Positions 1 through 64,000 of a DNA stretch of 64,000 nucleotides are shown one piece after another (positions within the stretch are counted from its first letter, which is position 1; every line of letters starts with the position of its first letter). Made by a program: the position numbers and the translations under genes. Source of the DNA: Guyparkeria hydrothermalis (GTDB lineage: Bacteria > Pseudomonadota > Gammaproteobacteria > Halothiobacillales > Halothiobacillaceae); the NCBI RefSeq assembly GCF_023555375.1, contig NZ_JAJSEE010000001.1:434001-498000 (forward strand), written 5' to 3'. The notes beneath the pieces are model-generated. The model did not search any database. It saw only the letters and a list, made by a program, of their open reading frames with translations, and was not told the DNA's origin.

Positions 1-292
1 CTTGAATCATCTTCAGTTTTCCTCGGATCGATACGTGATGACGTCCTGCCCATCAAGCGGGCGGCGGTTAGGACACTCGGCACGATTCGATGACGTCTCA
101 GCGGGACCTTCGCGGGCCTAGAGGCAAGGCGCGGTCTGCCCAGAAGGGCCCTCGCCCTCGACACGGGCTGAACCGGATCGGCGCGAACCGGGCCGAAGGG
201 CGGGGTTGACGGAAAACCCGCCAGCCAGAGGTGCCCTCGAATCGTGCGGCGTGTCCCTAGTTTACCGGCCTGCCCTGTCGAGAACGAGCCGT
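1..292. other. Left-edge intergenic stretch
   Basis: No convincing gene is seen here. Short open frames on both strands lack a plausible ribosome binding site and look like composition artefacts of G+C-rich DNA. The stretch lies downstream of the di-heme protein gene that ends at 293 on the minus strand. I see no clear hairpin plus T-tract terminator. A gene could begin outside the window to the left, but nothing readable reaches in. Confidence 0.5.
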
Positions 293-1792
293 TCAGAGAC
301 TGCGCAAGAATGTCAGCATGGCATGACGCTCGGCCGCGGTCATTTGTCGGAAGGACTCGCGGGCAGCCCCGGCCTCGCCACCATGCCAAAGGATCGCCTC
401 AGCCAACCCTCGGGCGCGACCATCGTGCAGGTAGAAGCGGTGTCCGGTCACCAGCTCGTTCAGGCCGATACCCCACAGGGGCGGGGTGCGCCACTCGCGG
501 CCCGTGGCGACGAAATCGCCTCGCCCGTCGGCCAGACCCTCGCCCATGTCGTGCAGCAGGAAATCCGAGTACGGCGCGATCTCGCGGTTCGACAACAGCG
601 CGATGCCATCGGGATGCTCGCCGGTCTCTATCGTCGGCACGTGACAGGCGGCGCATCCGGACCGCTCGAACAGGCGCTCGCCGCGGCGGACCTCGGGATT
701 GTCGACGAAACGACGTGACGGCACAGCCAGTGTCTGGGTGTAGAAGGTGACGTCGCCGAGTCGGCGTTCGCCCGCTTCGGGATCCGGGCTGCCGGTCGCA
801 CTGCTCCAGCCCAGCTCGGGATCATCGGCCATCGCATCGCGATTGACTGCGGCACCCGGCGCCTCACGGGGGAACACGGGGTTGGTCACCCCCATGTCCT
901 GGTGGTAGGCGCCGGCGTTCTGTTGGCGCAGCGACGGATTATTGGCCTTCAGGCCGATCCGCCCGATCACCCGCTCGCCGGAGACGGCATCGATAACCCG
1001 GTTGACCCGACCGCTGATGCCGTCGCCATCGGCGTCGTCCGGATCGGCCAGGGCCAGCAGGGTCTCGTCCGCGATCGCCTCGATGTAGCCCCGGCCGTGG
1101 ATTGGCGGCGCCACCCGGGGCGAGGTCTCGATGTCCTCGACCGTGTAGCCCGCCTCGGTCAACGCTTCCGGATCGGCCAGGTCGGTCAGCTCGAACTCGG
1201 GCCGGCGCAGCTCGTAGGCGGTGCCGTCGGCGTACTCGCCGCGCGTCGTGCGCCAGTGCACGATGACCGTCGCCTCCGGTACGGCGCCGGCCACCGCGTG
1301 CTGCTGGAGCTGGGTGCCCATGCCCGGCACGGGGATGGGGCCCGTCCGGGGATCGTTGCCCACGCTCACGCGCAGTAACATCGATTCTCCATCCGCCAGA
1401 TTGCTGCGATCGTCAGCCGGATGGGGCGGCGGCTGCCCGCGCGAATCGCGCGGGTGACAGGCCTCGCAGCTCGAGGCATTGAACACCGGCCCCAACCCCG
1501 GCCGGATGGCGTTGCCGCTGGAGACGAACGGAGTCTCGAAATCCGCATCCCCACGGGTAAAGCGGGCGACTTGTTCGTCGCTCATGCCGGGCAAGGGATG
1601 CGAAAAGGCGTTGCTGGTGGCCGAGTCCACCGTCACCGGCGGAGGCGGATCTGCCCAGGTGACGGCCGTTACGCTCAGCATGGCGGCAATCCACGACAAC
1701 ACCCGACCTGCGAAGCGACGATGGCGCCGGGTAGGAGCAATGCCCGGCCGGGCCGTATCGATCCCGCGCGTGCTCGAACGCGTCATCTTCAT
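293..1792 (-). CDS. Di-heme oxidoreductase family protein (DUF1111), periplasmic
   Basis: The 499-residue product has a basic N-terminus and a hydrophobic export segment (about residues 28-47), then two c-type heme motifs: CEACH near residue 109 and CAACH near residue 380. This is the layout of the DUF1111 'thiol oxidoreductase-like' di-heme family, distantly related to bacterial di-heme cytochrome c peroxidases. The substrate is not known. The start codon overlaps the stop of the upstream imelysin gene (ATGA at 1789-1792), so the two are translationally coupled. DUF1111 and imelysin genes are often neighbours in iron-regulated clusters, so a redox role in iron handling is likely but inferred. 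A Lys or Met further inside could be the true start, because two ATG codons lie close together. Confidence 0.85.
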   Translation of the reverse strand: MKMTRSSTRGIDTARPGIAPTRRHRRFAGRVLSWIAAMLSVTAVTWADPPPPVTVDSATSNAFSHPLPGMSDEQVARFTRGDADFETPFVSSGNAIRPGLGPVFNASSCEACHPRDSRGQPPPHPADDRSNLADGESMLLRVSVGNDPRTGPIPVPGMGTQLQQHAVAGAVPEATVIVHWRTTRGEYADGTAYELRRPEFELTDLADPEALTEAGYTVEDIETSPRVAPPIHGRGYIEAIADETLLALADPDDADGDGISGRVNRVIDAVSGERVIGRIGLKANNPSLRQQNAGAYHQDMGVTNPVFPREAPGAAVNRDAMADDPELGWSSATGSPDPEAGERRLGDVTFYTQTLAVPSRRFVDNPEVRRGERLFERSGCAACHVPTIETGEHPDGIALLSNREIAPYSDFLLHDMGEGLADGRGDFVATGREWRTPPLWGIGLNELVTGHRFYLHDGRARGLAEAILWHGGEAGAARESFRQMTAAERHAMLTFLRSL

Positions 1793-2889
1793 TCCTCGTC
1801 CAGGGCCGCGACCAGTCGCTCCTGCAGCCCCCTCACCGCATCCACCGCCGCCTGGATTCGGGCCTGCTGGGCCGCGTCGCCGCTGACGACCGCCTCGGCG
1901 AAGGCCAGTCGAGCGTTGCCACCATCGGTCTCGCCGATCGCCGCCAGTCGGCCGTTCGCGACCAGCAACGCCCGATCGACGGCCGCGACATCGACACCTT
2001 TCCCCACTGCCAACGCGCGCAGGCCCAGACCCGAATCCACGCCGTCCAGTGAGCCGAGCCAGAGATTGCGGATGCCTTCGACGTTGTGTTGCATGTCCGC
2101 CCGGGTATTGCGGGCATACGGCGACTCGACGCCGTCCAGCCGACCGGAGGCCAGCGGTTCGCCCAGCTTGGCGGCCGCCAGCTCGTCGGCAATGCCGTCC
2201 ATACCCTCGGCCAGTTCCTGCAGCGCTCCCCGGACCGCTGGGTACAGCCGCGAGGCCGGCGTCCCTGCCCCGGCGAGCTGCCGGGCGTGGCCATCACTCC
2301 CTCGCCAGGATGCGGCCATGGCGGTGGCGTGATCGTCCAGATCCACGCCCAGCGCGGCGAGCAGTTCACGCTGGCGTGGTTGCTCGGCGAGGCGTTCGGC
2401 CGCCCGTTCGGCCGACTCGCGCCCCTCGGCCACCGGCTGATGCCAGAGCAGGAATTCAATGGCGTGAAAGCCTTTCACGTCACCGTCGAGACCCGCGACG
2501 CCTCGAGCGTCCAGCGATGCCGACCCGGCCATCAGCTGGCCGAGCTCGCGCCGATCGAGTGGCCAGGAATCCATTGCCGGATCGTGACCGTCGATATCCA
2601 CCGGGCCGAACAGGTGCGCCTCGCCGGTCTCCCAGTACGCCCTGGCCTCGCGCCAGGCCGCCCGCGCGGCAATCACGTCCTCGGCGTTGGGGGTCTCCTG
2701 CAGGTCGGCCAGTCGCTCGGCCAATCGGCTCGTGGCGGAGGCCAGCCGGACGTAGTTGCGCGTGATCACCTGTGCGGCGGTGTGGGCCAGCACGCGTTCG
2801 GCGGCCGGAGCGGCGTGAACGCTCGGCGTGCCCAGGATCGCCCCGGCGAGCAGGGCCAGCGGGATTGGTCGAAAGATGCGTCTCGTCAT
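1789..2889 (-). CDS. Imelysin family (peptidase M75-like) periplasmic protein
   Basis: The 366-residue product begins with a clear signal peptide ending near the AHA/AAP region (about residue 27). The imelysin signature GFHAIEFLLW, including the GxHxxE motif, is near residue 140. Imelysin-domain proteins (EfeO, IrpA and relatives) are periplasmic and linked to iron uptake; most are not proven peptidases. The gene sits 30 bp downstream of the LbtU-like porin gene and overlaps the DUF1111 gene by ATGA, so the three form one minus-strand operon. Regulation by iron is suggested by a Fur-like box ahead of the operon. The length is within the family's normal range and nothing looks broken. Confidence 0.9.
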   Translation of the reverse strand: MTRRIFRPIPLALLAGAILGTPSVHAAPAAERVLAHTAAQVITRNYVRLASATSRLAERLADLQETPNAEDVIAARAAWREARAYWETGEAHLFGPVDIDGHDPAMDSWPLDRRELGQLMAGSASLDARGVAGLDGDVKGFHAIEFLLWHQPVAEGRESAERAAERLAEQPRQRELLAALGVDLDDHATAMAASWRGSDGHARQLAGAGTPASRLYPAVRGALQELAEGMDGIADELAAAKLGEPLASGRLDGVESPYARNTRADMQHNVEGIRNLWLGSLDGVDSGLGLRALAVGKGVDVAAVDRALLVANGRLAAIGETDGGNARLAFAEAVVSGDAAQQARIQAAVDAVRGLQERLVAALDEE

Positions 2890-2919
2890 GGTCGTGCCTC
2901 GCTATCGGGTCGAGCGGGT

Positions 2920-3006
2920 TCAGAACGTGACCGCGAGCTGGGTCGTGAAGGTGCCGGCCGATTCGCCGCTGCCGCCGTCGGCGATGCCGTAGTCCTCGTC
3001 ATGGCG
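2920..3006 (-). pseudogene. Orphaned 3' end of the LbtU-like porin gene
   Basis: These 29 codons (28 sense plus TGA) continue the porin frame directly after the TAG at 3007-3009. They encode HDEDYGIADGG and then a final TFTTQLAVTF strand ending in Phe, typical of the last beta strand of an outer-membrane barrel. Preservation of the frame and of the terminal Phe argues that the nonsense codon is recent or an error. Confidence 0.75.
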
Positions 3007-3960
3007 CTATTCGAGGCTCAACGCGGTGCGCGGGAATATCTCGGTCGACAGCGAGGCAATGGCGCGGCGCGCTGGCAAATCGAGCGCCACTGCCTCCTGG
3101 CTGCCCTGGTAACCGATGCCGGCGCGGGCCGGCCGACCCATCAGGTCGAAGGCGTAGCTCGCCTCGACGTTCCAGGCGCCAGGCCGGGCGCCAGCCCCGG
3201 CATAGGCAATCTCGCCCTCCTCGAAGGCACCGCTGGCCGTCAGGTACTCGCCCACCAGCCGCATCTCGCCGATTCCGATCACGAGACTGGCGGTCCACGC
3301 GTCCACCTCGCTGGCGTCTGTGCCGGTGTTGGCGACGTGCACCGTCTCCTCGAGACCGTCGGATTCGCCCAGGCTGTTGAGGTAACCGGCGGTCAGGGCG
3401 AAATCGGCGACACCAATCCGGCCGCTGTAACCGGCCGTCGCGCCGAAGGTGCCGATCGAATCCTCGTTGTCGAGGTCGCCGTTGAACGCATAGACCTCGG
3501 CATGCAGGCCGCCCTGATCGATCCCGACGGCGATTGCGGTCTCACGGGCCTCGCCCAACTCCAGGGTCAGGGGATCGGAGACCATGGCCGTCTCGTACAC
3601 ACCGAAGGGGACGTAGAACTGGCCGGCACGCATCGACCAGCCCCCATGCGGCTTGGCAAGCATCACGCTGGCCGTATCGATTTCCAGGGGCGTTTCGTTC
3701 TCCTCGTAGAGGGTGGAGACCTCGGCCCGGATCCACTCGTTGATCGCCGCCGTCACCCCGAGCGCGCCCGTGGCCAGGACCACGTCGCTCTCGTCACCGC
3801 CGGCATAGGGATTGCTTTGAAAGGCCTCCACCTCGACCACGCCGCCGAACGAGATCGACGGGTAATCGAGGGTGGGCTCGTGACCCTGTGCAATCGCCGC
3901 CTGAGATGCCAAGGCAAGGGGAAACGCCGCGAACCGTCCGCCGCGCATGATTTGCGTCAT
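3007..3960 (-). CDS. LbtU-like siderophore porin, truncated by an in-frame amber codon
   Basis: Translation from ATG at 3958-3960, preceded by a good Shine-Dalgarno site (GAGGAG), gives a signal peptide and a beta-barrel-like protein rich in alternating hydrophobic strands. It resembles LbtU-family outer-membrane proteins for iron-chelate uptake. The frame meets TAG at 3007-3009 after 317 residues. Reading past TAG, the same frame continues for 28 codons and ends TTQLAVTF, TGA at 2920-2922. A C-terminal aromatic-ending strand is what an outer-membrane barrel needs for assembly, so the TAG most likely replaces one sense codon, perhaps Tyr TAC. The protein is therefore either a recent nonsense mutant, a readthrough case, or a sequencing error. 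An in-frame ATG upstream at 4122 is less likely, as it has no ribosome binding site and precedes the signal peptide. Confidence 0.75.
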   Translation of the reverse strand: MTQIMRGGRFAAFPLALASQAAIAQGHEPTLDYPSISFGGVVEVEAFQSNPYAGGDESDVVLATGALGVTAAINEWIRAEVSTLYEENETPLEIDTASVMLAKPHGGWSMRAGQFYVPFGVYETAMVSDPLTLELGEARETAIAVGIDQGGLHAEVYAFNGDLDNEDSIGTFGATAGYSGRIGVADFALTAGYLNSLGESDGLEETVHVANTGTDASEVDAWTASLVIGIGEMRLVGEYLTASGAFEEGEIAYAGAGARPGAWNVEASYAFDLMGRPARAGIGYQGSQEAVALDLPARRAIASLSTEIFPRTALSLE

Positions 3961-4085
3961 GTCCACTCCTCGATGTTCCGGGTCCGGAAAGGACCGTTTG
4001 CAAGGAGGGCTGGCTGGCGACGGCTGGCTGGCCCCGAGATACCCACCCGGCGCGGAGGCCACCGGGTGAACGATGATCGATACTA

Positions 4086-4104
4086 AATACGAATCGTTAT
4101 TATT
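4086..4104 (-). promoter_or_regulatory. Fur-like box upstream of the porin-imelysin-DUF1111 operon
   Basis: On the minus strand the site reads AATAATAACGATTCGTATT and matches 11 of 19 positions of the classical Fur consensus, with the A/T-rich outer triplets best kept. It lies in the only strongly A+T-rich patch of the 3961-4239 gap, about 125 bp before the porin start. The iron-uptake nature of all three downstream genes supports it; no binding data are implied. Confidence 0.45.
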
Positions 4105-4239
4105 GCAACTCGTGTTACTCACCTTCCCACGGGGTCCGATCGTTATGCCGAAGGCATAGACGACCTCGATCCCGGCGAAGGAAGACCGGGCGCAGGCCGG
4201 CGGGTCAGAAGCAGAAGGCTGGGTCGGACGGGAGCCGGG

Positions 4240-5166
4240 TCAGCGATCAGTGGGCGCGCCACGGCACTTGCGGTGTGGACCGTAGAGGGCCGCCAGACCC
4301 AGGACGAGACCGGAGACCGTGGCGATCATCCCCGCGGCGCTCACGGCATCGTCACCCCCCAGCCACAGCGGGCCGTAACCGGCCAGGACGTAACCCATCA
4401 CCGCCGAAAAGACGGCAAAGGCCACCGACCAGAGCACCTGGGTCTCGAGTCGGTTGGTCATCAGGCGGGCGGCGGCCGGCGGGCAGATGAACATGGCGAT
4501 GACGATGATCGAGCCCACCGCGTCGAAGGCCGCGACCGCGGCGATGGCCGCCATGATCACCAGCCCGAAACCGATCAGATTGGTGCGCATGCCCAGCACG
4601 CGGGCAAAGTCCTCGTCGAAGGTAGAGATCTTCAGCGGTCGCCAGAACACCAGGGTGAACAGCAACATCACCAGGGCCACGATCGCGATGCGGCCCAGTT
4701 CGGGCGGCAACCCGGCCAGGGCGACCGGGTCGAACAGCGAATTCCAGCCCTTGGCCTCCACCCAGATCAGGCTCTCGAGGTTGCCGTAGAGCGCGTGCTG
4801 CACGTCCAGGTGCACCGACGAGGTGTCCGACTGCTCGAGCAGGAGTACGCCGAAGGCGAACAGCGCGGTGAAGGCCACGCCCATGGCCGCCCCCGGCTCG
4901 ATCCGCCCCAATCGCCGGATCAGTTCGATCAGGAGCACGGCCACCACCGCCGCGCCGGCGGCACCGGCCATCATCGCCCAGGAACTGACCGTGCCGCTCA
5001 AGAGAAAGCCGACCACGATCCCCGGCAGGACGACGTGACTGATGGCATCACCGATCAGGGCCTGACGGCGCAGGACCAGAAAGTTGCCCGGTAGGGCGCA
5101 GGCAACGGCAGCGAGCACGCCGATCAGGATCGGCACCAGCGAGAGCATCACGAATTCACCAGCCAT
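4240..5166 (-). CDS. Metal ABC transporter permease (Mn/Fe/Zn type), distal copy
   Basis: This 308-residue polytopic protein has about eight hydrophobic segments and the ABC-3 family signature in the first 50 residues (VLRRQALIGDAISHVVLPGI). It is one of two permeases of the importer encoded at 4240-8226. The start ATG overlaps the stop of the upstream permease (TGATG at 5164-5168). Length and topology are normal for the TroC/TroD, MntB and SitC/SitD group. It is the last gene of the operon; its stop is followed by about 280 bp that also hold the Fur-like promoter of the next operon. Confidence 0.92.
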   Translation of the reverse strand: MAGEFVMLSLVPILIGVLAAVACALPGNFLVLRRQALIGDAISHVVLPGIVVGFLLSGTVSSWAMMAGAAGAAVVAVLLIELIRRLGRIEPGAAMGVAFTALFAFGVLLLEQSDTSSVHLDVQHALYGNLESLIWVEAKGWNSLFDPVALAGLPPELGRIAIVALVMLLFTLVFWRPLKISTFDEDFARVLGMRTNLIGFGLVIMAAIAAVAAFDAVGSIIVIAMFICPPAAARLMTNRLETQVLWSVAFAVFSAVMGYVLAGYGPLWLGGDDAVSAAGMIATVSGLVLGLAALYGPHRKCRGAPTDR

Positions 5167-6383
5167 CAGGCGCAGCCCCCGCCCGACTCGGCGATCTGAC
5201 GATCGATCTCGCGGATCTCGTCACGGGTGAACACGTCCTCGATCGGCAGCAGCCCGTCGTAGCGGGAGACCGCCGATTCGTGCGAGTGCATGCGCCGTGC
5301 GACCGCCCAGCGCGATTCGTCACGACAGGCCTTCTCGGCACGCCGGCGCCCCAGCTCGGTGGGCACGCCGTCCGCGCGGGCCAACCCGGCGCGCACCAGC
5401 AATTGCAGGGTGTAGCGCTCGTAGATGGGCAAATCCTGGGCGATCGCCAGCAATCCCTGGCGCAGGTGGATGCGCCGCTGCTGGCGCCGGTGGCGCAGCC
5501 AGGCGGCGAGTACCCCACGACCGGGGGCGAACAGCATCGAGACGGCGAACAGGGCGAAGGCGGTCAGCACGATGATCGGTCCGGTCGGCAGCGCCGGGGC
5601 CGTCGCGGAAATCGCCGCGCCGACAAAGCCCGAGACCCCGCCGAACACGCCCGCGATGCCCACCACGCGATCGCTGCGGTTGCTCCAGAAACGGGCGGTT
5701 ACCGGCGGAATGATCAGCAGCGCGACGATCAGCACGAGACCGACCACCTTCAGCCCGATGATGGTCACCGCCAGCACCAGGCCCATCATGGCCAGGTCCA
5801 CGCGCCGGACATTGACCCCGGCGGCCGACGCGAACCCGGCATCGAAGGCCACCAGGGTCATCGGCCGGCGCAGTGCCCAGACCACCAGCACCGCCAGTGC
5901 CCCGGCCACCGCGATCAGCACGGCATCCTGGTAGAGCATGCCCGCCGTGGCACCCAGCAGAAAATCCTCGAGTCCGGCGGGGCGGCCGACCGAGACGGTC
6001 TGGATGACGGTCAGCAGCACCACGCCGAAACCGAAGAACACCGAGAGCACCGCGCCGATCGCGGCGTCCTCGGCCAGGCGCGTGTGGCGGGTCAGCGCGT
6101 GCATGGCCCACAGGCCCAGCGCCGCCGTCAGCGAGGCGCCCAGCAACAGGCCGACCAGGTGACGACCGTCGCCGCCGAAGGCCGTCATCACCAGGAAGGC
6201 AAGCCCCACACCGGGGAGCGTCGAATGACTGATCGCGTCCGAGACCAGCGCGCGCTTTCGCAGGAACAGAAAGGTGCCCGACGCCCCGGCGGCAATGCCG
6301 AGCAGCGCCGCGCCGATGGCCACCAGCGTGGCGTTGTAGCCGAGTTGCAAGGTCAGGGCGTCGAGCAGCATGGTCGCCCCCAT
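5166..6383 (-). CDS. Metal ABC transporter permease with C-terminal winged-helix-like extension
   Basis: The first 290 or so residues form an ABC-3 family permease with the same SDAISHSTLPG signature as its neighbour. A further ~115 cytoplasmic residues follow, beginning with an Arg-rich linker (RHRRQQRRIHLRQG). The segment with YERYTLQLLVRAGL and GVPTELGRRRAEKA reads like a helix-turn-helix with a wing, as in permeases known to be fused to DtxR/iron-repressor-like domains. Family permeases usually end near residue 290-300, so the tail is extra. ATG at 6381-6383 overlaps the ATPase stop (TGATG); a second ATG at 6371 is an alternative start. The tail could sense cytosolic metal or bind the ATPase; both are inference. 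Confidence 0.88.
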   Translation of the reverse strand: MGATMLLDALTLQLGYNATLVAIGAALLGIAAGASGTFLFLRKRALVSDAISHSTLPGVGLAFLVMTAFGGDGRHLVGLLLGASLTAALGLWAMHALTRHTRLAEDAAIGAVLSVFFGFGVVLLTVIQTVSVGRPAGLEDFLLGATAGMLYQDAVLIAVAGALAVLVVWALRRPMTLVAFDAGFASAAGVNVRRVDLAMMGLVLAVTIIGLKVVGLVLIVALLIIPPVTARFWSNRSDRVVGIAGVFGGVSGFVGAAISATAPALPTGPIIVLTAFALFAVSMLFAPGRGVLAAWLRHRRQQRRIHLRQGLLAIAQDLPIYERYTLQLLVRAGLARADGVPTELGRRRAEKACRDESRWAVARRMHSHESAVSRYDGLLPIEDVFTRDEIREIDRQIAESGGGCA

Positions 6384-7198
6384 CAGTGACCGCCGAGCTG
6401 GAGCTGATCCATCAGGTTCGCCGCCAGGCGGCCGCCATAGGCACGCTGCAGGTTGTCCTCGGTGAAGGCCTCGGCGACGGGCCCTTCCGCCACCTTGTGC
6501 ACGTTGATCATCAAGACGTGATCGAAGTAGTCGCGCACGGTGGAGAGATCGTGGTGGACGGCAACGACCGTGCGTCCCTCCGCCTTCAGGCCCTTGAGCA
6601 CGTCGATGATCGCGCGCTCGGTGGCCGCGTCGACCCCGGCGAACGGCTCGTCGAGCAGGTAGAGGTCCGCCCCCTGGGCCAGGGCACGCGCGAGAAAGAC
6701 CCGCTGCTGCTGGCCGCCGGACAGCTGGCCGATCTGCCGATCGGCGAAATCGCGCATGCCGACGCGGTCGAGGCAATCGAAGGCACGCTGGCGATGATGC
6801 CCGCGCACCGGCCGCAGCAGGCCGAGCTCACGGACCAGCCCCATCAGCACCACGTCGATCACGCGGGTGGGAAAATCCCAGTCGACCGAGGCGCGCTGGG
6901 GCACGTAGGCAATGCGCCGCCGGCTCGCGGCCAACGGCTGGCCGAACACCGAGACCACCCCGGACAGCCGCGGCACGATGCCCAACACGGCCTTGAGGGT
7001 GGTCGACTTGCCGGCGCCGTTGGGCCCGATAATGGCGGTCATCGACCCCGGCTCGACCGTCATGTCGAGCGAGAACACGGCCGGCTTGTCGCCGTAGGAA
7101 ACCGTCAGGCCACGCACCGCGAGCGGCTTGTCCGACAGGCTGTCGAGCGGGTCGCTCGGCGTCCCCCGTCCCATGGCCGTGCGCAACGCGTCAATCAT
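6383..7198 (-). CDS. Metal ABC transporter ATP-binding protein
   Basis: This 271-residue ATPase has Walker A GPNGAGKST near residue 58, the ABC signature LSGGQQQRV, Walker B LYLLDEPFAGVD and the switch His (AVHHD). It belongs to the ZnuC/MntA/SitB/TroB group that energises import of divalent metals. The start overlaps the stop of the binding-protein gene (ATGA at 7195-7198) and its stop overlaps the first permease start, so all four genes are translationally coupled. An N-terminal stretch of about 25 residues before the ABC core is slightly longer than usual, so translation might start at the ATG encoding residue 9. Confidence 0.93.
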   Translation of the reverse strand: MIDALRTAMGRGTPSDPLDSLSDKPLAVRGLTVSYGDKPAVFSLDMTVEPGSMTAIIGPNGAGKSTTLKAVLGIVPRLSGVVSVFGQPLAASRRRIAYVPQRASVDWDFPTRVIDVVLMGLVRELGLLRPVRGHHRQRAFDCLDRVGMRDFADRQIGQLSGGQQQRVFLARALAQGADLYLLDEPFAGVDAATERAIIDVLKGLKAEGRTVVAVHHDLSTVRDYFDHVLMINVHKVAEGPVAEAFTEDNLQRAYGGRLAANLMDQLQLGGH

Positions 7199-8226
7199 CG
7201 CGACGCCTCGGCCAGACGCCCCTGCATGCCGTCGGCCGGCGCCTCGCCGCCCAGGGCGCGGACGATGGTGGTGATGTTGTGGTCGATCATGCCGATATAC
7301 GTCCCCTCGTAGGTCCCCGCCGGGCCCATCGCATCGGAATAGAGCGTACCCGCGATGCGCACCGCGTGACCGCGCGACTCCGCGCCTTCCACCAGCGCGC
7401 GGATGTTGCGATCGGATACCGAGCTTTCCACGAATACCGCGCCGATGCGGCGTTCGACCAGCAGGTCGACGAGATCACGAATCCGGCGCAGCCCCGCCTC
7501 GGACTCGGTCGAGATGCCCTGGATACCGATCACCTCGAAGCCATAGGCCCGACCGAAGTAGGCAAAGGCATCGTGGGCGGTGAGCAGCACGCGCGCCTCG
7601 TCGGGCACGCTCGAGGTCACCTCGGCGGCCCAGTCGCCCAGTCGCTCGATGCGTTCGAGGTAGGCATCCGCGCGTTCGCGGAACATCGCTTCCCGGTCGG
7701 GGCGCGCCTCGATCATGGCATCGCGGATCGCAACGACCACCTTGGCCCAGAGCGACGGGTCCATCCAGACGTGCGGGTCGCGCTTGTCGTCGTAGTCCTC
7801 GTGGCCGAGCAGACGCTCGCGCGGCAGTTGCTCGGCGACGGCCACCACGGTCTGGCGCTTGGCCAGTCGCTGGAGGAACTCCTCCATCTGTGCCTCGAGG
7901 TACAGGCCGTGCCAGAGCACCAGGTCGGCTCGCGTCATGGCGACGATGTCGCTGCGGGTCTGCCGGTAGCTGTGCGGGTCGATCCCCGGGCCCATCAGCC
8001 CCTCGACCTCGACCGAGTCCCCCCCGATCTCGCGTGCCGCGTCGGCGATCATGCCGGTGGTCGCGACAATGGAAAGGCGCTCGCCCGCCTGACCGACCAG
8101 CGGCGCGGCCAGCAGGACGACCAGGGCCGGGATCGCCAGCGCGCACCGCCGTAGGTATCGCCTCGCGGCACCCGTCAGAATGACCCGCCCGGCCCGTGCC
8201 CACCCTGCTCTCTCGTTTGCCGGCAT
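7195..8226 (-). CDS. Metal ABC transporter substrate-binding protein (Mn/Fe type)
   Basis: The 343-residue product has a long basic N-terminus, a hydrophobic export segment (about residues 28-46) and the cluster A-I binding-protein fold. Likely metal ligands are His in GIDPHSY, His in DPHVWMDPS, Glu in ISTESEAGL and Asp in SSVSDRNI. It lacks the His-rich loop of ZnuA-type zinc binders, and the His-His-Glu-Asp set fits SitA/MntC/TroA proteins for Mn2+ or Fe2+. It is the first gene of the importer operon. A 22-bp palindrome 15 bp upstream of the start (8241-8262) probably controls it. The exact metal cannot be read from sequence. Confidence 0.9.
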   Translation of the reverse strand: MPANERAGWARAGRVILTGAARRYLRRCALAIPALVVLLAAPLVGQAGERLSIVATTGMIADAAREIGGDSVEVEGLMGPGIDPHSYRQTRSDIVAMTRADLVLWHGLYLEAQMEEFLQRLAKRQTVVAVAEQLPRERLLGHEDYDDKRDPHVWMDPSLWAKVVVAIRDAMIEARPDREAMFRERADAYLERIERLGDWAAEVTSSVPDEARVLLTAHDAFAYFGRAYGFEVIGIQGISTESEAGLRRIRDLVDLLVERRIGAVFVESSVSDRNIRALVEGAESRGHAVRIAGTLYSDAMGPAGTYEGTYIGMIDHNITTIVRALGGEAPADGMQGRLAEASR

Positions 8227-8240
8227 CGACTGCCCTCGCC

Positions 8241-8262
8241 AAAGTTAGTCAAGACTAACTTT
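8241..8262 (-). promoter_or_regulatory. Perfect 22-bp palindromic operator, DtxR/MntR-like
   Basis: Half-site AAAGTTAGTC is followed, after a 2-bp spacer, by its exact reverse complement. The palindrome starts directly downstream of the proposed -10 element and ends 15 bp before the binding-protein start. Its A/T-flanked TTAGTC...GACTAA form resembles operators of DtxR-family manganese or iron repressors. Placement over the transcription start suggests repression when metal is sufficient. Confidence 0.65.
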
Positions 8263-8263
8263 T

Positions 8264-8293
8264 ACTCTATCCGCTCGACCCGGACCCCGTCAA
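8264..8293 (-). promoter_or_regulatory. Candidate sigma-70 promoter of the metal importer operon
   Basis: On the minus strand TTGACG (8288-8293) and TAGAGT (8264-8269) are separated by 18 bp. The -35 matches 5 of 6 and the -10 matches 4 of 6 consensus positions. The operator begins one base after the -10, a classic repressor geometry. Confidence 0.45.
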
Positions 8294-8374
8294 TCCGGGC
8301 GATACCCCCTTGCACGGTCGGCAGATGACGGGAGGCACGCGGGCACCGGGACGGCCGGTTGCACCATCACGGGG

Positions 8375-8424
8375 CTAGGGAAACTCTGCCAGAGTGGCAT
8401 GGCATTCGGGCAGAGTTTCCCTAG
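8375..8424. repeat. Hairpin repeat with perfect 16-bp arms
   Basis: Arms at 8375-8390 and 8409-8424 are exact reverse complements (CTAGGGAAACTCTGCC and its partner) around an 18-nt loop containing GGCATGGCATTC. Related sequence recurs at 18975-19208 and 60735-60755, so this is one copy of a dispersed repeat. It lies between the divergent metal importer and HPP genes. There is no T-tract, so a simple terminator role is unlikely. Confidence 0.75.
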
Positions 8425-8495
8425 GCAGGTAGAATCCGCGCTCCTCCACCGACGCCGATCGGCCCACGCCGCTTGATGCAATGCAGGAAACCGGC

Positions 8496-9413
8496 ATGAC
8501 TGACCCGACCCTAGACAAGACCCTGTTGACTCGTATCCGCGACCTGATCGGCCCCGGCACCACCCGGGTGGGCTGGCGCGAGATGGTGATCGCGGGACTG
8601 GCCGCCCTGGTCGGGATATGGGCCGTCCATGCCTTGACCAGCTGGGTGGCCGGACCGTGGGCGGCGCTTCTAATGGTCGGCTCGATGGGTGCGGCGGCCG
8701 TGCTGCTGTTCGCCGTGCCGCACGGGGCATTGTCCCAGCCGTGGCCGGTGTTTGGCGGCCAGATCGTGTCGGCGGCGATCGGCGTGAGCGCCGCGGCCTG
8801 GATTCCCGATCCGGCCCTGGCGGCCGGGGTGGCCGTCGGTGGGGCGATCGCGGCCATGCAGTTGCTGCGCTGCGTGCATCCGCCCGGCGGGGCGACCGCC
8901 CTGATCGCCGTGATCGGCGGGGCGCCGGTCCACGAGCTGGGGTATCTCTATCTCGTCGTCCCGGTACTGGCGAACACCGCGATCCTGTTCGCGGTGGCGG
9001 TGATCGCCAATTACCCGTTCCCGTGGCGGCGCTATCCCATCGGTCTCGCCCGCTGGGAGGAACCGCCCGCCCCGCCGTTGACCTCGCGGCACCTGCAGGC
9101 CGCGGTGCGCGACCTCAACGTCGTGGTCGACATCACCCCGGCGGAGCTCGACGCGATCGCGCGACTCGCCATCGCGCACGCCACGCAGGACAACTCGCCA
9201 CTGCAGGTGCCGGTAGGCGAGCGCTACGTGCACGCGGAGGGCGGAAAGACGGACAAGGACTCCGTGACCATCCACAAGCGCTTCGAGGGCACGGACGACG
9301 GGCACGGGCGGGGACGGATCACGCTCAACGTGGTCCACCGCCAGGGCGAGAGCGAGGCCGAGGACAAGGGTGACGACGTCGGCGCAACGGGACGGCCGGA
9401 TCGCCCCGCTTGA
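8496..9413 (+). CDS. HPP family integral membrane protein
   Basis: The 305-residue product has four or five transmembrane segments in its first 170 residues and the family-defining motif CVHPPGGATAL near residue 130. A soluble acidic/charged C-terminal region follows (about residues 190-305) with no CBS domain that I can recognise. HPP-family proteins have been linked to nitrite transport in plastids and cyanobacteria, but bacterial members are mostly uncharacterised, so no substrate is assigned. ATG at 8496 is preferred over the ATG at 8481 because AGGA lies 7 nt upstream. The gene converges with rnt, with only 3 bp between the two stop codons. Confidence 0.85.
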   Translation: MTDPTLDKTLLTRIRDLIGPGTTRVGWREMVIAGLAALVGIWAVHALTSWVAGPWAALLMVGSMGAAAVLLFAVPHGALSQPWPVFGGQIVSAAIGVSAAAWIPDPALAAGVAVGGAIAAMQLLRCVHPPGGATALIAVIGGAPVHELGYLYLVVPVLANTAILFAVAVIANYPFPWRRYPIGLARWEEPPAPPLTSRHLQAAVRDLNVVVDITPAELDAIARLAIAHATQDNSPLQVPVGERYVHAEGGKTDKDSVTIHKRFEGTDDGHGRGRITLNVVHRQGESEAEDKGDDVGATGRPDRPA

Positions 9414-9416
9414 TGC

Positions 9417-10079
9417 CTACTTGAGCGGCTCGCGCACCCGCAGCGCGGCGCGCCCTTTCTCGGTGGAAAGCCGGTTGGTGATGTGGCAGAAGAGCTCGGC
9501 GGTCTTCTGCGCGTCGTAGAGCGCGCCGTGGGCGCGACTGTTGTCCCAGTCGAAACCCGCGGCGGTGCAGGCCTTGGCCAGCACCGTCTCGCCGATCGCC
9601 ACGGCGGCGGCCGTGACCGTGTCGAGCGTGGAGAACGGGTGGAAGGGGTTGCGCTTGTAGCCGGTGCGTTCGCAGGCGGCCTTGACTACCGCGAGGTCGA
9701 ACGGCGCGTTGTGGCCCACCAGGATCGCGCGGCGCGCGTTGAGCGCCTTGACCTGGCGGCGGATCGGGCGGAAGAAGGCGTCCAGGGCCGCCCGCTCTTC
9801 CACTGCCTCGCGCTCGGGGTCGGAGGGGTCGATGCCGTGGATCTTGATCGAGACGGGGTCGACTTCCGTCAGGTGACTGGGGTGGACCGAGACGGCGATC
9901 TCCTCGGTGGGATACAGCCGCCCGTGCTCGTCGACGTCGAGCAGCACGGCGGCCAGCTCGAGCAGGGCATGCCCCTGCGGGTCGAGCCCGCCGGTCTCCA
10001 CGTCGACGACCACCGGCACGAAGCCGCGAAAGCGACGCGCGATGGTCCAGTCGGACGGGTCGGCGGCGGCCTCGCTCAT
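9417..10079 (-). CDS. rnt: Ribonuclease T
   Basis: This 220-residue DEDDh exonuclease has the first catalytic pair in VVDVETGGLD near residue 25, the middle Asp in GHNAPFDLAVV and the final His and Asp in RAHGALYDAQKTA. RNase T trims 3' ends of tRNA and other stable RNAs and also acts on single-stranded DNA ends. The length matches the family. It lies 7 bp downstream of folD on the same strand and is probably cotranscribed with it. Confidence 0.92.
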   Translation of the reverse strand: MSEAAADPSDWTIARRFRGFVPVVVDVETGGLDPQGHALLELAAVLLDVDEHGRLYPTEEIAVSVHPSHLTEVDPVSIKIHGIDPSDPEREAVEERAALDAFFRPIRRQVKALNARRAILVGHNAPFDLAVVKAACERTGYKRNPFHPFSTLDTVTAAAVAIGETVLAKACTAAGFDWDNSRAHGALYDAQKTAELFCHITNRLSTEKGRAALRVREPLK

Positions 10080-10086
10080 CGGGCGC

Positions 10087-10947
10087 TCAACCCAAACCCA
10101 GCCGACGCCGCCAGGACGTGACCGTGTTGTGCATCAGCATGGCGATGGTCATCGGCCCCACCCCGCCGGGCACCGGCGTGATGAACCCGGCCCGTTCGGC
10201 CGCCGTGTCGAAGTCGACATCGCCATGCAGCGTGCCGTCCTCGCGACGGTGGATACCCACGTCGATCACGATCGCCCCCTCCTTGATCCACTCACCCCTG
10301 ACCAGCCCCGGCTTGCCGGCGGCGACCACGACCAGGTCGGCACGACGGACGTGGGCGGCCAGGTCCTCGGTGAAGCGGTGGCAGACCGTGACGGTGGCCC
10401 CGGCCAGCAGCAGCTCGAGGGCCATCGGACGGCCGACGATGTTCGACGCCCCCACCACGACGGCCTCCATGCCGTGCAGGTCGCGCCCGGTCTCCTCGAG
10501 CAGGCGCATCACCCCGTAGGGCGTGCAGGGGCGCAGGCCCGGCTGACGGATGGCGAGCCGGCCGATGTTGGTGGGGTGAAAGCCGTCGACGTCCTTGTCC
10601 GGGTCGATGCGGTTGATGATCGAATCGGCGCTCAGGTGCTCCGGCAACGGCAGCTGCACCAGGATGCCGTCGATGCGCGGGTCCTCGTTGAGCTCGTCGA
10701 CCAGGGCATCGAGCTCGGCCTGGGTGACCGTGTCCTTGAGATCGTGCGAGAACGATTCGATGCCGAGCTTGGCGCAGGCCTTGCGCTTGTTGGCCACGTA
10801 GACCGACGAGGCCGGATCCCCCCCCACCTGCACCACCGCCAGCCCGGGCGGACGGTGGCCGTTCTCGGTATAGGCGGCGATCGTCTCGGCAAGCCCGGCG
10901 CGCACGGTGGCGCCGACGGCTCGCCCGTCGAGAAGTCTTGCAGTCAT
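10087..10947 (-). CDS. folD: Bifunctional methylenetetrahydrofolate dehydrogenase/cyclohydrolase
   Basis: FolD interconverts 5,10-methylene-, methenyl- and 10-formyl-tetrahydrofolate in the cytosol with NADP. The 286-residue product shows [14 protein letters not shown] with the catalytic Lys, the [10 protein letters not shown] motif, and the NADP-binding segment [14 protein letters not shown], ending with the [14 protein letters not shown] signature. ATG at 10945-10947 (MTARLLDG) gives the standard family length; an upstream in-frame ATG would add 13 unlikely residues. It is followed closely by rnt. Confidence 0.95.
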
Positions 10948-11031
10948 GGGGCGTGTCACATGCGGGGAAAGGCGCGATTGTCGCACGCGCGTTGGGCCGA
11001 CTCAACGCCGCCCGGCGCGGTGCGCGACCGG

Positions 11032-13593
11032 TCAGTCGGTCGCGGCGGGCAGGTAGCGCATCGGCGATGGCGCCGGCCGGCCGATCAGGAAACCCTGAGC
11101 GTAATCGATGCCGAGTGCGCGCACCTGCTCGAGCACCTCCTCACTCTCGACGAACTCGGCGACCGTGTGGATCTCGAGCTCGCGGGATAGCTCGGCGATC
11201 AGGCGCACGAAGGCGCGGTCGCGCGAATCCTCGAGCAGATTGAGGATGAAGTCGCCCTCGATCTTGAGGTAGTCGATCGGGAAGTGCTTGAGGTAGTGGA
11301 ACGAGGAGAAGCCCGAGCCGAAGTCGTCGATCGCGAACTTGAAACCCTCCAGGCGCAGCTCCTGGACGAACTTCTCCAGCACCTGGATGTTCTTGACCGT
11401 GTCGCGCTCGGTCAGCTCGAAGACGATGCGCGATTTTTCCACGCCGGCCATTTCCACGATCCGGCGCACCGTGGGGATGAACTCGGAGAGCACCAGCGCC
11501 CGCGGCGAGAGATTGATGAACACCAGCCCGGCAAAACCGGTGGCGGCCACCTCCGCGAGGGCCTTCTCGATCATGATGTAGTCGATCCGGTCGATCACGC
11601 CCATCTTCTCGGCGATCTCGATGAACTCGGAAGCGCCCATGATCGTCTCGCCCAGGTCGATGCGCGAGAGCACCTCGACGGCCTCGATGCGGTCGGGCCC
11701 GGTGGCGAGTATCGGCTGGAAGTACGGCACGATCCGCTTTTCCTCGACGGCCCGGAGGATGGTCAGGCCCTTCTCACTGATCGAGCGGAACACGTCCATG
11801 ACGTCCTCCTCGCTCGGCACCGCCACGCGCGCCTTACCCTCGGCCTTGGCCTTGTACATCATGTTGTCGGCGAACAGGAACAGGTCCTTGGGCTCTTGGG
11901 CATGGTCTGGATAGACCGCGATGCCGATCGACACCGAGGCGGAGACCGGGTCGCCGTCCGGCGCGGTCAGCACGATGCCGTCGGTCTCGGCGAGCACCGC
12001 GTTGGCCGTCACGCAGGCCTTCTCCAGATCGGTCTCCGGCAGCACCACCACGAACTCGTCGCCACCGTAGCGGGCGAAGATGTCGCCGCGCTTGAGACCC
12101 TTGCCGATGGCATCGGCGAAGGCCTTGAGGAAGGAGTCGCCAAAGGCGTGGCCGTAGCTGTCATTGACGAGCTTGAAGTTGTCCAGGTCGATCAGCAGCA
12201 ACGCGAAACGCTGGTCGTGGCGCTGGGCCCGGTCGATCTCGTAGCCGATCAGCTCCCAGAACACACGCTGGTTGTAGAGGTTGGTGAGCGGGTCGCGGGT
12301 CGCGTAGTACTCGAGATCGCGGGTGTACTTGAAGATCGCCTTGACCGAGCCGACCACGTTCAGGAGCGTCGAGAGCACGCTCTCGATCACCAGCAGGCGC
12401 GTCTCGTCGTTGACCGTCTCGGCCTGCACGCCGATGCCGACGATGCCGCCGATCTTGGGCGAGTCCACCAGCAAGGACTTCACCTGCACCCGCACGTCGG
12501 ACTCGTCGAGTTCGATCAGCGCGCCGTCATGGTCGGCGACGTGGTGGTTGATATGCACCAGCGTCGCGTCGCTCAGGTTGGGATGATCGGCCATGTGCTC
12601 GCGCACCGCCCGCTCGAGCAGCTTGCGGCTGTCCTCCGATGGCGGCGAGCGCCAGAAGACGTCCAGGTCGAACAGTTCGTCGTCGACCTTGAAGATCGAG
12701 AACAGGGTGTAGGTCTCGATCACCTCGTTGATGTCGGTCATCAACCGGCAGATGTAGTCGTGCCAGTCGCGTACCACCTCCGAGGTGATGATGAACTTCT
12801 CCAGCAGCTTGATCTCGAATTCGAGCAGGTCACGATCGACCGCCACGCTGCGGAACTTGCCCACCAGCTCCTCGAAGCTGCGGAACACGCGGTTGAGCTC
12901 GTCGAAACCCAGATCGGTGTCGCCCAGCGAGAGATTGCGCAGGTCGGCGACGCGGTTGACCTTGGCGGCGTTCTCCTCGAGCAACTCGACCGAGCGGGTG
13001 ATGCGCCGGTTGACGAATACCGTGATCAGCCCGGCGCCAATGATCGGCAGCGGGGCGAGCAGGATCAGCCAGAAGAAGAAGTTTTCGCGTGCCTCGGCGA
13101 TCGCCGCGGAGAAGTCCTGTTCGACGTCGATCACGCCCAGCACGTCGCCCTCCTCGGCCGTGGCGTGGCAGGAAAGGCACTTGGCCTCGGCGCGCAGCGG
13201 GAAGGTGTAGCGGACCGCGTGCTCCTCGACGTGCTCGAGGGTGCGCCCGGATTCGAAGACCGCCGCCACCGAGTCGTCGATCGGGGCCTGGTCGATCTGG
13301 CCGTACTGTGCGGCGACCACCGGACCGCGGTAGATCTCCAGATCGTAGCCGCTGCCGGCCAGCGCCTGGCGATTGGCCTCGACGAAGTCCTCGAGCTGTT
13401 CGCGGGTCCAGCCGGTACTCATCAGCTGGTACATGGAGGCGAAGGTCGAGCGGGCGAGCAGATCCGAGTCCTTGAGCGCGCTCTGCTGCACGGACTGGTT
13501 GAAGATGCCGGAGACGATCAGGTAGGCCCCGCCGAAGAACAACAGCGAGACGAGCAGGGACATCGCGAGGATGAACGACTTGATGGTGCGCAT
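11032..13593 (-). CDS. Heme-binding membrane sensor with GGDEF and EAL domains
   Basis: The protein has a first membrane segment at about residues 5-25, a periplasmic DUF3365/Tll0287-like domain with a c-type heme motif (CLSCH), a second membrane segment near residue 175, a HAMP-like linker, a GAF-like middle region, then GGDEF and EAL domains. The diguanylate cyclase motif YGGDEF is intact. The EAL domain carries EVL in place of EAL but keeps NLSPRA, DDFGSGFSSF, LKIEGD and YAQGFLIG, so phosphodiesterase activity is plausible. It likely turns a redox or gas signal into c-di-GMP changes. ATG at 13593 places the first membrane helix at the N-terminus; the frame is open up to an ATG at 13683, and neither start has a clear ribosome binding site. 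Confidence 0.88.
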   Translation of the reverse strand: MRTIKSFILAMSLLVSLLFFGGAYLIVSGIFNQSVQQSALKDSDLLARSTFASMYQLMSTGWTREQLEDFVEANRQALAGSGYDLEIYRGPVVAAQYGQIDQAPIDDSVAAVFESGRTLEHVEEHAVRYTFPLRAEAKCLSCHATAEEGDVLGVIDVEQDFSAAIAEARENFFFWLILLAPLPIIGAGLITVFVNRRITRSVELLEENAAKVNRVADLRNLSLGDTDLGFDELNRVFRSFEELVGKFRSVAVDRDLLEFEIKLLEKFIITSEVVRDWHDYICRLMTDINEVIETYTLFSIFKVDDELFDLDVFWRSPPSEDSRKLLERAVREHMADHPNLSDATLVHINHHVADHDGALIELDESDVRVQVKSLLVDSPKIGGIVGIGVQAETVNDETRLLVIESVLSTLLNVVGSVKAIFKYTRDLEYYATRDPLTNLYNQRVFWELIGYEIDRAQRHDQRFALLLIDLDNFKLVNDSYGHAFGDSFLKAFADAIGKGLKRGDIFARYGGDEFVVVLPETDLEKACVTANAVLAETDGIVLTAPDGDPVSASVSIGIAVYPDHAQEPKDLFLFADNMMYKAKAEGKARVAVPSEEDVMDVFRSISEKGLTILRAVEEKRIVPYFQPILATGPDRIEAVEVLSRIDLGETIMGASEFIEIAEKMGVIDRIDYIMIEKALAEVAATGFAGLVFINLSPRALVLSEFIPTVRRIVEMAGVEKSRIVFELTERDTVKNIQVLEKFVQELRLEGFKFAIDDFGSGFSSFHYLKHFPIDYLKIEGDFILNLLEDSRDRAFVRLIAELSRELEIHTVAEFVESEEVLEQVRALGIDYAQGFLIGRPAPSPMRYLPAATD

Positions 13594-13756
13594 GCGAGTT
13601 ATTTCGCGATAACCGTGAACCAATCCGCTGCGCCTCCCTGGCTCGGACGAATCAACGGATGGTATGTAGCCAGACCGATGCACTCAACGCAGCGTCACAC
13701 TCAGTTAATGGAATACTGATATACCCCTTGCACCGGCATACCGACGCGACACGGCA

Positions 13757-15754
13757 TCAAATCGCGTTTTCGGCGCTCTTTTCGTGGGATTCGATCGGGC
13801 GGGTGAGCATGTCACGCGCCACCCGGCCGTCGCCAGTACGATGCATCGGCGGCAGGGCATCGAGGATGGTCCGGCCATAGCCCTTGGACTGCAGGCGCGG
13901 ATCGCAGAGCACCATCACCCCGGTATCGGCCGTGTCGCGAATCAGCCGACCGACGCCCTGCTTGAGGGTGATGATCGCCTCGGGCAGCGCCATGTGCACG
14001 AACGGCACCAGCCCCTTGTCCTTCAGGCGTTGCTCGCGGGCCGCGCGCACGGGGTCGCCGGGCGCGGCGAAGGGAATGCGGTCGATCATCACCAGCGACA
14101 GCGCCTCGCCGCGCACGTCCACCCCTTCCCAGAAGCTCTGCGTGCCGAGCAGCACGCCGTTGCCCGCCTCGCGAAACGCCTCGAGCAGTGCCGACTTGGC
14201 CTGCGTGCCCTGCACGAACAGCGGCAATTCGGTCAGGTGCTCGCCGAGTGTCTCGGCGGCCAGCTTCAACGCCCGGTGGGAAGTGAACAGCAGGAACGCC
14301 CGCCCGCCGCTGGCCTTCAACAGCGGGTAGACGGCGCGCAATGACGCGAGCGTGTGTTCGCGCGCCCCGCCCGGGCCGATGGGTTCGGGCAGGTTGGGCG
14401 GCAGGTAGAGCACGGCCTGCTCGGGGAAGTCGAATGGTGACTCGACCTGCTCGCAGCGGGCATCGTCGAGGTTCATGCGCCGCGTGAAATGACTGAAGTC
14501 CTTGCCGGCCGCGAGCGTCGCCGAGGTCATGATCCAGGCGCGCGGCGCCGATTCGACGTGCGATTTGAGCTGCCCCGCGGCGTTGACCGGCGTGGTGTGC
14601 AGGGTGAACGAGCGGGTGCGGCGCTCCACCCAGCGCACCGCGTGGCCCTGGGTTTCGGCCTTGCCCTCGCGGAAGGCGGCGAGCTCGTCGCGCAGTCCCT
14701 GCGCCCGGCCCAGCAACGCCTGCAGACCCTTGCCCCGGGGGGCAGCGATCTCCAGTTCCCGCACCAGACCGTCGAGGGCCTGGCCCAGGCGATCTAGCGC
14801 CTCGGTGACGCTGGCCTGGTCGGCCAGCTCCGCCCACGGCAGACGCTCGTTGTCGATGCGCGCCAGGGCCTCGAGCACCGGGTCGGTCGACGCCTTGAGC
14901 GTATCGGCGGCCTCGGCAAGGCCCGGCTGGTCGCGCGCCTCGTGCTTCTGCTCGGCGCGGGTATCCGCGGCGAGATCGCGCAGCTGGCGCGAACCGATTG
15001 CCTCGCCGAAGAACATCGAGGCGATTTCCGGCACCTGGTGGGCCTCGTCGAGCACCACCACGTCGGTCTCGGGCAGCAGTTCGGCAAAGCCGGTCTGGCG
15101 CAGGGCCAGGTCGGCGCAGAACAGGTGGTGGTTGATCACCACGATGTCGGCCTTATGCGCCTTCTCGCGCGCCTTGACCACGAAGCACTCGTCATAGAGC
15201 GGGCACTCGCGACCCAGGCAGTTGTCGTTGGTCGAGGTGACCAGCGGCCAGATCTCGTGGTCGTCGCCGACGCCGGGGCAGTCGGCCCGGTCGCCGTCGA
15301 TCGTCCGGGCCGCCCAGTCACGAATGCGGTCCAGGGCCCGCGCGTCATCGCGGCGCGGCAGGCGCGCCTGCTCGCCGGCCAGTTCGAGGCGATACTTGCA
15401 GAGGTAGTTCGCCCGCCCCTTCAACAGGGCCACCTTGGCCTCGACGCCCAGCAACTCGCGCAGGCGCGGCAGGTCACGGTCGAACAGCTGGTCCTGCAGG
15501 TGCTTGGTGCCGGTGGAAATCAGGGCACGCTTGCCCGAGAGCAGTACCGGCGCGAGGTAGCCGAAGGTCTTGCCCACGCCGGTGCCCGCCTCGAGCACCA
15601 GGGTGTGCTGGTCGTTGATCGCGTCGCGGATCAGCTCGGCCATGCGCCGTTGCCCCGCGCGCGGCTGGTAGCCCTCGAAGGCACCGGCCAGGCGCCCCTC
15701 CTGGCCGAAGACGTCCTCGAGCCCCAGCGAACTCCGGCGATTCGTTGCGGTCAT
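13757..15754 (-). CDS. ATP-dependent DNA helicase, YoaA/DinG family
   Basis: This 665-residue superfamily 2 helicase has Walker A EAGTGVGKTFGYLAP near residue 55, the DEAH box VVVLDEAHQVPE and the late motif LKQGVGRLIRD. Cysteines in NYLCKYRL, RADCPGVG and NCLGRECPLYDEC match the 4Fe-4S cluster of XPD-like helicases. YoaA, its best-known relative, helps cells tolerate replication-blocking damage. The start codon overlaps the stop of the TPR lipoprotein gene by 4 bp (15751-15754), so they are coupled. Confidence 0.92.
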   Translation of the reverse strand: MTATNRRSSLGLEDVFGQEGRLAGAFEGYQPRAGQRRMAELIRDAINDQHTLVLEAGTGVGKTFGYLAPVLLSGKRALISTGTKHLQDQLFDRDLPRLRELLGVEAKVALLKGRANYLCKYRLELAGEQARLPRRDDARALDRIRDWAARTIDGDRADCPGVGDDHEIWPLVTSTNDNCLGRECPLYDECFVVKAREKAHKADIVVINHHLFCADLALRQTGFAELLPETDVVVLDEAHQVPEIASMFFGEAIGSRQLRDLAADTRAEQKHEARDQPGLAEAADTLKASTDPVLEALARIDNERLPWAELADQASVTEALDRLGQALDGLVRELEIAAPRGKGLQALLGRAQGLRDELAAFREGKAETQGHAVRWVERRTRSFTLHTTPVNAAGQLKSHVESAPRAWIMTSATLAAGKDFSHFTRRMNLDDARCEQVESPFDFPEQAVLYLPPNLPEPIGPGGAREHTLASLRAVYPLLKASGGRAFLLFTSHRALKLAAETLGEHLTELPLFVQGTQAKSALLEAFREAGNGVLLGTQSFWEGVDVRGEALSLVMIDRIPFAAPGDPVRAAREQRLKDKGLVPFVHMALPEAIITLKQGVGRLIRDTADTGVMVLCDPRLQSKGYGRTILDALPPMHRTGDGRVARDMLTRPIESHEKSAENAI

Positions 15755-16353
15755 GCCGCCAGGCGTGCCCCATCGCGGCGAGCGGCTTCGCTACCGGCGC
15801 GTTCCTCGGCCTCGCGCGCCCCGGCCTCGTCGCCCTGGGCCCGCCGGGCCTTGGCCACCAGTTGCCAGGCGGCCGACAGGGTGCGGTTATCCCGGGCGTG
15901 CTCGACGGCGCGCAGGGCCAGTTGCTCGGCCTGCTCGGGCTGATTCTGCGCCAGGCGCAGCTGGGCCAGATCGAGCCACAGGCGCGCGTTGCCGGGCTCG
16001 ATCTGCACGGCACGCTCCAGGGTCGACTGCGCACCGGCCAGATCGCCCGACTGGCGCCGCTGATCGGCCTGCTGCACCAGGGCGAGCACCGCCGGCGAGG
16101 TCGCCGGCTCGCTCGACGGGGCCTGGCGATCCGTCGGCAGGGCCTCCTCCTGGATCTCCGGGGTCGACAAGGGGGTCGAGCGCACCTCCGGCTGCGGCGG
16201 GGGTGCCGGTTCGCTGCGCGGCTCCGAGGACCCCGGCGGCGGGGTCATCGGCGCGCAGGCGGCCAGCAACAGGCCGGCGCAGCCCGCCACCAGGGCGCGG
16301 GCAGCGGAAAGGGCCGACAGACGAGGTGGTTTCGTCACGGGGAGGCTTTGCAT
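15751..16353 (-). CDS. TPR-containing lipoprotein
   Basis: The 200-residue product begins with a lipoprotein signal peptide ending in the lipobox LLAAC (Cys near residue 33). A Pro/Ser/Glu-rich linker (about residues 35-85) is followed by two to three tetratricopeptide-like repeats (for example QSTLERAVQIEPGNARLWLDLAQL). Such proteins are usually envelope scaffolds; the partner is unknown. It is the first gene of a pair with the YoaA-type helicase, a pairing that is not functionally obvious. Confidence 0.8.
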   Translation of the reverse strand: MQSLPVTKPPRLSALSAARALVAGCAGLLLAACAPMTPPPGSSEPRSEPAPPPQPEVRSTPLSTPEIQEEALPTDRQAPSSEPATSPAVLALVQQADQRRQSGDLAGAQSTLERAVQIEPGNARLWLDLAQLRLAQNQPEQAEQLALRAVEHARDNRTLSAAWQLVAKARRAQGDEAGAREAEERAGSEAARRDGARLAA

Positions 16354-16457
16354 GAGTCGATACCTGGTCAGTCTTCAAAGGGGTCATCGTAACCCGGCAA
16401 GCCCGGGCGCGGGGAGCCGCCCTCACACGAACCGGCCAGGCATCCCGGGGCGGCCAT

Positions 16458-18923
16458 TCACCGAAACCAGTCCCAGATCGTGCCGGCATCCTCGTCGCGG
16501 CCGCCCCGCCCGCCATCGCAATCGGTCGCCGCGTCGGGCAGGTGCGAGGCAATGAACGGCAGGGCCTCGCCGGGACAACGATCGGGCACCACGAATTCGC
16601 GCTCCGGGTCCACCCGGGCAAAACGTATGCCGCGCGGCGGGGTCATGTCGCGGGGCTGGTTGTCGAGCGTCGCGAAGGTTGCGCCCCACAGCGGCAGGGC
16701 CGCGGTCGACCCGGTCAGGTTGGCCGGTCGGTCGTCGTCCCGACCGACCCAGATCACGCCGACCCGGTTGCCGGTGAACCCGGCGAACCAGGCATCACGC
16801 CCGTCGTTGGTGGTGCCGGTCTTGCCCGCCACGCCCACCGAGGGCGGGATCATCTGGTTGAGTCGGGTGGACGTCCCCTCGGCCACCACCGTCTGCAGGC
16901 CGTACTGCAGGAGGTAGAGCGGCTCGCGGTCGGCGGCGCGACGCACGTCGAGCGAGTAGCGCGACAGCGGCTTGCCGTCGCGATCGACCACGCTGCGGAT
17001 CGCGCGCAGGGGCGTCATGAAGCCGTCGGCCGAGAGCGTCTGGTACATCTGGGCGACCTCGAAGGGCGTCATGCCCATCGAACCGAGCAGCATCGAGGGG
17101 TAGAACGGCGACGGTCGCGGCCCGCCGAGTCGTTCGATGGTCTCGGCGACCGACTCGAGCCCGACGTCCATCCCCAGCCGCACGCTGGGCACGTTGCGCG
17201 AGTGTGCCAGCGCCTCGATCAGCGGGGTCGGGCCATGGAATTCGCGGCCGTAATTCTGCGGCTCCCAGTCGTCCGAGCCACGCTGCTCGATGGTAATCGG
17301 CTCGTCGACGATCTCGGTGATCAGGTTGTACTCGGCCGGTCGCGAGAGCGCGGTCAGGTAGATCGCCGGCTTGATCAGCGAGCCGATCTGCCGGCGGGCA
17401 TCCAGCGCGCGGTCGTAGCCCTCGTAATGCACGTCACGCCCGCCGATCATCGCCTCGATCTCGCCGGTGCTCACCGAGGCGATCACCCCGGCGGTCTCCA
17501 GGGTGCCGGCCTCGAGCCCGCGGCTGGCCTCGACCTCGTCGAGCCGGGCCGTGCTCTGCTCGAGCGCCTCCTGCACCCTTGGACGCAGGGTGGTGAAGAT
17601 GTTCAGCCCGCGCGTCTGCAGGTCCTCGGCGTCGTACTGCTCGACGAGCTGGCGCCGCACCAGGTCGACGAAGGCCGGGTGCCGCGCCCGCGACCCGGCC
17701 CCCTCCAGCACGCCCAGCGGCCGCCCCTGCCATTCGGCACCGGTGGTCTGGTCGACCAGGCCCAGCTCGATCATCACGTCGATGACGACGTTGCGCCGGG
17801 CCAGCGCCCGCTCGGGATTGCGGCGCGGGTTGTAGTAGTTGGCGCCCTTGACCATGCCCACCAGCAGGGCGACCTGCTCGGGCTTGAGTTCGTTGATGGG
17901 CCGGCCGAAGTAAAAGCTCGCCGCCAGACCGAAGCCGTGGATGGCTCGCCCGCCGTCCTGGCCGAGGTAGACCTCGTTGAGGTAGGCCTCGAGGATCTTG
18001 TCCTTGGGGTAGTGCCACTCCATCTCCAGCGCCATGATCATCTCGGCGAACTTGCGCCGGTAGGTGCGCTCGTGGGTGAGGAAGAGGTTCTTGGCGAGCT
18101 GCTGGGTGATCGTGCTGCCGCCCTGCACCCGCTCGCCGGAGACCAGGTTGGTCAGGAAGGCGCGCAGGATGGCGGTGGGCACGACACCGTGGTGGTCGTG
18201 GAAGGCGCGGTCCTCGACGGCCAGCAGCGTGTCGAGCAGCAGGGGCGCCTCCTCCTTGACCTCCTCGATCGCGAGCAGCACCCGGTCCTCGGCCCGGTTC
18301 GGATAGAGTGTCCCGATGGAGCGCGGCTCGAGTCGGACGATGCCGAGCGACTCGCCGTCCGGGCCGTCGAGTTCGGTCACCTGTCCGCCGACGATTCGCA
18401 CGTCCACCCGGCGCGAGGGTTGCTCGCCGTCCGGGAAGGCGAACGACCGCCGGTGGAACGAGACCTGGTTGCCGCGGCGGCGGAAGGTGCCGGTCTCCTC
18501 GAGCGAGTCGGCGGCGACGTAGTTGAGCCGCTCGAGCGCGGCGGTCAGGCTGTCGAGGTCGATCGACTGACCGACGTAGATCTCGTCGGGGGCGGCGTAG
18601 ACGGTCGCGGGCATGGTGAACAGCGCACCCTCGAACCGCTCGGTGACCCGCTCGTTGAGGTACCAACCCCAGGCGGCCAGCAGCGGCAGACCGATGGCCG
18701 CCGCCAGTAGCACGCCACGCAGCGCCCAACCGAACAGGCGCGCACGCCAGCCCCGATTCGGGCGCCCCTGGCGCGTGCCCCGGGCCGCCTGACGCCGGTT
18801 CGTGGTCTTGCCCGCCGTCGTCCGGCGCGACCGGCTACCGCGCGCCTTGCTGCCCCGGGCGCCCCCCTTTGCGGTGCTATTCGCCTTGGTGCTGCCACTG
18901 CCCTTTCTGGATGCCACGTTCAA
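16458..18923 (-). CDS. mrcB: Penicillin-binding protein 1B (bifunctional transglycosylase/transpeptidase)
   Basis: This class A PBP polymerises and cross-links peptidoglycan. The 821 residues comprise a basic cytoplasmic tail (1-65), a membrane helix, a UB2H-like domain (about 90-175), a GT51 domain with EDRAFHDHHGV and QGGSTITQQLAKNLFL, and a transpeptidase with SLIK (active Ser), SRN and KTGT motifs. The open frame begins with TTG at 18921-18923; a GTG at 18915-18917 is an alternative start with a better-spaced GTGGG upstream. No lpoB gene is nearby. The repeat-rich gap 18924-19319 separates it from the divergent kinase gene. Confidence 0.93.
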   Translation of the reverse strand: MNVASRKGSGSTKANSTAKGGARGSKARGSRSRRTTAGKTTNRRQAARGTRQGRPNRGWRARLFGWALRGVLLAAAIGLPLLAAWGWYLNERVTERFEGALFTMPATVYAAPDEIYVGQSIDLDSLTAALERLNYVAADSLEETGTFRRRGNQVSFHRRSFAFPDGEQPSRRVDVRIVGGQVTELDGPDGESLGIVRLEPRSIGTLYPNRAEDRVLLAIEEVKEEAPLLLDTLLAVEDRAFHDHHGVVPTAILRAFLTNLVSGERVQGGSTITQQLAKNLFLTHERTYRRKFAEMIMALEMEWHYPKDKILEAYLNEVYLGQDGGRAIHGFGLAASFYFGRPINELKPEQVALLVGMVKGANYYNPRRNPERALARRNVVIDVMIELGLVDQTTGAEWQGRPLGVLEGAGSRARHPAFVDLVRRQLVEQYDAEDLQTRGLNIFTTLRPRVQEALEQSTARLDEVEASRGLEAGTLETAGVIASVSTGEIEAMIGGRDVHYEGYDRALDARRQIGSLIKPAIYLTALSRPAEYNLITEIVDEPITIEQRGSDDWEPQNYGREFHGPTPLIEALAHSRNVPSVRLGMDVGLESVAETIERLGGPRPSPFYPSMLLGSMGMTPFEVAQMYQTLSADGFMTPLRAIRSVVDRDGKPLSRYSLDVRRAADREPLYLLQYGLQTVVAEGTSTRLNQMIPPSVGVAGKTGTTNDGRDAWFAGFTGNRVGVIWVGRDDDRPANLTGSTAALPLWGATFATLDNQPRDMTPPRGIRFARVDPEREFVVPDRCPGEALPFIASHLPDAATDCDGGRGGRDEDAGTIWDWFR

Positions 18924-18974
18924 CCCACGCTGTTACACTTTTGAAAATGAGTCCGACCGCGATGTGGCGCGGTC

Positions 18975-19208
18975 GAGGGAACCTCTGCACGAATGCCATG
19001 CCGCTGAAGCGCGTCTTGAGCCGGGCAGATGCAAAGCGTTCTTCCGCCGCGGAAGGGTCGCTCCCTTTCCAAGGACGGCAACGCAGCAGATGCCCGACTC
19101 AAGGCGCGCCCGGCGGGGCCTGTCGAGCCGCCCGTGATCGGCGTTGCGTCGCCTTGTCACGAACGGCTCTACAGGCCAGAGTGGCATGGCATTCGTGTAG
19201 CGGTTCCC
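18975..19208. repeat. Inverted pair of dispersed repeat copies
   Basis: The left copy (18975-19032) and the right copy (19086-19208, opposite strand) share GGGAACC, CACGAATGCCATGCC, CTTGAG.CGGGCA and ATGC blocks in the same order. The right copy has about 60 extra bases between two of the blocks. The core GAATGCCATGCC also occurs in the loop of the 8375-8424 hairpin. This explains most of the 18924-19319 gap, where I see no gene. Confidence 0.65.
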
Positions 19209-19319
19209 GAAACGCCAGTCTATCAGCCCGGACGACGGGCGAGTGACCGCCGCCCCGGCGGTTTGCCGCTCGCCGGTCGCCCCGCCTGCTTTCCCGATTC
19301 GACCCAACCAGGAGCGCCC

Positions 19320-20834
19320 ATGGCCGAGCACCCGCAAGAGCGACTGATCGAACGGTTCAAGGAGAACCTCGCCGAGAGCGATTCCTCCCTCGAGCACCTG
19401 CAGACCCATATCTCGCACGTGTTCCTGACCGGCCCCTGGGCCTACAAGGTCAAGAAGCCGATGAACTTCGGTTTTCTGGATTTCTCCAGCCTCGACCGCC
19501 GTCGCCACTTCTGCGAGGAGGAGCTGCGCCTCAACGCCCGTCTGGCCCCGGAGCTCTACGACAAGGTGCTGGGTCTGGACGCCGACGGCAAGCTGATCGA
19601 GGCCGACGACGGTGCCGAGGAATTCGTCATCCGCATGCGGCGTTTCGACCAGGCCGACCGGCTCGACCACGTCGCCCGGCGCATCGGGTTGGACGAGGCG
19701 CTGGTCGAGCAGATCGCCAGCCAGATCGCCGCCTTCCACGCCAAGGCCGAGGTGGCCGCCGCCGAAACGCACTTCGGCGAGCCGGACACCGTCTGGGCGC
19801 CCATGCAGCAGAACCTCGAGCAGACCGCCCCCCTGTTGGAGACCGATGCCGATCGCGAGCGACTGGCCGAGATGGAGCGCCTGTCGCGCGCGGCCTTCGA
19901 GGCCATCCGCCCCACCCTCGAGCAACGCAAGCGCCAGGGGCACATCCGCGAGTGCCACGGCGACATGCACCTGGCCAACATGGCCCTGCAGGACGGGGTT
20001 GTGACCATCTTCGACGGCATCGAGTTCAATGACGATTTCCGCTGGACCGACACGGCCAACGATCTCGCCTTTGCGCTGATGGACCTGCACAAGCGCAAGC
20101 TGATCGGCCCCGCCCGCCAGCTGCTCAACCGCTACCTGGAACTCAGTGGGGACTACGAGGCGCTGCCGACCCTGCGCTTCTACCAGGGCTACCGCGCCGC
20201 GGTGCGCGCCAAGATCGCCCTGCTCGGCCTGCGCGACGGCATGCCCGACGAGGAACGCGAGGCGGCCTGGCAGGACTTTCGCGACTACGCCGATCTCGCC
20301 AACGCCTTCTTCACCCCGGCCCAAGGCGAGCTGTTCATCACCATGGGCGTGAGCGGCAGCGGCAAATCGCTGGCCAGCCGCGAACTGGTGCTCGCCCGCG
20401 GCGCGATCCGGGTACGCTCGGATGCCGAGCGCCAGCGGATGTTCACCGATCCGGCCGAGCGCTACACCCAGATGGCGAGCGACAGCACCTACCATCGGCT
20501 GGCGGAGATCGCCCGGTTGGGCGCATCGAGCGGCTGGCCGATGGCCATCGACGCGACCTTCCTGGAACGCGCCCGGCGCGCGCAGTTCGAGTCATTGGCC
20601 GACGAGCTCGGCGTGCCCTACACCATCCTGTTCATCGAGTGCGACAACGAGCAATTGCTCGAGTACCTGCGCGAGCGCCAGGCACACGGCGGCGACATCT
20701 CGGAGGCCGACGAGCAGGTACTGCAGCATCAGCTGCAGAAGCTCGAGTCACTCGGCCCCGACGAGGCGCGCCACTGCGTACGCCTCAAATGCGATGCGCC
20801 GTTCGGGCCGCAGATCGCCGAGCGGTTGGGGTGA
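19320..20834 (+). CDS. Two-domain protein: aminoglycoside-phosphotransferase-like kinase plus P-loop ATPase
   Basis: The 504-residue cytosolic product has an N-terminal protein-kinase-like/APH fold (about 1-330) with the catalytic loop HGDMHLANMAL and the metal-binding IFDGIEFND. The C-terminal domain (about 340-504) has Walker A GVSGSGKS and looks like a small-molecule or polynucleotide-type kinase. This fused architecture is widespread in proteobacteria, but the substrate is unknown; the automatic name 'aminoglycoside phosphotransferase' should not be read as resistance. The start at 19320 has AGGAG 7 nt upstream. Longer readings upstream run through the repeat region and are rejected. Confidence 0.85.
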   Translation: MAEHPQERLIERFKENLAESDSSLEHLQTHISHVFLTGPWAYKVKKPMNFGFLDFSSLDRRRHFCEEELRLNARLAPELYDKVLGLDADGKLIEADDGAEEFVIRMRRFDQADRLDHVARRIGLDEALVEQIASQIAAFHAKAEVAAAETHFGEPDTVWAPMQQNLEQTAPLLETDADRERLAEMERLSRAAFEAIRPTLEQRKRQGHIRECHGDMHLANMALQDGVVTIFDGIEFNDDFRWTDTANDLAFALMDLHKRKLIGPARQLLNRYLELSGDYEALPTLRFYQGYRAAVRAKIALLGLRDGMPDEEREAAWQDFRDYADLANAFFTPAQGELFITMGVSGSGKSLASRELVLARGAIRVRSDAERQRMFTDPAERYTQMASDSTYHRLAEIARLGASSGWPMAIDATFLERARRAQFESLADELGVPYTILFIECDNEQLLEYLRERQAHGGDISEADEQVLQHQLQKLESLGPDEARHCVRLKCDAPFGPQIAERLG

Positions 20835-20899
20835 TGGGCTGATCGGCGTCTGGCCCCTACGCCGTTGAGATGAGGTGACATCGGGGTGCCGTTGGAGAT

Positions 20900-20962
20900 T
20901 TCGCGGCTAAAGCCGCTCCTACACCAGTGACGGGAAACCGTGGGAGCGGCTTTAGCCGCGAA
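20900..20962. repeat. REP-like inverted repeat pair
   Basis: TTCGCGGCTAAAGCCGCTCC (20900-20919) and its exact reverse complement (20943-20962) are separated by 23 bp. Each arm is itself a small palindrome (GCGGCTAAAGCCGC). This matches a REP-type sequence common in pseudomonads and other gammaproteobacteria. It lies between two convergent genes and may stabilise or end both transcripts. Confidence 0.8.
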
Positions 20963-21006
20963 TCGCGTCGGTCTTCCCATCGACCGAACCGATTGGCTCG
21001 CCCGAC

Positions 21007-22443
21007 TCACTCCACCGGCTCGACCTTCGCCCCACCGCGGATGGCATCCACCGCCAGGCGGTACATGTCGATGTCCAGCGGGTGATCGTCGCCGGCGGCC
21101 AGCAACTCGGCCACGTCGGCGTCCGTGCGGGCCGTGCCGAGATAGCGCCAGTGGCGGAACAGGTGGCGCTCCTCCCTCTCCTCGCGCGTCTCGCGGATCG
21201 CCATCGCCCCGGGATAGGGCCAGGCCTCGAAGGCAAGCGGGCCCAGGGCCTGCTTCAGACGCAGCCGGTGCGCGAGCTCGGGCTCGCGCCCGGCGCACAG
21301 GCCGCCACACTGCCCGATCTGGTGGGCAAAGCAGGCGCGCCCCGCCCCGTTCTCCAGCTCGAGAAACTGCGGACAGAGCCGGTATTCCTTGGCCAGCTCG
21401 CCCAGACGTTCGCGCGCCTTCATCCGCGAGCGGAACACGCCATGCACCCGCCCCAGGTCCGCGGGGTCGACCTCGTCGACCTGCACCAGGCGCGGCGGCT
21501 CGCCGGACTCGTCGTCCCAGTACCAGGCCAACAGGCCACGACGCGCGCGCAGGCGGCGGTTGAAGATCGGCTGCTCGCGCTTGACCAGCCACGCCTCGGT
21601 GAGCAATGCCCCGATCTCCCCGGCGGTCTCGATCCAGTCGATGTGATGGGTCTGCTGCGCGATGCGCATCTCGCGGTCGCTGCGGTGGTCGTCAGCAAAA
21701 TGCGAGCGCACCCGTGAACGCAAGTTGACGCTCTTGCCCACGTAAAGGAGCGCCCCCTCCTCGCCGAAGAATCGATAGACCCCCGGCACGGCAGGCACCG
21801 CGTCCAAGCGGGCGGGGTCGAGGTTGGGCGGCGTGCTGGCGCGCTTGTGCTGCCGGCCGAGCGCCTCGAGTACCGCCTCCACGCCGTCGCGCTCGACAAA
21901 GCGGGCCAGCAGGGCCGGCAGGGCCAGGCAGTCGCCCATGGCCCGGTGACGGTCGCCCACGGGCAAGGCATGACGGGTGATCAGGGCATCGAGGTTGTGA
22001 CGGCGCTCGCCCCGGTCGAGGCGACGCGAGAGCTTGACCGTGCACAGCTCGCGCAGCGGGACCACCTGGCCGGCGGCACGAAAGGCATTGCGCAGGAAGC
22101 CGGCGTCGAAGCGGGCGTTGTGGGCGACCAGCCAGCGGCCGTCGAGCAGCTCGCGCAGCTCGTCGATCAGGCGGGCGAACACCGGGGCGCCCGCCACCAT
22201 GTCGTCGCTGATGCCGGTCAGGCGGGTGATGGTCGGCAGGATCGCCACACCCGGATCGACCAGGCTCTGGAAGGGCTCGCCGACCACGCCGTGGTCGACC
22301 GGAATGATCGCGACCTCGGTGATCCGGTCCCGTGTCGGCCGCGTGCCGGTGGTCTCGATGTCGACGAAGGCCAGACGGTCAAAAGGCGCGGGCAGGGATG
22401 CCAGCGCCTCGATGCACGTGCCGGGTTGCAGCAGCTCGGTCAA
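21007..22443 (-). CDS. DnaQ-like 3'-5' exonuclease fused to a GIY-YIG (UvrC N-terminal-like) nuclease
   Basis: The N-terminal half (about residues 20-190) is a DEDDh exonuclease with FVDIETTGTRP, VAHNARFDAGFL and HRAMGDCLAL. A GIY-YIG domain follows, with VPGVYRFF and LLYVGKSVNLRSRV, then a Cys-containing region (CPQFLELENGAGRACFAHQIGQCGG, partly quoted by position near residues 365-390) as in UvrC/Cho relatives. It may process DNA ends at lesions. The frame is open to an ATG at 22527, inside hom. The first 28 residues from there are Arg/Pro-rich and look like an antisense-frame artefact, so TTG at 22441-22443, just after the hom stop, is preferred. Confidence 0.82.
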   Translation of the reverse strand: MTELLQPGTCIEALASLPAPFDRLAFVDIETTGTRPTRDRITEVAIIPVDHGVVGEPFQSLVDPGVAILPTITRLTGISDDMVAGAPVFARLIDELRELLDGRWLVAHNARFDAGFLRNAFRAAGQVVPLRELCTVKLSRRLDRGERRHNLDALITRHALPVGDRHRAMGDCLALPALLARFVERDGVEAVLEALGRQHKRASTPPNLDPARLDAVPAVPGVYRFFGEEGALLYVGKSVNLRSRVRSHFADDHRSDREMRIAQQTHHIDWIETAGEIGALLTEAWLVKREQPIFNRRLRARRGLLAWYWDDESGEPPRLVQVDEVDPADLGRVHGVFRSRMKARERLGELAKEYRLCPQFLELENGAGRACFAHQIGQCGGLCAGREPELAHRLRLKQALGPLAFEAWPYPGAMAIRETREEREERHLFRHWRYLGTARTDADVAELLAAGDDHPLDIDMYRLAVDAIRGGAKVEPVE

Positions 22444-22447
22444 CGCG

Positions 22448-23794
22448 TCAACCGTCGAGGGTCTCCACGCGCATGCGCACGACCGGGGCACGGACGGTAT
22501 CCAGCGCCTCGATCTCGGCGAGCGCATCGTCCATGTCCTTCTCGCGCACCTGGTGGGTGAGCATGACGATCGGCAGCGTGCGCTCGTCCTCGGTCATCTC
22601 CTTCTGCATCATCGCCTCGATGGAGACCTCGTGGTCGGCCAGGATCTGGGCGATCTTGGCGAGCACGCCGCGCTTGTCCTCGACGGCAAAGCGCAGGTAG
22701 TAGGCCGTGGCGATCGAGTCCATCGGCACGACCGTCATGTCGCTGATCTGGTCCGGCACGACGGCCAAGTGCGGCACGCGGTGGGTCGGATCGGCGGTAA
22801 GCGTGCGCACCACGTCGACCAGATCGGCGACCACCGCCGAGGCGGTCGGCTCGGCCCCGGCCCCGGCGCCGTAGTACATGGTCGGACCGACCGAGTCGCC
22901 CCAGACCAGCACGGCGTTCTGCACGCCGTCGACGTTCGCCAGCAGGCGACGCTCGGGGATCAGCGTGGGGTGGACGCGCAGCTCGACGCCGTCGTCGCGC
23001 TGGCGCGCTATCCCCAAGTGCTTGACCTGGTAGCCGAACTCGCCGGCGTAGCGCACGTCGTCGGTCTCGATGCCCGAGATGCCCTCGGTGTAGACCTCGT
23101 CGAACTTGAGCGGCATGCCGAAGGCGATCGCGGCGAGGATGGTCAGCTTGTGGGCCGCATCGATCCCCTCGACGTCGAAGGTGGGGTCGGCTTCGGCGTA
23201 GCCCAGGTACTGGGCCTCGGCGAGCACCTCGGCGAACGCCCGCCCCTCGTCGCGCATGGCGGTGAGGATGTAGTTGCCGGTGCCGTTGATGATGCCGGCC
23301 AGCCACTCGATGCGGTTGCCCGCCAGGCCCTCGCGGATCGCCTTGATGATCGGGATGCCACCGGCGACGGCCGCCTCGAAGGCGACCATGGTGTGGTGGC
23401 GCTGCGCCAGCTCGAACAGCTCCATGCCCTCGTGGGCGATCAGTGCCTTGTTGGCGGTGACCACCGGCTTGCCCAGCTCGAGCGCGCGGCGCATCAGGTC
23501 GCCGGCGGGCTTCATGCCGCCGATCAGCTCGACCACCACGTCCACTTCCGGGTTCTCGACCACTTCCATCGGGTCGGTCGTCAGCAGGATGCCCTCAAGC
23601 GGGCAAATGCGCGGGGCGTCGAGATTGCGCGCCGAGGCGTGCACCACCTCGATGCGACGGCCGGCGCGGCGGGCGATCTCCTCGGCGTTGCGGGTCAGCA
23701 CATTGACCACGCCGCCGCCGACGGTGCCCAGGCCCAACAGGCCGATGCGCACCGGCGGCAATTCCTCGTACTGATTCGTCTGCATGTCGCTCAT
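22448..23794 (-). CDS. hom: Homoserine dehydrogenase
   Basis: This cytosolic enzyme reduces aspartate semialdehyde to homoserine for threonine and methionine synthesis. The 448-residue product has the nucleotide-binding [13 protein letters not shown] near residue 20, catalytic-region blocks [13 protein letters not shown] and [12 protein letters not shown], and a C-terminal ACT domain (about 360-440) typical of monofunctional, threonine-regulated forms. A strong GGAGGA precedes ATG at 23794, which overlaps the alaC stop. The partner gene thrC lies 27 kb away at 49238-50404; no thrB is seen in the window. Confidence 0.96.
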
Positions 23795-24999
23795 TGTCCT
23801 CCCTCCGACGGCACGGGCACTCCGTGGGCACGGAACATCGCCTTGATGCCACGGATCGCCTGCCGGGTGCGGTGTTCGTTCTCGATCAGGGAGAAACGCA
23901 CGTGATCATCGCCGTAATCGCCGAAGCCGATGCCCGGCGAGACGGCCACCTTGGCCTCGGCCAGCAGGAGCTTGGTGAATTCCAGCGACCCCATGTGGGC
24001 GAAGGCCTCGGGGATCTTGGCCCAGACGAACATGGTCGCCTTGGGCGGCTCGACCGGCCAGCCGGCCGCGTTCAGGCCCTCGCAGAGCACGTCGCGGCGT
24101 CGGCGGTACATGTCGCAGATCTCGTCGACGCAGGTCTGGTCGCCCTCGAGCGCGAGGATCGACGCCACCTGGATCGGCGTGAAGGTGCCGTAATCGAAGT
24201 ACGACTTGATCCGAGCCAGCGCGTTGACCAGCGTCGGGTTGCCCACCATGAAGCCCACGCGCCAGCCAGGCATGTTGTAGCTCTTCGACAGGGTGAAGAA
24301 CTCGACCGCCACGTCCTTGGCGCCCGGCACCTGCATGATCGACGGCGCCTTGTACCCGTCGAAGACGATGTCGGCATAGGCCAGATCGTGCACCACCCAG
24401 ATGCCCGCCTCGCGGCAGATCTCGACCACCTTCTCGAAGAACTCCAGGTCCACGCACTGCGTGGTGGGGTTCGCCGGGAAGTTGAGGATCAGCATCTTCG
24501 GCTTGGGCCAGGTCTCCTTGATCGCCCGGGTGAGCTCCTCGAAGAAGTCGACGTCCGGGGTCAGGCGCACGTGGCGGATATCGGCATCCGCGATCACCGA
24601 CCCGTAGGGATGGATCGGGTAGGCCGGGTTGGGCACCAGCACGGTATCCCCGGCCGACATGGTCGCCATGGCGAGGTGGCCGAGGCCCTCCTTCGAGCCG
24701 ATGGTGACGATGGCCTCGGACTCGGGGTCGATCTCCACCTCGTAACGGGTCTTGTACCAGTTGGCGATCGCCCGGCGCAGGCGCGGGATCCCCTTGGACT
24801 GCGAGTAGCGATGCGTGTCACCGCGCCGGGTGGCCTCGACCATCTTTTCGACGATATGCGGCGGTGTCGGCTGGTCGGGATTGCCCATGCCGAAATCGAC
24901 GATGTCCTCGCCGGCGGCACGCGCCTTCGCCTTGAGCTCACCAATGATATTGAAGACGTAGGGCGGCAGTCGCTTGATGCGGGCGAAATGTTCGTTCAC
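23791..24999 (-). CDS. alaC: Alanine transaminase (AlaC-type PLP aminotransferase)
   Basis: This fold-type I aminotransferase (402 residues) has the PLP Lys in [17 protein letters not shown] and family blocks [16 protein letters not shown] and [12 protein letters not shown]. AlaC makes alanine from pyruvate and glutamate; genes of this type upstream of hom are common in proteobacteria and are sometimes annotated as other aminotransferases. Translation starts at GTG (24997-24999). It is the first gene of an alaC-hom-exonuclease operon, with ATGA overlap into hom. Confidence 0.9.
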
Positions 25000-25199
25000 T
25001 TGGATTCTGATGCGTCTTGGAAGGGTGGACGAAACGCGGCCCGGCCTGCTGATGGGCCGAGCTCGGGCAAAGGGTACAAACAGTAAGGAGCGGCGCCCAT
25101 CCTGTCAATCCGCGTGGCCGCCCGAACGGCCCGAAAAGCCGCCCCGTCCGAGGGTGACCGCCCCCTCCGAGCCGATCGAACCATCAGCGCACCGCAGGC

Positions 25200-25228
25200 T
25201 GCACAAAATCTGTTTATTGGCATATACG
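25200..25228 (+). promoter_or_regulatory. Candidate promoter of the Aer-like receptor gene
   Basis: TGCACA and TATACG hexamers, each 4 of 6 to consensus, are spaced 17 bp apart in the A+T-rich part of the 25000-25389 gap. A flagellar sigma-28 match was looked for and is not convincing. The rest of the gap holds no gene that I can support. Confidence 0.3.
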
Positions 25229-25389
25229 AACAAGCTGACCTACGGTCGCTCGCGTCGATAAAAACCACACAAAACCAAGGGATTTGGTCGGGCATCGATC
25301 GGCGCCGAGGAAGCCAGCCGCGGGCTCGCGCCGTTTTACCCCGCCGACTCATTTCGTGAAACCAGTCGCCACGGAGGGAACGCAACACC

Positions 25390-27348
25390 ATGAAGGTCAA
25401 TCTCCCGGTCACCCAGCACAACGTCGACTACCCCGCGGACATGCAACTGATCTCGACCACGGACCTCAAGGGGCAGATCACCTACGTCAACCAGGACTTC
25501 ATCAAGGTCAGCGGCTACGCCTGGGACGAGCTCATCGGCCGACCGCACAACCTCATCCGCCACCCGGACATGCCCCCGGCCGCCTTCAAGGACCTCTGGC
25601 AGACCATCAAGGCCGGACGCGTCTGGCATCAACTGGTCAAGAATCGCTGCAAGAACGGCGATCACTACTGGGTGGATGCCTACGTCACGCCGGTCTACGC
25701 GGGCGACGAGATCGTCGGCTACCAGTCGATCCGCACCAAGCCAAGCGAGGCGGATATCGCCAAGGCCGAGGCCTGCTACCGCTGGATGAACGAGAAGAAG
25801 GTCGAATCGCTGCCGAAAAAGCGGCGACTGGCCGACCTGAGCCTGTTTCACGTCACGCTGGTCGTGTTGGGCCTGTTGGGACTGGTCCAGCTCAACGAGC
25901 TGCTGGCCCCCGACTGGATGAACGACGCCTTGGCCTCCTCCCTGCCGGTAATCGAGCTGTTGCTCACCGTCGGGCTGGGACTGCTGCTCTGGCGTGGTGT
26001 CTTCCGCCCGCTGGCCCTGACCAGCACCATCCTGCGGCGCATCGCCGGCGGCAAGCTGCGCCAGCCCATTCACGTCAGCGGCGAGAACGAGATCGGCCGG
26101 ATCAACCAGTCGGCCAAGTTGTTGCAGGCGCGCCTGAGCACCGTGTTCGGCCAGTTCACCGAGTCGGCGCTGTCGCTGACCGCCTCGGCCGACCAGCTCT
26201 CCGCCACCGGCGCGCAGACCTCGCAGCGCATGGACCAGCAGACCCGCGAGGTCGAACAGGTCGCCACGGCCATGAACGAGATGGCGCAGACGGTCGAGGA
26301 AGTCGCCCACAGTGCCGCGCGCACCGCGGAGACGGTCGAGCGGGCCGACCGCGAGGCCCACGGCGGCAAGGAACAGGTGCGGCGCACCCACGCGGCCGTC
26401 GAGGAACTCTCCGGCCAGTTCGAGCGCACGGCCGAGTCGATCGAGTCGCTGCGCGAGCACGGTGACCGGATCGACAGCATCATCCAGGTGATCGGCGGCA
26501 TCGCCGACCAGACCAACCTGCTCGCGCTCAACGCCGCCATCGAGGCGGCCCGTGCCGGCGAACACGGTCGCGGCTTTGCCGTGGTCGCCGAGGAGGTGCG
26601 CTCGCTGGCCAGCAAGACACAGGACTCGGCGGGCGAGATCCGCGAGATGATCGAGACGTTGCGCCAGGGCATCCAGTCGGCGGTCGACAGCGTCGAGCAG
26701 GGACGCGGGCGCATGGACGAGGTCGAACAGCAGGCCGGTGCCACCGACCGCGCGCTCGACTCGATCACCGAGGCGGTCGACGAGATCAGCCAGATGAGCA
26801 CGCAGATCGCCACCGCCACCGAACAGCAGAGCGCGGTGGCCGAGGAAATGAGCCGCAACATCACCTCGATCTCCGGCGAGACCGAGGAAACCACCGAGAA
26901 CAGCCGCGAGGTCGCCGACGCCGGCCAGGCGCTCTCGGCCATGGCCGCCGACCTGCAGGCACTGCTGGCCCAGTTCAATACCGACGCCAGCGCGACCTTC
27001 GACTTCGCCTCGGCCCGCGCCGCCCACCTGGCCTGGAAGACCCGCCTGCGCGCGTATCTCGCCGGTGACCACGACGCCCTGGATGCCGACAACATCGCCT
27101 CCGACCACGATTGCCAGCTGGGCCGCTGGTACTTCGGCCAGGGCAAGCGCAAGTACGGCGATCTGCCCGCCATGGCCGCGATCGAGGAACCGCACCGGCA
27201 GCTCCACCAGAAGGTCAAGCAGATCATCGACCTCGACCGCAACGGCGACAAGGCGCAGGCCGAGCGGGAACTGACCGCGGTCGACCGGCTATCCGACCGG
27301 ATCGTGAGCCTGCTCGACGAAGTCGAACGCGGCACGCAGGCCGCCTGA
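25390..27348 (+). CDS. Aer-like methyl-accepting chemotaxis receptor with PAS and CZB domains
   Basis: The 652-residue product has a PAS domain (about 15-120) with the Aer-type block [19 protein letters not shown], two membrane segments near 155-205, a HAMP-like region, and the MCP signalling tip ([19 protein letters not shown], near residue 380). A C-terminal CZB domain (about 540-640) has [13 protein letters not shown] and EEPHRQLHQ, supplying the His and Cys ligands for zinc. Aer-type PAS domains bind FAD and sense redox; CZB domains sense zinc or hypochlorous acid. GGAGGG lies 11 nt before the start. No other che gene is nearby. Confidence 0.92.
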
Positions 27349-27428
27349 CCCGATTCGGGCCCGGCAGCAGCGCATTCGCGGCCACGCATGCTAAGGTCGC
27401 GGGGATTTACGCGGATTCACATTCACTC

Positions 27429-27466
27429 GGTCACGGACGACCCGCCCCCGTGGGACGTCCGTCACC
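27429..27466 (+). repeat. Imperfect hairpin in the BCCT gene leader
   Basis: GGTCACGGACGACCC (27429-27443) and GGGACGTCCGTCACC (27452-27466) pair at 13 of 15 positions around an 8-nt loop. The hairpin sits just ahead of the ribosome binding site (GAGGGA) of the carrier gene and could modulate its translation. It could also be a degenerate terminator of the upstream receptor gene, though it lacks a T-tract. Confidence 0.4.
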
Positions 27467-27481
27467 ACGAGGGACTTCCCC

Positions 27482-29059
27482 ATGAGCCAGACCTCGCCTT
27501 CCCGCCCCAGCAACGAAACGACCGCCGAAACCGGCCTGGCCCGGTTCGGCGACCCGCTGGTCCTGGTCCTGACCATCGGTTTCGTGATCGCCTTCATCGG
27601 CCTGTCCCTCTGGGACATGGACCGGGTAGCCGACGGCATCGGCACCGGCTTTGCCTGGACGGCACGGGTGCTGGGCTCCTACTTCCAGGCCTTCCTGCTA
27701 CTGACCTTCTTCATCGGCATCGGGGTTGCGCTGTCGCCGGCCGCCCGGGCAACGGTGGGTGACCTGGAACGGCCCGAGATGAGCACGTTCAAGTGGCTCT
27801 CGATCATCATGTGCACCCTGCTGGCCGGGGGCGGGGTGTTCTTCGCCGCGGGCGAGCCGGTCTACCACTTCCTGGTCACCCCACCGGCCTTCGACACCGA
27901 GGCGGGCACGGCCGAGGCGGTCGCCGGCGCGCTGGCGCAATCGTTCATGCATTGGGGCTTTCTCGCCTGGGCGGTGCTGGGTTCCCTGACGGCCGTGGTG
28001 CTGGCCTACGCGCACTACATCAAGGGCCAGCCGCTGCGCCCGCGCACCCTGCTCTACCCGGTCTTCGGCGAGCGCATCATGCGCGGCTGGTTCGGCGGCG
28101 TGGTCGACTCGTTCTGTGTGATCGCGGTGGTCGCCGGTACCGTCGGGCCGATCGGCTTTCTCGCCACGCAGTTGAGCTTCGGCCTGTCCGAGCTGTTCGG
28201 TGTGCCGGCGACCTTCGCCACCCAGCTGGGCATCCTCGCCTTCCTGGGCGTGATCTACATCACCTCGGCGGTCACCGGCGTGCACCGCGGCATCCAGTGG
28301 CTCAGCCGCTTCAACGTGCTGCTCGCGATCGCGATCGGCGCGGTGATCTTCGTCTTCGGCCCCACCCTGTTCCTGTTCAACGCCTACGTGCAGGGCATGG
28401 GCACCTACGTCTCGTCGTTCTTCGCGATGGCCACCATGACCGCCGAGACCGCGCCGGGCTGGTGGATGCAGTGGTGGACGGTGTTCTTCTTCGCCTGGTT
28501 CATCGGCTACGCGCCGCTGATGGCGGTATTCGTCGCGCGCATCTCGCGCGGGCGCACCATCCGCCAGATGATCCTGGCGGTCGCCGTGATGGCACCGATC
28601 GCCACCACCATCTGGTTCACCCTGCTGGGCGGCTCGGGCATCCACTACCAGTTGAACGGCGTGTTCGACCTGGCCGAACCCCTGAACAACTTCCAGTTCG
28701 ACGTGGCCACGCTCACCGTCGCCCAGGCCCTGCCGGGCGGCACCTGGATGGCCGCGGCGATCCTGCTGCTCACCCTGATCTTCGTCGCCACCACCGGCGA
28801 CTCCATGAGCTACTCGATCGCCATGGTCGGTTCGGGGCACGATGCCCCCCACCCGCTGATCCGCGCCTTCTGGGGCGGCGTGATGGCCGTGATGGCCGCC
28901 ATGCTCCTCTACATGGGCTCGGGGCAGATCAGCGTGCTCCAGCAGTTCATCGTCATCACCGCCATCCCGGTGTCGCTGATCCTGCTGCCGTCGCTGTGGA
29001 CCGGGCCGAAGACCGCCTACGCCATGGCGCGGGCGCAAAAGCTGCTCACCGAGGATTGA
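27482..29059 (+). CDS. BCCT family betaine/choline/carnitine-type transporter
   Basis: The 525-residue protein has about 12 transmembrane helices and the BCCT signature WWMQWWTVFFFAWFIGYAP near residue 330. BCCT carriers import compatible solutes such as glycine betaine, or ectoine, usually with Na+. A short 20-residue polar N-terminus and a short C-terminus are seen; the long cytoplasmic osmosensing tail of BetP is absent. GAGGGA precedes the start. The exact solute cannot be set from sequence, and no betaine synthesis gene is adjacent. Confidence 0.93.
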   Translation: MSQTSPSRPSNETTAETGLARFGDPLVLVLTIGFVIAFIGLSLWDMDRVADGIGTGFAWTARVLGSYFQAFLLLTFFIGIGVALSPAARATVGDLERPEMSTFKWLSIIMCTLLAGGGVFFAAGEPVYHFLVTPPAFDTEAGTAEAVAGALAQSFMHWGFLAWAVLGSLTAVVLAYAHYIKGQPLRPRTLLYPVFGERIMRGWFGGVVDSFCVIAVVAGTVGPIGFLATQLSFGLSELFGVPATFATQLGILAFLGVIYITSAVTGVHRGIQWLSRFNVLLAIAIGAVIFVFGPTLFLFNAYVQGMGTYVSSFFAMATMTAETAPGWWMQWWTVFFFAWFIGYAPLMAVFVARISRGRTIRQMILAVAVMAPIATTIWFTLLGGSGIHYQLNGVFDLAEPLNNFQFDVATLTVAQALPGGTWMAAAILLLTLIFVATTGDSMSYSIAMVGSGHDAPHPLIRAFWGGVMAVMAAMLLYMGSGQISVLQQFIVITAIPVSLILLPSLWTGPKTAYAMARAQKLLTED

Positions 29060-29127
29060 GCCGGCGTGGCGCGACGGGGCTGCCTATACTCCGGGCGGTG
29101 ACGCCCTGACCCCACTGGAGGAGCCCC

Positions 29128-29931
29128 ATGAAAACCACGCAAATGACTCGAAAGACCCTCTCCCTGTTGCCGGCCAGCCTGCTCGCCGCCGGCCTGGCTG
29201 CTCAGGGCCCTGCCCTGGCCGACAACCACGGTGGCAGCTGGGAACCCAGCGGCGAGGACATCGGCTACGAGGTCGGCAACGAGACCTTCGAGGGCTACCT
29301 CTCGCCGGCCGAGGGCGAGTCGCGCGGCACGGTGCTGGTCATCCACGACTGGGACGGCATCGACGACTACGAACGCCAGCGCGCCGACATGATCGCGGCG
29401 ATGGGCTTCGATGCCTTCGCCGTCGACCTCTACGGCGAGGGCAACCGTCCCCAGGAGACCGGCGCGAAGAAGGCGGAAACCCAGCGTCTCTACCAGGATC
29501 GCGAGCGCATGCAGACGCTCACGCGCGCCGGGCTGGAATTCGCCCGCCAGCAGGGCGTGGCCGAGGAGACCGTCGTGATGGGCTACTGCTTCGGCGGCGC
29601 GGTGGTCCTCGAGGCCGCACGCAACGGACTGGTCGACCAGGCGCGCGGTTTCGCCACCTTCCACGGCGGCCTCGGCACGCCGGAAGGCCAGAGCTGGTCC
29701 GATCCGGGCGCACCGATCCTGATCGCCCATGGCGGGGCCGACTCGATGATCTCGATGAACGACGTGGCCACGCTTTCCGGCGAGCTCGAGGACGTCGGGG
29801 CGACCTACACCATCGAGGTCTACTCGGGCGCCCCGCATGCCTTCACCGTGTTCGGCACCGGGGCCTACCAGGAACGCGCCGACCAGCAGTCCTGGACCGC
29901 GTTCACCGAACTGCTCGACCAGGCCTTCTGA
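29128..29931 (+). CDS. Dienelactone hydrolase family protein, periplasmic
   Basis: The 267-residue product has a signal peptide ending near ALA-DN (about residue 32), then an alpha/beta-hydrolase of the dienelactone hydrolase family. The nucleophile Cys is in MGYCFGGAVV near residue 150, with Asp and His in the GGADSM and GAPHAFT regions. It has a cytosolic paralogue at 54437-55171. The substrate is unknown. GGAGG is placed 7 nt before the ATG, and a TATACT hexamer at 29085-29090 may belong to its promoter. A strong terminator follows at 29956-29983. Confidence 0.88.
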   Translation: MKTTQMTRKTLSLLPASLLAAGLAAQGPALADNHGGSWEPSGEDIGYEVGNETFEGYLSPAEGESRGTVLVIHDWDGIDDYERQRADMIAAMGFDAFAVDLYGEGNRPQETGAKKAETQRLYQDRERMQTLTRAGLEFARQQGVAEETVVMGYCFGGAVVLEAARNGLVDQARGFATFHGGLGTPEGQSWSDPGAPILIAHGGADSMISMNDVATLSGELEDVGATYTIEVYSGAPHAFTVFGTGAYQERADQQSWTAFTELLDQAF

Positions 29932-29955
29932 GCCACGACCCTCACCCCGAGACGA

Positions 29956-29983
29956 GAAAGGCCCGACGCACGTCGGGCCTTTC
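29956..29983. terminator. Bidirectional rho-independent terminator
   Basis: GAAAGGCCCGACG and CGTCGGGCCTTTC form a perfect 13-bp stem with a 2-nt loop. A-rich and T-rich ends on both strands allow it to end both the plus-strand hydrolase gene and the converging minus-strand small gene. Confidence 0.85.
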
Positions 29984-30009
29984 TGCATTCAGGCGCGCGG
30001 CACGCCGGA

Positions 30010-30252
30010 TCAGGCGCGCTGCCACCAGCTGGTGCGCGACTTCAACTTCTCGATGTGCTGGCGCACCGCCCGCGAGGCGGCCGTCTGGATGATGGCCTCG
30101 CGCTGGAGCTTCGGCACCCCCTGGGCGTGCTCCCAGTGGGCCATCCGCTCGGCCAGGGCGGTCTTCAAGGGCTCGATCTCGACCGGATTGTGCTCGAGCC
30201 AGTCGAGGGCGAACTTGATGGCATCGCTGGTGAGTATCTCGCGATTGGTCAT
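30010..30252 (-). CDS. Small protein of unknown function (80 residues)
   Basis: I do not recognise this protein. It is soluble, mostly helical by composition, with charged stretches such as DWLEHNPVEIEPLKTAL and a basic end (KLKSRTSWWQRA). It has no signal peptide, membrane segment or Cys. It sits between a terminator on one side and the divergent dikinase-like gene on the other, and a GGAG lies about 12 nt upstream of its ATG. Balanced codon use suggests it is real. Confidence 0.6.
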   Translation of the reverse strand: MTNREILTSDAIKFALDWLEHNPVEIEPLKTALAERMAHWEHAQGVPKLQREAIIQTAASRAVRQHIEKLKSRTSWWQRA

Positions 30253-30508
30253 GGATCAGGGAACTCCGGTCAATGGGTCGGCTAACGGCATGCGGGTCGG
30301 GGAATTCCGAGCGTCCTTGATCGTCCCTTCGGCAAAACGGTTCGCATCCTACCGAATCAGGCGGTGAGACACACCCCTCGCCCCGACGTTCCCCCGATGA
30401 CGGTGCCGGGCATCGTTGCCATCGAACCGGATCAACCCGGCTAGACTGGTCGTGAGGGCGAACAGAACGCCCGGCGACCACGCCCCGGCACGGAGGAGCC
30501 CCGCAATC

Positions 30509-33505
30509 ATGTCCGGCCTTGTCACCTCGACACTCGCCCCGGCGAGACGCCCCCGTCGCGCGCCCCTCCGCGCCGCGGTGGTCGCGCTGGCCTTGTTGCT
30601 CCTCGGCTCCATGATCCCCGGCCAGGCGCCCCGCGCCGACGAGGCGGCGGCCGCGCCGAGCCTGGCGGAAATGCGCGACTGGATCGAGGCGATGAAGGCC
30701 GCCCCGCGCGGCCCCTTCACGCGGATTCGCTGGTTCTGCGAGGACGGCACGATCCTGCCGCCCCAACCCTTTGCCTGCCGGGCTCACGGCGGCGGCATCC
30801 AGCACGGCGAGTGGAGCGAGCGCACGCAGGCCATCCGCGCCCAGGGATACCCGCTCGCCACGCTGCTCGCCGAACTCGAGCCGGCCGACTATCTCGGCCC
30901 CGACGGGCAACATGAACGGCTCCGTCAGATCCTGATCGAGCGCTTCCTGGTGCGCGCCGACGACGGCTGGGTCTTCCGCCGCGCGCGCTACTACCGCGGC
31001 GCGATCCAGCTCGAGGACGAGACCCGCCAGTCGCGCGAGCTGTTGCTTGCCTTGGCCGACGATCCCTGGTGGCAAGCGCCCGACCGGTTCCTGCTGCTGC
31101 GCGAGGCCGTGCGCCTGCTGCCGGTCGATGGCGACCACCCCGCGGCCACCCGCGCCCGGGACCTTGCCATCGAGGTCGCCGAGGCCGACCCGGGCTTCCA
31201 GGAGCTGCGCATCAAGCTCCACGGCATGCCGGATGCCGGCGACATCCAGCGCGTGCGCGACTACGCGAAAGCCAACCGCGACCCGGCACTCGACGCCCCA
31301 CTGGCCGAGCTCGCCGGGGCGCTCGAGACGCTCTACGCGCCGCGAGCCGCGGTCGACCGCCTGCGCGCCCTGGGCGAACACGCCCCGGACGACCGCCTGC
31401 GCGGCGTACTGCTCGAGGCGGCGGACCGACTCGAGCACAGCGCCTCCCTGACCGATCGGCTGGCCGAAACCGGCCGGATCGCGGGCGCCCTGCGCGAACG
31501 CATCGAGACGAACACCCGTTCGCCGGCGGCAACCCTGCGCCTACTTCAGGCGAGCCTCGCCCTGGAACAGGAAGGCTTCGCAGTCGCCAGCCGGCTGGTC
31601 GAACGTAACGCGGACACGGCCGCCAGCCGCCGCGAGCAGCTGACGTGGCTCCGCGCCCTGGGCGAAAGCCTGTACGGCGCGGGCCTGCTGTCGGCACGCC
31701 AATGGCGGCATCTGGCCACCGCGATCGACGGACTGCTCGAGGGGCCATCACCACCCGCCTCGCGATACGCCACCGAACTGGCGTACCTCGCCCGCGTCCC
31801 CGGCTGGGCACAGCGCGCGCTCGGCTTTCATTTCGATCGTGCCATCGAGCGGTGGGCCGACCTGACGCCAATGGTCAGGCACTTCACCCCGGATCGCCTG
31901 CGCGACAGCCCGTTGCTTTTCTACAGCCGCCTGCTCGACGGCCTGCGCGACGATGCCGGCCGACTGACCGATACCCGACATCGTCTGTTCGGGGCGTCGC
32001 TCGCCACCGGGCTGCGCCCGCTCAATCCGGGCCTGGCCCGCGGCGTGCTGCACCTCCCCCCGGCCGATGGCGAACCGTTCGACCGTCAAGGCATCTATCT
32101 CCTCCCCGAGACCACCGCCACGCTGCCGCCGGTCGCCGGCATCCTCACCCGCGGCGAAGGCAACTCGCTCTCGCACGTCCAACTGCTCGCGCGCAACCTC
32201 GGCATTCCCAATGTGGTGGTCGAGGACGACCTGGTCGATCGCATCGAGGATCATGTCGGCGACCGGGTGGTGCTGGCCGTCAGCCCGGGCGGGCGCGTGG
32301 AGCTGGCACTCGACGGTCCCCGATGGCAACCGATAGCGGGCGACGGCGAACCCGCGACGGACCCGCCGATCGAGCCCGACTGGGACAAGCTCGACCTCGA
32401 CGCCACCGCCCTGCGCCGCCTGCACGACTTGCGTGCCGACGACTCCGGCCGGCAGGTGGGCCCGAAGGCGGCCAACCTCGGCGAGCTGGCGCACCACTAT
32501 CCCGAACAGGTCAGTGCCGGGCTGGCGATCCCGTTCGGCGTCTTCCGCGAGCTGGTCGAGCAGCCGATCGAACCCGGCGGGCCCAGCACGCTCGACTGGC
32601 TGGCCGGCGAATACCGGCAACTGCGCCAGATCGAGGACAGCGGGACACGTGAACGCGCCACCGCCGAGGTGCTCGAGCGCATGCGTCGCTGGCTCGCGAC
32701 GGCCGAGTTGCCCGGCGATTTCCGCGAGCGGTTGCGCGAGCGGCTGACCGAGACCTTCGGCTCGGCGGACACCGCCGGCGTGTTCGTGCGCAGCGACACC
32801 AACGTCGAGGACCTGCCCGGATTCACCGGCGCGGGGCTCAATCGCACCGTGGCCAACGTGGTCGGCTTCGAGGCGATCATCGGGTCCATCCGCGAGGTGT
32901 GGGCCTCGCCGTTCACCGAGCGCGCTTATGCCTGGCGCCAGGCCCACATGGAGGCGCCGGAACACGTCTACCCGGCGGTCCTGCTGCAAGCCACGGTGCC
33001 GGTGGACAAGTCGGGCGTATTGGTCACCACCGACCTCGACACTGGCAATCGGCAATGGCTGAGCATCGCGGCCAGCGAGGGGCTGGGCGGCGCGGTCGAG
33101 GGGCAGGCCGCCGAGGAATTGCGCGTCCACCGGGACAGCGGCGCCGTGCGCCTGCTCAGTCAGGCCACGGCCCCCACCCGGCTAGCCCCGGGCCCGGGGG
33201 GTGGCGTTCAGCGACTCCCCGCCGACGGCCCGTCGACCCTGCTTTCGTCGGCGGAGATCGACAAACTGCGCGCCCTGGCCGATGACGTCGAGGCACGCGG
33301 ATTGCTGGCGACCGATGCGACCGGCCAGCACCCGGTGGCCGACATCGAGTTCGGTTTCGTCGACGGTCGACTGGCCCTGTTCCAGATCCGCCCGTTGGTG
33401 GAAAACCGGCGTGCCCGCGCCGATGCCTACCTGGTTGCGCTGGACCGGCCGATCCTCGATACCGCGGGCGAATCGGTCGATCTAGCGCGCCCACCACGGC
33501 GATAA
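30509..33505 (+). CDS. Exported PPDK/glucan-dikinase-like protein (phospho-His plus ATP-grasp domains)
   Basis: From ATG at 30509 (GGAGGAG upstream) the 998-residue product begins with an Arg-rich n-region, a hydrophobic stretch (about 20-36) and a PRA/DE cleavage-like site, so it looks exported. A helical region of unknown function (45-500) is followed by a swivelling phospho-His domain with GEGNSLSHVQLLARNLGIP near residue 560, then a PPDK/PEP-synthase ATP-binding domain (about 650-980) with VGPKAANLGEL, VRSDTNVEDLPGFTGAGLN, WASPFTERAYAWR and a final FQIRPL. The His domain precedes the ATP domain, as in glucan water dikinases, and the C-terminal TIM barrel of PPDK is missing. All expected nucleotide-binding residues appear kept. 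Substrate and the source of ATP outside the cytosol are unknown. Confidence 0.82.
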   Translation: MSGLVTSTLAPARRPRRAPLRAAVVALALLLLGSMIPGQAPRADEAAAAPSLAEMRDWIEAMKAAPRGPFTRIRWFCEDGTILPPQPFACRAHGGGIQHGEWSERTQAIRAQGYPLATLLAELEPADYLGPDGQHERLRQILIERFLVRADDGWVFRRARYYRGAIQLEDETRQSRELLLALADDPWWQAPDRFLLLREAVRLLPVDGDHPAATRARDLAIEVAEADPGFQELRIKLHGMPDAGDIQRVRDYAKANRDPALDAPLAELAGALETLYAPRAAVDRLRALGEHAPDDRLRGVLLEAADRLEHSASLTDRLAETGRIAGALRERIETNTRSPAATLRLLQASLALEQEGFAVASRLVERNADTAASRREQLTWLRALGESLYGAGLLSARQWRHLATAIDGLLEGPSPPASRYATELAYLARVPGWAQRALGFHFDRAIERWADLTPMVRHFTPDRLRDSPLLFYSRLLDGLRDDAGRLTDTRHRLFGASLATGLRPLNPGLARGVLHLPPADGEPFDRQGIYLLPETTATLPPVAGILTRGEGNSLSHVQLLARNLGIPNVVVEDDLVDRIEDHVGDRVVLAVSPGGRVELALDGPRWQPIAGDGEPATDPPIEPDWDKLDLDATALRRLHDLRADDSGRQVGPKAANLGELAHHYPEQVSAGLAIPFGVFRELVEQPIEPGGPSTLDWLAGEYRQLRQIEDSGTRERATAEVLERMRRWLATAELPGDFRERLRERLTETFGSADTAGVFVRSDTNVEDLPGFTGAGLNRTVANVVGFEAIIGSIREVWASPFTERAYAWRQAHMEAPEHVYPAVLLQATVPVDKSGVLVTTDLDTGNRQWLSIAASEGLGGAVEGQAAEELRVHRDSGAVRLLSQATAPTRLAPGPGGGVQRLPADGPSTLLSSAEIDKLRALADDVEARGLLATDATGQHPVADIEFGFVDGRLALFQIRPLVENRRARADAYLVALDRPILDTAGESVDLARPPRR

Positions 33506-33550
33506 CACGACACGCGGCCGGAACCGGTTTCACTGGCCTATGCTCGAGAC

Positions 33551-34831
33551 ATGAACACCATCCGCACACCCGCCAAACCCACGGCAGCCATCGGCCTGGC
33601 AGCACTGCTCGCCGGCCTGGCCGTTGGCGGTGCCGCGCAGGCCTACCCCATCGATGCCGCCGATCAGACCGGCATCGAGCGCCTGGAAGGCTATCGCCTT
33701 GCGAGCCAGGGCGAGATCGCGGGCAACCGCCTGCCACCCGGGGCCCTGCTCGATCGCGACCAGATCCAACTGCGCCTGGCCGACCGGCCGGGCTTCGAGC
33801 TGCCCGCCAGCGACCCCGGGCTGACCCGCCGGGTGGTCGACCTGCTCGGGGCCGAGGCCTCCCGCTACAGCGTCAGCGTGCTCGAGATCAGCGACCCGGA
33901 CCGGCCGCGCTACGCCGAGCACAACGGCCTGACCAAACGCACGCCCGGCAGCGTCGGCAAGGTCATGCTGGTCACGGCCCTCTTGCAGGCGATCGCCGAC
34001 CGTCATCCCGAGGACATCGAGGCGCGCGAGCGCCTGCTGCGCGAGACGACGGTCACCGCCGACGCGTTCATCCAGTGGGACAGTCACACGGTGCCGTTCT
34101 GGGACGGGGAAAGGAAACGTTTCACGCGTCGCCCGCTGCGGGTCGGCGATACCGCGAATCTCTGGACCTACCTCGACTGGGCCCTGTCGGCCAGCTCGAA
34201 CGCCGCGGCCAGCGCCGTAATGAAGGAGTTGATGCTGCTTCACCACTTCGGCGAGGACTACCCGGTGCCGGTCGAGCGCGAGGCGGAGCTGTTCGACCGC
34301 CCACCGGCCGAACGGCGCGACATCCTGCTCGAGGCACTGGTCGATCCGATCGCGCGCAACGGGCTGGACACCGAGCAGCTGCGCCAGGGGGCGTTCTTCA
34401 CCAGCGGCGGCAAGGCACGGGTCTCGGGCACCAACAGCCTAAGCACCACCCGGGAGCTGATGCGACTACTGGTGAAGATGGAAAAGGGGGAGCTGGTCGA
34501 CGAGTGGTCGAGCCGGGAACTGAAACGCCTGCTGTACATGACGCAGCGGCGCATTCGCTACGCCTCGTCACCGGCACTCAGCGAGGCGGCGGTCTACTTC
34601 AAGTCCGGTTCGCTCTACAAGTGCGACCGGGAGGCGAATCCAGATTGCGGCAAGTACCGCGGCAACGTCTACAACTACATGCACTCGGTGGCGATCGTCG
34701 AGCACCCGGCCGGCGACCCGGAACGGGTCTACCTGGTGACGATGACCTCCAACGTGCTCAACGTGAACTCGGCGGTGGCCCACCAGACGTTCGCCACCCG
34801 CCTGCACCGTCTGCTGCAGGCCGGGGAGTGA
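33551..34831 (+). CDS. Periplasmic serine hydrolase, class A beta-lactamase-like (first paralogue)
   Basis: The 426-residue product has a signal peptide ending AAQA-YP (about residue 31). The serine-acylating fold is marked by SVGK (SxxK), SSNAA (SxN) and KSGS (KTG-like) motifs in order. It is longer than true class A beta-lactamases (about 290 residues), with an extra N-terminal region and insertions, so a D,D-peptidase or other amidase role is as likely as drug hydrolysis. It follows the dikinase-like gene by 45 bp on the same strand and shares a SDPDRPRYAEHNG block with the gene at 34833-35756, showing that the two are paralogues. Confidence 0.85.
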   Translation: MNTIRTPAKPTAAIGLAALLAGLAVGGAAQAYPIDAADQTGIERLEGYRLASQGEIAGNRLPPGALLDRDQIQLRLADRPGFELPASDPGLTRRVVDLLGAEASRYSVSVLEISDPDRPRYAEHNGLTKRTPGSVGKVMLVTALLQAIADRHPEDIEARERLLRETTVTADAFIQWDSHTVPFWDGERKRFTRRPLRVGDTANLWTYLDWALSASSNAAASAVMKELMLLHHFGEDYPVPVEREAELFDRPPAERRDILLEALVDPIARNGLDTEQLRQGAFFTSGGKARVSGTNSLSTTRELMRLLVKMEKGELVDEWSSRELKRLLYMTQRRIRYASSPALSEAAVYFKSGSLYKCDREANPDCGKYRGNVYNYMHSVAIVEHPAGDPERVYLVTMTSNVLNVNSAVAHQTFATRLHRLLQAGE

Positions 34832-34832
34832 G

Positions 34833-35756
34833 CTATTGACCGGCCGCTGTGTCCAGGCGCGGGTCCAGGCCGGCGGTGCGGATCGGTGCGTCCATGATCA
34901 GGCCGTCGAGCTCGACGATCAGGCGCTTGAGCCACTCGCCGCCACTGGGATTCTGCGCCAGCCCGACGGCGATGTAGGTCCGGCCGTCGTGCTCGACGAT
35001 GGCACTGTCGGCATGCCAGTCGCGCCAGGTGCCGGACTTGCGATAGATCTGCGCCTCCGGCACCTCGCCGAGCAGGCCACCGACGAACTTGTGCGAGATG
35101 GCGGGGTCGCCCAGGATCCGCTTCATCTCGCGCGAGGACTGCGGCGAGACCAGCTGGCCGGTCTCGAGCAGGTAGTAGAACCGTGCCACCTGGAAGGCCG
35201 TCGCCCCATGGGAGAGATGATGCAGCGGGTCGCGCTGGTAGGCCGTGCCTCGGCCGTATTCCTTGCCGACCCACAGGCCGCCGTTGAGCGACTCGTCGTA
35301 GAGGCGGTAGCGGGGCGAGCGCAGCAGGTCGTTGATGTAATCGCGCCCCACGCGGCGGATCATCTCGGTCGCGGCCGTGTTCGACGAATTGCGGATCATG
35401 CGGGTCATCAGGTCGCGTGTCTCGTCGTCGAGCGCGATCGCCCCCTCGTCGATCCGCTGGAAGGCCGCCAGCAGAATGGCGATCTTGGGCAGGCTGGCCG
35501 CGTAGAGCATGGCATCGCCATTGACCTCGGCCAGTCGCGGTCGGTCGGGGTTCGTGACGTCGACCAGGGCGATGGAAAGCTGGCCGGCCTCGACCGACCC
35601 GCCCAGTTTCAGGGCCTCGAGCCGCTCTTCCAGGCGTGCCTGGAGCGCGGGGTCAGCGGCATCGCGCAGGGCGACGGCATCCGCCGGCAGGGCGGCCTGC
35701 CCGAGGCCCGGCCCGACCGACCAGAAAACAATTACCATCGCCAAACGACGCCACAT
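34833..35756 (-). CDS. Periplasmic serine hydrolase, class A beta-lactamase-like (second paralogue)
   Basis: From ATG at 35756, with GGAGGT 4 nt upstream, the 307-residue product has a signal peptide (about 1-20) and the motifs SLPK (active Ser), SSNTAA and KSGTW. The block TNPDRPRLAEVNG matches its neighbour at 33551-34831. It converges on that gene with a single base between the stop codons, so their transcripts must overlap. Its length is that of class A beta-lactamases, but a match to known resistance enzymes is not evident. An upstream in-frame ATG at 35795 is possible but less well supported. Confidence 0.85.
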   Translation of the reverse strand: MWRRLAMVIVFWSVGPGLGQAALPADAVALRDAADPALQARLEERLEALKLGGSVEAGQLSIALVDVTNPDRPRLAEVNGDAMLYAASLPKIAILLAAFQRIDEGAIALDDETRDLMTRMIRNSSNTAATEMIRRVGRDYINDLLRSPRYRLYDESLNGGLWVGKEYGRGTAYQRDPLHHLSHGATAFQVARFYYLLETGQLVSPQSSREMKRILGDPAISHKFVGGLLGEVPEAQIYRKSGTWRDWHADSAIVEHDGRTYIAVGLAQNPSGGEWLKRLIVELDGLIMDAPIRTAGLDPRLDTAAGQ

Positions 35757-35862
35757 GGCCACCTCCGTACCCGGCGGCTGCCAGGTGAAAAACAAAATTG
35801 CCCTGAACGATACCCCAGAAATGCCGTAGCGTCATGGAGATAGTCTCGTTGAAGGACGCCAG

Positions 35863-37179
35863 GTGACTCGACTGACCGGAACCGAAACCCGCCCGCCAGG
35901 ACCAGTTGGTCCCGGCTTCGGCTCGCGCCACCCGTGGCTGCTGCGGCGCGTGCTGCTGTTCACGAACTTCTTCCTGATCATCGCCGCGGTCTACCACCTC
36001 AAGCCCGCCAGCCGATCACTGTTCCTGAGCGCCCTGGGTGCCGACGCCCTGCCGTACGTCTGGATCGCCACGGCCACGGCCCTGGCCCTGACCATCGGCC
36101 TGTATCACCGCCTGATCGCACATTACTCGCGCATCCACGTGGTCCTGGGCACCTGCGCGCTGGTGATCGCGGTGCTGATCGGCTTCTACCCGTTTCTCAA
36201 CGGCAGCGGCTTCGCCGCGGCGTTCGCCTTCTACGTGTTCGTCGACATGGTCAGCGTGATCCTGGTCGAGCAGTTCTGGAGCCTGACCAACACGATCTTC
36301 TCCACCCGGGAGGGCAAGCGCTGGTATGGCTTCATCGCCACCGGCGGGCTGGTGGGCGGCGTCGCCGGCGGCATGGCCTCGAGTGCCTGGATCAGCCGGG
36401 CGGGGCTGGAGACCATGGACCTGCTGCCGATCGCCGCGGCCATCATCGGCCTGATCGTCGGACTGACCCTGCTGATGGGGCGCTACGGCCTGTACCGGGA
36501 GAAGCCCGGGGTGAGCAACCACGAGGGCCCGTCGACCGGTGACTGGCGGGCCATCCTGCGCCATCGCTACCTCGCCCTGATCGCGCTGATCCTGCTCCTG
36601 GCGCAGATCGCCGAGCCGATCATCGAATACCAGTTCATGAAGGTGGTCGAGGCGACCATCACCGATCGCGACGCGCGCACCGCCTACCTCGGCGCCTTCT
36701 TCGGCGTGCTCAGCGCCGTGGCGATCGGCATCAACCTGCTGATCACGCCCCTGGTTCACCGTTGGCTGGGGGTGCTCGGCGGCCTGTTCGTCCAGCCGAT
36801 CGCGGTGCTGTTCGGCAGCCTCTGGTACCTCTCGCAGGTCACGTTGCAGGCCGGCGCGTTTCTCAAGATCGCCGACCGCGGGCTGTCCTACTCGATCAAC
36901 CGCGCCTCCAAGGAACTCCTCTATGTGCCGATCGCGCCCCTGCTGATGTTCCGCGCCAAGGCCTGGATCGACATGTTCGGCTACCGCCTGTTCAAGGTGG
37001 CCGGCTCGCTGTTGATCCTGCTACTGACCCAGTGGCTGCCGTGGCCGCTGGAGGCCGCCCACCTGGCCTGGGTGGTGGTCGCGATCTGCCTAGCCTGGAT
37101 GGCCGTGCTCGTCCGGCTGGGCCGACGGTACCGCGGCATCCTCGAGCGCGCCGAGGCGCAGGCGGAAGGTCACCCGTAA
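35863..37179 (+). CDS. ATP/ADP-translocase (AAA/Npt) family-like membrane carrier
   Basis: The 438-residue protein has 11-12 transmembrane helices and sequence blocks such as YHLKPASRSLFLSALGADAL, EQFWSLTNTIFSTREGKRW and ADRGLSYSINRASKELLYVP that I associate with the NTP/NDP exchange family of rickettsiae, chlamydiae and plastids and with its free-living bacterial relatives. In free-living bacteria the cargo is unknown. Translation starts at GTG (35863-35865) with AAGGA upstream. It faces the second serine hydrolase gene divergently. Assignment to the broad MFS-like group is firm; nucleotide transport is inference. Confidence 0.75.
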   Translation: MTRLTGTETRPPGPVGPGFGSRHPWLLRRVLLFTNFFLIIAAVYHLKPASRSLFLSALGADALPYVWIATATALALTIGLYHRLIAHYSRIHVVLGTCALVIAVLIGFYPFLNGSGFAAAFAFYVFVDMVSVILVEQFWSLTNTIFSTREGKRWYGFIATGGLVGGVAGGMASSAWISRAGLETMDLLPIAAAIIGLIVGLTLLMGRYGLYREKPGVSNHEGPSTGDWRAILRHRYLALIALILLLAQIAEPIIEYQFMKVVEATITDRDARTAYLGAFFGVLSAVAIGINLLITPLVHRWLGVLGGLFVQPIAVLFGSLWYLSQVTLQAGAFLKIADRGLSYSINRASKELLYVPIAPLLMFRAKAWIDMFGYRLFKVAGSLLILLLTQWLPWPLEAAHLAWVVVAICLAWMAVLVRLGRRYRGILERAEAQAEGHP

Positions 37180-37213
37180 CCCGCACCCAGCGCAACAGTG
37201 CGGTCACATGAAA

Positions 37214-37246
37214 ACGGCCCGATCACCGCTTGGATGATCGGGCCGT
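37214..37246 (-). terminator. Rho-independent terminator of the nfeD-slipin operon
   Basis: A perfect 12-bp stem (ACGGCCCGATCA and its complement, 9-nt loop) is followed by TTTT on the minus strand. It lies 37 bp past the slipin stop. It could also limit readthrough from the converging carrier gene. Confidence 0.8.
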
Positions 37247-37282
37247 CAACGTGTCTGTCCCCCTTGGCGGGAAGCCCGGCAA

Positions 37283-38068
37283 TCAGGCGTCGGGGCGCTT
37301 CTGCGTGAAGTGGCCGGTGAGTTCCTGGAAAGCGTTGGTCAGCTCGATCGGCAGCGGGAAGAACACCGAGCTGGTCTTGCCGTTGGTGGACATGTCCGCC
37401 ATGGTCTGCAGGTAGCGCAGCTGCAGGGCCGCCGGGCTGTCCTTCATCATGTCGGCGGCCTGGACCAGCTTCTCGGCGGCCTGCAGCTCGCCCTCGGCGT
37501 GGATGATCTTGGCGCGCCGCTCGCGTTCGGCCTCGGCCTGGCGGGCGATCGCGCGGATCATCGACTCGTCCAGGTCGACGTGCTTGATCTCGACGTTGGT
37601 GACCTTGATGCCCCAGGCGTCCGTCTGCTGGTCCAGGATGCCCTGGATGTCGTTGTTGAGCTTGTCACGCTCGGAGAGCATCTCATCGAGATCATGCTTG
37701 CCGAGCACCGAGCGCAGGGTGGTCTGGGCCAGCTGGCTGGTCGCCGCGTAGTAGTTCTCCACCTGGATCACGGCCCGCTCGGGGTCGACCACCCGGAAGT
37801 AGAGCACCGCGTTGACCCGCACGGTGACGTTGTCTTGCGAGATCACGTCCTGGCTGGGCACGTCCAGCGTGATGATCCGCAGGTCCACCTTGACCATCTG
37901 CTGGATCACCGGGATGACGATGATCAGGCCCGGGCCCTTCACGCGCTGGAATCGCCCCAGGAAAAACACCACGCCACGCTCGTACTCGCGCAGCACCCGG
38001 AGCGACATCGCGATGATCGCGACCAGCACGATCAGCGGTACGATCAGAAATCCGAAATTGCCCAGCAT
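37283..38068 (-). CDS. Slipin/stomatin-like SPFH (band 7) membrane protein
   Basis: The 261-residue product has one N-terminal membrane hairpin or helix (about 3-25), then a band 7 domain with [21 protein letters not shown] and a helical C-terminal part rich in Ala/Glu ([19 protein letters not shown]). Slipins form oligomeric membrane microdomains. ATG at 38068 has GGAGGG 7 nt upstream and is preferred over longer starts. It lies 44 bp downstream of the NfeD-type protease gene, its classic operon partner and probable regulator. Confidence 0.93.
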
Positions 38069-38112
38069 CTGTCTTCCCTCCATGGGCCCAAACGGCCCTT
38101 GCAATGGCGTGT

Positions 38113-39528
38113 CTACTCAATCGGTTCGACGGTCAGGCGCAGGCCGTCAATCGCCACCACCCGAACGGCCTGACCGGCTCGTACGGGGCGGCGGCTGTCG
38201 GCCGTCCACAACTCGCTGTGAACGAACACCCGCCCGGTGCTCTCGAAATCTTCCTTGGCGATGCCCTGCATGCCGATCATCTCCTCGTAACCGGTCGCCG
38301 GGCGTCTGCGACGCACGTCGAGAAACCGTCCCAGCACCCAGATCGAGAAGCCGGCGATCGCAATCGCCACGCCGATGATCAGGGGAAGTGCCACGTTCAG
38401 GTTGGGGTCGTCCCAGAGCATGATGGATCCTGCGGTGAAAGCGGCGAGACCGCCGATGCCGAGCGCGCCGAAACTGGGCACGAACGCCTCGGCAATCATG
38501 AAGATGATGCCGAGCAGGATCAGCGCCAGGCCCGCGTAGTTCAAGGGCATGACCTGCAGGGCGAAGAAGGCCAGGATCAGGGCGATCGAGCCGATCGTGC
38601 CGGGCACGATCGCGCCCGGGTTGGCCAACTCGAAGATGATGCCGTAGATCCCGATCAACAACAGGATATACGCGATGTTGGGGTCGGTGATCACGGCCAG
38701 CAGCTTGGTCCGCCAGTCCGGGTCCTGGCGCACCACCTGGATACCGTCGGTCGACAGGGTTCGGTTCGACCCGTTGACCACCACCTCGCGGCCGTCGAGC
38801 TGAACCAGCAGGTCCGAGAGATCCTCGGCCACCACATCGATGACGTTCTGCTCGAGGGCCTCGCGCGCACCGAGGTTGAATCCTTCACGCACCGCCGACT
38901 CGGCCCAGTCGGCATTCCGATCGTGCCGTTCGGCCAGTCCGCGGATGTAGGCCACCGCGTCCTCGAGCACCTTGCGCTCCATGGCATCGCCGCCGCGACG
39001 TGGCTCGTTCTCCGTTCCTTCGCTAGCCGATTCGGGCTCGCTGGCTTCCTCGTCGCCGCCCTCCTCGGGCGGCGTCATGCCGGGCAGGCCGCCTCCGCCC
39101 ATCTGCACGGGCGTGGCCGAACCGAGGTTGGTCGACGGGGTCATCGCCGCGATGTGCGAGCCGTAGAGGATGTAGGTGCCCGCGCTGGCGGCGCGTGCCC
39201 CGGCCGGATGGACGTAGCTTGCCACTGGCACGTCGGCCTGCAGGATGGCCTGGATCATCGACCGCATACTGGTATCGAGCCCACCGGGGGTGTCGAGCTG
39301 CAACACGACCAGCTCGGCACGGCGCTCTTCGGCCGATTCGATGCCGCGGATCACGTAGTCGGCGGTCGCCGGCGTGATCGCGTCCTGCACCGTCAGCAGC
39401 ACGGCCTCGCGTGCCCCTTGCTGCGCCGCGGCCACCGCCAGCCAGATCAACCCGGCCAGGATGAACAGCGGCCATGCCAGCCGGCGCAAGGCAACGCGAG
39501 ATGGACGTTTTGGAAACGCAACCTGCAT
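38113..39528 (-). CDS. NfeD family membrane-bound ClpP-class serine protease
   Basis: The long-form NfeD protein (471 residues) has an N-terminal membrane segment, a ClpP-class protease domain (about 35-230) with [14 protein letters not shown] and the catalytic-Ser block [10 protein letters not shown], four to five membrane helices (about 255-390) and a C-terminal OB-fold NfeD domain (about 400-470). An acidic/Gly-rich insert ([17 protein letters not shown]) interrupts the protease domain. Long NfeD proteins cleave the C-terminus of partner stomatins in archaea. ATG at 39528 has a GGGGGAG site; the open frame runs further up without support. Confidence 0.92.
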
Positions 39529-39646
39529 GGGGACTCCCCCTTCCCATCCGGCAATGGACGGCGTCTGCCGCCGGGACATGGCAACAGCATAGGTCATTGG
39601 CCGGCCCAAGGCAGCCAGGGCAGCCGGGTCGGCACCCACCACGAGA

Positions 39647-39669
39647 AAGGCCGCCCGATGGGCGGCCTT
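39647..39669. terminator. Hairpin between moaA and nfeD
   Basis: AAGGCCGCCC (39647-39656) and GGGCGGCCTT (39660-39669) form a 10-bp stem. It lies 31 bp downstream of the moaA stop and upstream of nfeD, so it probably ends moaA transcription; the T-tract is weak (CTTTCTC on the minus strand). Confidence 0.65.
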
Positions 39670-39699
39670 AAGGAAGGTCTCGGTGGCGTGGCTCGGCGA

Positions 39700-40686
39700 T
39701 CAGCCGCCGGTCATCGACATGAAGCGGATCACCTTCTCGGGCTTTTCCGTGAACTCGTGGCGTTCGGGCTTGAGCGCGATCGCGTGCATCAAGGCCTCCT
39801 TGAGCTCGTCGTCGGGGATGCCCTTTCGCAACAGCGGGCGGAAGGGGAAGCTCTCTTCCTGGCCCAGGCACATGTACATGGTGCCGTCGCAGCCCAGGCG
39901 CACGCGGTTGCATGTCTCACAGAAATGCTCGGACATCGGGGTAATGAAACCGACCATGGTGTCGGTACCCGCCACCTGCAGGTAGCGCGCCGGGCCGGCG
40001 CCGGTGACCGAGTTGACCGCCGGGATCAGGTCGTACTTCGCCTTTAGGCGCTTTTTGACGTCCTGCAGGCTGACGTAGTGATCGATCGCGTCGCGGCCGG
40101 TCTCGCCCATCGGCATGGTCTCGATCATGCGCAAGGTAAAGCCGTTGTCGATGCAGTAGTCGAGCAGGTCCTCGACGTCGTACTCGTTGAGCCCCTTCAT
40201 CACCACGGCGTTGATCTTGATCGGATCGAAGCCAGCAGCCTTGGCCGCGGCCAACCCGTCGAGGACCTTGTCCACCTTGCCCTTGGTAATCGACTTGAAG
40301 CGCTCGGGGTCGAGGGTATCCAGACTGACGTTGATGCGGTTGGCCCCCGCCTGGCGCAACGTCTCGGCCATCTTGTTCATGCGCGTGGCGTTGGTCGACA
40401 GCGACACGTCCTGGATGCCGGGCATGGAGGCGACGCGGCCGACGATGTCCTCGATGCCCTTTCTTACCAGGGGCTCGCCACCGGTGATGCGGACATGCGA
40501 GAGGCCCATGTCGGCCATCACGCCCACCAGGCGCTCGATCTCGTCGGGGGTCAGCCAGTGCTCGGGGACCTCGAAGTCCTTGAAGCCCTCGGGCATGCAG
40601 TAGAAACAGCGCAGGTCGCAGCGGTCCGTCACGGACAGCCGCAGGTAGTTGATGGAACGGCCGAAGGGGTCGGTCAACTGCTGCAT
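39700..40686 (-). CDS. moaA: GTP 3',8-cyclase (MoaA)
   Basis: MoaA is the radical-SAM enzyme that starts molybdenum-cofactor synthesis from GTP. The 328-residue form from ATG at 40686 (MQQLTDPFGRSINYLRLS) matches family length. The SAM cluster motif is CDLRCFYC, and the C-terminal cluster is supplied by the Cys residues of HFCETCNRVRLGC. The product ends in the SMTGG tail, whose C-terminal Gly-Gly is needed for catalysis. It lies 274 bp downstream of moaC on the same strand, with its own leader region containing an inverted repeat at 40843-40870. Confidence 0.95.
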   Translation of the reverse strand: MQQLTDPFGRSINYLRLSVTDRCDLRCFYCMPEGFKDFEVPEHWLTPDEIERLVGVMADMGLSHVRITGGEPLVRKGIEDIVGRVASMPGIQDVSLSTNATRMNKMAETLRQAGANRINVSLDTLDPERFKSITKGKVDKVLDGLAAAKAAGFDPIKINAVVMKGLNEYDVEDLLDYCIDNGFTLRMIETMPMGETGRDAIDHYVSLQDVKKRLKAKYDLIPAVNSVTGAGPARYLQVAGTDTMVGFITPMSEHFCETCNRVRLGCDGTMYMCLGQEESFPFRPLLRKGIPDDELKEALMHAIALKPERHEFTEKPEKVIRFMSMTGG

Positions 40687-40842
40687 CGTCTTGTCAGCCC
40701 TTGCCTGGACCATGCCGACATCCGGGTGGCATGGGTGTCTACTAACGTACGCGGCCGGCGTGGCGGCCCGCCGCGCGGGAATGGGGCCCGGCCGGGGACG
40801 AGGGGTCGGAATCGCCCTCGACCGGGACCTGCTCTGCAGGAG

Positions 40843-40870
40843 CAAGTGAAACGTGCGTCATGTTCACTTG
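40843..40870 (-). repeat. Inverted repeat in the moaA leader
   Basis: CAAGTGAA (40843-40850) and TTCACTTG (40863-40870) are exact complements around 12 bp. It lies about 160 bp upstream of moaA. It could be a regulator site or an RNA hairpin. I cannot match it to a ModE site or to the Moco RNA motif. The rest of 40687-40960 shows nothing further. Confidence 0.35.
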
Positions 40871-40960
40871 GACATAACGGTATCAGCCATGCCCGAAAAT
40901 GCAAGCGTTATGGCGAGAGAAACCGAACGCCAGCCGTGACCCCGGAATGGGGTTCGCGGC

Positions 40961-41446
40961 TCAGGCCTCGCCGGCCTGCCAGTGACCGCTCTTGCCGCCG
41001 CGCTTCTCCAGCAGGCGGGTCTGCTCGATCACCATGCCGCGGTCGACCGCCTTGCACATGTCATACAGGGTCAGCGCGGCCACCGAGGCGGCGGTCAGCG
41101 CCTCCATCTCCACCCCGGTCTGGCCGGTCACGGCGCACTCGGCGGTAATGCGCACGGCGTGGTGCTCGGGTTCGGGCGTCAGCTCGACCTTCACCTTGGT
41201 GAGCATCAGCGGGTGGCACATGGGGATCAGATCGCCGGTACGCTTGGCCGCCATGATCCCGGCGATCCGCGCCGTGGCCAGCACGTCGCCCTTCTTGTGG
41301 CCACCGGAGAGGATCAGCTCCAGGGTCTCGGGCTGCATGACGAGGCGCGATTCGGCCACGGCCACCCGCTGGGTGTGCGCCTTGTCGCCGACGTCGACCA
41401 TGCGGGCCTCGCCCTTCTCGTCCAGGTGGGTCAGTGTACGGCTCAT
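40961..41446 (-). CDS. moaC: Cyclic pyranopterin monophosphate synthase (MoaC)
   Basis: MoaC converts the MoaA product to cyclic pyranopterin monophosphate. The 161-residue product is full length, with the active-site blocks [29 protein letters not shown] and [10 protein letters not shown]. The start overlaps the moeA stop by ATGA (41443-41446), so the two are translationally coupled in a moaE-moeA-moaC operon. Confidence 0.96.
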
Positions 41447-42636
41447 AGGCCAAGCTCCTTGAAGGCGGTGAATTCGACCGTGTCGCCGGCGGCAAGACGG
41501 GCATCGGGCGGGACCAGGGCGAGACCGTCCGCCCAGGCCAGCGAGCTCAACAGCCCGGAATTCTGGTCGGGGTAGGCCTCCAGTTGAACCCGCCCGTCGA
41601 CCTCGACGCGACGCACGCGGATGTACTCGGGGCGATCCCCGCCCCGCCGAGCGGCGGCCAGCGGCAGCGGCTGGACCGGCCAGGCGCCCGGGTCGGTTCG
41701 ACCGGTGAGCCGGTCGATCGCCGTGCGCACGAATCGGAGATAGGTGACGAAGGTGGAGACCGGATTCCCCGGCAGGCCGAGAAACGGCGTGCCCAGTACC
41801 TCGCCGATCGCCAGTGGCTTGCCGGGCTTGAGGAAGATGCGCCAGTGATCGATGCGCCCGAGCGCCTCGACGCCGGCGCGCACCAGGTCGGCCTCGCCCA
41901 CCGAGACACCGCCGGAGGTGACGATCAGGTCGGCCTCGGCCGCCTCGCGCAGGCGCGCGTCGGTAACGATCGGGTCGTCGGGCAGCACGGCCCGCTGGAC
42001 GATCTCCACGCCGGCGGCCGACAACAACGCCTCGAGCATGGGGCCGTTGGCATCGTAGATCTTGCCCGGCGCGAACGGCTCACCGGGCGCGAGCAGCTCG
42101 TCACCGGTGGTCAGCAGCGCCACGCGCACCCGTCGGGAGACCGGAACGCTGGCGACGCCCGTACTGGCGATCAGCCCCAGCATGGCCGCGTTGATATGGG
42201 TGCCGCGGTCGAGCAGCGTCTGCCCTTCCCGGGTATCGGCCCCGGTGGCGCGCACGCCGGCGCCGACCGACACGTCCTCGTCCCACCGGACCCGGCCGTC
42301 CTCGACCGTTACCGACTCCTGGGCGATCACGGTATCCGCCCCCTCGGGCAGGAGCGCGCCGGTGAAGATGCGCATCGCCGTGCCGGGGTCGAGTCGCGCC
42401 GGGGCATCGCCCGCGAACTGCTTGCCGACCACCGGCAACGAGTTGCCCGAGACCAACGGGCCGGCGGCGGCGTAACCGTCGAACAGGCTCAGCGGCGCGA
42501 TGGGCACGTCACGCGGCGCGTTCAGCGGCCCGGCCAGCACCCGGCCGACCGACTCGAGCACCGGCACCCGCTCGGTCTCCCCGAGGGGCTCGATCCACTG
42601 GATCAGTCGTTCGATCACTTGTTCGACGGATTCCAC
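41443..42636 (-). CDS. moeA: Molybdopterin molybdenumtransferase (MoeA)
   Basis: MoeA inserts molybdate into adenylylated molybdopterin. The 397-residue product has SLFDGYAA near the N-terminus, the [12 protein letters not shown] block, the MoCF-like [13 protein letters not shown] motif and [16 protein letters not shown] at 42634-42636 is chosen because GGGAGG sits 7 nt upstream and the protein then has family length; upstream in-frame sequence is antisense noise from moaE. It lies 16 bp after moaE. Confidence 0.95.
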
Positions 42637-42652
42637 GCGCGGCCCTCCCGGC

Positions 42653-43123
42653 TCAATCGAACTCGGCAAACCAGCGCCGACGCGCGACCTCGTCGCTCTC
42701 GCGAGCGTCCACCCAGCGGGTGTTGCCCTCCGGGTCGACCTCCTTTTTCCAGAACGGCGCGTGGGTCTTGAGGTAATCCATGATGAAGGTGCAGGCGTCG
42801 AGCGCGTCACCGCGGTGCGCGCTGGCCACCGCAACCAGCACGATCTGATCGGTCGGTCGCAGGTGCCCCACGCGGTGAACAATACTCACGCCCGCCAGCG
42901 GCCAGCGGGAAATCGCCTCATCGGCCACCCGCTCGAGTGCCCGTTCGGTCATGCCCGGATAATGTTCCAGGACGAGATCGCTGACCTCGAGGTCGTCGTT
43001 GATGTCACGCACGGTGCCGAGAAAACTGGCGACGGCGCCGACATGGGCGCATTGCGAGCGCATCTCGCCGAGGAGGTGGCCAATGTCGAAATCGGCCTCT
43101 TGGACACGGATGGAACGGTACAC
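42653..43123 (-). CDS. moaE: Molybdopterin synthase catalytic subunit (MoaE)
   Basis: MoaE transfers sulfur to cyclic pyranopterin monophosphate with its partner MoaD. The product shows LEHYPGMTERALE, VSIVHRVGHL, SAHRGDALDACTFIMDYLKT and the catalytic-Lys block APFWKKE. GTG at 43123 gives 156 residues, close to the family norm of about 150; an alternative GTG at 43174 adds 17 residues. Neither has a clear ribosome binding site. No moaD gene is found beside it, which is unusual for this operon. Confidence 0.92.
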   Translation of the reverse strand: MYRSIRVQEADFDIGHLLGEMRSQCAHVGAVASFLGTVRDINDDLEVSDLVLEHYPGMTERALERVADEAISRWPLAGVSIVHRVGHLRPTDQIVLVAVASAHRGDALDACTFIMDYLKTHAPFWKKEVDPEGNTRWVDARESDEVARRRWFAEFD

Positions 43124-43279
43124 GGTGGAGGTCGCTGCCCTGATGGATATTTCCGGCAAACTATAACGGCCCACCCCAGTCGAGCCAAGGGTTGATGGTT
43201 CGGGCGCGCGCCCGCGGGGTTCGCCGCACGAGCGGTCACGTGCGCTGATACCCCATTAAATGATCAAACCCGCATGCGG

Positions 43280-43308
43280 TTGTTAATTAGAACCCGCTGA
43301 TGTAGATT
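43280..43308 (+). promoter_or_regulatory. Candidate promoter of soxCD
   Basis: TTGTTA and TAGATT hexamers, 17 bp apart, lie in the most A+T-rich part of the 43175-43533 gap, 225 bp ahead of soxC. Each matches 4 of 6 consensus positions. The leader that follows contains no gene that I can support. Confidence 0.35.
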
Positions 43309-43533
43309 GCTGCCGGTTCAATTTTTTGATCGGGCCATCGACCAGGAACCCCCGTTCGGATTGACCCGGCTCGAAGACCCATGAACAATAGCGGGTCCAT
43401 TGTCGACATCGGCAAAGCCGCCGGCCTGTCCTCAAAAAAATGCGCGCCTTCTCGGTTGTCGGAGAACCGGAAGGCACGGAATGGATCTAAAGAATGATGA
43501 TCCGACCAATTGCCTACGATGCAGGAGTGAGCA

Positions 43534-44907
43534 ATGTCAGAAACCACACTTGATCAGACGCCGCAGAGCGATGCCCGCGAGGGCGTGGCTTCCAGCGACC
43601 GTCGCAAATTCCTCCGCAAGAGCGTCGCGCTGGCGGCATCTGGCGCTGCCGCTGCAGCCGCCGGCAATGCCTACGCGGGTGACGTGAAGCTGGAGACCGT
43701 CACGGAGCCGCTGAAGGACGGTCCGACCCGCAACATTCTCGGCCGCGGCGTGGTATCCGTTCCCTACGGCATGCCGTCGAAGTTCGAGAAGAACGTGGTT
43801 CGCCGCAACGTCAGCTGGCTGACCGCCGACACCGTCGCATCGATCAGCTTCACCCCGTGGCAGGATCTCAACGGCATCATCACGCCGAACGGTCTGCACT
43901 TCGAGCGTCACCACGCCGGTGCCGTCGACGTCGATCCGGAGACCCACCAGCTGGTCATCCACGGCATGGTCGACAAGCCGATGGTCTTCTCCATGGAAGA
44001 TCTCAAGCGCATGCCGTCGCACACCGCGATCCACTTCCTCGAGTGCCCGGCCAACGGCGCGATGGAATGGCGCGGCGTCCAGATGGACTCCATGCAGTTC
44101 ACCCACGGCATGATGAGCTGCTCCGAGTGGACCGGCGTCAAGCTGACCGACCTGATGGAATACGTCGGCGTCGATCCGAAGTCGACCTGGCTGTACGCCG
44201 AGGCCACCGACGGTTCCGCCCTGCAGCGTTCCATCCCGATGGAAGGCGCCAAGGACCAGTTCGGCGAGCCGATCAAGGCTTCCGACTGCGAGCTCTACAA
44301 GGACGCGATGATTGCCTACGCCCAGAACGGCGAAGCGCTGCGTCCGGAGAACGGTTACCCGATCCGCTTCCTGCTCCCGGGCTGCGAAGCGAACATGTCG
44401 ATCAAGTGGCTGCGCCGCATCAAGTTCGTCGACAAGCCGCTGGTGACCTACCAGGAGACCCGTCACTACATCGAGCCGCTGCCGGATGGCACCATCCGCC
44501 AGTTCTCGTTCCTGAACATGGCGAACTCGGTCATCAACTACCCCTGCCCGGACAACCAGATGAAGGGCAAGGGCAGCTACGAGATCCGTGGTATCGCCTG
44601 GTCGGGCCAGGGCAAGATCGCCCACGTCGACGTCTCCGTCGATGGCGGCAAGAACTGGCAAGAGGCCGAGCTGGTCGAGCCGGTACTCAGCAAGTGCGTG
44701 ACCAAGTTCAAGCTGCCGTTCGAGTGGAACGGTGACGAGCACCTGATCATGAGCCGCGCGACCGACGAGACCGGCTACGTCCAGCCGACTCTGGCACAGA
44801 TGCGCAAGGTTCGTGGCACGAACAGCATCTACCACAAGAACTCCATTCAGGCCTGGAAAATCGAGAAGACCGGCGAGGTGAAGAATGTCCAAATTGAAAA
44901 CTTCTAA
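43534..44907 (+). CDS. soxC: Sulfane dehydrogenase molybdenum subunit SoxC
   Basis: SoxC is the molybdenum subunit of Sox(CD)2, which oxidises SoxY-bound sulfane sulfur in the periplasm during thiosulfate oxidation. The 457-residue product has a twin-arginine signal (SSDRRKFLRKS), a sulfite-oxidase-type domain with the Moco-ligating Cys in HFLECPANG near residue 170, and a C-terminal dimerisation domain. GGAG lies 7 nt before ATG. Codon use differs from its neighbours, with more CGT, GGT and ATC-type choices and lower G+C, as expected for very high expression. It overlaps soxD by 23 bp. Confidence 0.96.
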   Translation: MSETTLDQTPQSDAREGVASSDRRKFLRKSVALAASGAAAAAAGNAYAGDVKLETVTEPLKDGPTRNILGRGVVSVPYGMPSKFEKNVVRRNVSWLTADTVASISFTPWQDLNGIITPNGLHFERHHAGAVDVDPETHQLVIHGMVDKPMVFSMEDLKRMPSHTAIHFLECPANGAMEWRGVQMDSMQFTHGMMSCSEWTGVKLTDLMEYVGVDPKSTWLYAEATDGSALQRSIPMEGAKDQFGEPIKASDCELYKDAMIAYAQNGEALRPENGYPIRFLLPGCEANMSIKWLRRIKFVDKPLVTYQETRHYIEPLPDGTIRQFSFLNMANSVINYPCPDNQMKGKGSYEIRGIAWSGQGKIAHVDVSVDGGKNWQEAELVEPVLSKCVTKFKLPFEWNGDEHLIMSRATDETGYVQPTLAQMRKVRGTNSIYHKNSIQAWKIEKTGEVKNVQIENF

Positions 44908-45550
44908 GTTCGGCCTGGGTCTCGCGGCCGGTGCCATGGCCCTGGGCCTGAGCACCGCCGGCATCGCGGCCGAGCACGCCAGTGGCTTCAACGGCATTGG
45001 CAAGAACATCACCGACAAGGCGATCGAGCCGTGGGACATCAGTGTGTTCTACGACGGCGAGAACCTGCCGAAGGGTTCTGGCACCGTCGAGGCTGGCCAG
45101 GAGCCGTACGACACGCAGTGCGCCATGTGCCACGGCGCGTTCGGTGAAGGCGCCGAGGGCTACCCGAAGATGGCCGGCGATCCGATGCCGCAGTTCATCA
45201 CCTCCCTCAAGCAGGGGCTCGATGGCGTCGGCAACCGTGGTGTCAACAACGCCTGGGGTCACGCCCCGACGCTGTTCGACATGATCAAGCGCCACATGCC
45301 GTTCTACGCACCGGGCACCATGGGTGTTGACGAGTCGTACGCAGTCACCTGCTACGTTCTCAACCTGGCCAACATCGTTGACTACGAGTTCACGTGCAGC
45401 AACGAGACCCTGGCCGACGTCAAGATGCCCGCAGCTGACTACTACGTGACCGACACCCGTCCGGACACGGATAACCAGCGCTGCATGAGCGACTGCTACG
45501 ACTACGAGCCGAAGGTTGTTGGCGCTGCGGTTACTGGCGTAAGCGAGTAA
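44885..45550 (+). CDS. soxD: Sulfane dehydrogenase cytochrome subunit SoxD
   Basis: SoxD accepts electrons from SoxC. The 221-residue product has a signal peptide ending near GIAA-EH (about residue 29) and one c-type heme site, CAMCH, near residue 80, with a likely axial Met in the MPFYAPGTMGVD region. Further Cys residues (TCSNE, RCMSDC) near the end may form disulfides. It is the single-heme short form rather than the two-heme Paracoccus form. Its start lies inside the end of soxC, in another frame, ensuring coupled synthesis. A strong terminator follows. Confidence 0.93.
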   Translation: MSKLKTSKFGLGLAAGAMALGLSTAGIAAEHASGFNGIGKNITDKAIEPWDISVFYDGENLPKGSGTVEAGQEPYDTQCAMCHGAFGEGAEGYPKMAGDPMPQFITSLKQGLDGVGNRGVNNAWGHAPTLFDMIKRHMPFYAPGTMGVDESYAVTCYVLNLANIVDYEFTCSNETLADVKMPAADYYVTDTRPDTDNQRCMSDCYDYEPKVVGAAVTGVSE

Positions 45551-45579
45551 TCCACGACCCGACCCAACGGTCTCAAGGG

Positions 45580-45602
45580 CCCCGCTTCGGCGGGGTTTTT
45601 TT
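45580..45602 (+). terminator. Rho-independent terminator of soxCD, abutting an insertion element
   Basis: CCCCGC and GCGGGG pair around TTCG (45580-45595) and are followed by seven T residues. The T-tract ends exactly where the insertion element's left inverted repeat begins. The last eight bases (GTTTTTTT) are repeated at 48975-48982 as the target duplication. Confidence 0.92.
45595..45602. repeat. Target-site duplication, left copy
   Basis: GTTTTTTT directly abuts the left inverted repeat and matches 48975-48982 exactly. ISL3-family elements make 8-bp duplications, so this fits. Confidence 0.9.
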
Positions 45603-45626
45603 GGGTATACGGATTTAATGGTTGAT
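45603..45626 (+). repeat. Left terminal inverted repeat of the insertion element
   Basis: It begins GGGTATACGG and contains AATGGTTGAT; 21 of 24 positions pair with 48951-48974. Confidence 0.9.
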
Positions 45627-45660
45627 GGGGCACCTTCACCCCATCAATCTGATACCACCC

Positions 45661-46950
45661 TCAGATGGTTGATAGATCGACTCCGTAGTTGAGTTCCTCT
45701 GCGAAGTCCGGCAGTCCGTAACCGATGGTTTTCTTGTAGAAAGGAGAGACCTTCGCAGTCGGTGCCTTCTTCTTGTGCTTCGTGGTGTAGAGCATTCGTG
45801 CCCGCATCACCTCGAAGGAGTAACCGCGCCCTTCACGGTTCTTGTCCTTGGCCAGTCGGTTGATGGACTCCGTGTAAGCGTTGGTGACGGGCATGTCCGT
45901 CTCGAAGTAGGTCATGGTCTCTTCGCGCCAGTTTCCCACTGCCCTGACCAGATCGCTCCAGACTTCCTTTTGGCCCTTCGGGATGGTGGCTATCCACTCG
46001 TCCAGGGCGGCTTCTGCCTGGAGCCGTGTGGTGGCGTCCCAGATGCCGTAGAAGCGCTCCTTGTGCTCGTAGGCGGCCAGCAGTTGCGGGAACGCGCCTG
46101 TCCAGGTCTCCATGATGAGGCGCTCCCGGTCTGAGACTTCGTGAGCGCGTTTCAGCAGGATTTTCCGGTCTCCCTTGAGAGTCCGGCTCTGGGACGGTTT
46201 CAGCTCCTTTCTGAGGCCCTTGCGCACTCTCTCTAGGGCATCGTTGGCCATGCGCACCACATGGAACTTATCGACCACGATACGGGCCTGGGGCAGCACA
46301 GCCTTGACCGCTGCCCGGTAGGGGTTCCACATGTCCATGCTGACGATCTCGACCTTCTGCCGGTCTTTCAGCTTCATCAGGTAGTTGGTCACCACGTCCT
46401 GGCGGCGGGTGGCCAGCAGGTCGAGCAGGGTTCGCTCCTCAATGTTGGTCAGAATGCAGCGGTAGCGCTTGTTCAGGTATAGCTCGTCAATGCCCAGGAT
46501 GCGGGGCGTCTCGAAGCGGTGCCAGCGCCCCAGGAACTCGGCGCGGGCGTTGAAGATGTCGCGCACCGTCTTCTCGTCCAGGCCGGTCTGTGCCGCCACA
46601 AAGGTGTAGGGGTGGTTGAAGGATTCCTTCTCCACGTACTCATGCAGCCGCAGTGTCATACGGAATCCGTCCACCATCTCCGGTAGCTGGGGCCTGAATG
46701 TTGTCTTGCAGGCCCGGCAGGTGTATCGGCGGCGGACCACCCAGAGAGTGACCCGCTTGCCGTGGATGGGCAGATCACGATAGGGAACGTCACGCTTGCC
46801 GAACCGTACGAACTCACCCTGCACGCCGCATTCCTCGCAGGCGATGGGATCGGGCACGTCCACCTGGAAGTGCATTTCGTCGTCGGTTGATTTGCAGCCC
46901 AGTACTTGGTATTGCGGCAGGTGAAGGATGTTGTCGGGAAGTTCGGTCAT
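45661..46950 (-). CDS. tnpA: ISL3 family transposase
   Basis: The 429-residue product has an N-terminal zinc-finger-like region (CEECG, then CRACK near residue 78) and the DDE catalytic domain typical of ISL3 transposases: ILGIDELYL, SMDMWNPYRAAV, VDKFHVVRMAN and a late TNAYTESINRLAK. It reads toward the left end of the element. Full length with no frameshift, so probably active. ISL3 elements transpose by a DDE cut mechanism and make 8-bp target duplications. Confidence 0.96.
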   Translation of the reverse strand: MTELPDNILHLPQYQVLGCKSTDDEMHFQVDVPDPIACEECGVQGEFVRFGKRDVPYRDLPIHGKRVTLWVVRRRYTCRACKTTFRPQLPEMVDGFRMTLRLHEYVEKESFNHPYTFVAAQTGLDEKTVRDIFNARAEFLGRWHRFETPRILGIDELYLNKRYRCILTNIEERTLLDLLATRRQDVVTNYLMKLKDRQKVEIVSMDMWNPYRAAVKAVLPQARIVVDKFHVVRMANDALERVRKGLRKELKPSQSRTLKGDRKILLKRAHEVSDRERLIMETWTGAFPQLLAAYEHKERFYGIWDATTRLQAEAALDEWIATIPKGQKEVWSDLVRAVGNWREETMTYFETDMPVTNAYTESINRLAKDKNREGRGYSFEVMRARMLYTTKHKKKAPTAKVSPFYKKTIGYGLPDFAEELNYGVDLSTI

Positions 46951-46971
46951 GGTGTTGTATAGGCGTAGGTG

Positions 46972-47484
46972 TCAGTCAGATCCATCCGGCTCGGCATTGG
47001 TGTTTGCTTTTTTACCCAACAAGCTGCTGGAAACGAAAAGTAAGGCACCGAGGACAATTGCAATATCAGCCAGGTTGAAGGCCGGCCAATGCCAGTCTCG
47101 CCAATAGAAATCAAAGGAATCCACAACATAGCCGCGAAAGACCCGGTCAATCAGGTTGCCCATGGCGCCACCGAGGATAAGACTGTAAGCGATGGCTTCT
47201 CCTTTATGACGATTTTCAAGGATCAGCTTGATCAGAAAAATCGAGACCACTACCGCGATTCCGATAAAAAAGTAGCGCTGCCAGCCTCCACCATTCGCAA
47301 AAAGACTGAATGCGGCACCGGTGTTCCATAGGTGCACCCAGTTAAAGAACGGGGTCACCGAAACATACTCGCCATAGGCCATTGATTGTTGCACCAGCCA
47401 TTTTACGGCCTGATCAGACGCTGCCAGCAGGCCCGATATGGACAATAGGGCATACGGCGAGAGCTTTTTGCCAATAATGAGCAT
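46972..47484 (-). CDS. lspA: Lipoprotein signal peptidase II carried on the insertion element
   Basis: The 170-residue product has four membrane helices and the LspA motifs WNTGAAFS, GGAMGNLIDR with the first catalytic Asp, and FNLADIAIV with the second. LspA cleaves prolipoprotein signal peptides in the inner membrane. It lies between the transposase and the efflux gene on the same strand, as in ISPpu12. It is an extra copy relative to the host's own lspA, which is not in the window. Copies like this could affect susceptibility to globomycin-type inhibitors; that is inference. Confidence 0.95.
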   Translation of the reverse strand: MLIIGKKLSPYALLSISGLLAASDQAVKWLVQQSMAYGEYVSVTPFFNWVHLWNTGAAFSLFANGGGWQRYFFIGIAVVVSIFLIKLILENRHKGEAIAYSLILGGAMGNLIDRVFRGYVVDSFDFYWRDWHWPAFNLADIAIVLGALLFVSSSLLGKKANTNAEPDGSD

Positions 47485-47487
47485 TAT

Positions 47488-48384
47488 TTAACCCTTCAAC
47501 GCCAAAATGCGTCTGGCACCGTTAAGTACAATGCCCCCCACGATGGTGCCGATAATCAGATCCGGATAATTGGACCCGGTCCACGCGACCAGAGCGCCGG
47601 CGGTGATGACCCCCAGGTTGATCACCACGTCGTTGGCCGAGAATATCCAGCTTGCCTTCATGTGCGCCCCGCCCTCCCGATGTTTGGATATGAGCAGCAG
47701 ACAACTGGTATTGGCAATCAATGCGACGAAGGCGATCGCCATCATCATCAGCGATTCAGGCTCACTACCGAAAACAAAGCGTCGCACCACCTCGACGAGT
47801 ACGCCGATAGCCAAAATCAGTTGCAGTACCCCTGCCAGATGCGCGGCACGTACCTGCATTTTCGCACTGCGCCCTACGGCATAGAGAGCCAGGCCATAGA
47901 CGGCTGCATCGGCAAACATATCCAGGGAATCAGCGATCAGGCCGGTAGACTGGGCGATCAGGCCAGCAGTCATTTCCACCACGAACATGATCGCATTGAT
48001 ACCGAGCAACACGCGCAGAGTGCCTGACTCCTGCGTAGCAGAGACTGCCGAGCTCTCAGCGGCCTTGATCGTCTCTGGGTCGGCAATGACGGTTTCCTGA
48101 AGCGAGGCGCCTAGCCCCAAGGTCGCCAGTTTCGCGGTAATGGGCTCAGCCTCGCCGTCATGCACGACCTTCAACCGGCGGTTCGACAAGTCGAAGGACA
48201 GTGCCCGAATCTCCTCAAAGCCGTTCAGGGCTAGGCGAATCATTCGTTCTTCTGATGGACAGTCCATCTTCGGCACGGCATAAACACTGACCCATCTCCC
48301 TGGCGCCTCGGAGGAGGCCTGTATATCGGTATCCGCTGCGGACGTTGCATCACCGCCACAGGCGCCACCACAGGATTTGCTCAT
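47488..48384 (-). CDS. Cation diffusion facilitator-like transporter with N-terminal metal-binding region
   Basis: From ATG at 48384 (GGAG upstream) the 298-residue product begins with a Cys/Gly cluster (SKSCGGACGG), an HMA-like domain with VPKMDCPSEERM (about 40-105), then six membrane helices of the CDF family with TGLIADSLDMFADA and the FSANDVVINLGVI repeat. CDF proteins export Zn2+, Cd2+ or Co2+. It is divergent from the MerR regulator and has a MerR-type promoter. The stop lies 3 bp before lspA. Confidence 0.9.
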   Translation of the reverse strand: MSKSCGGACGGDATSAADTDIQASSEAPGRWVSVYAVPKMDCPSEERMIRLALNGFEEIRALSFDLSNRRLKVVHDGEAEPITAKLATLGLGASLQETVIADPETIKAAESSAVSATQESGTLRVLLGINAIMFVVEMTAGLIAQSTGLIADSLDMFADAAVYGLALYAVGRSAKMQVRAAHLAGVLQLILAIGVLVEVVRRFVFGSEPESLMMMAIAFVALIANTSCLLLISKHREGGAHMKASWIFSANDVVINLGVITAGALVAWTGSNYPDLIIGTIVGGIVLNGARRILALKG

Positions 48385-48417
48385 GATACGACTCCACTTG
48401 AACAATGTTGTGGTACC

Positions 48418-48448
48418 ATTTAAAACTATAAAGCTACTATAAGGTCAA
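48418..48448 (-). promoter_or_regulatory. MerR-type promoter with 19-bp spacer
   Basis: On the minus strand TTGACC (48443-48448) and TTAAAT (48418-48423) are 19 bp apart, longer than the sigma-70 optimum. Partial dyad symmetry (ACTATAA / TTATAGT type) fills the spacer. This is the standard design of metal-activated MerR promoters and would drive the efflux gene and lspA. Confidence 0.65.
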
Positions 48449-48479
48449 TAGAGTAAAGAATCCGTTGGGGAGGAGGCTG

Positions 48480-48887
48480 ATGCGCATTGGTCAGTTGGCG
48501 CAGTTGGTAGGGGTCGAAACACAGACGATCCGCTTCTATGAACAGCAGGGCTTGTTGCCGCCGCCTGATCGGCAGGACAACGGTTACCGTGTCTATACCG
48601 AGAAGCATGGTGAGGGGCTGGCCTTCATCCGTCGCTGCAGAATCCTGGGCCTGTCACTGGCTGAGATTCACGAACTACAGAGCTATCAGGACGACCCTCA
48701 TCAGCCTTGTACCGCCGTCAACGCCTTGCTCGATGATCACATCTCTCATGTGCGGTCGCAGATAACCGCTCTGCAAGCGCTTGAGAAACAACTCGTTTCA
48801 CTGAGAGCGAGTTGCAACGATGACCGGGAAGTTGGGGCGTGTGGGGTTCTTGCTGGAATTAGCGAAGGAAACATGCACCAGCAGTAG
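48480..48887 (+). CDS. MerR family heavy-metal-responsive regulator
   Basis: The 135-residue product has the MerR helix-turn-helix MRIGQLAQLVGVETQTIRFYEQQGLL, described here by position 1-26, a dimerisation helix (about 80-115) and metal-ligand candidates Cys near residue 79 (PCTAVN) plus Cys residues in the tail (SCNDDREVGAC). This pattern fits the Cd/Pb/Zn-responsive CadR/PbrR group. A strong GGAGG site lies 4 nt before ATG at 48480. It is divergent from the CDF gene it most likely controls. Confidence 0.93.
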   Translation: MRIGQLAQLVGVETQTIRFYEQQGLLPPPDRQDNGYRVYTEKHGEGLAFIRRCRILGLSLAEIHELQSYQDDPHQPCTAVNALLDDHISHVRSQITALQALEKQLVSLRASCNDDREVGACGVLAGISEGNMHQQ

Positions 48888-48950
48888 GTGAAGCATCAAC
48901 CAGATAATCCGATGAGATGCCGGTCTGTCTCACTCTCATGCAAAGGTAAG

Positions 48951-48974
48951 ATCAACCATTTAATCCGCTTACCC
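48951..48974 (-). repeat. Right terminal inverted repeat of the insertion element
   Basis: Read on the minus strand it begins GGGTAAGCGG and contains AATGGTTGAT, matching the left end at 21 of 24 positions. Confidence 0.9.
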
Positions 48975-48982
48975 GTTTTTTT
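48975..48982. repeat. Target-site duplication, right copy
   Basis: GTTTTTTT, identical to 45595-45602. Between here and the thrC terminator (48983-49182) I see no gene; the stretch is the old region downstream of soxCD. Confidence 0.9.
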
Positions 48983-49182
48983 GTGCCTGCCAAACCGGGG
49001 TGACCTTGGGGAAGGAACGACTGCCGGCAACACACGATCGCCAAGGTCGGCAGACCAGCAAGCACGGTTGCGCTGAAAGGCGACCGAGGCACCCCAACGT
49101 CAGCCTGCGCCAAACGGATGCCGTCGACGGCCCTCTGGCGGCCTTCCTTGATACTTTCCTGGGGCGCCCTACCCCCGACACG

Positions 49183-49211
49183 AAAAAGACCCCGCCGAGG
49201 CGGGGTCTTTT
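49183..49211. terminator. Bidirectional terminator downstream of thrC
   Basis: GACCCCGCC and GGCGGGGTC form a perfect 9-bp stem with a 2-nt loop, flanked by AAAAA on the left and TTTT on the right. It ends thrC on the minus strand and can stop plus-strand transcripts leaving the insertion element. Confidence 0.88.
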
Positions 49212-49237
49212 GGTCAGCGTCGGTTGACGAGCCGGGC

Positions 49238-50404
49238 TTACTTCATGAAGCCCAGGATCGCGTTGCGCACCGAGTCGAGGTCGGCGTCGATGGTGACCAT
49301 GGTCGCCTTCTCGACCCCCGGCATGTCGCCGGTGCATTGGGCGATGGCGGTATCCGGGTCCTTGAGACCGTTGCCGGTCAGGGTCAGCACGATGCTCGAG
49401 CCGTCCTGGATCTTGCCGGCCTCGAGATCGTTGATCAGACCGGCCAGCGAAGCGGCGGAGGCCGGCTCGCAGAAGATGCCCTCGTGCTGAGTGAGCATGC
49501 GCTGGGCAGCCAGGATCTCGGCGTCGGTCACCTCGGCAAACCAGCCACCGCTCTCCTCCATCACCTTCCAGGCCCGGTCCCAGCTCTGCGGGTGGCCGAT
49601 ACGAATGGCCGTAGCGACGGTATCCGGGTCGTCGACCATGGCACCGCGCATGAACGGCGCCGAGCCCGTCGCCTGGTAACCCACCATCTTGGGCCGGTTG
49701 CCACCCGAGCCGCCACCGGCGAACGGGCACTTGCCGTTGCAGTAGGCGCAGGACTCGGTCACCTGTTCGCCGGAGACCGCGGAGAGCTCGCAGTAACCGA
49801 TCCAGTGCGCGGTGATGTTGCCGGCGTTACCCACTGGCAGGCAGTGGTAATCCGGGGCGCGACCGAGCTCCTCGACGATCTCGAAGGCCGCGGTCTTCTG
49901 ACCCTGCAGGCGGTAGGGGTTGACCGAGTTGACGATGGTGACCGGCGCCTCTTCGGCGACTTCCTTGACCAGGCGCATGCCGTCGTCGAAGTTGCCGCGG
50001 ATCTGCAGGATGGTCGCGCCGTACATCATCGCCTGGGCCAGCTTGCCCATCGCGATCTTGCCGTCGGGGATGATGACGAAGGCAGTAATGCCGGCCCGGG
50101 CCGCGTAGGCGGCGGCCGCCGCCGAGGTGTTGCCGGTCGAGGCGCAGATGATGGCCTTGGAGCCCTCTTCCACCGCCTTGGTGACCGCCATGGTCATGCC
50201 GCGGTCCTTGAACGAACCGGTCGGGTTCAGCCCCTCGTACTTGACGTAGATGTCCACCGAGCGGCCGAGCAACTTGGGCAGGTTGTGCAGCCGGATCAAC
50301 GGCGTGGCGCCCTCGCCCAGGCTGATCAGGCGGGTGTCGTCGGACAGCGGCAGACGGTCACGGAACCGGTCGAGCAGACCGGTGTAGCGGCTTTGATGCG
50401 TCAT
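49238..50404 (-). CDS. thrC: Threonine synthase with an unusual Cys-rich insertion
   Basis: Threonine synthase converts O-phosphohomoserine to threonine using PLP. The 388-residue product has the PLP Lys in PTGSFKDRGM (Lys66), the phosphate-binding PVGNAGNITAH and the late TGNGLKDP. Between GYCELSAV and MVGYQATGSAP lies an insert, about residues 213-239, containing Cys219, Cys222 and Cys226 (CAYCNGKC) followed by a Gly-rich stretch; compact threonine synthases usually have a short loop here. The insert could bind a metal or a disulfide. It is monocistronic, ends at a strong terminator and is far from hom. Confidence 0.94.
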   Translation of the reverse strand: MTHQSRYTGLLDRFRDRLPLSDDTRLISLGEGATPLIRLHNLPKLLGRSVDIYVKYEGLNPTGSFKDRGMTMAVTKAVEEGSKAIICASTGNTSAAAAAYAARAGITAFVIIPDGKIAMGKLAQAMMYGATILQIRGNFDDGMRLVKEVAEEAPVTIVNSVNPYRLQGQKTAAFEIVEELGRAPDYHCLPVGNAGNITAHWIGYCELSAVSGEQVTESCAYCNGKCPFAGGGSGGNRPKMVGYQATGSAPFMRGAMVDDPDTVATAIRIGHPQSWDRAWKVMEESGGWFAEVTDAEILAAQRMLTQHEGIFCEPASAASLAGLINDLEAGKIQDGSSIVLTLTGNGLKDPDTAIAQCTGDMPGVEKATMVTIDADLDSVRNAILGFMK

Positions 50405-50569
50405 GGGAATCTCGCTTGGAATGACGCGCCGCGCGAGCCGGCCCCGATCGACGCGTCGATTCGGAGCCGGGCCCGGCGGCGAGCGGATGATTTGCGGACA
50501 TTTTACCCTGCCAGCGAATGACTGTCAGGTCAGGGCATCCGGGAACAAGGGGCCGGGTCGAGGGGTTCG

Positions 50570-51340
50570 TCAACCAACCTTCATGCGGCAGAGCATCTGG
50601 TCCTCGCCGCCCAGGATCTCCTTGAGCACGCGGCGGACCTGGCGCATCGACGTCGACAAGGTCTTCTCGATCTCCTTCATGGAGACGGTCTCGCCGTCGT
50701 GCACGCCGGCCGCCCAGTTGGCCACCACGTTGAGACTCGCGTAGTCGATACCGGCCTCGCGGGCGAGCACGGCCTCGGGCATGCCGGTCATGCCGACGAC
50801 GTCGCAGCCGTCGCGTTCCAGTCGGCGGATCTCGGCGGCCGTCTCCAGGCGCGGCCCCTGGGTGGCACCGTAGGTGCCGCCGTCGACCATGGGCAGGTCC
50901 AGCGCCCGGCCCGCCGCCAGGAAGGCCTCGCGCAGCGAGGCATCATAGGGATAGGTGAAATCGACGTGGGTGACCGAGTCGAGATCGCCCTCGTAGTAGG
51001 TCGACGGCCGCCCCCAGGTGTAATCGATCAGCTGATCGGGCACCACCAGCGAGCCCGGCCCCATGTCCGGGTGAATACCGCCGACGGCGGCCACCGCCAA
51101 AATGCGGCTAACCTTGAGTTCGCGCAGGGCCCAGATGTTCGCCCGGTAATTGATCTGGTGTGGCGGGATGCGGTGGTTGTAGCCGTGTCGTGGCAGGAAC
51201 ACCACCTGGCAGCCCTGCATCCGGCCGATGGTCACCGGCCCGGACGGCTCGCCGAATGGCGTGGACACCACCTGGTGACGCACCTCGTCGATGCCCTCGA
51301 TCTGGGACAGCCCCGTCCCGCCGATGATTGCCAGATGCAC
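50570..51340 (-). CDS. S-methyl-5'-thioinosine/thioadenosine phosphorylase family protein
   Basis: This purine nucleoside phosphorylase-fold enzyme (256 residues) has IIGGTGLSQ at the start, the phosphate-binding FLPRHGYNHRIPP and TYGATQGPRLETAAEI, with the DVVGMTGMPEAVLAREA substrate segment. In pseudomonads the closest described type is S-methyl-5'-thioinosine phosphorylase, which releases hypoxanthine; a gene for hypoxanthine phosphoribosyltransferase lies immediately upstream, so that specificity fits. Translation starts at GTG with GGGAGGA upstream. The alternative is an MTA phosphorylase. Confidence 0.88.
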   Translation of the reverse strand: MHLAIIGGTGLSQIEGIDEVRHQVVSTPFGEPSGPVTIGRMQGCQVVFLPRHGYNHRIPPHQINYRANIWALRELKVSRILAVAAVGGIHPDMGPGSLVVPDQLIDYTWGRPSTYYEGDLDSVTHVDFTYPYDASLREAFLAAGRALDLPMVDGGTYGATQGPRLETAAEIRRLERDGCDVVGMTGMPEAVLAREAGIDYASLNVVANWAAGVHDGETVSMKEIEKTLSTSMRQVRRVLKEILGGEDQMLCRMKVG

Positions 51341-51375
51341 GTCAGTCCTCCCCTCGATTCATGTCGCCCGCCGGC

Positions 51376-51951
51376 TCACTCGCCCTCGGGGAGGGCGTGG
51401 ATGCCGGGCAGGTTGCGAAAGTAGCCATGGTAATCCATGCCCTCGCCGAAGATGTAGCGGTCGGGCACCACGATGCCGGGAAAATCCGCCGCCAGGTCCG
51501 GCACCTTGCGCTCGTGCGCCTTTTCCGTGGCCACGGCGATCCAGACCCGTTCCGCGCCCGCGTCGAGGCACCACTCGCGCACCGCCGCCAACGTGTGCCC
51601 TTCGTCGAGGATGTCGTCGATCAGCAGCACCTCGCGACCGGCGAGCTCGATGTCCGGCTGGGCAAGCCACTTCAATGCCCCGCCCGTGGTCGCCCCGCGG
51701 TAGCGGGTCGCGTGCAGGTAGGAAAGCTCCAGCGGGAAGGTCAGGCGCGGCACGATCTGCCCGGCGCTGACCAGCCCGCCGTTCATTACCGCCAGCACCA
51801 CCGGCAATCGACCGGCGAGCTGCCGATTGATCTCCTCGGCCAGACGGGCGTAGGTCGCCTGCATCTCGTCCGGCGAGACCAGCAGGTCACAGCGGCCCAG
51901 CAGGGCCTGGAGTTGATCGGACTGCTGGCGCAGCTCGTCGCGGGTTTGCAT
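51376..51951 (-). CDS. hpt: Hypoxanthine-guanine phosphoribosyltransferase
   Basis: The 191-residue product has the PRPP-binding motif VLLIDDILDEGHTL near residue 110 and the purine-binding region VPDRYIFGEGMDYHGYFRNL near the end. It salvages hypoxanthine or guanine to IMP or GMP in the cytosol. ATG at 51951 with GGAGA upstream is clear; the frame open above it is antisense noise from nagZ. It sits between nagZ and the phosphorylase gene on the same strand, with gaps of 22 and 35 bp. Confidence 0.92.
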   Translation of the reverse strand: MQTRDELRQQSDQLQALLGRCDLLVSPDEMQATYARLAEEINRQLAGRLPVVLAVMNGGLVSAGQIVPRLTFPLELSYLHATRYRGATTGGALKWLAQPDIELAGREVLLIDDILDEGHTLAAVREWCLDAGAERVWIAVATEKAHERKVPDLAADFPGIVVPDRYIFGEGMDYHGYFRNLPGIHALPEGE

Positions 51952-51973
51952 GGCTGTCTCCGTCGGAAGGGGC

Positions 51974-53035
51974 TCAGGCGCGGTCGGGGAACAGGTCCGG
52001 CTCGTCGACGCCAAGGCGCTCGATCCATTGCCGTGCCTCGGCGTAACGCGGCGAGTGGGCCAGCTTCGATTCGCTGGGCACCGGGCCATGGCCGAACATC
52101 CGGGCCAGGCGCGCCTCGCGCTGGGCACTGGGCGCGAAGTCGAGTGACTTCTGTACCCGGTCGACCAGCTCGGGGTGATTGCAGACCAGCGCCATGTCCA
52201 CCCCGGCGGCGAGGCACTGCGCCACCCGCTCCTCGATCTTGCCCACCGCCGAGGCGGCCGCCATGGTGAGATCGTCGCTGAACACCGCACCCTCGTAGCC
52301 CCACTGTCCGCGCAGGATCTCGCGCACCCAGACCGGCGAAAAGCCGGCCGGCCGGGCATCCACCTCCGGGTAGACCACGTGCGAGACCATCAGGCCCGGG
52401 ATCAGGCGATCGGCCATGGCGCGGAACGGTCGCAGGTCGGTCTTCTCGATGATCGCCAGCGGACGCGGGTCGACCGGGTGGGCGATGTGCGAATCGGCCG
52501 CCACCGCCCCGTGCCCGGGGTAGTGCTTGCCCACGGCAGCCATGCCGGCCTCCTGCATGCCGCCGGTCCAGGCGATCGCCAGCGCGATCACCGCCTCGGG
52601 CCGCTCGTCGAAGGCCCGGTCGCCGATCACGCCGCTGATGCCGCGGTCGAGATCCAGCACCGGCGCGAAGCTCAGGTCCACCCCGACCTCGCGCAACTGC
52701 ACGGCCATCAGCCAGCCCAGGGAACGGGCCGCCTCGAGCCCGGCCTGCCGGTCCTGCTCGAAGAGCTTGCCGATGCGTCCCATCGCCGGCAGGGGGACGA
52801 AACCGTCGCCGCGAAAGCGCTGCACGCGCCCGCCTTCCTGGTCGACGGCGATCAGCAGATGCGGGCGACGCAGCGAGCGGATCTCGGCGATCAACTCGGC
52901 GAGCTGGGCGTGCCCCTCGAAATGGCGCGCGAACAGGATCACCCCGCCGGTGGAGGGGTGCTGCAAGCGTCGCCGATCGGCCGGGGTGATCTCCGGGCCG
53001 GCGAGATCGATCATCAGGGGGCCAAGTGCGGTCAT
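51974..53035 (-). CDS. nagZ: Beta-N-acetylhexosaminidase (NagZ)
   Basis: NagZ removes GlcNAc from anhydromuropeptides during cytosolic cell-wall recycling. The 353-residue GH3 protein has IAVDQEGGRVQRFR, SFAPVLDLDRG, the KHYPGHGAVAADSH active-site loop and VFSDDLTMAAA with the catalytic Asp. ATG at 53035 with AAGGA 7 nt upstream is preferred over the longer frame. It starts a nagZ-hpt-phosphorylase run, itself 22 bp after the PDC-sensor gene. Confidence 0.95.
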   Translation of the reverse strand: MTALGPLMIDLAGPEITPADRRRLQHPSTGGVILFARHFEGHAQLAELIAEIRSLRRPHLLIAVDQEGGRVQRFRGDGFVPLPAMGRIGKLFEQDRQAGLEAARSLGWLMAVQLREVGVDLSFAPVLDLDRGISGVIGDRAFDERPEAVIALAIAWTGGMQEAGMAAVGKHYPGHGAVAADSHIAHPVDPRPLAIIEKTDLRPFRAMADRLIPGLMVSHVVYPEVDARPAGFSPVWVREILRGQWGYEGAVFSDDLTMAAASAVGKIEERVAQCLAAGVDMALVCNHPELVDRVQKSLDFAPSAQREARLARMFGHGPVPSESKLAHSPRYAEARQWIERLGVDEPDLFPDRA

Positions 53036-53057
53036 GCCGGTTTCCTTGCTCCGAGGG

Positions 53058-54047
53058 TCAGTGGTCGTGGCGATCGCGGACGTTGCGCAATCGGCGACTG
53101 CGGCCATTGTTGCCCAGCAGGGCCTTCTCGGCGAGCGCGCCGAGGTAGACGTACAGGCCGAGCGCGACCAGCAGGGCCGCGGCGGCGAACACCATCAGGG
53201 TGGCGACCGCACCCTGGTCGGAGTAGCCCATCGACACCTTGAACATGGTCAGCAGGCCCTCGATCAGGATGGCGACCAGGATCGCGGCGACAAACCGCGT
53301 CATCGTTCGCCTCACCGTGCTGTGGCGATGGACGTCCTTCTCCATCAGCACCTCCTCCTCGAACACCGTCTTGGCGAGATCGAAGATCGCCATGGCCAGG
53401 GTGAGCACGACGATCACCTCGAACGGCTTGAGCCGCAGTTCGGCCGCCCAGCCGGGCTCGAGCAGCGCGTGCACCAGCTCGCTCATGCTGCTGTAGAAGA
53501 GCACGCCGGCCACGAGCATCATCGCCGCGGCGAACAGGCCGTAGAGCGCGCGGAAGAAGGGCTCCATCCGCCGGCGCAGGGTATCCCCGAGCAGGAAGCT
53601 GATCATTGCCTCGAGGTCCACGTCGATGACGAGGTAACCCACCCGGCCCTGGTATTCGATCTGCAGGGTCGCCGAGATGCAGAGATCCCGCGAGGCCGAG
53701 GACAGGTACGGCTCGGTCAGGTGGACGTACTCGCCCTCGTGGAAGAACTTGAAGTACGGTCGCTGGCTGCGATCGGTGCCCTTGCCGCGGCCCATCGCGC
53801 GATTGACCTGCCCGGTCTCGTCGGCACCGTACTCGGCGATCTGCACGCCGTCCTCGTCGAGCAGGTAGACCAGGTCGACGAACGGGTAGAGGTCGATCAG
53901 CTTCTCGGTCACCGAATGCAGGGCCGCCTGGTCGGTGAGCAGCCGTGGCTCGCCGATGCCGGTGATGATCGATTCGATCAGTTCGCGGATCGACCGCGAT
54001 TGCTCGTGGTAGCGGTCGATGGTGCTGATGTAGTTGGCCGAGTGCAT
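53058..54047 (-). CDS. PDC/dCache-type sensor-domain membrane protein without recognised output domain
   Basis: The 329-residue product begins with a helical stretch and a PDC-like sensor domain (about 10-160; VDLVYLLDEDGVQIAEYG, RPYFKFFHEGEYVHLTEP), then four membrane helices (about 172-320) and a short basic tail. There is no kinase, GGDEF or MCP output domain. No signal peptide or membrane helix precedes the sensor domain, so it may be cytosolic. Proteins with this layout exist in sulfur bacteria under names such as 'general glycosylation pathway protein', without experimental support I know of. Confidence 0.75.
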   Translation of the reverse strand: MHSANYISTIDRYHEQSRSIRELIESIITGIGEPRLLTDQAALHSVTEKLIDLYPFVDLVYLLDEDGVQIAEYGADETGQVNRAMGRGKGTDRSQRPYFKFFHEGEYVHLTEPYLSSASRDLCISATLQIEYQGRVGYLVIDVDLEAMISFLLGDTLRRRMEPFFRALYGLFAAAMMLVAGVLFYSSMSELVHALLEPGWAAELRLKPFEVIVVLTLAMAIFDLAKTVFEEEVLMEKDVHRHSTVRRTMTRFVAAILVAILIEGLLTMFKVSMGYSDQGAVATLMVFAAAALLVALGLYVYLGALAEKALLGNNGRSRRLRNVRDRHDH

Positions 54048-54124
54048 GGTTTCCCTGATTGAGGTGAACGAACTGCCGCGCAGTGTAACCCGAGCGGGCC
54101 GACCGGCCGGCGCCGGCGCACGGC

Positions 54125-54151
54125 AAAAAAGAGGCGCCCACGAGGGGCGCC
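54125..54151 (-). terminator. Rho-independent terminator, minus strand
   Basis: GGCGCCC and GGGCGCC pair around a 5-nt loop and are followed by TCTTTTTT on the minus strand. It lies 290 bp downstream of the hydrolase stop, an unusually long distance, which prompts the small-RNA idea. Confidence 0.85.
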
Positions 54152-54223
54152 CAGCAAGGAGGAGTCAAAGAGCACCAAGCGGGGCACGCCGGAACCGATG
54201 AAGGAAGACGCGTCGCGTTGGCA
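54125..54223 (-). ncRNA. Candidate small RNA ending in an intrinsic terminator
   Basis: A transcript from the sigma-54-like promoter at 54234-54249 would start near 54223 and end in the T-tract at 54125, about 99 nt. It contains CU-rich single-stranded stretches (CTTCCTTC and ACTCCTCCTTG) able to pair with Shine-Dalgarno sequences. No open frame of note fits. The alternative is that this is the 3' untranslated end of the hydrolase gene at 54437-55171. Confidence 0.35.
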
Positions 54224-54233
54224 AACCACTATC

Positions 54234-54249
54234 AGCGAGAAGCGTGCCA
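54234..54249 (-). promoter_or_regulatory. Candidate sigma-54 promoter
   Basis: On the minus strand TGGCACG, 4 bp and TCGCT match the -24/-12 consensus (TGGCACG-N4-TTGCW) except for one T to C change. The invariant GG and GC are correctly spaced. No sigma-54 activator gene is in the window. Confidence 0.4.
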
Positions 54250-54436
54250 GCGGTTTGTGACACGCCGATGGCAACGTGCGACCGGCGCGCGGGCGCCGTT
54301 TCGCCGTAGTCATGGCGCACGGTCCCGGGCGGCACGCAGCCCATGCGCCCGCGATGGACGCCCCAAAATCGGGCAGCCGCCGGGGTGACGGGCCGGGCCA
54401 TGCCCCAATCTGGATCGACCCGATCCGGTCCGGCGA

Positions 54437-55171
54437 TCAGCCAAGCTTGTCGGCGAAGAAACTCAGCGTCTTGGTGAGCGAGTCGCGGTCGGCAGCCGGG
54501 TCGTAGGACAGCGGCAGGCCGAATTTCTCGGCCTTCGCGTCGGCCCCCGGGTTGGTGAAGGCGTGGCTCACGCCCGGGTAGCGGGTGACGTGGACCTCGG
54601 CGCCCGCGGCGCGCATTTCCTCGGCGACCCGTTCGACCTGCTGCGGGTCGGCCATCGGGTCCTCCTCGCCGGTGAAGATCCAGGTGGGTGTATCCACCGA
54701 CCCGGCGATCGGCGCCAGCCCCTCGATACCCGCATGGAAGGTGGCGAACGCATCGTGGCGAACGCCCTGGCGCGCCATGCTCAGGCCCACCGCCCCGCCA
54801 AAGCAGTAGCCGATCGCGCCGAGGCGCTCGGCATCGACCGCGTCGTGGCGCTTGATCGCCTCGATTGCGAGTCGGTAACGGGTCTTGAGCGCGTCGAAAT
54901 CGGCCAGGGACTGATTCATCAGCTCGGTGGCCTCGCCGGCGTCCTCGGTCACCCGGCCGTCGCCGTAGAGATCGATGGCAAAGCCGACGTAGCCGGCCTC
55001 GGCCATGTCGCGGGCCCGTTTTTCCATGTAGGCCGTCCGCCCCCAGAACTCCGGTACCACCAGCACGACCGGCCGCGGCCCGGCCGCGTTGGCATCGAAG
55101 GCGACCAGGCCCTTCATGGTCAGGTCACCCGAACGGTACTCGAGTTCCTCGGTCTTGATTTCTGCGGCCAT
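54437..55171 (-). CDS. Dienelactone hydrolase family protein, cytosolic
   Basis: The 244-residue alpha/beta-hydrolase has no signal peptide. The nucleophile Cys is in AIGYCFGGAVGL near residue 123; Asp and His partners fall in TGEEDPMAD and GVSHAFTNPGAD. It is the cytosolic paralogue of the exported protein at 29128-29931, with the same GYCFGGA core. Substrate unknown; many relatives act on small esters or lactones. GGAGAG precedes ATG. Confidence 0.88.
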   Translation of the reverse strand: MAAEIKTEELEYRSGDLTMKGLVAFDANAAGPRPVVLVVPEFWGRTAYMEKRARDMAEAGYVGFAIDLYGDGRVTEDAGEATELMNQSLADFDALKTRYRLAIEAIKRHDAVDAERLGAIGYCFGGAVGLSMARQGVRHDAFATFHAGIEGLAPIAGSVDTPTWIFTGEEDPMADPQQVERVAEEMRAAGAEVHVTRYPGVSHAFTNPGADAKAEKFGLPLSYDPAADRDSLTKTLSFFADKLG

Positions 55172-55296
55172 GTCTCTCTCCTTGGGAACGTTTCGACGGG
55201 CACGAACACGCCGCCACCCGGCCCAAGCCGGGCAGAGGCAACGCGTCGGAAGAATCAGGGAAAGGGTTTAGCAGCTGCCCGCGGCAAATGCAGGCA

Positions 55297-55998
55297 TCAG
55301 CCGGCAGCCTCGGCGGCCGGCTCGGCCGACCGGGCTGCCTTGGCGGCCCGGGCACGGCGGGCAGAGCGTTGATCGACGGCCTGCTTGAAGGCCACCAGCA
55401 GCGCGAGCCCGATGAAGGCGCCGGGCGGCATCAGCGCGAGCAGGAAGGTCATCTGCTCGGGCAGCACCCGCACGCCCCAGTCGACGGCGACCGGCCCGAA
55501 CAGCTGATCGGCGCCGTCGAGCAAGGTGCCAAAGCCGATCAACTCGCGCATTGCGCCCAGCACGACCAGCACAAGGCCGAAGCCCATCCCCATCACGAAA
55601 CCGTCGAACAGCGACACGCCGACGCCGTGGCGGGAGGCGAACCCCTCGGCCCGCGCGATGATGATGCAGTTGGTGACGATCAGCGGGATGAAGATGCCGA
55701 GCGTGTTGTAGAGCTCGTGGAAGTGGGCGTTCATGGTCAGCTCGATGATGGTGACCACCGAGGCGATCACCATCACGTAGACCGGCAGGCGCACCTCGGC
55801 GCGCACCCAGTCGCGGATCAGGGAGACCACGCCGTTGGAGACCAGTAGGGTCACCAGCGTGGCGATCGCCAGCCCCAGCGCGTTGATCGTGGTGTTGGAA
55901 ATCGCGAGCAGCGGGCACAGCCCCAGCACCTGCACCAACGCGGGGTTGTTCTTCCACAGCCCGTCGAGGGCCAGTTCGGACAGGCGCGGGTTACTCAT
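55297..55998 (-). CDS. rsxE: Rnf electron transport complex subunit RsxE/RnfE
   Basis: RsxE is one of the membrane subunits of the Rnf/Rsx complex. The 233-residue product has six membrane helices and the [12 protein letters not shown] and [19 protein letters not shown] blocks, with the intramembrane Cys pair that binds the RsxA/E cluster. An Ala/Arg-rich tail (about 208-233) extends past the usual end. ATG at 55998 overlaps the rsxG stop by 8 bp. It is the last gene of the operon; no nth gene follows, unlike in E. coli. Confidence 0.93.
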
Positions 55999-56716
55999 GC
56001 TCGTCTTCCTCCCTCGGGACCTGGTCGAACAGCAGGCGGTGGTGGTCCTCGGCGTATTCCAGGGCCTGCTTGACCGCCGCCACCACCGCGCGCGGCGAGA
56101 CCGTTGCCCCGGTGAACTGGTCGAACACCCCGCCGTCCTTCTTGACCGCCCAGGCGTCGGCCGGCGGGTCGCCCAGGCGACGCCCGGCAAAGCCCTCGAT
56201 CCAGTCGGTCTTGTCCGCCTTGATCTTGTCGCCCAGCCCCGGGGTCTCGTTCTGCTCGAGCACGCGCACGCCGGTGAGCTCGCCGTTGGGCTTGATTCCC
56301 ACCAGGAGGCGGATATCGCCACTGTAACCGCGATGGGTGACCACCGGGATGGCCACCGCCACCACCTCGCCGTCCTGGCGAGCACGAAAACCCAGCTGAC
56401 CGGCGTTCATGGCCCGCTCACGCGCCTCGACGGTCAGCGCCTCGGGCATGACCTCCCCCGCGCTCGCCTCGATCACCGGCGCGCCCAGGTCAAGGGCCTC
56501 GGGATCCGGCAGCAGGAAGGCATCCTCGGCCGGGTTGTTGTCGTGACCCTCGCCCTGCAGGACGGCCATGATCTGGCCGAGCAGCACGGCCTGGCGGTTG
56601 AGCTCGATCTGGTCGGCGGTCTTCTGCTGGGTATAGGCGACAAAGCCCACCCCAAGGCCGAAGAACACGGCCAGGACCACGGCAGTGATCACCACGCGAC
56701 GCCATTCCAGGTTCAT
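55991..56716 (-). CDS. rsxG: Rnf complex subunit RsxG/RnfG, covalent FMN carrier
   Basis: The 241-residue product has one N-terminal membrane helix (about 7-28) and a periplasmic FMN-binding domain. The flavin is expected on Thr in [12 protein letters not shown] near residue 210. Blocks [12 protein letters not shown] and [11 protein letters not shown] are also typical. ATG at 56716 lies 4 bp after rsxD. Confidence 0.95.
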
Positions 56717-56720
56717 TACG

Positions 56721-57764
56721 TCAGCGGCCCTCCGTCCTGGTGCCCGACCGACCCTTGCGGCCAAAGACCGGCGGCTGGGTGTAGTAGTCGATCAGGGGCA
56801 CGGCCAGGTTCATCAACAGGATGGCGAAGGCCACGCCGTCGGGATAATTGCCAAAGCTGCGGATCAGCACGGCCAGTACGCCGATACCGAAGCCGAACAC
56901 CAGCCGCCCGCGCGGCGTGGTCGACGCGGTGACCGGGTCGGTGGCGACGAACAGCGCCCCGAAGATCACCCCGCCGCCGACCAGGTGAAAGAGCGGATCG
57001 GCGAAGCGCTCGGGATCGATACCCCAGAGCAAGCCGGCCGTCAGGAGCACCCCGGCGATCATCGCGACCGGGATGTGCCACCGGATCGCGCCGCGGTAGA
57101 GCATCCAGGCACCGCCGGCGAGAAAGGCGAGGTTCAGCCACACCGACCAGGCCCCGCCCTGCCAGATCGACGCACCGGTGATGTCGCCACCCTGCGTGAC
57201 CACCATGCGCCACTGGTCCAGCGGGGTCGCCTGGCTCAGCGCGTCGAACGCGGTGGCGCCCGGCAGCACGCCGAGGAAGGTCCACTGGGCCGCCTCGGCA
57301 AGCGCCAGGCTCGCCGCCCCGCCCTCGACCGGTGCGCCCCAGCGCGTCATCGCCTCGGGGAAGGACACCAACAACACGACGTAGCCGACCATCGCCGGGT
57401 TGAACAGGTTGTAGCCGATGCCGCCGTAGAGTTGCTTGGCGACCACCACGGCGAACACCGCGCCCACCACCGGCAACCACCAGGGAGCGAGGTTGGGCAG
57501 GCACAACGCGAGTATCCAACCGGTGATCAGCACCGAGCGGTCGGTCAGCGCGGGCTTGAACGGGCGGGCGCGCAGCCACAGCATCAGGGCCTCGGCCAAC
57601 CAGGCCGCGCCGACTGCCAGGGCCACGTTGAACAGCACGCCCCAGCCCAGCAACCAGACCGCCGCGACCGTGCCGGGCACCAGGGCCCAGAGCACCACGG
57701 TCATCACGTCGGCGACGCTCGAGGGGGCCTCGACGTGCGGCGAGGTCTGCACCGGAAACTTCAT
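56721..57764 (-). CDS. rsxD: Rnf complex subunit RsxD/RnfD
   Basis: The 347-residue membrane protein has nine or so helices and carries the covalent FMN site near residue 190 (FDALSQATPLDQW, Thr as likely attachment). YNLFNPAMVGYVV and DPVTASTTPRGRL are further family blocks. ATGA overlap with rsxC at 57761-57764 couples them. Confidence 0.95.
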   Translation of the reverse strand: MKFPVQTSPHVEAPSSVADVMTVVLWALVPGTVAAVWLLGWGVLFNVALAVGAAWLAEALMLWLRARPFKPALTDRSVLITGWILALCLPNLAPWWLPVVGAVFAVVVAKQLYGGIGYNLFNPAMVGYVVLLVSFPEAMTRWGAPVEGGAASLALAEAAQWTFLGVLPGATAFDALSQATPLDQWRMVVTQGGDITGASIWQGGAWSVWLNLAFLAGGAWMLYRGAIRWHIPVAMIAGVLLTAGLLWGIDPERFADPLFHLVGGGVIFGALFVATDPVTASTTPRGRLVFGFGIGVLAVLIRSFGNYPDGVAFAILLMNLAVPLIDYYTQPPVFGRKGRSGTRTEGR

Positions 57765-59512
57765 GACGACCCTCCCGGTCGTTCGGGGGCGTCGCTGGTG
57801 CGGGGCTCGGCACCCGTCGTGTCATCCGGTGTCGGCTGGGCCTGCTGCGCGCGCGCCTTGCGCTCCTTGGCGCGGGCACGGGCCGCCTCGATGCTCAGCG
57901 CGGCGGCGGACTTGCCCTCGCCGGCCGATGACGCGGCGGGCGAACCGTTACCGGCCTTCGCCTTGGCGGTGGAATCGCCCGACTTGTCACCCGCCTGGTC
58001 GCCCTGCTTCGCCGCCTTCTCCTGCGCGGCCTTGATCGCGGCGCGCTTCTTGGCCAGCGCGGCCTCGCGCTCGGCCTTCTGGCGTTCGATGCGCTCATTG
58101 TGGAACTCGAACCGGCGGCGGGCGTGTTCGGCCTTGGCCTTCTCGCGTTCGGCCGACCAGATCTCGGTCTTGGCGTGGCGGAAGTACTGCACCAGCGGGA
58201 TGTGCGACGGGCAGACCGCCGAGCAGACTCCGCACTCGATGCAGTCGAACAGGTGGTAGTCGTGGCTGCGCTCGAACTGCTGGGCCCGGGCGTACCAGTA
58301 GAGCTGCTGCGGCAACAGATCCGCCGGGCAGGCCTCCGAGCAGCGCGAACAGCGGATGCAGGGCTGCGGCGGCGGGGTCGGATCACGGTCGACCGGGCGC
58401 ATCGCCAACAGGCAGTTGGTCGCTTTGACCACCGGCACCTCGTCCTCGTGCAGGGCAAAGCCCATCATCGGCCCGCCCATCAGCAACCGGTCGACGCCCT
58501 CGGTGTAACCGCCGGCCGCCTCGATCACCTTCGCCATCGGCGTGCCGATGCGCACGCGGAAGTTCCGGGGCTCGGCCACCCCGCCGCCGGTGACGGTCAC
58601 GACCCGCTCGGTCAGCGCCCGGCCCTCGACCACGGCGTGCCAGCTGTTGGCCACCGTGCCGACGTTCAGGCACAGGAGCTGGTAATCGGTGACATGCCGA
58701 TTGCGCGGCACCTCGATGCCGGTGAGCGTGCGAATCAATTGTTTCTCGCCGCCGGCCGGGTAGATGCTGGGCACCACCTTGATCGCGAAGCGCCGCTCGT
58801 TCTCCTCGGCCGCCAGCCGGTCGATCACCGCCTGCAGGGCCGCGATCGCGCGCGGCTTGTTGTCCTCGATGCCGATCAGGCAACGGCTCGCGCCCACGGC
58901 ATGCAGCATCATCTGCGCCCCGCGGATGATGGGCTCGGGCGCCTCCTGCATCAGCCGGTCGTCACAGGAGATGTAGGGTTCGCACTCGGCGCCGTTGAGC
59001 ACCAGGGTCTCGACCCCGCCGGGGTTGGCGGTGGCGAGCTTCACGGCCGTGGGGAACACCGCCCCGCCCAGGCCGACGATGCCCGCCTCGCGCAGACGCG
59101 AGCGGATCTCGACCGGGCTCTTGTCGACGTAGTCGGGCCAGGGATCGAGCGGCTCGGCCTCGCGGTCCTCGCCATCGGCGGCCAGCACGATGCTCTGTGC
59201 CGACAGCCCGCCAGGATGCGGCAGGCCACGCGGCTCGATCGCCTGGATCACCCCGGAGGTCGGGGCGTGGATGGCCGCGGAAATGAAATCGTCGGGGCGG
59301 GCCAGCAGCTGGCCACGGCGGACGTGGTCACCGACGGCGACCACCGGGATGGCCGGCGCGCCGATGTGCATGTGCAGCGGCAGCACGTACTCGTCGACCA
59401 GCGGCATCTCGCCGATCGGGCGATCACAGGCCGGCGCCTTGTGGTAGTCAAGATCCAGCCCGCCGTGGAACCCGTGCAGCCCCGGCGTAATCGTGGCGCG
59501 CGCCTCAGGCAT
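57761..59512 (-). CDS. rsxC: Rnf complex subunit RsxC/RnfC, NADH-binding
   Basis: RsxC is the peripheral subunit that binds NADH, FMN and two 4Fe-4S clusters. The 583-residue product has [29 protein letters not shown] and the cluster motifs [12 protein letters not shown] and [12 protein letters not shown]. From about residue 455 a long Lys/Ala/Glu-rich coiled tail follows, as in gammaproteobacterial forms. ATG at 59512 overlaps the rsxB stop by 8 bp; a longer open frame upstream is not supported. Confidence 0.95.
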
Positions 59513-60107
59513 TGGCCAGACCCTCGCCCAGGCCCTCGCTACGGGCGGCCGGGCCACGCGTGGGCACCGGGTGGGCGGATTCGGGCATCGGGAAGCGATA
59601 GGCCTCGACGCCCTCCTCGATCGGCACCATGTCGATGCAGTCGACCGGACAGGGCTCGACGCACAGCTCGCAGCCAGTGCACTCGTCCTCGATTACCGTG
59701 TGCATCTGCTTGGCCGCCCCCAGGATGGCATCGACCGGGCAGGCCTGGATGCACTTGGTGCAGCCGATGCAGACCTCCTCGTCGATGATCGCCAGCGTCT
59801 TGACCTCCTGGGCCTCGAGCTCGTCGTCGAGCGGCTTGAAGTCCACCTCCAGCAGGTCGGCCAAGTTACGGATGGTCGCCTCGCCGCCCGGCGGGCAGCG
59901 GTTGATGTCCGCCTCGCCCTTGGCCATCGCCTCGGCATACGGCTTGCAGCCGGGATAGCCGCACTGGCCGCACTGGGTCTGCGGCAACAACTCGTCGATG
60001 CGTTCGGCGAGCGGGTTGCCCTCGACACGGAAAAATTGCGCGGCCAGGCCGAGCAGCACCCCGAACAGGATCGCCAGGCCAACGGACAGGAGGATTGCTT
60101 CCCACAT
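59505..60107 (-). CDS. rsxB: Rnf complex subunit RsxB/RnfB, ferredoxin-like
   Basis: The 200-residue product has an N-terminal membrane helix, a cluster-binding [15 protein letters not shown] motif (about residue 45-60) and two ferredoxin 4Fe-4S motifs ([12 protein letters not shown] and [12 protein letters not shown]). It exchanges electrons with ferredoxin. TGATG overlap with rsxA at 60105-60109. Confidence 0.96.
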
Positions 60108-60694
60108 CAGACGGTCACCATGCCGGCAAAGCCCATGAAGCCCAGCGCCATCAGCCCGGCGGTCACCAAGGCAATCGGCACGCCCTCGAAGGCCGCGGGC
60201 ACGTCGGCGGCGGCCAGCCGTTCACGCAGGGCGGAGAACAGGATCAGCACCATCGAGAAGCCCACCGAGGCGCCGAAGCCGTACAGGGCCGACTCGATGA
60301 AGCTGTTGGCCTCCTGCACGTTGAGCAGCGCCACGCCCAGCACCGCGCAGTTGGTGGTGATCAGCGGCAGGTAGATACCCAGCACGTTGTGCAGCAGCGG
60401 GCTGGTCTTTCGCACCATCATCTCGGTGAAATTGACCACCACCGCGATCACCACGATGAACATGATCGTGCGCAGGTAGCCCAGACCCAGCGGCTCGAGC
60501 AGCCACGAATGCGTGACGTAGCTCGCGATTGCCGAGAGCGTCAGCACGAAGGTGGTCGCCAACGACATGCCGATGGCGGTCTCGACCTTGTTCGATACCC
60601 CGAGAAACGGGCACAGGCCGAGGAACTTCACCAGCACGAAGTTGTTGACCAGGATGGTGCTGATCAGGATGAGGATGTATTCCGTCAAGGCCAC
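60107..60694 (-). CDS. rsxA: Rnf complex subunit RsxA/RnfA
   Basis: The 195-residue membrane protein has six helices and the paired intramembrane Cys blocks [13 protein letters not shown] and [16 protein letters not shown], homologous to RsxE. It is the first gene of rsxABCDGE, all on the minus strand and all overlapping or nearly so. The 60695-60882 gap upstream should hold the promoter; it contains a partial dispersed repeat but I cannot name a convincing -35/-10 pair. Confidence 0.96.
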
Positions 60695-60734
60695 CTACCG
60701 GAATGATGCGAAACCGCGCCGGCGGGGGCCGGCA

Positions 60735-60755
60735 CTAGGGAAACTCTGCACGAAA
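60735..60755 (+). repeat. Partial copy of the dispersed hairpin repeat
   Basis: CTAGGGAAACTCTGCACGAA matches one arm and the loop start of the 8375-8424 hairpin (15 identical bases in the arm). The second arm is missing. It lies upstream of rsxA. Confidence 0.6.
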
Positions 60756-60882
60756 TCGGATACCGCGCTGCGCGCGAATGGTAGCAAGGAAGTACCCGTC
60801 CCGACGAACCGATATGTTCACGCATACCATTCGCCTGATTCAAGTCGAACGGTGACACGCGACGCGGCCGCGTCGGGGGTCG

Positions 60883-61596
60883 TCAGGAGGAAAGGCGCGG
60901 CCAGGCGAACCCCTCGTCGGTCTGCTGCAATCGTTCGACCCACTCGGCATGGGCCGCGGCGGCCTCCGCCTCGGGCTCGATCACGCGCAGGCGCGGCCGG
61001 TCGGCGCGGATGGTGCCGAGGGCGGCCTGCGCCCCCGTTGCCGTCTCGGCGGGGTTGTCGAAGGAGAGATCCCATTGCCCGCCGGTCAGCGCGAGGTACA
61101 CGTCGGCAAGGATCTCCGAGTCCAGGAGCGCGCCGTGCAGCGTGCGCTCGGAGTTGTCGATCTGGTAACGACGGCACAGGGCATCGAGGCTGTTGCGCTG
61201 ACCGGGGTGCTTGTCGCGGGCGATCGCCAGGGAGTCCGTGACCAGGTCGACGTGCTCGGACAATGGCGGGTAGCCGGCGCGCTTGAGCTCGGCATCGAGA
61301 AAGCCGACGTCGAACGCCGCGTTGTGAATGATCAGCTCCGCGCCGCGGACGTAGTCGAGGAATTCGTCGACGATCTCATGGAAACGCGGTTTGTTTTCCA
61401 GGAAGTCGTTCGACAGGCCGTGGACCGCGAACGCCCCCGCGTCCACCGCCCGCTCCGGGTTGAGGTACTGGTGGTAGTTGCGGTGCGTCAGACGGCGCTC
61501 GACCAGCTCGACCGCGCCGATCTCGATCAGCCGGTGGCCCTCCTCGACCGGCATGCCGGTGGTCTCGGTATCCAGAACGATCTGTCGCAGGGTCAT
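60883..61596 (-). CDS. dnaQ: DNA polymerase III epsilon subunit (proofreading exonuclease)
   Basis: The 237-residue DEDDh exonuclease has VLDTETTGMPVEEGHRLIEI at the start, IIHNAAFDVGFLDAEL in the middle and HGALLDSEILADVYLAL near residue 160. A C-terminal region of about 55 residues contains the polymerase-binding segment. MTLRQIVLDTETTG from ATG at 61596 is the usual start. It overlaps the YaiI-family gene by ATGA (61593-61596). No rnhA gene is adjacent, unlike in many gammaproteobacteria. Confidence 0.95.
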   Translation of the reverse strand: MTLRQIVLDTETTGMPVEEGHRLIEIGAVELVERRLTHRNYHQYLNPERAVDAGAFAVHGLSNDFLENKPRFHEIVDEFLDYVRGAELIIHNAAFDVGFLDAELKRAGYPPLSEHVDLVTDSLAIARDKHPGQRNSLDALCRRYQIDNSERTLHGALLDSEILADVYLALTGGQWDLSFDNPAETATGAQAALGTIRADRPRLRVIEPEAEAAAAHAEWVERLQQTDEGFAWPRLSS

Positions 61597-62063
61597 GCCT
61601 TGTTCTCGCCTTGTGCTCGTTGGTACTGGTTCAGCCAGCGCTCGAGCGCGCCGGCGAAGGCCTGCTTGTCCTTGGGCCCCAGCGGCGGCGGCCCGCCGGT
61701 GGCCACCCCGCTCTCGCGCAGGGTCTGCATGAACTCGCGCTGGACCTGCCGGCCGCGGATCGACTCGGCGGAAAACGCCTCGCCGCGCGGGCCGATCACC
61801 GCCACGCCCTTGGCCAGCGCGTCGGCGGCCAGCTCGATGTCCGCCGAGATCACCAGATCGCCGGGCGAGGCTGCCTCGACGATGGCATTGTCCGCGACAT
61901 CGAAGCCCGGTGCCACCTGCATGAAGCGCACGCGCCTCGAGCGCGGCACGGCGATGGGGTGATTGGCCACCAGCACCACGTCCACGCCGACGCGATCGGC
62001 GGCGCGGAAGAGCATCTGCTTGATGGGGACGGGGCAGGCGTCGGCGTCGACCCAGATGGTCAT
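61593..62063 (-). CDS. YaiI/YqxD family (DUF188) protein
   Basis: The 156-residue product starts MTIWVDADACPVPIK, the family's signature, and has SPGDLVISADIELAA and NAIVEAASPGD with conserved Asp residues of a PIN-like nuclease fold. The C-terminal GGPPPLGPKDKQAF is also typical. Function is not established. ATG at 62063 is clear; the frame above it belongs to the repeat region. Confidence 0.93.
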   Translation of the reverse strand: MTIWVDADACPVPIKQMLFRAADRVGVDVVLVANHPIAVPRSRRVRFMQVAPGFDVADNAIVEAASPGDLVISADIELAADALAKGVAVIGPRGEAFSAESIRGRQVQREFMQTLRESGVATGGPPPLGPKDKQAFAGALERWLNQYQRAQGENKA

Positions 62064-62129
62064 GCGCAGTTTCCGTGATGTGACGAGGTGAGGAGTTTCG
62101 CATGCCGGGTGCGTGGCACCGAACCGGTA

Positions 62130-62440
62130 AGCGACCGGTGGGGTGTGTTTCGCACGCCGTTTACGCTCAGCAGCTTGAATTGGCCGCCGTGCCCGGCGCG
62201 CGAACCCCTTTTCTTGCTTGCCCAAGAAAAGGGGCGAAAAGAAGGGCACCCCGGCGTCCTGGCCCTGCGGGCCTTCGAGCCCGGACGGTGTCCGGACTCG
62301 AAGCCTCACGACTGGCGGCCGGCTTCGGGGCCGGCTCGACGTGACCTCCTGTCACGGCGAGCCTCGGAGCGACGTCCCTGTCGCTCCGCCCCCGAGCCAC
62401 CCACCAGCCGTGAGGCAGGACACAAGGGGGACGTCGTTCC
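62130..62440 (+). repeat. Long inverted repeat, left copy
   Basis: This copy contains, in order, TTTCGCACGCC, TTTTCTTGCTTG, CCAAGAAAA, CGAAAAGAAG, GGCCCTGCGGGCC, GACCTCCTGTCACGGCGA and CACAAGGGG. The same blocks in the same order occur on the minus strand at 62525-62825. It fills most of the 62064-62825 gap; no real gene is seen in it. Exact ends are approximate. Confidence 0.6.
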
Positions 62441-62524
62441 CGACCATCCGGCGGCGTGATTCAACTTCTCAAGGCAACCCAAACGCCAGGATCTGGTGCT
62501 TAAAGTGCGATCGAAGGTTCAAAT

Positions 62525-62825
62525 CCCCTTGTGCCTTGCCTCGCGAGCGAGGGGTTGCAGGGTCGGGCTCGCATGGACGCGAGCCCGAGGTTCGCCGCGA
62601 CAGGACGTCGCGTCGAACCGACCCGTCCGCAATCCCTCGTTCGCGAGGCTGATCGTCGCGGATGCAATCCGCGGCGATCAGGCCCGGAGGGCCAAGGCAT
62701 CGGGGTGTCTTCTTTTCGTCGGTTTTCTTGGACAAGCAAGAAAATCGACTCGCACGCCGCGCACGGCGATCAGTCCGTGCCACTCCGCACACTTGGCGTG
62801 CGAAACCCCATCCCAATCACAATAC
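62525..62825 (-). repeat. Long inverted repeat, right copy
   Basis: Read on the minus strand, this copy matches 62130-62440 block for block (TTTCGCACGCC, TTTTCTTGCTTG, CCAAGAAAA, CGAAAAGAAG, GGCCCTCCGGGCC, GACGTCCTGTCGCGGCGA, CACAAGGGG) with scattered differences. The roughly 85-bp centre between the copies has no clear feature. The copy ends at the RND gene stop. Confidence 0.6.
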
Positions 62826-64000
62826 TCAGACCACCGAATCCTCCGACATCTCGCGCTCGAGTCGCCGCCCCACATCCCCCGGCGACCCCGTCCGCCGCGC
62901 CAAGAGATCGTAGGCCACCGGCACGACGAACAGCGTCAGCACGGTCGCCAGCGCCACCCCGGCGAATATCACCGTCCCGATCACCAACCGCGTCTCCGCC
63001 CCGGCACCCGACGAGACGATCAGCGGGATGGCACCGGCCATGGTGGTCACCGCCGTCATCAGGATCGGGCGCAAGCGCGTGACCGCAGCCTCTTCGAGCG
63101 CCTCGGCGAAGGCGCGGCCGCCGTCGCGCAGCTGGTTGGCGAACTCGACGATCAGGATGCCGTTCTTCGCCGCCAGCCCCACCAGCATCACCAGCCCGAC
63201 CTGGCTGTAGATATTCAGCGACAGACCGGTCAGATGCAGCCCCAGCAGCGCGCCGAGGATCGCCAGCGGCACGGTCAGCATGATCACGAACGGATGGACC
63301 AGGCTCTCGAACTGTGCGGCGAGCACCAGGAACACCACCAGGGCACCGAGTACCAGCATGAACACGGTCGCCCCGCCCGCCTCGCGGTAGTCGCGTGACT
63401 GGCCCTTGACGTCGGTCTGGGCCTCGGGCGGCAGGATCTCGTCGACCGTGTCCTCGAGGTAGGTCAACGCCTCGCCCAGCGGGTAGCCATCGGCCAGGTC
63501 GGCCTCGATCGTGATCGAGCGCACCCGGTTGAAGCGGTTGAGGGTCGCCGGACCGGCGAAGTCCGTCAGGGTCACCAGGCTGCCCAGGGGAATCAGCTCG
63601 CCGCTGCTCGCCGAGCGCACGTAGATGTTGTCGATCGCCCGCGGGCTGCGCTGGTTCTCGCGTTCGCCCTCGAGGATGACGTCGTACTCCTCGCCGTCAT
63701 CGACGTAGCGCGTCACCGTGCGCCCGCCCAGCAGGGTTTCCAGCGTGCGGCCGATCTCGGTGATCGTCACGCCCAGGTCGGCGGCCCGGTCGTAGTCGAT
63801 CTCGATCTTGAGCTGCGGCTGGGTTTCCTTGTAGTCGGAGTCCAGTCCGGTCAGGCGCGGATTGTCGTCGCGGATATGGGCAAACAGCGTGTCGCGCCAC
63901 TCGGCCAGTTCCTCGTACTCGCCGCCACCAAGGACGAACTGCACGGGTTTCTGCACCTGCTGACCGAAGCCCTGGCGCATCACCGGGAAGGCGCGCACCC
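62826..64000 (-). CDS. RND efflux transporter permease (HAE1 type), partial, cut by window edge
   Basis: Only the C-terminal part, about 390 residues, is present; the gene continues beyond 64000. It shows the second periplasmic porter region (IDYDRAADLGVTITEIG) and the last six membrane helices with VFLVLAAQFESLVHPFVIM, GLAAKNGILIVEFANQL and RLRPILMTAVTTMAGAIPL. Together with a periplasmic adaptor and an outer-membrane channel it would expel drugs or solvents. Partner genes would lie outside the window to the right. Confidence 0.92.
   Translation of the reverse strand, partial: VRAFPVMRQGFGQQVQKPVQFVLGGGEYEELAEWRDTLFAHIRDDNPRLTGLDSDYKETQPQLKIEIDYDRAADLGVTITEIGRTLETLLGGRTVTRYVDDGEEYDVILEGERENQRSPRAIDNIYVRSASSGELIPLGSLVTLTDFAGPATLNRFNRVRSITIEADLADGYPLGEALTYLEDTVDEILPPEAQTDVKGQSRDYREAGGATVFMLVLGALVVFLVLAAQFESLVHPFVIMLTVPLAILGALLGLHLTGLSLNIYSQVGLVMLVGLAAKNGILIVEFANQLRDGGRAFAEALEEAAVTRLRPILMTAVTTMAGAIPLIVSSGAGAETRLVIGTVIFAGVALATVLTLFVVPVAYDLLARRTGSPGDVGRRLEREMSEDSVV

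Follow-up and report, generated by a model that had tools for sequence, protein, structure and literature searches.

Four neighbouring genes of Guyparkeria hydrothermalis, encoding a secreted dikinase-like protein (DIK), two secreted SxxK enzymes (SH1 and SH2) and a carrier of the ATP/ADP translocase family (TLC), almost certainly make up one undescribed cell-envelope system. The genes are located at positions 30509-37179 of the analysed window (a 64,000-nucleotide stretch, part of contig 1 of the 2.43-Mb genome) in the order DIK (+), SH1 (+), SH2 (-) and TLC (+), and form a module of two separable yet co-occurring pairs, DIK-SH1 and SH2-TLC. Each protein comes from a known superfamily, and nothing corresponding to all four parts together was found described: the literature searched, which included few subscription papers and no preprints, contained no description of this gene set. 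The preceding sequence-only reading of this DNA knew of no pathway with such a set. Its description of the locus as four neighbouring genes was accurate: the coordinates match, the dikinase starts at 30509, and all four proteins exceed the curated Pfam cut-offs; the strand changes noticed inside the locus are real (Table 1).

Table 1. Features of the four-gene locus in positions of the window
Feature	Positions	Strand	Basis
DIK, secreted dikinase, 998 aa	30509..33505	+	Pfam PPDK_N, PEP-utilizers; family alignment; AlphaFold2 model
DIK signal peptide and linker, residues 1-45, hydrophobic segment AAVVALALLLLGSMIPG	30509..30643	+	Family N-termini; model
DIK N-terminal domain, mostly helical, residues 46-492, presumed acceptor-binding	30644..31984	+	Alignment; model
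DIK phosphohistidine (swivelling) domain, residues 492-610	31982..32338	+	PEP-utilizers; structural match
DIK PPDK-type ATP-grasp domain, residues 631-975	32399..33433	+	Structural match; residue alignment
SH1, secreted SxxK enzyme	33551..34831	+	Beta-lactamase2; invariant motifs; signal segment
SH2, secreted SxxK enzyme	34833..35795	-	Beta-lactamase2; invariant motifs; signal segment
SH2/TLC intergenic gap, 67 bp, divergent genes	35796..35862	.	Sequence
TLC, ATP/ADP translocase family carrier (PF03219), module subtype A	35863..37179	+	Pfam; family profile

The best start of DIK is an ATG codon preceded by the ribosome-binding site GGAGGAG at 30492-30498, and SH1 starts 46 bp past the DIK end on the same strand. 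The 67 bp that separate SH2 from the divergently oriented TLC probably serve both genes as a regulatory region; a simple scan revealed no sigma-70-type site in them. The upstream BCCT and dienelactone-hydrolase genes, as well as the downstream SPFH and NfeD genes, were considered as further members and rejected: only Guyparkeria-like loci have them next to the module, and they are not conserved in other families. Together, SPFH (37283-38104) and NfeD (38113-39642) make up a gene pair of the typical kind.

Relatives of DIK were detected in Guyparkeria, Thioalkalivibrio, Mariprofundus, Desulfuromonas, Woeseiaceae, Acidobacteria and others among the named genomes. With few exceptions SH1 adjoins DIK where the contig allows, SH2 and TLC usually lying alongside; all four genes stand together in 35 loci belonging to at least 17 families and arranged in six gene orders, around which no further conserved neighbour was found. 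In an even sampling of Gammaproteobacteria (369 genomes) DIK was present in 33 genomes of about 25 families. SH1 was encoded in all 33 of these versus 3 of the 336 DIK-negative genomes; of the three latter cases, two were partial matches and the third lay at a contig edge. The four proteins diverge in a correlated manner when compared pairwise (r 0.77-0.93, permuted maxima not exceeding 0.44), to which shared organismal history contributes. The grouping, which the sequence-only reading had made dependent on genomic support and on the genes not being scattered in relatives, has thus withstood the neighbourhood analysis, and the four-gene loci together with the co-occurrence take it far beyond chance. 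Adjacency by chance or by common ancestry only, with which the strand changes within the locus would agree, is extremely improbable in view of the many families and gene orders, the perfect co-occurrence of SH1, the co-occurrence retained when the genes are unlinked, and the correlated divergence. Moreover, the strand changes (+ + - +) are explained by the existence of two separable pairs. Two other explanations were tried and rejected: plasmid-borne spread of the module (no match among 72,556 plasmids) and phage defence (no PADLOC model matched by any of the four proteins).

The division into two pairs follows from the genomes in which SH2 and TLC are not linked to DIK and are still carried side by side (G090, G113, G182, G193, G216, G314, G372). 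The SH2-TLC pair moves as a unit, either in an operon or divergently, and TLC is tied to SH2 more tightly than to DIK. Genes of the PF03219 family as a whole were detected in 27 of 30 DIK-positive versus 2 of 20 DIK-negative genomes (Fisher 1.2e-8, uncorrected for phylogeny). This contrast weakens with a sensitive TLC family profile, which recovered distant TLC-like proteins (25-215 bits) in 12 of 37 DIK-negative genomes, and for this reason the co-occurrence of TLC is claimed here on module-type scores: in none of the 37 DIK-negative genomes was a module-type TLC (at least 270 bits) detected, no score exceeding 215 bits, nor was a module-type SH2 (1e-20). TLC was present in all 17 Mariprofundus-like genomes. 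In the complete genome G600 a lone secreted DIK relative occurs, with SH1, SH2 and TLC not detected, and in G449 DIK is accompanied by SH1 only, with TLC and SH2 not detected. The DIK proteins of these two genomes are the most divergent of the survey (579 and 741 bits); since both genomes lack TLC, DIK relatives do not strictly need this carrier.

Several individual loci deviate from the common arrangement. A minimal case is the lone secreted DIK relative at L087:7057-9969, from a gammaproteobacterium whose complete genome has no SH1, SH2 or TLC. In L037, L039 and L080 DIK is split into two frames or pieces, owing either to assembly errors or to decay of the copies. In two related genomes DIK and SH1 are separated by a gene (L065:10348-13059 and L071:10701-13421) whose product of about 905 aa begins like a lipoprotein; the L065 copy contains TPR repeats. 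In the Mariprofundus-like loci L090, L091 and L092 two SH2 copies flank TLC. A YkuD L,D-transpeptidase gene beside SH2 in one Mariprofundus genome (L032:15302-15790) gives a weak hint at peptidoglycan.

Judging by its sequence, DIK is a new secreted branch of the known dikinase superfamily. It matches the Pfam families PPDK_N (7.2e-31) and PEP-utilizers (1.1e-5), located at residues 680-1003 and 562-619, respectively, in the numbering of a longer, 1029-aa reading of the gene. The predicted order is signal peptide, N-terminal domain, phosphohistidine domain and ATP-grasp domain, no PEP-utilising C-terminal barrel family being matched. Of 28 family members, 25 showed a hydrophobic N-terminal segment; the exceptions include sequences whose starts are uncertain or truncated. 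In the AlphaFold2 model (mean pLDDT 84.8, with the linker 34-45 of low confidence) the ATP-grasp half resembles rifampin phosphotransferase (Rph; 5hv1, Z 31.6) and PEP synthase (2ols, Z 30.2), and residues 492-610 match the His domains of Enzyme I and Rph with Z of about 10. The catalytic-type His556 (32174-32176) lies within the motif SH[VI]QLLARN, its column being invariant in the family alignment, while K653, R761, E947, Q959 and R961 align with the ATP-site residues of Rph. In relatives with identity down to 34% these residues and the histidine vary little or not at all, i.e., the set that defines the dikinase superfamily is intact in DIK. Such conservation is unlike that of a typical pseudoenzyme, and it makes improbable the explanation that DIK is a non-catalytic, ATP-sensing or structural envelope protein regulating SH1, even though enzyme scaffolds are known to have given rise to signal proteins and DIK and SH1 behave as an obligate pair.

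The N-terminal domain of DIK (about 445 residues) was folded alone with pLDDT of 90.3, and no known family or fold could be assigned to it: no Pfam family exceeded the cut-off, Foldseek gave no confident PDB match (best E 0.28), and VIA-align recovered single helical stretches only, with Z of at most 10.3, under the guide value for helical models. Its invariant positions include W75, C77, D79, G80, C90, G94-G96, R217, R234, H238 and R374. Two cysteines are thus invariant, and so are many arginine, histidine and acidic positions. On account of these residues, the domain is likely the acceptor site.

Among the known enzymes, the plant glucan dikinases GWD and PWD appear closest to DIK in layout. 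Like DIK, they have an acceptor part followed by the phosphohistidine domain and, C-terminally, an ATP-grasp of the PPDK type, and they have no PEP/pyruvate barrel, and their conserved catalytic histidine (PMC12892837) has its counterpart in DIK. In contrast to them, DIK is bacterial and predicted to be exported, its N-terminal domain is different, and partners of this kind are not described for GWD; starch-binding domains (CBM45, CBM20) were not detected in 21 N-terminal domains of the DIK family at E up to 1. Rph and PEP synthase have the ATP-grasp first and carry no signal peptide. DIK is similar to them in the ATP-grasp fold, the ATP-site residues and the His domain, but contains neither the rifampin domain nor the PEP/pyruvate barrel; its domain order differs from that of Rph (ATP-grasp, rifampin, His), and the NCBIfam Rph model scored 102 bits versus the cut-off of 999. 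Nevertheless, DIK might modify a small extracellular molecule (a nutrient, toxin or antibiotic) in the way the cytoplasmic rifampin phosphotransferase does, with SH1 and SH2 hydrolysing compounds of the same class. The ATP half is indeed closest to rifampin phosphotransferases and HpeI structures, and the N-terminal domain, rich in invariant charged residues, looks like a binding site. Two PBP-like enzymes and a carrier are, however, unexpected in a simple drug-inactivation unit, and DIK, whose known hosts are environmental chemolithotrophs and environmental MAGs, was not found on plasmids, so we consider this explanation improbable.

SH1 and SH2 match the Beta-lactamase2 family of Pfam with E-values of 1.9e-7 and 2.8e-24, respectively, and are distantly related to each other. 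The catalytic motifs are S134VGK137, S215SN217 and K351SG353 in SH1, where C358 and C366 are also invariant, and S101LPK104, S137SN139 and K253SG255 in SH2; SxxK, SxN and KSG are invariant in both family alignments. Signal segments were recognized in all 27 SH1 and in 23 of 25 SH2 family members. No solved structure matching SH1 by sequence was found, and the SH2 family profile matched Tll2115 weakly (2.4e-4), a protein which we take to be PBP-A, a penicillin-binding protein. Both enzymes have the three motifs and the signal peptide in common with PBP-A and with class A beta-lactamase-like PBPs. They differ from these proteins in that the similarity is low and that SH2 possesses no invariant Glu in the stretch from SxN to KSG (compare E166 of class A enzymes); in SH1 the near-invariant E311 is distant from the spacing expected for the class A deacylating glutamate.

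TLC matches PF03219 with E of 6.7e-16 (58.6 bits versus the cut-off of 21), and its family profile matches the ADP,ATP carriers of Chlamydia (9j3n, 8.8e-24) and Arabidopsis (9j3j, 1.1e-19). Four charged residues, K155, E245, E385 and K527, are essential in AtNTT1 (PMC10654386), and an ATP-site role has been attributed to K527, an ADP-site role to K155 (PMC3306366). The carrier of the window has W67, D128, E255 and K378 at these positions, i.e., E385 and K527 are kept, E245 is conservatively replaced with Asp, K155 is replaced with Trp, and the full set of AtNTT1 is not present. The combination W/D/E/K characterizes nearly all subtype-A carriers, K155 being Trp in every one; subtype-B carriers, encoded in other loci, have A/G/D/D or S/G/E/D and no K527. 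Nucleotide transport by TLC is unproven because of the Trp in subtype A and of the loss of most of the residues in subtype B. TLC belongs to the same family as the NTTs of plastids, Chlamydia and Rickettsia and the uncharacterised NTTs of free-living bacteria, with E385 and K527 preserved, and is distinguished from them by the missing K155, the free-living host and the linkage to a secreted dikinase. Major et al. (PMC5381601) surveyed the NTTs, which are known mainly for nucleotides, and recorded them also in free-living bacteria, Gamma- and Zetaproteobacteria among them, along with NTT-HEAT fusions of unknown function; the accessible part of the survey makes no mention of a genomic context like the present one. 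Large second TLC-like proteins adjoin the module in several genomes (L060:13430-15889, L061:568-2757, L063:1245-3500, L043:1124-3901, L051:15053-18136, L067:14170-15399 and L094:3706-4854). Of those scanned, four contain HEAT repeats and that of L051 a cyclic-nucleotide-binding domain; the HEAT-bearing ones correspond to the NTT-HEAT type described in PMC5381601, and their link to the module may hint at a role.

The signal peptides support the view that DIK, SH1 and SH2 act outside the cytoplasm. Since the dikinase motifs of the presumably exported DIK are intact, it would use ATP outside the cytoplasm or else an unexpected donor, and TLC, as the sole co-occurring carrier and a member of a nucleotide-exchanger family, offers the simplest reading as the supplier. 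We tentatively propose, at somewhat less than even probability, that TLC brings ATP through the inner membrane, that DIK transfers a phosphoryl group through its histidine to an envelope acceptor, and that SH1 and SH2 process the wall. After export, DIK would bind ATP in the ATP-grasp domain and pass a phosphoryl group via His556 of the swivelling domain to an acceptor bound by the N-terminal domain, and SH1, as a secreted SxxK acyl-enzyme, would act on the same substrate or on one linked to it. In the second part of the module (SH2-TLC), TLC would reside in the inner membrane and feed nucleotide to the periplasm, probably ATP in exchange for the spent nucleotide, and SH2 would be the second secreted SxxK enzyme; speculatively, AMP, a dikinase product, rather than ADP as the counter-substrate would fit the lost ADP-site lysine. 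We infer ATP use outside the cytoplasm, the direction and substrate of TLC, which acceptor is used, and the action of the hydrolases on peptidoglycan. As the acceptor, peptidoglycan is favoured only because two PBP-like enzymes accompany DIK. Osmoregulated periplasmic glucan, by comparison, is hardly a likely acceptor for the module in general: MdoG (PF04349) was detected in 6 of 35 DIK-positive genomes and not found in the genome of the window. To our knowledge, no bacterial system exports ATP for a periplasmic kinase, and none feeding such a kinase was found in the literature search.

The closer association of SH2 and TLC suggests the main rival explanation, in which SH2 is the protein served by TLC: DIK would phosphorylate a periplasmic acceptor with a nucleotide obtained from elsewhere, and TLC would carry a solute other than ATP. 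Its cargo might be something released by SH2, such as a peptide, a muropeptide or a fragment linked to a nucleotide, re-imported as muropeptides are by AmpG. We regard this explanation as somewhat less probable than the mechanism proposed above. It is favoured by the mobility of SH2-TLC as a unit, by the missing K155 along with the absence of K527 from subtype B, and by DIK occurring without TLC in G600 and G449. On the other hand, module-type TLC was never found without DIK in the sample, subtype A keeps K527 and E385, and the carrier family is known mainly for nucleotides (PMC5381601). Consequently, of the periplasmic system suggested by the sequence-only reading, the conserved co-occurring set and the signal peptides of DIK, SH1 and SH2 are supported, whereas the supply of ATP by the carrier (K155 being Trp, E245 conservatively Asp and two of the four AtNTT1 residues kept), a polymer as the acceptor and an action of the hydrolases on peptidoglycan stay conjectural. 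The complete proposal, in which an NTT-family exchanger delivers ATP to the periplasm for a secreted dikinase that phosphorylates an envelope component and is coupled to two PBP-like enzymes, is in our estimation possible, though rather doubtful.

Phosphorylation in the periplasm is generally held to use lipid-linked donors, since this compartment contains no ATP. The assumption of an ATP-free periplasm becomes testable through this association of a secreted, apparently intact dikinase with a carrier related to ATP/ADP exchangers. In addition, SH1 and SH2 define two conserved families of secreted SxxK enzymes. The module is widespread and provides a functional context for the NTT carriers of free-living bacteria, the role of which the NTT survey left open (PMC5381601).
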